A stretch of DNA of 15,461 nucleotides from Microbacteriaceae bacterium (GTDB taxonomy: Bacteria; Actinomycetota; Actinomycetes; Actinomycetales; Microbacteriaceae), in contig JAODLU010000228.1 of the NCBI GenBank assembly GCA_025464125.1, positions 1 to 15,461 of the forward strand. The letters are read 5' to 3'. Each line of letters opens with the position of its first letter. Within the stretch, counting starts at the first letter, position 1. Of this stretch, positions 1 through 15,461 are shown in pieces. A program made the translations under genes and the position numbers. Below the pieces are notes generated by a model. That model did no database searches. It saw only the letters and a list, made by a program, of their open reading frames with translations, and had not been told where the DNA came from.

Positions 1-336
1 GACAGAAGCGCGGAACAACTCAACGGCTTCCAAAATCGAGGTTCGGGATGCCGCGTCGGTGCGCACCTTGATGAGCATGTGCTCACGCGTGACGGCGGAC
101 GACGGGTCGAGCTCGACGATCTTGATCACGTTGACCAGCTTGTTGAGCTGCTTCGTGACCTGCTCGAGCGGCAGCTCCTCGACGTCTACGACGACGGTGA
201 TACGCGAGAGTCCGGGGATCTCGCTCTTGCCGACGGCGAGGCTCTCGATGTTGAACCCGCGGCGGGCGAAGAGTCCGGCGACGCGGGTCAGAAGACCGGG
301 TTTGTCTTCGACGAGAAGGGAGAGAACGTGACTCAT
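1..336 (-). CDS. ilvN: Acetolactate synthase small (regulatory) subunit, partial (3' end missing)
   Basis: Regulatory subunit of acetohydroxyacid synthase (AHAS). It binds the IlvB catalytic subunit, raises its activity and carries the valine feedback site. The first 112 codons are present and the frame is open to the window edge; family members are usually about 160-175 residues, so roughly a third is missing. The N-terminus (MSHVLSLLVEDKPGLLTRV, then FARRGFNIESLAVG) is the typical ACT domain (about residues 1-78), with the ligand-site GLLTRVAGLF and FNIESL segments. The second domain begins near REHMLIKVR (85-92). The ATG start follows the ilvB stop by 5 bases and has a GGGGAG ribosome site (345-350) that overlaps the end of ilvB, so the two subunits are probably translated in a coupled way. 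Identification is secure. Confidence 0.96.
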   Translation of the reverse strand, partial: MSHVLSLLVEDKPGLLTRVAGLFARRGFNIESLAVGKSEIPGLSRITVVVDVEELPLEQVTKQLNKLVNVIKIVELDPSSAVTREHMLIKVRTDAASRTSILEAVELFRASV

Positions 337-341
337 ATCGG

Positions 342-2147
342 CTACTCCCCGTCCCACTCTGGCGCGTGGTCGCGCGCATACTGCACAGCGGAGTTGCTCA
401 CGCCCTGCGGCACCATCGGCCACACCATCGAGTCAGGGCTGACGATGAAGTCGATCACAACCGGGCGGTCGTTGGTCTCGTTCGCCAGCTTGATCGCGGC
501 ATCCACCTCATCCTTCGTGCGAACCCGGATGCCCAGCGCGCCATATGCGTCGGCCATCTTCACGAAATCCGGGATCATCGCCGTGTCATGGCCGGTGTTC
601 AGGTCGGTGAAGGAGTGACGGCCGTCGTAGAACAGCGTCTGCCACTGGCGCACCATGCCGAGGGATGAGTTGTTGATAATCGCAACCTTGATCGGGATCT
701 TGTTGATCGTGCAGGTTGCAAGTTCCTGGTTGGTCATCTGGAAGCATCCGTCGCCGTCGATCGCCCACACCGTGCGCTCGGGTTCTGCAACCTTCGCGCC
801 CATCGCTGCCGGCACCCCATAGCCCATCGTTCCCGCACCACCTGAGTTGAGCCAGGCGTTGGGGCGCTCGTACTTGATGAACTGTGCGGCCCACATCTGG
901 TGCTGTCCGACACCTGATGCGTAGATGGCCTCAGGCCCGGTCAGCTGCCCGATGCGCTCGATCACGTACTGTGGCGACAGCAGCCCGTCCTCCGGCTCGT
1001 CGTAACCCAGCGGGAACTCGGCTCGCAGCGTGTTGAGGCGCTCCCACCATTCGCTGAGGTCGTACTTCAGACCCTTCGTCGCCTCGGTGAAGGCGCTCGA
1101 AAGGTCGACGATGACATCCTTGGCATCGCCGACGATGGGAACATCTGCGAACCGGATCTTGGAGATCTCGGCCGGGTCGATGTCGACATGCACGACCTTC
1201 GCGCCAGGTGCGAACTCGCTCGGCTTGCCGGTCACCCGGTCGTCGAACCGCGCACCGAGCACGATAAGCAGGTCGGATTCCTGCAGGGCCAGCACCGCCG
1301 GAACCGTGCCGTGCATGCCAGGCATGCCGAGGTTCAGCGGGTTGGAGTCGGGAAAGACGCCGCGAGCCATGAGGGTGGTTACCACCGGGGCACCCACCTT
1401 TTCGGCCAGCTCGAACAGCTCGGCCGATGCCTGGGCACGCACGATGCCACCGCCCACGTAGAACACGGGGCGCTTAGCCTCTGCGATCAGTTGCGCAGCA
1501 GCCTGGATCTGCTTGCCGTGCGCTTTCGTGACCGGCCGGTAGCCAGGCAGTTCCACCTTCGATGGCCAGACGAATGGCGCGCTGTTCTGCTGCGCGTCTT
1601 TCGAGATGTCGACGAGCACAGGGCCCGGGCGGCCGGTCGTGGCGATCTGGTACGCGGCAGCGAGCGTCGCGGGAATGTCGGCGGGGTCGGTCACGAGAAA
1701 TGAGTGCTTGGTGATCGGCATGGTGATCCCCACGATGTCGATCTCCTGGAACGCGTCGGTACCCATGACCGTCGAGAACACCTGGCCGGTGATGGCGAGC
1801 AGCGGCACAGAATCCATGTGCGCGTCAGCGATCGCCGTGACCAGGTTTGTTGCGCCTGGACCGGATGTCGCGATGCAGACCCCGAGGCGGTTGGACGACG
1901 CGGAATAGCCCTCAGCCGCGTGACCTGCGCCCTGCTCGTGCCGGACAAGGATGTGCCTGATCGCCGTCGACGACATGAGCTCGTCGTAGAAGGGCATGAT
2001 TGCGCCGCCCGGCAGGCCGAAGACATCGGTGATGCCGAGCAGTTCGAGGGAACGCAGGATCGCCCCGGACCCCGTAAGGATCTCGGGCGTGGTCGATGCG
2101 GCTGCTGCCGGCTTGGTTGCTGTGGGCACGGGAGTGTCCGTGGACAT
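342..2147 (-). CDS. ilvB: Acetolactate synthase large (catalytic) subunit
   Basis: ThDP- and FAD-dependent catalytic subunit of AHAS. It condenses two pyruvates to 2-acetolactate (valine/leucine branch) or pyruvate plus 2-ketobutyrate to acetohydroxybutyrate (isoleucine branch). The 601 residues match the usual actinobacterial length. The N-terminal ThDP domain has [15 protein letters not shown] (43-57) and the activating glutamate E71 in [13 protein letters not shown]. The central FAD domain includes [10 protein letters not shown] (298-307). The C-terminal ThDP domain has the GDG...NN diphosphate/Mg motif (465-467 to 492-493) and GMVRQWQ (497-503). By eye, Phe124 occupies the position that is Pro in plant and yeast enzymes, a sulfonylurea-sensitivity site. 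About 20 N-terminal residues are an Ala/Pro/Thr-rich lead. The ATG is preceded by AAGGAAAA (2151-2158). It lies 61 bases after ilvD with no evident terminator, so ilvD-ilvB-ilvN is probably one transcript. Confidence 0.97.
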
Positions 2148-2150
2148 CTG

Positions 2151-2158
2151 TTTTCCTT
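2151..2158 (-). promoter_or_regulatory. Ribosome binding site of ilvB
   Basis: AAGGAAAA on the minus strand, with the AGGAA core ending 5 bases before the ilvB ATG. It supports the start at 2147. Confidence 0.6.
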
Positions 2159-2208
2159 GGTCTGAAAGTGTTTCGCGAATGGAGGATCGTCACCCGTGTT
2201 GATAGGTG

Positions 2209-3906
2209 CTACCCGGTGATCGCGCCCTCCGCGGCGGAGTGCACGAGCTTGACATATTTGGCGAGAACGCCACGGGTATAGCGCGGGGGAAGTGGAGCCC
2301 AGCCGGAGTGGCGAGCTGCGAGCTCAGCGGGCTCGACGAGTAGGTCGAGTGAGCGAGCTGCGATATCGACCCGTATTAGATCACCATCGCGCACGAAGGC
2401 GATTGGACCTGCGTCCACCGCTTCGGGTGCTATGTGGCCGATACACAGTCCGGTTGTGCCGCCTGAGAATCTGCCGTCCGTCAAGAGTAATACATCTTTT
2501 CCGAGACCAGCGCCCTTGATGGCCGCGGTGATGGCAAGCATTTCGCGCATGCCAGGACCGCCCTTCGGGCCCTCGTACCGGATGACGACGATGTCGCCCT
2601 TCTGGATGACGCCCTCCGTAAGCGCGTCCATGGCCTCACGCTCGCGCTCGAAGACGCGGGCCGGGCCCTCGAAGACGTCGGCGTCGAAGCCCGCAGTCTT
2701 GACGACCGCGCCGTCAGGCGCCATTGAGCCCTTGAGGATTGTGAGGCCGCCGGTGGCGTGGATGGGGTTGTCGAGCGTGCGAAGCACCTTGCCATCCAGC
2801 GGGTCGGGGTTGAGTTCAGCGAGGTTCTCCGCGACGGTTTTGCCCGTCACTGTGAGGCAGTCACCGTGCAGCAGTCCGGCATCCAGCAGGGCCTTCATCA
2901 GCACCGGCACTCCGCCGTGGCGGTCCATGTCATTCATCACGTACTGGCCGAACGGCTTCATGTCTGCCAGGTGCGGAACCTTGTCGCCGATGCGGTTGAA
3001 GTCGTCGATGGTCAGCTCGACTTCAGCCTCATGCGCGATGGCGAGCAGGTGCAGCACGACGTTGGTCGAGCCACCCAGGGCCATCGCCACGGTGATGGCG
3101 TTCTCGAACGCCTTCCTGGTCAGGATGTCGCGGGTTGTGATCCCGAGCTTCAACAGGTTGACCACAGCCTCACCCGACCGGTGGGCGAAGTAGTCGCGGC
3201 GGCGGTCGGCGGCGGCCGGCGAAGTGGAACCGGGAAGCGACATCCCGAGTGCTTCCGCGACGCTCGCCATGGTGTTCGCCGTGTACATGCCTCCGCAGGC
3301 ACCTTCGCCAGGGGCGAATGCACATTCGATGCGATGGGCATCCTCGGCACTCATCGTTCCGGCCTTCAGACCGCCGACTGCCTCGAAGGAGTCGATGATC
3401 GTGATCTCCTTCTCGGTGCCATCCGTGAGCTTGACCCAGCCGGGAGCGATCGAACCCGCATAGAGAAAGACGGATGCCAGGTTGAGTCGCGCGGCCGCCA
3501 TAAGCATGCCGGGAAGCGACTTGTCACAACCGGCGAGCAGCACGGAGCCGTCGAGGCGCTCGGCCTCCATGACGACCTCGACCGAGTCCGCGATGACCTC
3601 CCGGCTCACCAGGGAGAAGTGCATACCGACGTGACCCATCGAGATGCCGTCGCTGACCGAGATCGTGCCGAACTGCAGCGGATAGCCACCACCGGAATGC
3701 ACGCCCTCCTTTGACGCCTGAGCGAGGCGGTCAAGGCTGAGGTTGCACGGGGTGATCTCGTTCCATGAGCTCGCGATGCCGATCTGCGGCTTCTCCCAGT
3801 CGTCGTCGCCCATGCCGACCGCGCGCAGCATTCCGCGGCTCGTGGTGGCTTCGATTCCGTCGGTGACGGTGCGGGAGCGTGGCTTCCAGTCTGGTGTTTC
3901 GGGCAT
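2209..3906 (-). CDS. ilvD: Dihydroxyacid dehydratase
   Basis: Iron-sulfur dehydratase that converts 2,3-dihydroxy-isovalerate and -methylvalerate to the 2-keto acids, the third common step of valine/isoleucine synthesis. It has 565 residues, normal for the family. Expected landmarks are present: [14 protein letters not shown] with Cys54, GCDKSLPGM with Cys127 and [12 protein letters not shown] with Cys204 (the three cluster cysteines), then [12 protein letters not shown] and, near the C-terminus, [19 protein letters not shown] holding the catalytic serine. These favour IlvD over the related 6-phosphogluconate dehydratase (Edd), as does the position just ahead of ilvB. No clear Shine-Dalgarno precedes the ATG. 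Instead a TATTCT box ends 6 bases upstream, suggesting a leaderless transcript. The start is only 20 bases past the stop of the upstream split-barrel gene, so read-through from otsBA is also possible. Confidence 0.96.
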
Positions 3907-3912
3907 GTAACA

Positions 3913-3918
3913 AGAATA
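3913..3918 (-). promoter_or_regulatory. Candidate -10 box for a leaderless ilvD transcript
   Basis: TATTCT on the minus strand ends 6 bases before the ilvD ATG, the spacing expected if transcription begins at the A of the start codon. No convincing -35 hexamer is visible. The region has no ribosome site at normal distance (nearest is GGAG, about 15 bases off). It lies in the 20-base gap after the upstream gene's stop. Inferred from sequence only. Confidence 0.4.
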
Positions 3919-3926
3919 GGACTCCG

Positions 3927-4409
3927 CTACAGCTGCACGGTGCGACTCTCGCCGACGTCAGGCGTCGTGTGGGTGACGAGGGCTTTCACGGTCTCGAGGG
4001 CGCGCACCACGCCTGGCTTGTCCACGTGCCAGTACTCGGCGCTTGTGACATCCACCTGCAGCAGGGCCACACTCGGGTCTTCACGGCCGCCCTCGAACCA
4101 TGCCTCGACGAACGGGTTCCAGAACTCGTCGATGCGTGCCTGGTCGCGGTTCACTGACGCGTGACCCGCCATAGACACGACGCTCGCGCCGTCCACGAAC
4201 GCGACGTTTACGTGGGCGTCTGAACGCACGTCGTCGATCTTCGGGCTGGGGTCCTGGGTGAAGAACCAGACGGTCCCGTCAAAGTCCTTTTGCAGCACCG
4301 CGAGAGGCCGACTGTAGAGCGATCCGTCTGCGCTGTGGGTGGTGACCGTGGCGAAGCGCGTGCTCTTCACGATGCCGGTGATGATCTCGAGTTCTTCTTC
4401 GTGCGACAT
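3927..4409 (-). CDS. Pyridoxamine 5'-phosphate oxidase-like (FMN-binding split-barrel) general-stress-type protein
   Basis: A 160-residue single-domain protein of the flavin-binding split-barrel superfamily, of the kind annotated 'general stress protein' or 'pyridoxamine 5'-phosphate oxidase family'. Landmarks are [20 protein letters not shown] (strand pair and SRPL flavin contact), [26 protein letters not shown] and [31 protein letters not shown]. It lacks the extra length of true PdxH (about 210 residues), so vitamin B6 synthesis is not implied. Such proteins often bind FMN or F420, but the ligand here is unknown. The start at 4409 is chosen because GAAGGGA (4417-4423) sits 7 bases upstream; an in-frame ATG 33 bases earlier lacks such a site. 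It lies between otsB (48 bases upstream) and ilvD (20 bases downstream), and neither neighbour explains its role. Confidence 0.85.
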
Positions 4410-4416
4410 TGCACTA

Positions 4417-4423
4417 TCCCTTC
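4417..4423 (-). promoter_or_regulatory. Ribosome binding site deciding the start of the split-barrel gene
   Basis: GAAGGGA on the minus strand, 7 bases before the ATG at 4409. It selects this start over the in-frame ATG at 4442. Confidence 0.6.
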
Positions 4424-4457
4424 GTCGGATGGTTCGTAGCACGAAAAGTACGCCGAC

Positions 4458-5273
4458 CTACTGCTCGTGCACATCCCCTTCGCGAAGGTCAGCCAGCAGG
4501 TTCAGCGCGCGGGCGACATCGATCGGCCCGCCGACGCGGAAATTGGCGAGGGTGGCGCCAGCGCCCGACTTGAGGCCGACGTCGTCGGAGCCAAGGGCTG
4601 CGAACGCGTCTTCGTCAGTCACGTCGTCGCCGGCGTAGAACACGGCCGTCGCCGCTGTGTATTCGCGCAGGTGTTCCAGCGCCTCACCCTTGGTGGTCGA
4701 GCGCACCGAGAATTCGAGCACGTTCTTGCCTGTACGCACAGTCAGGTCCTGCATCTCAGCGGCAGTCTCGCTGAGGGCCACGAGGTGGGCGATGCGGCTG
4801 TTGTGCTCGGTGGCCAGGCGGGTGTGCAGGGCGAAGCCAGCGGGCTTCGGCTCGAGCCAGACCTGGTCGAACGAGTCGGCCACCTCACCGAGCACCTCGT
4901 TGAGCAGGTCCACACGCTTCAACTCGGCTGTGTCGAGCGAAAGGTTGTGATCAGGGCTGTCGAGCCGCAACTCGATGCCGTGCGAACCGACGAGCAGCAC
5001 GGAGTCCGGCAGGTCGGAGACCTCGATGAGGCTCTTCAGCGCTCGACCAGACACGAGAGCGACACGGGTGTTTGGCATGTCGAGCAGGCGAAGCACAGCG
5101 GCTCGCGCCTCGGGAATCGCTCGCGCCTTCTCGGGGTCGTCGACCTCTGGCGCGAGCGTGCCGTCGAAATCGAGGGCTACGAGCATCCGCTTCGTCCTGG
5201 CCAGCTCGCGCAGTGCGCCGATGAAGGGTTCGGGCAGGCGAGAAAAGGTAGGGGGTGTATCTACGTCGACCAT
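4458..5273 (-). CDS. otsB: Trehalose-6-phosphate phosphatase
   Basis: Dephosphorylates trehalose-6-phosphate made by the adjacent OtsA, giving trehalose, a compatible solute and stress protectant. The 271 residues fit the short bacterial form. It is a HAD-fold hydrolase: motif I is DFDGTLAP (35-42, nucleophile Asp35 and acid Asp37), motif II is SGR (75-77), the motif III lysine is in STTKGEAL (K195), and motif IV is GDDVTDEDAF (215-224). GSHGIELR and EPKPAGFALH are typical of OtsB. The ATG shares its A with the otsA stop (TGATG), a usual sign of translational coupling. A GAGGAG lies 14 bases upstream, rather far for an independent ribosome site. Function is clear from motifs plus context. Confidence 0.96.
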   Translation of the reverse strand: MVDVDTPPTFSRLPEPFIGALRELARTKRMLVALDFDGTLAPEVDDPEKARAIPEARAAVLRLLDMPNTRVALVSGRALKSLIEVSDLPDSVLLVGSHGIELRLDSPDHNLSLDTAELKRVDLLNEVLGEVADSFDQVWLEPKPAGFALHTRLATEHNSRIAHLVALSETAAEMQDLTVRTGKNVLEFSVRSTTKGEALEHLREYTAATAVFYAGDDVTDEDAFAALGSDDVGLKSGAGATLANFRVGGPIDVARALNLLADLREGDVHEQ

Positions 5274-6805
5274 CAGGTGGTTTTGCGCTCCTCATGCAGG
5301 GTGTGGCCGGCCGCGCCGTGATGGCTGTACGTGCCGAGTACGCGCAGGAAATCGGTCGACCAGCGCGCCACATCATTCTCGAGCACGCGCTTGCGCAGCG
5401 ATCGCATGCGGGCCTGGCGATCCCGCTTGGGCATCGAAATAGCCTGCAGGATCGCGTCTTTCATGCCGTCGATATCGTGCGGGTTGATCAATAGCGCCCG
5501 CTTCAATTCGTCGGATGCACCAGCGAACTCGCTGAGCACCAGCACACCGTCTTCGTCGAACCTGCACGCGACGTATTCCTTGGCCACGAGATTCATGCCG
5601 TCGCGGAGCGCGGTGACGAGCATGATGTCTGCAGCAACGTAAAGGGCGGCCATCTCTTCGCGCGGGTAGCCGTGGTGGTGGTAGCTGATGGGCGTGTGCG
5701 CGATGGTGCCGAAGTCGCCGTTGATGCGACCGACGGTCAGCTCGATCTCGTCGCGGAGAGCCATGTATGCCTGCACGCGCTCGCGACTCGGGTTCGCGAC
5801 CTGTACCAGGGTCACGTCTTCTGGCGAGATCAAACCGTCTGCCAGCATTTCGCCATAGGCCTTCAGCCGGTGGCCGATGCCCTTCGTGTAGTCGAGTCGG
5901 TCGACGCCGAGCATCAGTGTGCGCGGGTTGCCGAGCTCTTGCCGAATCTGGTGCGCGCGCGCCTGCACCGAAGGTTCGCGGGCAAGGTCTTCGAAGCTCT
6001 TCGCATCGATCGATATCGGGAAGGCCCTCGCCACAACCGTGCGAAAGGAGCCCTGCCGCTTGATCGGGCCAAAGACCCTCACGCCGGGGGAATTGTCGAG
6101 GAGGGGCACCTCGACATAGGTGCCCTTGGTCGAATACCCCTTGAGTCGGCGCACAGCCCGCTGGAAGTTTCCGGCGTCGGCGATGCGCTGGAACCCGATG
6201 ACGTCTGCACCGAGCAACCCCTCGATGATCTGCGCGCGCCAGGGCAGCTGCGAGTAGATGCCGTACGGAGGAAAGGGGATGTGGTTGAAGAACCCGATCG
6301 TGAGATCCGGTCGCAGTTCCCTCAGCATCTTCGGCACCAGCTGCAGCTGGTAGTCCTGCTCCCACACCGTCGCGCCCTCCGCGGCGGCGGCAGCGGTCGC
6401 CTGCGCAAAACGCTGGTTCACCTCCACGTAGCTCTCCCACCACTCGCGATGGAAACTCGGCGGTGCAATCACATCGTGGTACAGGGGCCAGAGGGTGTCA
6501 TTGGAGAAGCCCTCGTAATAGTTCTCGATGTCTGGCGCACTCAGCGGCACCGGCACGACGCGAATGCCCTCGTTGTCGAACGGTTCGAATTCGAGGTCGG
6601 GCTGGCCGCCCCATCCGATCCAGGCACCTTCGTTCTGGCGCATCACCGGCTCGAGCGCTGTGACGAGACCGCCAGGAGAACGGGCCCAGCTCGACGACCC
6701 GTCAGCCGCGATCACCCTGTCGACGGGCAGGCGATTAGAGACGACCACGAAACCGTATTCGCCTCTGGGGCTCGCGTTCTCAGAGCCGCTGTCAGTGCCG
6801 TTCAT
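5273..6805 (-). CDS. otsA: Alpha,alpha-trehalose-phosphate synthase (UDP/NDP-glucose-forming), GT20
   Basis: Transfers glucose from an NDP-glucose donor to glucose-6-phosphate to give trehalose-6-phosphate; first step of the OtsAB pathway. The 510 residues form a GT-B enzyme of family GT20. Motifs in order: VVSNRLPV (21-28), SPGGLVTAL (43-51), WEQDYQLQLVPKMLRE (148-163, where many bacteria have HDYHL), GFFNHIPFPP (171-180), GVDRLDYTKGI (300-310, with the phosphate-binding Arg and Lys), and DGMNLVAKEY (402-411) followed by VLVLSEFAGASDEL. All expected active-site segments are present. The ATG is fixed by an in-frame TAA four codons upstream. No good ribosome site is visible. The gene is divergent from corA across 101 bases and coupled to otsB. 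Confidence 0.97.
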   Translation of the reverse strand: MNGTDSGSENASPRGEYGFVVVSNRLPVDRVIAADGSSSWARSPGGLVTALEPVMRQNEGAWIGWGGQPDLEFEPFDNEGIRVVPVPLSAPDIENYYEGFSNDTLWPLYHDVIAPPSFHREWWESYVEVNQRFAQATAAAAAEGATVWEQDYQLQLVPKMLRELRPDLTIGFFNHIPFPPYGIYSQLPWRAQIIEGLLGADVIGFQRIADAGNFQRAVRRLKGYSTKGTYVEVPLLDNSPGVRVFGPIKRQGSFRTVVARAFPISIDAKSFEDLAREPSVQARAHQIRQELGNPRTLMLGVDRLDYTKGIGHRLKAYGEMLADGLISPEDVTLVQVANPSRERVQAYMALRDEIELTVGRINGDFGTIAHTPISYHHHGYPREEMAALYVAADIMLVTALRDGMNLVAKEYVACRFDEDGVLVLSEFAGASDELKRALLINPHDIDGMKDAILQAISMPKRDRQARMRSLRKRVLENDVARWSTDFLRVLGTYSHHGAAGHTLHEERKTT

Positions 6806-6893
6806 AGGGACTGCTTACTCTCGTTGTGTGCCGCACACCCTCGTTGGTAAGCAGAGTCCACGATATCAAACGGTCAGGCACTGCCCGCGCTAC

Positions 6894-6899
6894 TAGCAT
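6894..6899 (+). promoter_or_regulatory. Candidate -10 box for a leaderless corA transcript
   Basis: TAGCAT ends 7 bases before the ATG at 6907. There is no ribosome site in that gap, which fits a leaderless mRNA. The -35 region is weak. It lies in the otsA-corA divergent spacer, which must also hold the otsA promoter. Confidence 0.35.
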
Positions 6900-6906
6900 T
6901 GCCCGC

Positions 6907-7875
6907 ATGGTGACGACGCGGCTCTACAAGCAGGGAAAACTGGTGCTCCGTGACTTTCCGGTGGCAGATATCTCCGACCACATTGCTGCTGAAGGATGCA
7001 CGGTCTGGGCCGATTTCGTCTCCCCGACCGAGCAGGACCTCGCCACCATCGAGGAGGAGCTCGGCCTGCACGCCCTCGCCGTAGAGGACGCGGTGCACGA
7101 CTCGCAGCGACCGAAGCTGGACCGCTACGACACTCACCTTTTTTTGGCGGCATATGGGGTAGGGCTCGACCTGGAGACCGGCGAACTGGAGACTCGCGAG
7201 GTGAAGGCTTTCATTACCCCTCACGCGCTCATCACCGTGCACGGGCCCGAGTTCGACATGAAAGAGGTCGTTGGCCGGTGGGACAACGATCCTGACCTTG
7301 GACAGCACGGTGTCGCCTTCCTGCTCTGGGGCCTGCTCGACGTGATCGTCGACACTCACTTTTCTACGGTGCAACAGCTGGACGCCGAGATCGAGCTGCT
7401 CGAGGACGCCCTGTTCGATGACATTCCGCGCGACAAAGAAGTGCAGAAGCGTTCATTCGAGCTGCGCAAGTCACTGGTGCTGCTGCGCCGTGTGGTGCTG
7501 CCCATGCGGGAGGTGGTGAACACGGTGTTGCGGCGTGATCTCGACACCCTGGATGTCGCGATGACCCCGTATTTCCAGGACGTCTACGACCACGTGCTGC
7601 GAGCGACGGAGTGGACGGATTCGCTGCGGGACCTGGTCACGACGATCCTCGAGACGAATATCTCCATCCAGGGCAACCGCATGAACCTCATCATGAAGAA
7701 GGTGACCAGCTGGGCGGCCATCATCGCGGTGCCCACCGCCATCACCGGTTTCTTCGGCCAGAACCTCCAGTTCGCGGGCTTCGGCACCGTGTGGGGTGCA
7801 TGGCTGTCGCTTGTGCTGATCGTCGTCGTCTCGGGCGCGCTTTACCTGAGCTTCAAGAAGCGCGATTGGGTTTAA
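6907..7875 (+). CDS. corA: CorA-family divalent cation (Mg2+/Co2+) transporter with a GQN variant motif
   Basis: Membrane channel of the CorA/2-TM-GxN family, which moves Mg2+, sometimes Co2+ or Ni2+, as a pentamer. The 322 residues have the family plan: an N-terminal cytosolic domain (WADFVSPTEQDL, ALAVEDAVHDSQRPKLDRYDTHLFL, ALITVHGPEF), a long helix region (QQLDAEIELLEDALFDD, ELRKSLVLLRRVVLPMREVV), then two C-terminal membrane helices (about 263-283 and 297-317) and a basic tail KKRDWV. The segment NRMNLIMKKVTSWAAI before the first helix is typical. The selectivity-loop motif, GMN in classic CorA, reads GQN (284-286, followed by LQFAGFG), so ion specificity should not be assumed. The start at 6907 gives the usual N-terminus and leaves space for promoters; an in-frame ATG at 6826 would add 27 atypical residues. 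Confidence 0.92.
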   Translation: MVTTRLYKQGKLVLRDFPVADISDHIAAEGCTVWADFVSPTEQDLATIEEELGLHALAVEDAVHDSQRPKLDRYDTHLFLAAYGVGLDLETGELETREVKAFITPHALITVHGPEFDMKEVVGRWDNDPDLGQHGVAFLLWGLLDVIVDTHFSTVQQLDAEIELLEDALFDDIPRDKEVQKRSFELRKSLVLLRRVVLPMREVVNTVLRRDLDTLDVAMTPYFQDVYDHVLRATEWTDSLRDLVTTILETNISIQGNRMNLIMKKVTSWAAIIAVPTAITGFFGQNLQFAGFGTVWGAWLSLVLIVVVSGALYLSFKKRDWV

Positions 7876-7883
7876 CTGTTCTC

Positions 7884-7911
7884 TTGGCGTCGTGAAACCT
7901 GGCGTTAATGT
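7884..7911 (+). promoter_or_regulatory. Candidate promoter of the sugar isomerase-like gene
   Basis: TTGGCG (7884-7889), a 16-base spacer, then TAATGT (7906-7911), placed just after the corA stop. A second -10-like box, TAGTCT (7920-7925), ends 7 bases before the ATG at 7933 and would give a leaderless transcript. No ribosome site is seen. Which box is used cannot be told from sequence. Confidence 0.4.
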
Positions 7912-7932
7912 GCTGCCCGTAGTCTCTGCACA

Positions 7933-8766
7933 ATGATTCGCTTCGGAATGAGCACGTCCTGCATCTATCCGCTCGGCGTGGAGAGTTCCTTCCGGCTCGC
8001 CAAACTCGCTGGGTATGACGGTGTCGAGGTGATGGTGACCGCCGACAAGGCGACCCAGCGCCCGGAGTCGCTGCTCGCGCTTTCGAAGAAGTACGACATC
8101 CCGATCCTTTCCATCCACGCGCCAGTGCTGTTTCTGACGCAGTGGATCTGGGGCGGCCCGCAGGAGAAGCTCGAGCGGGCAGCCGAGCTGGCCGCCGCGG
8201 TCGGAGCATCGACGGTCGTCGTGCATCCGCCGTTCGTGTGGCAGGGCCGTTATGCGCGCAGGTTCCTCGACGTGGTTCGAGCAACTGCCCTGGCGACCGG
8301 AGTCGAGATCGCGGTGGAGAACATGTTCACCTGGAAGGTGCTCGGTCGCACCATGAAGATCTACGCGCCGGGCTGGGATCCCACCCTGATGGACGCGGAT
8401 TCGATGACCCTCGACTTCTCGCACGCCTCCCTCTCAGGCAAGGATTCGCTCGAGTTCGCGATGCAGATGGGAGATCGCCTGCGTCACATCCACCTGTGCG
8501 ACGGGGCAGGCTCGGTCGAGGACGGCAAAGTTTTCGACTCACATCTGCTTCCCGGGGATGGCGACCAGCCGGTCGCCGATGTGCTGGCGCACCTCGGTTC
8601 CACCGGCTGGAGCGGATCGATCGTGGCCGAGGTGCACATCCACGCCCGCACCGAGGAACGTCGACTCACGGCGCTTCGCACGACACTGGACTTCGCCCGC
8701 GCGGCAATCGCTGGCGCACCCTCGACCGCGACCGCAGCGAGATCTAGGCCATTGCGGCAGCCGTAA
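7933..8766 (+). CDS. Sugar phosphate isomerase/epimerase-like TIM-barrel protein (xylose isomerase-like/AP endonuclease 2 fold)
   Basis: A 277-residue soluble protein of the xylose-isomerase-like TIM-barrel family. It has the regularly spaced metal and active-site residues expected of that fold: EVMV (32-35), SIHAP with His62, VVVHPP with His98, AVENMF with Glu129, LDFSH with Asp161/His164, HIHLCDG with His185/His187, DSHLLPGDGD (202-211) and AEVHIH with Glu233. These imply a divalent-metal enzyme acting on a sugar or polyol phosphate. The superfamily also includes endonuclease IV, but the length and motifs match the isomerase/epimerase group. The substrate cannot be deduced; neighbours are a metal transporter and an export operon. 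The last 15 or so residues (after AAIAGAP) are a low-complexity tail. Its final 23 bases overlap the convergent yhgE-like gene. Confidence 0.85.
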   Translation: MIRFGMSTSCIYPLGVESSFRLAKLAGYDGVEVMVTADKATQRPESLLALSKKYDIPILSIHAPVLFLTQWIWGGPQEKLERAAELAAAVGASTVVVHPPFVWQGRYARRFLDVVRATALATGVEIAVENMFTWKVLGRTMKIYAPGWDPTLMDADSMTLDFSHASLSGKDSLEFAMQMGDRLRHIHLCDGAGSVEDGKVFDSHLLPGDGDQPVADVLAHLGSTGWSGSIVAEVHIHARTEERRLTALRTTLDFARAAIAGAPSTATAARSRPLRQP

Positions 8767-10567
8767 GCCCCAGTGCCTGCGCACGCCTCGTGCGCCTGAT
8801 CGCCAGCAGCGACACGAGCACGCTGCCGACACCGAAGGCCAGCAGGGTGAAGGCCGCGCCGAGCACGGGTCCGGCGTCTCCCCCGGCGATGATGCCCTGC
8901 ATCCCCTGCACACCGTAGGTGAGCGGCAGCAATGGACTGATCCACTGGAACGGGGTCGCGAGCAACTGCACGGGGTAGAGCCCGCCGGTTGATGTCACCT
9001 GGATTGCCAGCGCCAGCAGCGACACCACTAGCCCGGCCCTGCCGAAACCGATCGTCAGCAGGTAGTGGAAAGCCGTAAAGGCGAGGGCCATCAGCACCGC
9101 GAAGCCGAGGGTTGCGGGCAGGGCTGCCCAGCTGACGCCGAGCGAGATGTGAAGCAGTCCAACGAGCAGCACTGCCTGGGCCGCGGTGATCGCGCCAGCC
9201 TTCGCTATCGTCGAGGCAACCAGGCGACCGTTGCCTGCAGTCGACGAAAGAACCCTGCGTGTAACGGGCTTCAGCACGAGGAACACGGCGAGCGCGCCGA
9301 CCCAGAGCCCAAGCGGCACGAAGAAGGTCGCGATGACCTTGCCGATGCCCTCGATCGGGTTATCGCGGGTGATCTTCACGCCGACGGGATTGGCTGCGAC
9401 CTTGGCTGCCTTCGCCGCGGCTGCACTGTCAGTCACTGGAACCTGGTCGGCACCGGACTGCAGGCCCGCCGCGAGCTGGCTCGCACCAGAGGCCAGGGAT
9501 CCTGCGCCGGTCGATGCGGACGCCGCCCCGCTCGAGAGTCCGCCGATGCCGCTCGCCAGCGAGCTCGCGCCCGACCGGAGGCCCGCCGAGCCGCCGGAAA
9601 GCTGTGAGGCACCCGACGCACTCTGTTCGATGCCGGACTGGATGCCGGAAGCCGCGTCCGCATTCGCCGCGCTCACCGAGGTCAGCCCCTCGCTCGCGGT
9701 GGCAAGGTCGGCCGTGAGAGTGGCGATCACTGCCGGATCGGTCTCGGTCTGGAGTTGTGCCGAGATCGTCGCGATGCTGCTGGCGTAGCCTGAGACGCCC
9801 TGTGCCGCCTGGACTGCACCAGACGACCCTGCACCCAGCTGGCCGAGGCCCGAACTGAGCGAGTCCACCCCGCCGGTGTACTGCGTGATTCCACTCGACA
9901 GCGATGACGCGCCGCCAGCAGCAGAACTCGCGCCGCTCGCGAGGGTAGCGAGGCCGCCGCTCAGGTCGCTCGCACCTGCGGCGAGGCCCGATGCCCCTGT
10001 TGCCGCAGTGGCCAGGGACGAGCCGAGCGTGCCGACGCTGGCGAAGATACCTGCGATGTACTGCTCGGTGACTGCCTTGCCGAAGGCATTTGCCATGCCG
10101 TCGCCGACCGCCTGCGCGACTGCGCCGGTGAGATAACTGTGGGCGTCATCGGTGTGGATTGCCAGGTCCGCCTGCCGTGGACTCGTCGACTGCAGCGACA
10201 GGATCGAGGACGAGAAGTCCTTGGGCACGGTGAGGATGGCATCGACCTTGCCGCTCTTCAGTGCTGCTGCGGCATCCGCCTTGTTGGTGATGGTCCAGTC
10301 GAAGCCTTTGCTGCCGCCGGTGAGTTCCGTCACCAGCTGTCGACCGGCGAAGATCGGCGTCTTGGTGCCATCGGCGGCCGTCTGGTAGACGAGCTCGTCG
10401 CTGTTCACGATGGCCGCAGGGATGCGATCGATGGCTGTGTCTGCCTGCGCGAGCGCGCCGACAAAGAGACCGGCGAAGGCGAGTGGCACGAGCACTACTG
10501 CGGCTATCGCGGCCCTGCCGAGCCACTTCGAGCGGCGCGGCGCCTGGGGTGCAGTGGACTGGCTCAT
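8744..10567 (-). CDS. YhgE/Pip-type membrane protein with Gly/Ser/Ala-rich repeat ectodomain and ABC-2-like C-terminal domain
   Basis: A 607-residue membrane protein of the YhgE/Pip family (distantly related to phage-infection protein and the type VII component EsaA/YueB). The layout is one N-terminal membrane helix (about 17-40), the YhgE-type extracellular start (AAIVNSDELVYQ, then KSGKVDAILTVPKDFS and YLTGAVAQAVGDGMANAFGKAV), a low-complexity region of GASxLxSG-type repeats (about 190-375), and five or so C-terminal helices (about 410-433, 456-478, 483-506, 510-530, 568-590). The STGGLYPVQLL and ISPLLPLTYGVQGMQGIIAG segments resemble ABC-2-type export permeases. The start overlaps the mmpL stop by 4 bases (ATGA) and is preceded by AAGGGAG (10575-10581), so it is co-expressed with the MMPL transporter. 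The exported substrate is unknown. Confidence 0.9.
   Translation of the reverse strand: MSQSTAPQAPRRSKWLGRAAIAAVVLVPLAFAGLFVGALAQADTAIDRIPAAIVNSDELVYQTAADGTKTPIFAGRQLVTELTGGSKGFDWTITNKADAAAALKSGKVDAILTVPKDFSSSILSLQSTSPRQADLAIHTDDAHSYLTGAVAQAVGDGMANAFGKAVTEQYIAGIFASVGTLGSSLATAATGASGLAAGASDLSGGLATLASGASSAAGGASSLSSGITQYTGGVDSLSSGLGQLGAGSSGAVQAAQGVSGYASSIATISAQLQTETDPAVIATLTADLATASEGLTSVSAANADAASGIQSGIEQSASGASQLSGGSAGLRSGASSLASGIGGLSSGAASASTGAGSLASGASQLAAGLQSGADQVPVTDSAAAAKAAKVAANPVGVKITRDNPIEGIGKVIATFFVPLGLWVGALAVFLVLKPVTRRVLSSTAGNGRLVASTIAKAGAITAAQAVLLVGLLHISLGVSWAALPATLGFAVLMALAFTAFHYLLTIGFGRAGLVVSLLALAIQVTSTGGLYPVQLLATPFQWISPLLPLTYGVQGMQGIIAGGDAGPVLGAAFTLLAFGVGSVLVSLLAIRRTRRAQALGLTAAAMA
8779..8795 (+). 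terminator. Candidate hairpin terminator after the sugar isomerase-like gene
   Basis: A perfect inverted repeat, GCGCACG-CCT-CGTGCGC (7-base stem, 3-base loop), starts 12 bases after the plus-strand stop at 8766 and lies inside the 3' end of the opposing gene. There is no T-run, so it would have to act as a U-less terminator or with Rho. It may equally be chance in Arg/Ala-rich coding sequence. Confidence 0.3.
9443..10000 (-). repeat. Degenerate protein-level repeat region (GASxLxSG-type) in the YhgE/Pip-like protein
   Basis: Residues about 190-375 are built from irregular 7- to 11-residue units such as GASDLSGG, GASSLSSG, GASQLSGG, GASSLASG and GASQLAAG, almost entirely Gly, Ala, Ser and Leu. 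Leu recurs at heptad-like spacing, which suggests long extracellular helical hairpins. A less repetitive island, with QLQTETDPAVIATLTADL near 271-288, sits in the middle. This is typical of YhgE/Pip proteins. At DNA level the units have diverged, so recent tandem expansion is not evident. Confidence 0.7.
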
Positions 10568-13464
10568 GAGAGCGCTCCCTTGGTTTCGACGGAGGTGAGA
10601 TCGATCGTGCCGAGCACGCGGCCATCGACTGTCGCCGGTGCGTTGCGCACCGGCAGGGGGGTGCCGATCACGAGAGTCGTTCCCGCTCGGGCAAGCCTGC
10701 AGACCGCGTGGATGAACGCACGCTCGTCATCGGCGACAGCGAAGCTGTCCAGCTGGTCGAGCGCGACGATCGGTGTGCCCTCGGCGAGCGCGACTGCTGC
10801 GAGAGCAACTGCCCGCTGGCACTGCGGCAGTTCGTTGACGTGCGACCCGTCGTTGAGCGGTGCAAACGGCGAGTCGGCGAGTGCCGTATTGACCCTCGCG
10901 ATCCAGCGCTGCGCACGGCGACGCAGCGTGAATGCGCGATACCAGGGCTGCGTGAGCCGCAGGCGCTCTTCGAATAGTTCACCGAGCGTTACGGACGTCT
11001 CAGCGCGCTCGAGGCCACCGACGTTGGCCATGGCGACGAGACGCGACACCCTTCCCGATTCTGATGGCAGCGGATGCCCATCCACCTGCAGTTTGCCGTC
11101 AACCGGCTCGAGCCTGCCCGCGAGGGTCGCGGTCACAAGCCTGCGGTCGGTGACGTCTCCACTCGCAAGCAGCAGGCCGCCCTCAGGAACCGTGAAGCTG
11201 AACGGGCCGACCCGGTGATCGGCGGACCCAACGACCAGGGCTTCGGCGCTGATGGCAGCACCGTTCTCGCCAACAGCCCAGGCAACTGCCTCGCGGTGCT
11301 CGCGCAGGTGCTCGCCCTCGATGTCCATGTTGGGCAGCGCACGCTGCAGCCATTTCGGCATCCACCATGCTGCCTTGCCGAGAAGCGTCATGATGGCCGG
11401 CACAAGCGTCATGCGCACGAGGAACGCGTCGAACGCGACACCCGTGGCAAGTCCGAGGGCGATCGGCTTGATCGTGCCTGAACCTTCGGGCACGAAGGCG
11501 AAAAAGACGAAGAACATGATCAGCGCAGCGGCCGTGACGACGCGCGCGCCGTTCGCGAACCCGCGGCTGACCGCCTGTTTCGCGTTGCCCGAGCGTACAA
11601 ATTCCTCGCGCATGCCTGAGACAAGGAACACCTCGTAGTCCATCGCCAACCCGAAGAGCACAGCCATCAACAGGATGGGCATGAAGCTCAGGATCGGGCC
11701 GGGGTTTTCGACGCCGAGCAGGTCACCGAACCATCCCCACTGGAAGACCGCGACGACGACGCCGAACGACGAGAGCACAGACAGCAGGAAGCCCAGTGCC
11801 GCCTTCAGCGGAACGAGAACCGACCTGAACACCATCATCAGCAGCACGATCGACAGGCCGACGACAATCGCGCCGAATGGCACGAGCGCGCCGCTCAGGC
11901 GGTTGGAGATATCGATGCCGACGGCGGTTGTTCCGGTGACAGAGACCTCGGTGTCGTACTTGTCTTTGATCGTGGGGGCCAGGTCCCTGATGGACTGCAC
12001 CAGTTGCTTGGTGGCAGTGGCGTCTGGCGCGCTGGACGGGATCACCTGGATGATCGCGGTGTCGAGCCCGGCATCTGGAAGTCCCTGGCTCACGTAGCTC
12101 ACGTCCTTGAGCGAGCTGAGGTCGGCGCGAATGGACTTGAGGTCTGCGGCGATATCCGTGGTCTGGGTGATGTCGATTGCGACGATCAGTGGCCCGTTGT
12201 AGCCCGGCCCGAAGCCCTCCTTGATGAGGTCGTACGCCTCACGCTGGGTCGAACCCTTCGGCTCGGATCCGCCGTCTGGCAGCGCGAGGTTGAGGCTGAG
12301 CGCGGGGATTGCGAGCGTGCCGAGCACCGCCACGACGGCGAGGGTCGCGAGCACAGGGTGCTTCATGACGCCCTTCACCCAGCGCAGCCCCATCGTGGGC
12401 TTTGCGCCTTCCTGGTGAACAGTCGCGCGCTTCCACGCGCGGGATCCGACCTTCGGCCGCAGGCGACCTTTCGCCAGCCCGAGCAGGGCGGGCACGAGAG
12501 TCGTTGCAACACCGATCGCGATGAGCACGGCGAAGGCCGCGCCGACGCCCATGACGCTGAGGAACGGGATGTTGACCACAAGCAGGCCGAGCAGGGCGAT
12601 GATCACGGTGACCCCGGCGAAGACGACCGCGCTGCCTGCAGTGCCGACAGCAGTGGCGGCAGACTCCTCCGGATCCTCGCCCATCGCGAGCTGGTTTCGA
12701 TGTCGGCTGACGATGAAGAGGGCGTAGTCGATTCCGACGGCCAGGCCGATCATGAGTGCAAGCAGTGGCGCGGAACTCGACACCGTGGTGAACGCGGAGA
12801 CCGCGCCGATTCCGCCTGTGACGATGCCGACTCCGACGAGGGCACTGAGCAGTGGCATGCCGGCGGCGATCAGCGAGCCGAAGGTGATGAGCAGCACGAT
12901 GGCTGCGAAGATGACTCCGAAAATCTCGGTGATGGTGATGCCGAAGGTGTTGTCCTGGAAGACCTGGCCGCCGAAGGCGACGGTCATTCCGGCATTCTCA
13001 CCGATCTTCGCAGTGTCTTTCAGGGCGCTGAGAGTCTTCTCGGTGACATCCGTCGATGCGCCGGTGAACTGCACCTGCGTGCGCGCCATCTGCCCGTCAT
13101 CGCTGATCGAGCTGCCCGCGTACTCCGAGAATGGTGAGACCACCGAGTCGATGCCGGGGATCTTCTCGATCGCGGCATCCATCGACGTGATCGCAGCCGT
13201 GTAGACGGGGTCGTTGACGGATGCCCCATCCGGAACCACCACGATCGCCTGGGCACTGGCTCCCGCAACCGAGGGAAACACTGCCTCGAGCCTGTCGAGC
13301 GCGTTCTGCGACTCCGTGCCGGGGATCGCGAACGACTCCTGCGTCTGGCCGCCGAGGGCGATGCTGCCGCCGAGGATACCCGCGATGAGCAGCACCCAGA
13401 CGCCGATGACGATCCATGCGCGACGGTAGGCGAAACGCCCGAGGCGGTAGAGGAGGGTGGCCAC
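10564..13464 (-). CDS. MMPL/RND-family transporter fused to a degenerate ABC ATPase-like C-terminal domain
   Basis: A 966-residue membrane protein. Residues 1-700 are a complete MMPL-type RND transporter: helix 1 (about 16-38), a first extracytoplasmic loop (40-170), helices 2-6, helix 7 (368-392), a second loop (393-520) and helices 8-12. Both Asp-Tyr pairs of the proton relay are intact: GLAVGIDYALF (Asp246) and FGLAMDYEVFL (Asp609). It should therefore be proton-motive-force driven, exporting a lipid or amphiphilic substrate not identifiable here. Related short MMPL proteins usually end near 700-740 residues; this one continues with an ABC-ATPase-like region. The start is GTG, set by TAGGAG (13470-13475), whose TAG is also the tetR stop. 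It overlaps the YhgE-like gene by ATGA. An efflux or cell-envelope lipid role is plausible. Confidence 0.93.
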   Translation of the reverse strand: MATLLYRLGRFAYRRAWIVIGVWVLLIAGILGGSIALGGQTQESFAIPGTESQNALDRLEAVFPSVAGASAQAIVVVPDGASVNDPVYTAAITSMDAAIEKIPGIDSVVSPFSEYAGSSISDDGQMARTQVQFTGASTDVTEKTLSALKDTAKIGENAGMTVAFGGQVFQDNTFGITITEIFGVIFAAIVLLITFGSLIAAGMPLLSALVGVGIVTGGIGAVSAFTTVSSSAPLLALMIGLAVGIDYALFIVSRHRNQLAMGEDPEESAATAVGTAGSAVVFAGVTVIIALLGLLVVNIPFLSVMGVGAAFAVLIAIGVATTLVPALLGLAKGRLRPKVGSRAWKRATVHQEGAKPTMGLRWVKGVMKHPVLATLAVVAVLGTLAIPALSLNLALPDGGSEPKGSTQREAYDLIKEGFGPGYNGPLIVAIDITQTTDIAADLKSIRADLSSLKDVSYVSQGLPDAGLDTAIIQVIPSSAPDATATKQLVQSIRDLAPTIKDKYDTEVSVTGTTAVGIDISNRLSGALVPFGAIVVGLSIVLLMMVFRSVLVPLKAALGFLLSVLSSFGVVVAVFQWGWFGDLLGVENPGPILSFMPILLMAVLFGLAMDYEVFLVSGMREEFVRSGNAKQAVSRGFANGARVVTAAALIMFFVFFAFVPEGSGTIKPIALGLATGVAFDAFLVRMTLVPAIMTLLGKAAWWMPKWLQRALPNMDIEGEHLREHREAVAWAVGENGAAISAEALVVGSADHRVGPFSFTVPEGGLLLASGDVTDRRLVTATLAGRLEPVDGKLQVDGHPLPSESGRVSRLVAMANVGGLERAETSVTLGELFEERLRLTQPWYRAFTLRRRAQRWIARVNTALADSPFAPLNDGSHVNELPQCQRAVALAAVALAEGTPIVALDQLDSFAVADDERAFIHAVCRLARAGTTLVIGTPLPVRNAPATVDGRVLGTIDLTSVETKGALS
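10645..11253 (-). other. Degenerate ABC-transporter nucleotide-binding domain fused to the MMPL transporter
   Basis: Residues about 738-940 of the MMPL protein align by eye with an ABC ATPase from end to end. VGPFSFTVPEGGLLLASG precedes a Walker A position where the invariant Lys falls on Arg774 and the glycines are lost. TLAGRLEPVDGKLQVDGHPL (780-799) matches the post-Walker-A LAGLL..P..G.I.VDG segment. SVTLGELFEERLRL (824-837) resembles the TV.E.L stretch after the Q-loop. LPQCQRAVALAAVALA (879-894) sits at the LSGGQRQRVALARALA signature. PIVALDQLD (898-906) is a Walker B with Asp903 kept and the catalytic Glu replaced by Gln904. GTTLVIGTP (928-936) has Pro instead of the H-loop His. It is probably non-hydrolytic, possibly structural or a nucleotide sensor. 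The alignment is visual and needs a profile search. Confidence 0.75.
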
Positions 13465-13469
13465 GTGGA

Positions 13470-13475
13470 CTCCTA
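13470..13475 (-). promoter_or_regulatory. Ribosome binding site of the MMPL gene, overlapping the tetR stop
   Basis: TAGGAG on the minus strand: its TAG is the tetR stop and AGGAG is 5 bases before the GTG at 13464. It supports the GTG start and coupling of transporter translation to tetR. Confidence 0.65.
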
Positions 13476-14033
13476 GGGTGCTGGTACTGCGATCGGAGCG
13501 AGGAGCTCCGACAGGATGGTGACGAGAGCAGCCCTGGTCTCATCGATGGGTGACTGGACTCCGAGTGAGTCCTGGGTGCAGAGCATGTATGCAGCGCCAC
13601 CGAGCGCGATGCCGAAGCGCATCTTGTCTTCGACGGAGCTGGTGTTCGTTGCGAAGTATTCGGCCAGCCGCTGCACGACCTCGTTCGCCTGGTCGATCAC
13701 CGGCACGTCGGTCAGGGACGGGCCCTGGTTGATGAACAGGTTTACCTCGCGGCGGTATTCGAGGATGAAGTCGACGAACTCGTTGAGGAATGAAGCTCGA
13801 CCGGCAGGGCTCAGGCTGTTCACCTGGAGTGTGTCGAGGATGCCGCCCATGCGTTCGATGGCCGGTGACACCGCCGCCTCGAGCAGCGTCTCCTTCGACG
13901 AGTAGTGATAAAGCACGCTCGACTTCGACAGCCCGGCGAGCTCGGCGATTCGATGCAGGGAGGTCGCCGCATAACCCGCTGTGGCGAATTCGGCGAGCGC
14001 AATAGCCCTGAGTTCTTCGGCTGAGGTGGACAT
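13473..14033 (-). CDS. TetR/AcrR-family transcriptional regulator
   Basis: A 186-residue one-component repressor of the TetR family. The N-terminal helix-turn-helix is clear: AIALAEFATAGYAATSLHRIAELAGLSKSSVLYHYSSKETLLEAAV (10-55), with recognition-helix residues SKSSVLYHY. The all-helical C-terminal part (about 60-180) is the ligand-binding and dimerisation region and has no recognisable ligand signature. It is the first gene of a three-gene operon with the MMPL and YhgE-like genes (8-base gap, then 4-base overlap), so it very likely represses their transcription together with its own. Two matching palindromes lie directly upstream (14048-14085), overlapping the candidate promoter. The inducer is probably a substrate of the exporter or a membrane stressor, but this is inference. 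Confidence 0.94.
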   Translation of the reverse strand: MSTSAEELRAIALAEFATAGYAATSLHRIAELAGLSKSSVLYHYSSKETLLEAAVSPAIERMGGILDTLQVNSLSPAGRASFLNEFVDFILEYRREVNLFINQGPSLTDVPVIDQANEVVQRLAEYFATNTSSVEDKMRFGIALGGAAYMLCTQDSLGVQSPIDETRAALVTILSELLAPIAVPAP

Positions 14034-14040
14034 AACTACG

Positions 14041-14046
14041 AGCTAA
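14041..14046 (-). promoter_or_regulatory. Candidate -10 box of the tetR-mmpL-yhgE operon
   Basis: TTAGCT on the minus strand ends 7 bases before the tetR ATG with no ribosome site between, consistent with a leaderless transcript. The space where the -10/-35 spacer would lie is filled by the proximal TetR-type palindrome, so operator binding would block the promoter. No good -35 hexamer is seen. Confidence 0.4.
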
Positions 14047-14047
14047 C

Positions 14048-14063
14048 CTGACCGATCGGTCAG
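14048..14063. promoter_or_regulatory. TetR-type operator, proximal copy (O1)
   Basis: CTGACCGATCGGTCAG is a perfect 16-base palindrome starting one base from the candidate -10 box (14041-14046). Its position and symmetry fit an autorepressor site for the adjacent TetR. Confidence 0.75.
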
Positions 14064-14085
14064 AAACTGTCCGATCGGTCAGTTT
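14064..14085. promoter_or_regulatory. TetR-type operator, distal copy (O2), with extended arms
   Basis: CTGTCCGATCGGTCAG (14067-14082) is the same site with one symmetry mismatch. It lies 19 bases from O1 centre to centre. AAA and TTT flanks extend the inverted repeat to 22 bases, so it could also fold as a hairpin behind the upstream permease gene; it lacks a long T-run. Confidence 0.7.
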
Positions 14086-14114
14086 GCCAGAATCTTGCCA
14101 GCCGCCATACAGGT

Positions 14115-15272
14115 TCAGGGGTTCGAAAGCGCGAGACCCAGGGTCGCGAGACCCACGGTCAGCGGCGCGGCCACCAGCCCGAGAAGCATGTACCTCGCCC
14201 AGGAGATCTCCACGCCGAGAGACTTCAGGCGCTCGTGCCAGAGGAGCGTCGCGAGAGACGCCCACGGCGTGATAAGCGGCCCGGCGTTGACCCCGATCAG
14301 GATGGCGGCGAGCCTCACCGGGTCCCCCGCGACAGGCTCCAGCGCGAGGTAAGCCGGCAGGTTGTCGACAGCGTTGGCACTCAGCGCAGCGGTACCCGAG
14401 AGCCGCAGCAGGCTGAGCGGGTCGTGCCCTGTGCCGGAGATTGCACCCAGCAGGGCGCCGAGCCCCAGCGAATGTGCGGCTTCGACCACGAGAAACAGTC
14501 CGGATGCCAGCAACACCAGCTGCCACGGCACCAGCCCGAATGAGACGGCTGGCCTGCGGCGCACCAGGAAGAAGGCGCCAAGCACCAGCGCTGCCGCCAG
14601 CGCGGGCATCCAGACGGGTATGCCGGAAACCAAGGCTGGCAACAGCAGAACCACGATGACTCCGCTTGCCACAAGAAGCGTGCGATCCACCGGTGCGACC
14701 GTCTTCGCCGGCTCGTAGCGCACGAGCAGCTGGCGCCGGTAGACGATAAAAAGGATCACTGCTGGCACAACGATCGCGATCATCGCAGGCACCGCCATCA
14801 GGCGTGCGAAGCCAAGCGGCCCAACGTCGTCGAATTCGCGCTCCGCGAGCAGGTTGGTGAGGTTCGAAACCGGCAGCAGCAAGGATGCGGTATTCGCCAT
14901 CCAGACCGCCGTGAGCGCGAAAGGCAGCGGGGACAGGCCGACCTGGCGTGCAAGCAGCACGACGACAGGCGTGAGCAGGACTGCGGTCGTGTCGAGCGAC
15001 AGGAAGATCGTGCTGAGCACAGCGAGAACGAGCACGAGCAGCCACAGGAGCCAACCGCGGTTGCGTCCCCAGCGCGCGGTATGTCCCGCCACCCAGCCGA
15101 AAAGACCGGCCTCTGCCGCGAGTTCGGTCACCACCGTGATGGCCACGACGAAAAGCAGGATCGGCCAGACCCTGTCGGCCAGCGCGAGCGCGTCACCGAC
15201 GGGAAGGATGCCTGCCAGTACGGCAATGAGGCCGACCACAAGTAGCCCGCCGCCGAGAATCGCTGTGCGCAC
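14115..15272 (-). CDS. ArsB/NhaD-superfamily (SLC13-like) permease
   Basis: A 385-residue polytopic membrane protein with about ten hydrophobic segments, of the ArsB/NhaD ion-transporter superfamily. Segments that track ArsB are FLSLDTTAVLLTPVVVLLAR (90-109), WMANTASLLLPVSNLTNLL (124-142), ALSANAVDNLPAYLAL (295-310) and GVNAGPLITPWASLATLLW (326-344), followed by LGVEISWARY. These are the two re-entrant-loop regions of the family. It is somewhat shorter than classic ArsB (about 430), and no arsR, arsC or ATPase gene is nearby, so arsenite export is possible but not established; another anion or a cation antiport is equally open. The start is GTG at 15272. A TACTGT box (15278-15283) ends 5 bases upstream and no ribosome site is evident, again pointing to a leaderless mRNA. 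It ends 81 bases before tetR on the same strand. Confidence 0.85.
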   Translation of the reverse strand: MRTAILGGGLLVVGLIAVLAGILPVGDALALADRVWPILLFVVAITVVTELAAEAGLFGWVAGHTARWGRNRGWLLWLLVLVLAVLSTIFLSLDTTAVLLTPVVVLLARQVGLSPLPFALTAVWMANTASLLLPVSNLTNLLAEREFDDVGPLGFARLMAVPAMIAIVVPAVILFIVYRRQLLVRYEPAKTVAPVDRTLLVASGVIVVLLLPALVSGIPVWMPALAAALVLGAFFLVRRRPAVSFGLVPWQLVLLASGLFLVVEAAHSLGLGALLGAISGTGHDPLSLLRLSGTAALSANAVDNLPAYLALEPVAGDPVRLAAILIGVNAGPLITPWASLATLLWHERLKSLGVEISWARYMLLGLVAAPLTVGLATLGLALSNP

Positions 15273-15277
15273 GGTTC

Positions 15278-15283
15278 ACAGTA
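15278..15283 (-). promoter_or_regulatory. Candidate -10 box for the ArsB/NhaD-like permease
   Basis: TACTGT on the minus strand ends 5 bases before the GTG start, in the divergent spacer with the gene at 15349. No -35 match is convincing. Confidence 0.3.
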
Positions 15284-15337
15284 TGGACCTGTAGACGCTC
15301 AGCTTTGCGGGGTACGTTGAGTCTGACATCGACCACT

Positions 15338-15342
15338 GGGAG
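15338..15342 (+). promoter_or_regulatory. Ribosome binding site of the right-edge small gene
   Basis: GGGAG placed 6 bases before the GTG at 15349 supports that start. A TACGTT box at 15313-15318 is a possible -10 for the same gene, without a clear -35. Confidence 0.55.
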
Positions 15343-15348
15343 ACCAAC

Positions 15349-15461
15349 GTGCGTAAGTTTATTTTCAGCGGCAGTGTCATCAGCTCCGTACTTGGTGGTT
15401 GGGGCGCGCTCCAGACCACAAGGAAGGGACCGCGTGACTGGCGGCTGATCCTGATGTGGAT
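15349..15461 (+). CDS. Small conserved protein of unknown function, N-terminal fragment
   Basis: The first 37 codons of a plus-strand gene cut by the window edge. A GTG start with GGGAG 6 bases upstream opens a frame beginning MRKFIFSGSVISSVLGGWG and ending with KGPRDWRLILMW. The hydrophobic N-terminal stretch after MRK looks like a membrane segment or signal anchor. The GPRDWR motif recalls short uncharacterised actinobacterial membrane proteins seen from memory; no function can be given. It is divergent from the permease across 76 bases. Confidence 0.6.
   Translation, partial: MRKFIFSGSVISSVLGGWGALQTTRKGPRDWRLILMW

Follow-up and report, generated by a model that had tools for sequence, protein, structure and literature searches.

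The ABC-2-like permeases of the YhgE/Pip family are poorly understood, and YhgE/EsaA relatives in Firmicutes have roles as phage receptors and in type VII secretion. Among RND transporters, the MMPL/HAE2 group (PF03176) includes MmpL3, whose proton relay uses Asp–Tyr pairs according to extracts of one study (PMC7458404); nucleotide-binding domains (NBDs) of ABC transporters (PF00005) are represented by the folds of EcfA, MlaF and FtsE. In heterodimeric ABC exporters such as TM287/288 and TmrAB a degenerate NBD is kept for structure or allostery, as extracts of the literature put it (PMC8277102), and a canonical partner NBD hydrolyses ATP. YhgE/Pip has been described, in extracts of a further report, as a recombination hotspot (PMC12584985). 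Architectures that combine MMPL with PF00005 already stand in sequence databases, and in the open-access literature searched (for several searches, the best matches only) we recognised no description of an MMPL–NBD–YhgE unit.

Here we analysed a 15,461-nucleotide stretch of a contig of a Microbacteriaceae bacterium; the whole stretch we call the window. Its minus strand encodes an MMPL protein that continues into an ABC-derived extension, between a TetR-family regulator and a YhgE/Pip permease (Table 1). The reading frame of the fusion is unbroken, and its stop codon overlaps the start of YhgE by four bases (ATGA, 10564–10567). With MmpL3-type transporters the protein shares two MMPL stretches and two Asp–Tyr pairs, and it differs from them in bearing an ABC-derived NBD and in being paired with a YhgE gene; with ABC transporter NBDs the extension shares the fold and a collinear profile match, but none of its four catalytic motifs is intact and it does not reach PF00005. 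Judging by the homologues compared, the extension belongs to a YhgE/Pip-linked NBD family, a link that is what is new here, and the window protein is one branch of this widespread family and no odd single fusion.

A TetR-like open reading frame (ORF) also lies 5′ of most fused loci of the window type; beside most loci with a short NBD (see below) a similar ORF was not found in the flanks. The genes around the TetR–MMPL–YhgE set (342–8766 and 14115–15272) look like housekeeping genes, and we take them to encode acetolactate synthase, dihydroxy-acid dehydratase, trehalose-phosphate phosphatase and synthase, and CorA-like and epimerase-like proteins; Pfam also identified an ArsB/CitMHS transporter among the neighbours. 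Named relatives with the extension come mostly from genera that we presume to belong to the Microbacteriaceae.

Table 1. Features of the TetR–MMPL–YhgE set in the window, in the order in which they are read on the minus strand.
Feature	Position	Strand	Evidence or remark
TetR-family regulator	13473..14033	−	TetR_N E 7.4e-12; upstream gene of likely operon
MMPL::pseudo-NBD fusion gene	10564..13464	−	966 aa, GTG start; Pfam MMPL E 2.7e-85
MMPL/RND body, residues 1–713	11326..13464	−	Pfam
First Asp–Tyr proton-relay pair, D246–Y247	12724..12729	−	114/117 homologues, other 3 gapped; role by analogy with MmpL3
Second Asp–Tyr pair, D609–Y610	11635..11640	−	117/117 homologues
ABC-derived pseudo-NBD extension, residues 714–966	10567..11325	−	Profile, fold
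Linker helix, residues 715–732 (model residues 2–19)	11269..11322	−	DIEGE motif conserved
Former Walker A, GDVTDRR (769–775)	11140..11160	−	Clade consensus GxxxDRR; Arg for Lys in 114/114
PWYR motif (840–843), helical subdomain	10936..10947	−	P[WF][YFW] pattern in 102/114 of window clade
Former ABC signature, LPQCQ (879–883)	10816..10830	−	Aligned motifs
Former Walker B, IVALDQ (899–904)	10753..10770	−	Asp kept, catalytic Glu to Gln (Q904)
Former H-loop, His to Pro936	10657..10659	−	Pro in 89/114
YhgE/Pip family ABC-2-like permease, 607 aa	8744..10567	−	Directly downstream of fusion gene

Fold and motifs of the extension

In the MMPL body, PF03176 exceeded its cut-off in two stretches. Because both Asp–Tyr pairs are invariant where aligned and match the relay pairs of MmpL3, the MMPL motor looks intact and the pump looks proton-driven. 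Against the NCBIfam MmpL3 model the protein scored 210.6, the cut-off being 1400. Single-sequence Pfam and PDB searches gave the extension no confident identity: a Pfam search of the whole protein returned no match inside it, and the extension alone yielded weak matches to NCBIfam FecE (E 0.0013) and in the PDB (best E 0.015), with PF00005 not reached and, among 18 members, one at E 0.099. Profiles and fold gave the identity. With an 18-sequence profile the PDB yielded 104 sequences at E ≤ 1. EcfA1 was the best (E 6.4e-6) and matched collinearly across 217 profile positions, and the 60 matches listed out of the 104 were all ABC proteins, WlaB among them. The predicted structure of the extension was a confident model with an ABC ATPase fold, and structure alignments covered the window together with 17 of 18 loci (A3) or 12 of 18 (A4). 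Profile and predicted fold strongly indicate that the extension is an ABC NBD by fold and descent, which agrees with the collinear ABC alignment and the degenerate NBD fused to a proton-driven pump that the initial annotation had read from the window. That reading placed the extension at residues 738–966; the ABC-like C-terminal part stands, and the start moves to about residue 714, with a helix at 715–732. The extension was matched in 117 proteins, the window's own included, and over at least 80% of its length in 114.

All four catalytic-site substitutions first reported (Table 1), including LPQCQ for LSGGQ, were right. Besides the exchange of Lys for Arg, the P-loop of the window protein is shorter by one residue and lacks the inner glycines, and LPQCQ is the window's own version of a signature that is mostly LPQLE in its clade. 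Across the window clade (n = 114) the Walker A Lys, the S[GA]G core, the catalytic Glu and the H-loop His were each found in none of the proteins; the Walker B Asp was present in 103, and the catalytic position was Gln in 59 and Leu in 42. MMPL fusions annotated PF03176 plus PF00005, for example in Aeromicrobium, have the same architecture and fall in the same MMPL clade; unlike the window protein, the Aeromicrobium type (n = 81) keeps the Walker A Lys in 79 and the whole GxxGxGK[ST] in 73, with an L[TS][RP]LE-like signature, Asp at the catalytic position in 77 (Glu in none) and an H-loop His in six. All six P0202–P0207 fusions have a P-loop and have lost the other catalytic motifs. Free-standing NBDs beside YhgE (n = 35) had Lys at the Walker A position once and Arg 27 times, and S[GA]G, Glu and His never; among 57 fused loci the Lys was present in four.

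These counts come from a table of 293 aligned rows, in which certain fused loci duplicate proteins already present in another set: 114 of the 115 window-clade rows (P0002–P0116), 81 of the 83 Aeromicrobium-type rows (P0118–P0200), all six of P0202–P0207, the 57 fused loci and the 35 free-standing NBDs (32 of the 36 in the survey described below, plus L059–L061), without P0117, P0201 and P0208–P0217. The full catalytic set occurred in none of the 293 rows, nor did S[GA]G or the catalytic Glu, and in 19 of 20 other ABC ATPases; 16 of these controls were picked by script from 20 loci for an intact Walker A and signature, and in them only the Glu (14/16) and the His (15/16) are free observations. 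Among the best 120 of 3133 Streptomyces-type homologues, rough regular expressions found GRT in 119, and LSGGQ and the H-loop pattern in none. A class of short-NBD MMPL fusions (L045, L048, L050–L058, L099 and L101) had nothing aligned at the signature and keeps the strands around Walker A and B, with GKS retained in L050 and L054. Outside the class, the NBDs of four loci (L165–L168), read by eye, have GRNGSGKT, LTSEK or LTSQK, and VVDDVE, and lack the H-loop His. Since no aligned NBD of the YhgE-linked family has the catalytic set, the degeneracy extends past the fusion, and the family appears to be catalytically dead throughout the sample. Free-standing members (in Streptomyces, for example, 'ATP-binding cassette domain-containing protein') have lost the signature, the Glu and the H-loop as the window protein has, and differ from it in being unfused to MMPL and in a Walker A that is often GxxGxGRT. 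Public records give many YhgE-linked NBDs the name of ATP-binding cassette proteins, and probable pseudo-ATPases thereby go unnoticed.

Linkage of the NBD family to YhgE/Pip

The gene downstream of the fusion matched both models of the YhgE/Pip family over their cut-offs (TIGR03062, 166.6 bits, E 5.7e-49; TIGR03061, 127.7 bits, E 3.1e-37) and Pfam ABC2_membrane_3 (E 1.3e-23). Its structure model was mediocre (pLDDT 73.6, pTM 0.50) and had no significant fold match (best E 0.025, none at E ≤ 0.001); the matches comprised the ABC-2 proteins 3cni, ABCA4, KpsM, ABCG25, TarG and CcmB as well as MmpL5, chemoreceptors and Smc coiled coils, and were set aside as proof of an ABC-2 relation because they were too weak. 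The protein also contains X-X-X-Leu-X-X-Gly heptad repeats (TIGR03057) in five stretches, and residues 147–374 are predicted to be mostly helical.

YhgE lay directly downstream in all 60 fused loci with enough DNA, a count made without the short copies L001–L003 and without L009, which has no downstream DNA; three of the 60 are repeats of the same gene, which leaves 57 non-identical loci. Four were reached through YhgE itself (L089, L091, L099 and L101), and the arrangement was the same in all 56 found without using it. No YhgE was found within about 4–5 kb on each side of 39 MMPL genes without the extension, a control drawn from 40 hand-picked MMPL regions of 20 genomes, one of which (L161) proved to be fused, with YhgE, and is counted among the fused loci. 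A search of 199 genomes of the family with the pseudo-NBD profile also gave free-standing matches; the three of these ABC ORFs that were fetched (L059–L061) were each directly upstream of YhgE. We then ignored NBDs and surveyed 148 genomes of the class with TIGR03062, which gave 40 YhgE genes over the cut-off (38 regions fetched, the window and L036). An NBD was directly upstream of all 40, fused in four (L089, L091, L036 and the window) and free-standing in 36. Four of these loci (L090, L092, L093 and L096) had seemed NBD-free, and in each the NBD was seen only with a profile built from the other sequences; of three YhgE genes below the cut-off, two (L099 and L101) follow a fused NBD and one (L100) has none.

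Beyond the class, 16 picked regions from a survey of the phylum gave NBD plus YhgE in four (L165–L168). Seven others (L169–L172, L174, L175 and L177) have a tandem YhgE pair, possibly encoding YhgE heterodimers; the DNA fetched around these pairs contains no MMPL, and no YhgE-type NBD adjoins them. In the remaining five (L162–L164, L173 and L176, the last cut at a contig end) YhgE is single and likewise has no YhgE-type NBD next to it. These Actinomycetota thus differ from the window, and the NBD is not required by every YhgE protein. In L163 a TetR-like ORF, read by eye, lies directly downstream of the single YhgE.

Constraint and history of the extension

Substitution rates were compared by the Nei–Gojobori method for the 22 most similar pairs, in which dN/dS was 0.12–0.69 for the extension and 0.03–0.41 for the body, the extension being higher in 19. 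Where the bodies were at least 0.95 identical (five pairs), the ranges were 0.12–0.25 and 0.03–0.10, and between the window and L004, L006 and L007 the values were 0.22, 0.23 and 0.22 for the extension and 0.13, 0.14 and 0.18 for the body. By these ratios the extension is under purifying selection, and it is usually less constrained than the pump. Within the window clade, mean entropy was 0.88 for the former P-loop and its helix, 0.69 for the strands that follow and 0.92 for the signature helix, with 1.59 overall; as the former P-loop and signature helix are among the most conserved parts, the old active-site surfaces have been rebuilt and have not simply drifted. The helical subdomain is the region by which ABC NBDs grip their permease. 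There the P[WF][YFW] pattern of the window clade recurs in 8 of 35 free-standing relatives and in none of the 81 Aeromicrobium-type proteins or 20 other ABC ATPases.

Quick tree searches separated YhgE-linked NBDs from the 20 other ABC ATPases with support 100 (107 rows) and 67 fused from 39 unfused MMPL bodies with support 100 (106 rows). The interior of the NBD tree interleaves fused and free-standing classes at supports below 95, and since it leaves the fused classes scattered, it is the MMPL tree that supports a single fusion. The initial annotation had implied fusion of an active ATPase with later inactivation; we rejected this order because the free-standing relatives beside YhgE are already degenerate. 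The simplest history would be one fusion of an already degenerate NBD that still had Walker A, after which the window's branch would have lost Walker A and another branch (with L048 and L050–L058, for example) the helical subdomain. A mirror-tree comparison of 37 window-type loci gave a partial correlation of 0.60 between extension and YhgE given the body, against 0.35 between body and YhgE given the extension, but in all 53 loci this excess was absent (0.46 against 0.52). These mixed results are only suggestive of coevolution between extension and YhgE, because shared inheritance is incompletely removed. Two proteins that carry MMPL, NBD and YhgE in one ORF (P0117 and P0201) were dropped as evidence of fusion because their arginine-rich junctions resemble frameshifted low-complexity sequence; they are probably frameshift or read-through products. 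An MMPL match at G286:C1:2722636–2723418 contains one in-frame TGA.

A candidate role and its alternatives

Guided by the tie of the domain's family to YhgE/Pip, we regard a non-hydrolysing docking and coupling adaptor, by which MMPL offers an NBD-like tail to YhgE, as the best and a reasonably probable explanation of the extension. The scaffolding or gating role first proposed is plausible and is narrowed by the family's YhgE link to this one; the nucleotide sensing proposed with it is unlikely in the window member, whose P-loop is gone, and possible in the branches that keep one. The NBD-like partner of a neighbouring YhgE would have become fused to the C terminus of MMPL, and would dock on the cytoplasmic face of YhgE in the manner of an ABC NBD on its ABC-2 permease. 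Without hydrolysing ATP it would link pump and YhgE physically, and perhaps allosterically, the power for the complex coming from proton flow through MMPL. The pseudo-NBD would hold YhgE against the pump and may relay its movements, and YhgE, whose middle part is long and helical, would lengthen the export path or act as its gate. By analogy with MmpL relatives the substrate is probably a lipid or amphiphile. Several results speak against the adaptor: dN/dS in the extension reaches 0.69 and is mostly higher than in the body, the fused domains do not group together in the NBD tree, PWYR is absent from the Aeromicrobium type, the mirror-tree excess fails in the full set of loci, some YhgE genes lack an adjacent NBD, and the YhgE model is mediocre with fold matches short of significance. 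We hold it possible, though doubtful, that YhgE is an ABC-type permease unpowered by ATP, to which the proton-motive force of an RND pump is relayed through a welded pseudo-NBD that has lost catalysis and, in the window lineage, nucleotide binding. The fusion joins two transporter superfamilies in a single polypeptide, YhgE/Pip gains a dedicated, apparently dead NBD partner in many Actinomycetota, and whether a proton pump can drive or gate an ABC-type permease without ATP hydrolysis becomes testable.

Other readings of the extension were weighed against the adaptor. It could be a ligand or nucleotide sensor that gates MMPL alone, and YhgE would then be a distinct protein sharing its regulon. 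The Walker A Lys persists in 79 of 81 Aeromicrobium-type and six of six P0202–P0207 proteins (the whole GxxGxGK[ST] in 73 and six), and four NBDs outside the class (L165–L168, by eye) keep the P-loop, so that binding nucleotide without hydrolysing it may be an ancient function of the domain. In the window clade, however, the P-loop is gone, with the Lys in 0 of 114, and the NBD family is tied to YhgE even without MMPL, and we give the sensor little credence. The degenerate domain could alternatively be half of a heterodimer on YhgE, with ATP hydrolysis supplied by a canonical NBD encoded elsewhere: extracts of work on heterodimeric ABC exporters describe degenerate sites (PMC7756269, PMC8277102), PF00005 matches number 58 in the source genome, and the flanks of L019, L020, L024 and L033 contain ABC ATPases at a distance of a few kilobases. 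Such pairing is improbable, because the loss of both signature and P-loop would deprive a shared site of both faces, and no second NBD came up immediately beside YhgE with the profiles used, unlike in TM287/288 and TmrAB with their canonical partner.

Decay of a fused NBD into a vestige that no longer does anything would account for the loss of every catalytic motif, for the sister class without helical subdomain and signature (for example L048 and L050–L058) and for the higher dN/dS of the extension in 19 of 22 pairs. Neutrality predicts a ratio of about 1, though, whereas the closest five pairs have 0.12–0.25 in the extension; the domain persists at 80% or more of its length in 114 of 117 proteins, its former Walker A and signature helix are highly conserved and its fold is predicted confidently, which together make a vestige improbable. 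That the join was created by assembly, frameshift or read-through, a concern raised by the fragmented source assembly (389 contigs, 64.66% complete), we consider practically negligible, as the same join recurs in many independent genomes, several of them named, on long contigs. For the pairing of MMPL and YhgE there is a hint from elsewhere: in extracts of a study of Saccharopolyspora hirsuta, the consecutively tagged F1721_04135 and F1721_04140, annotated YhgE/Pip and MMPL, rise with cholesterol at 24 h (PMC9782250). This hints, as an independent pointer, at co-expression of YhgE and MMPL genes, and the cholesterol response is a possible hint of a sterol-like or amphiphilic substrate.
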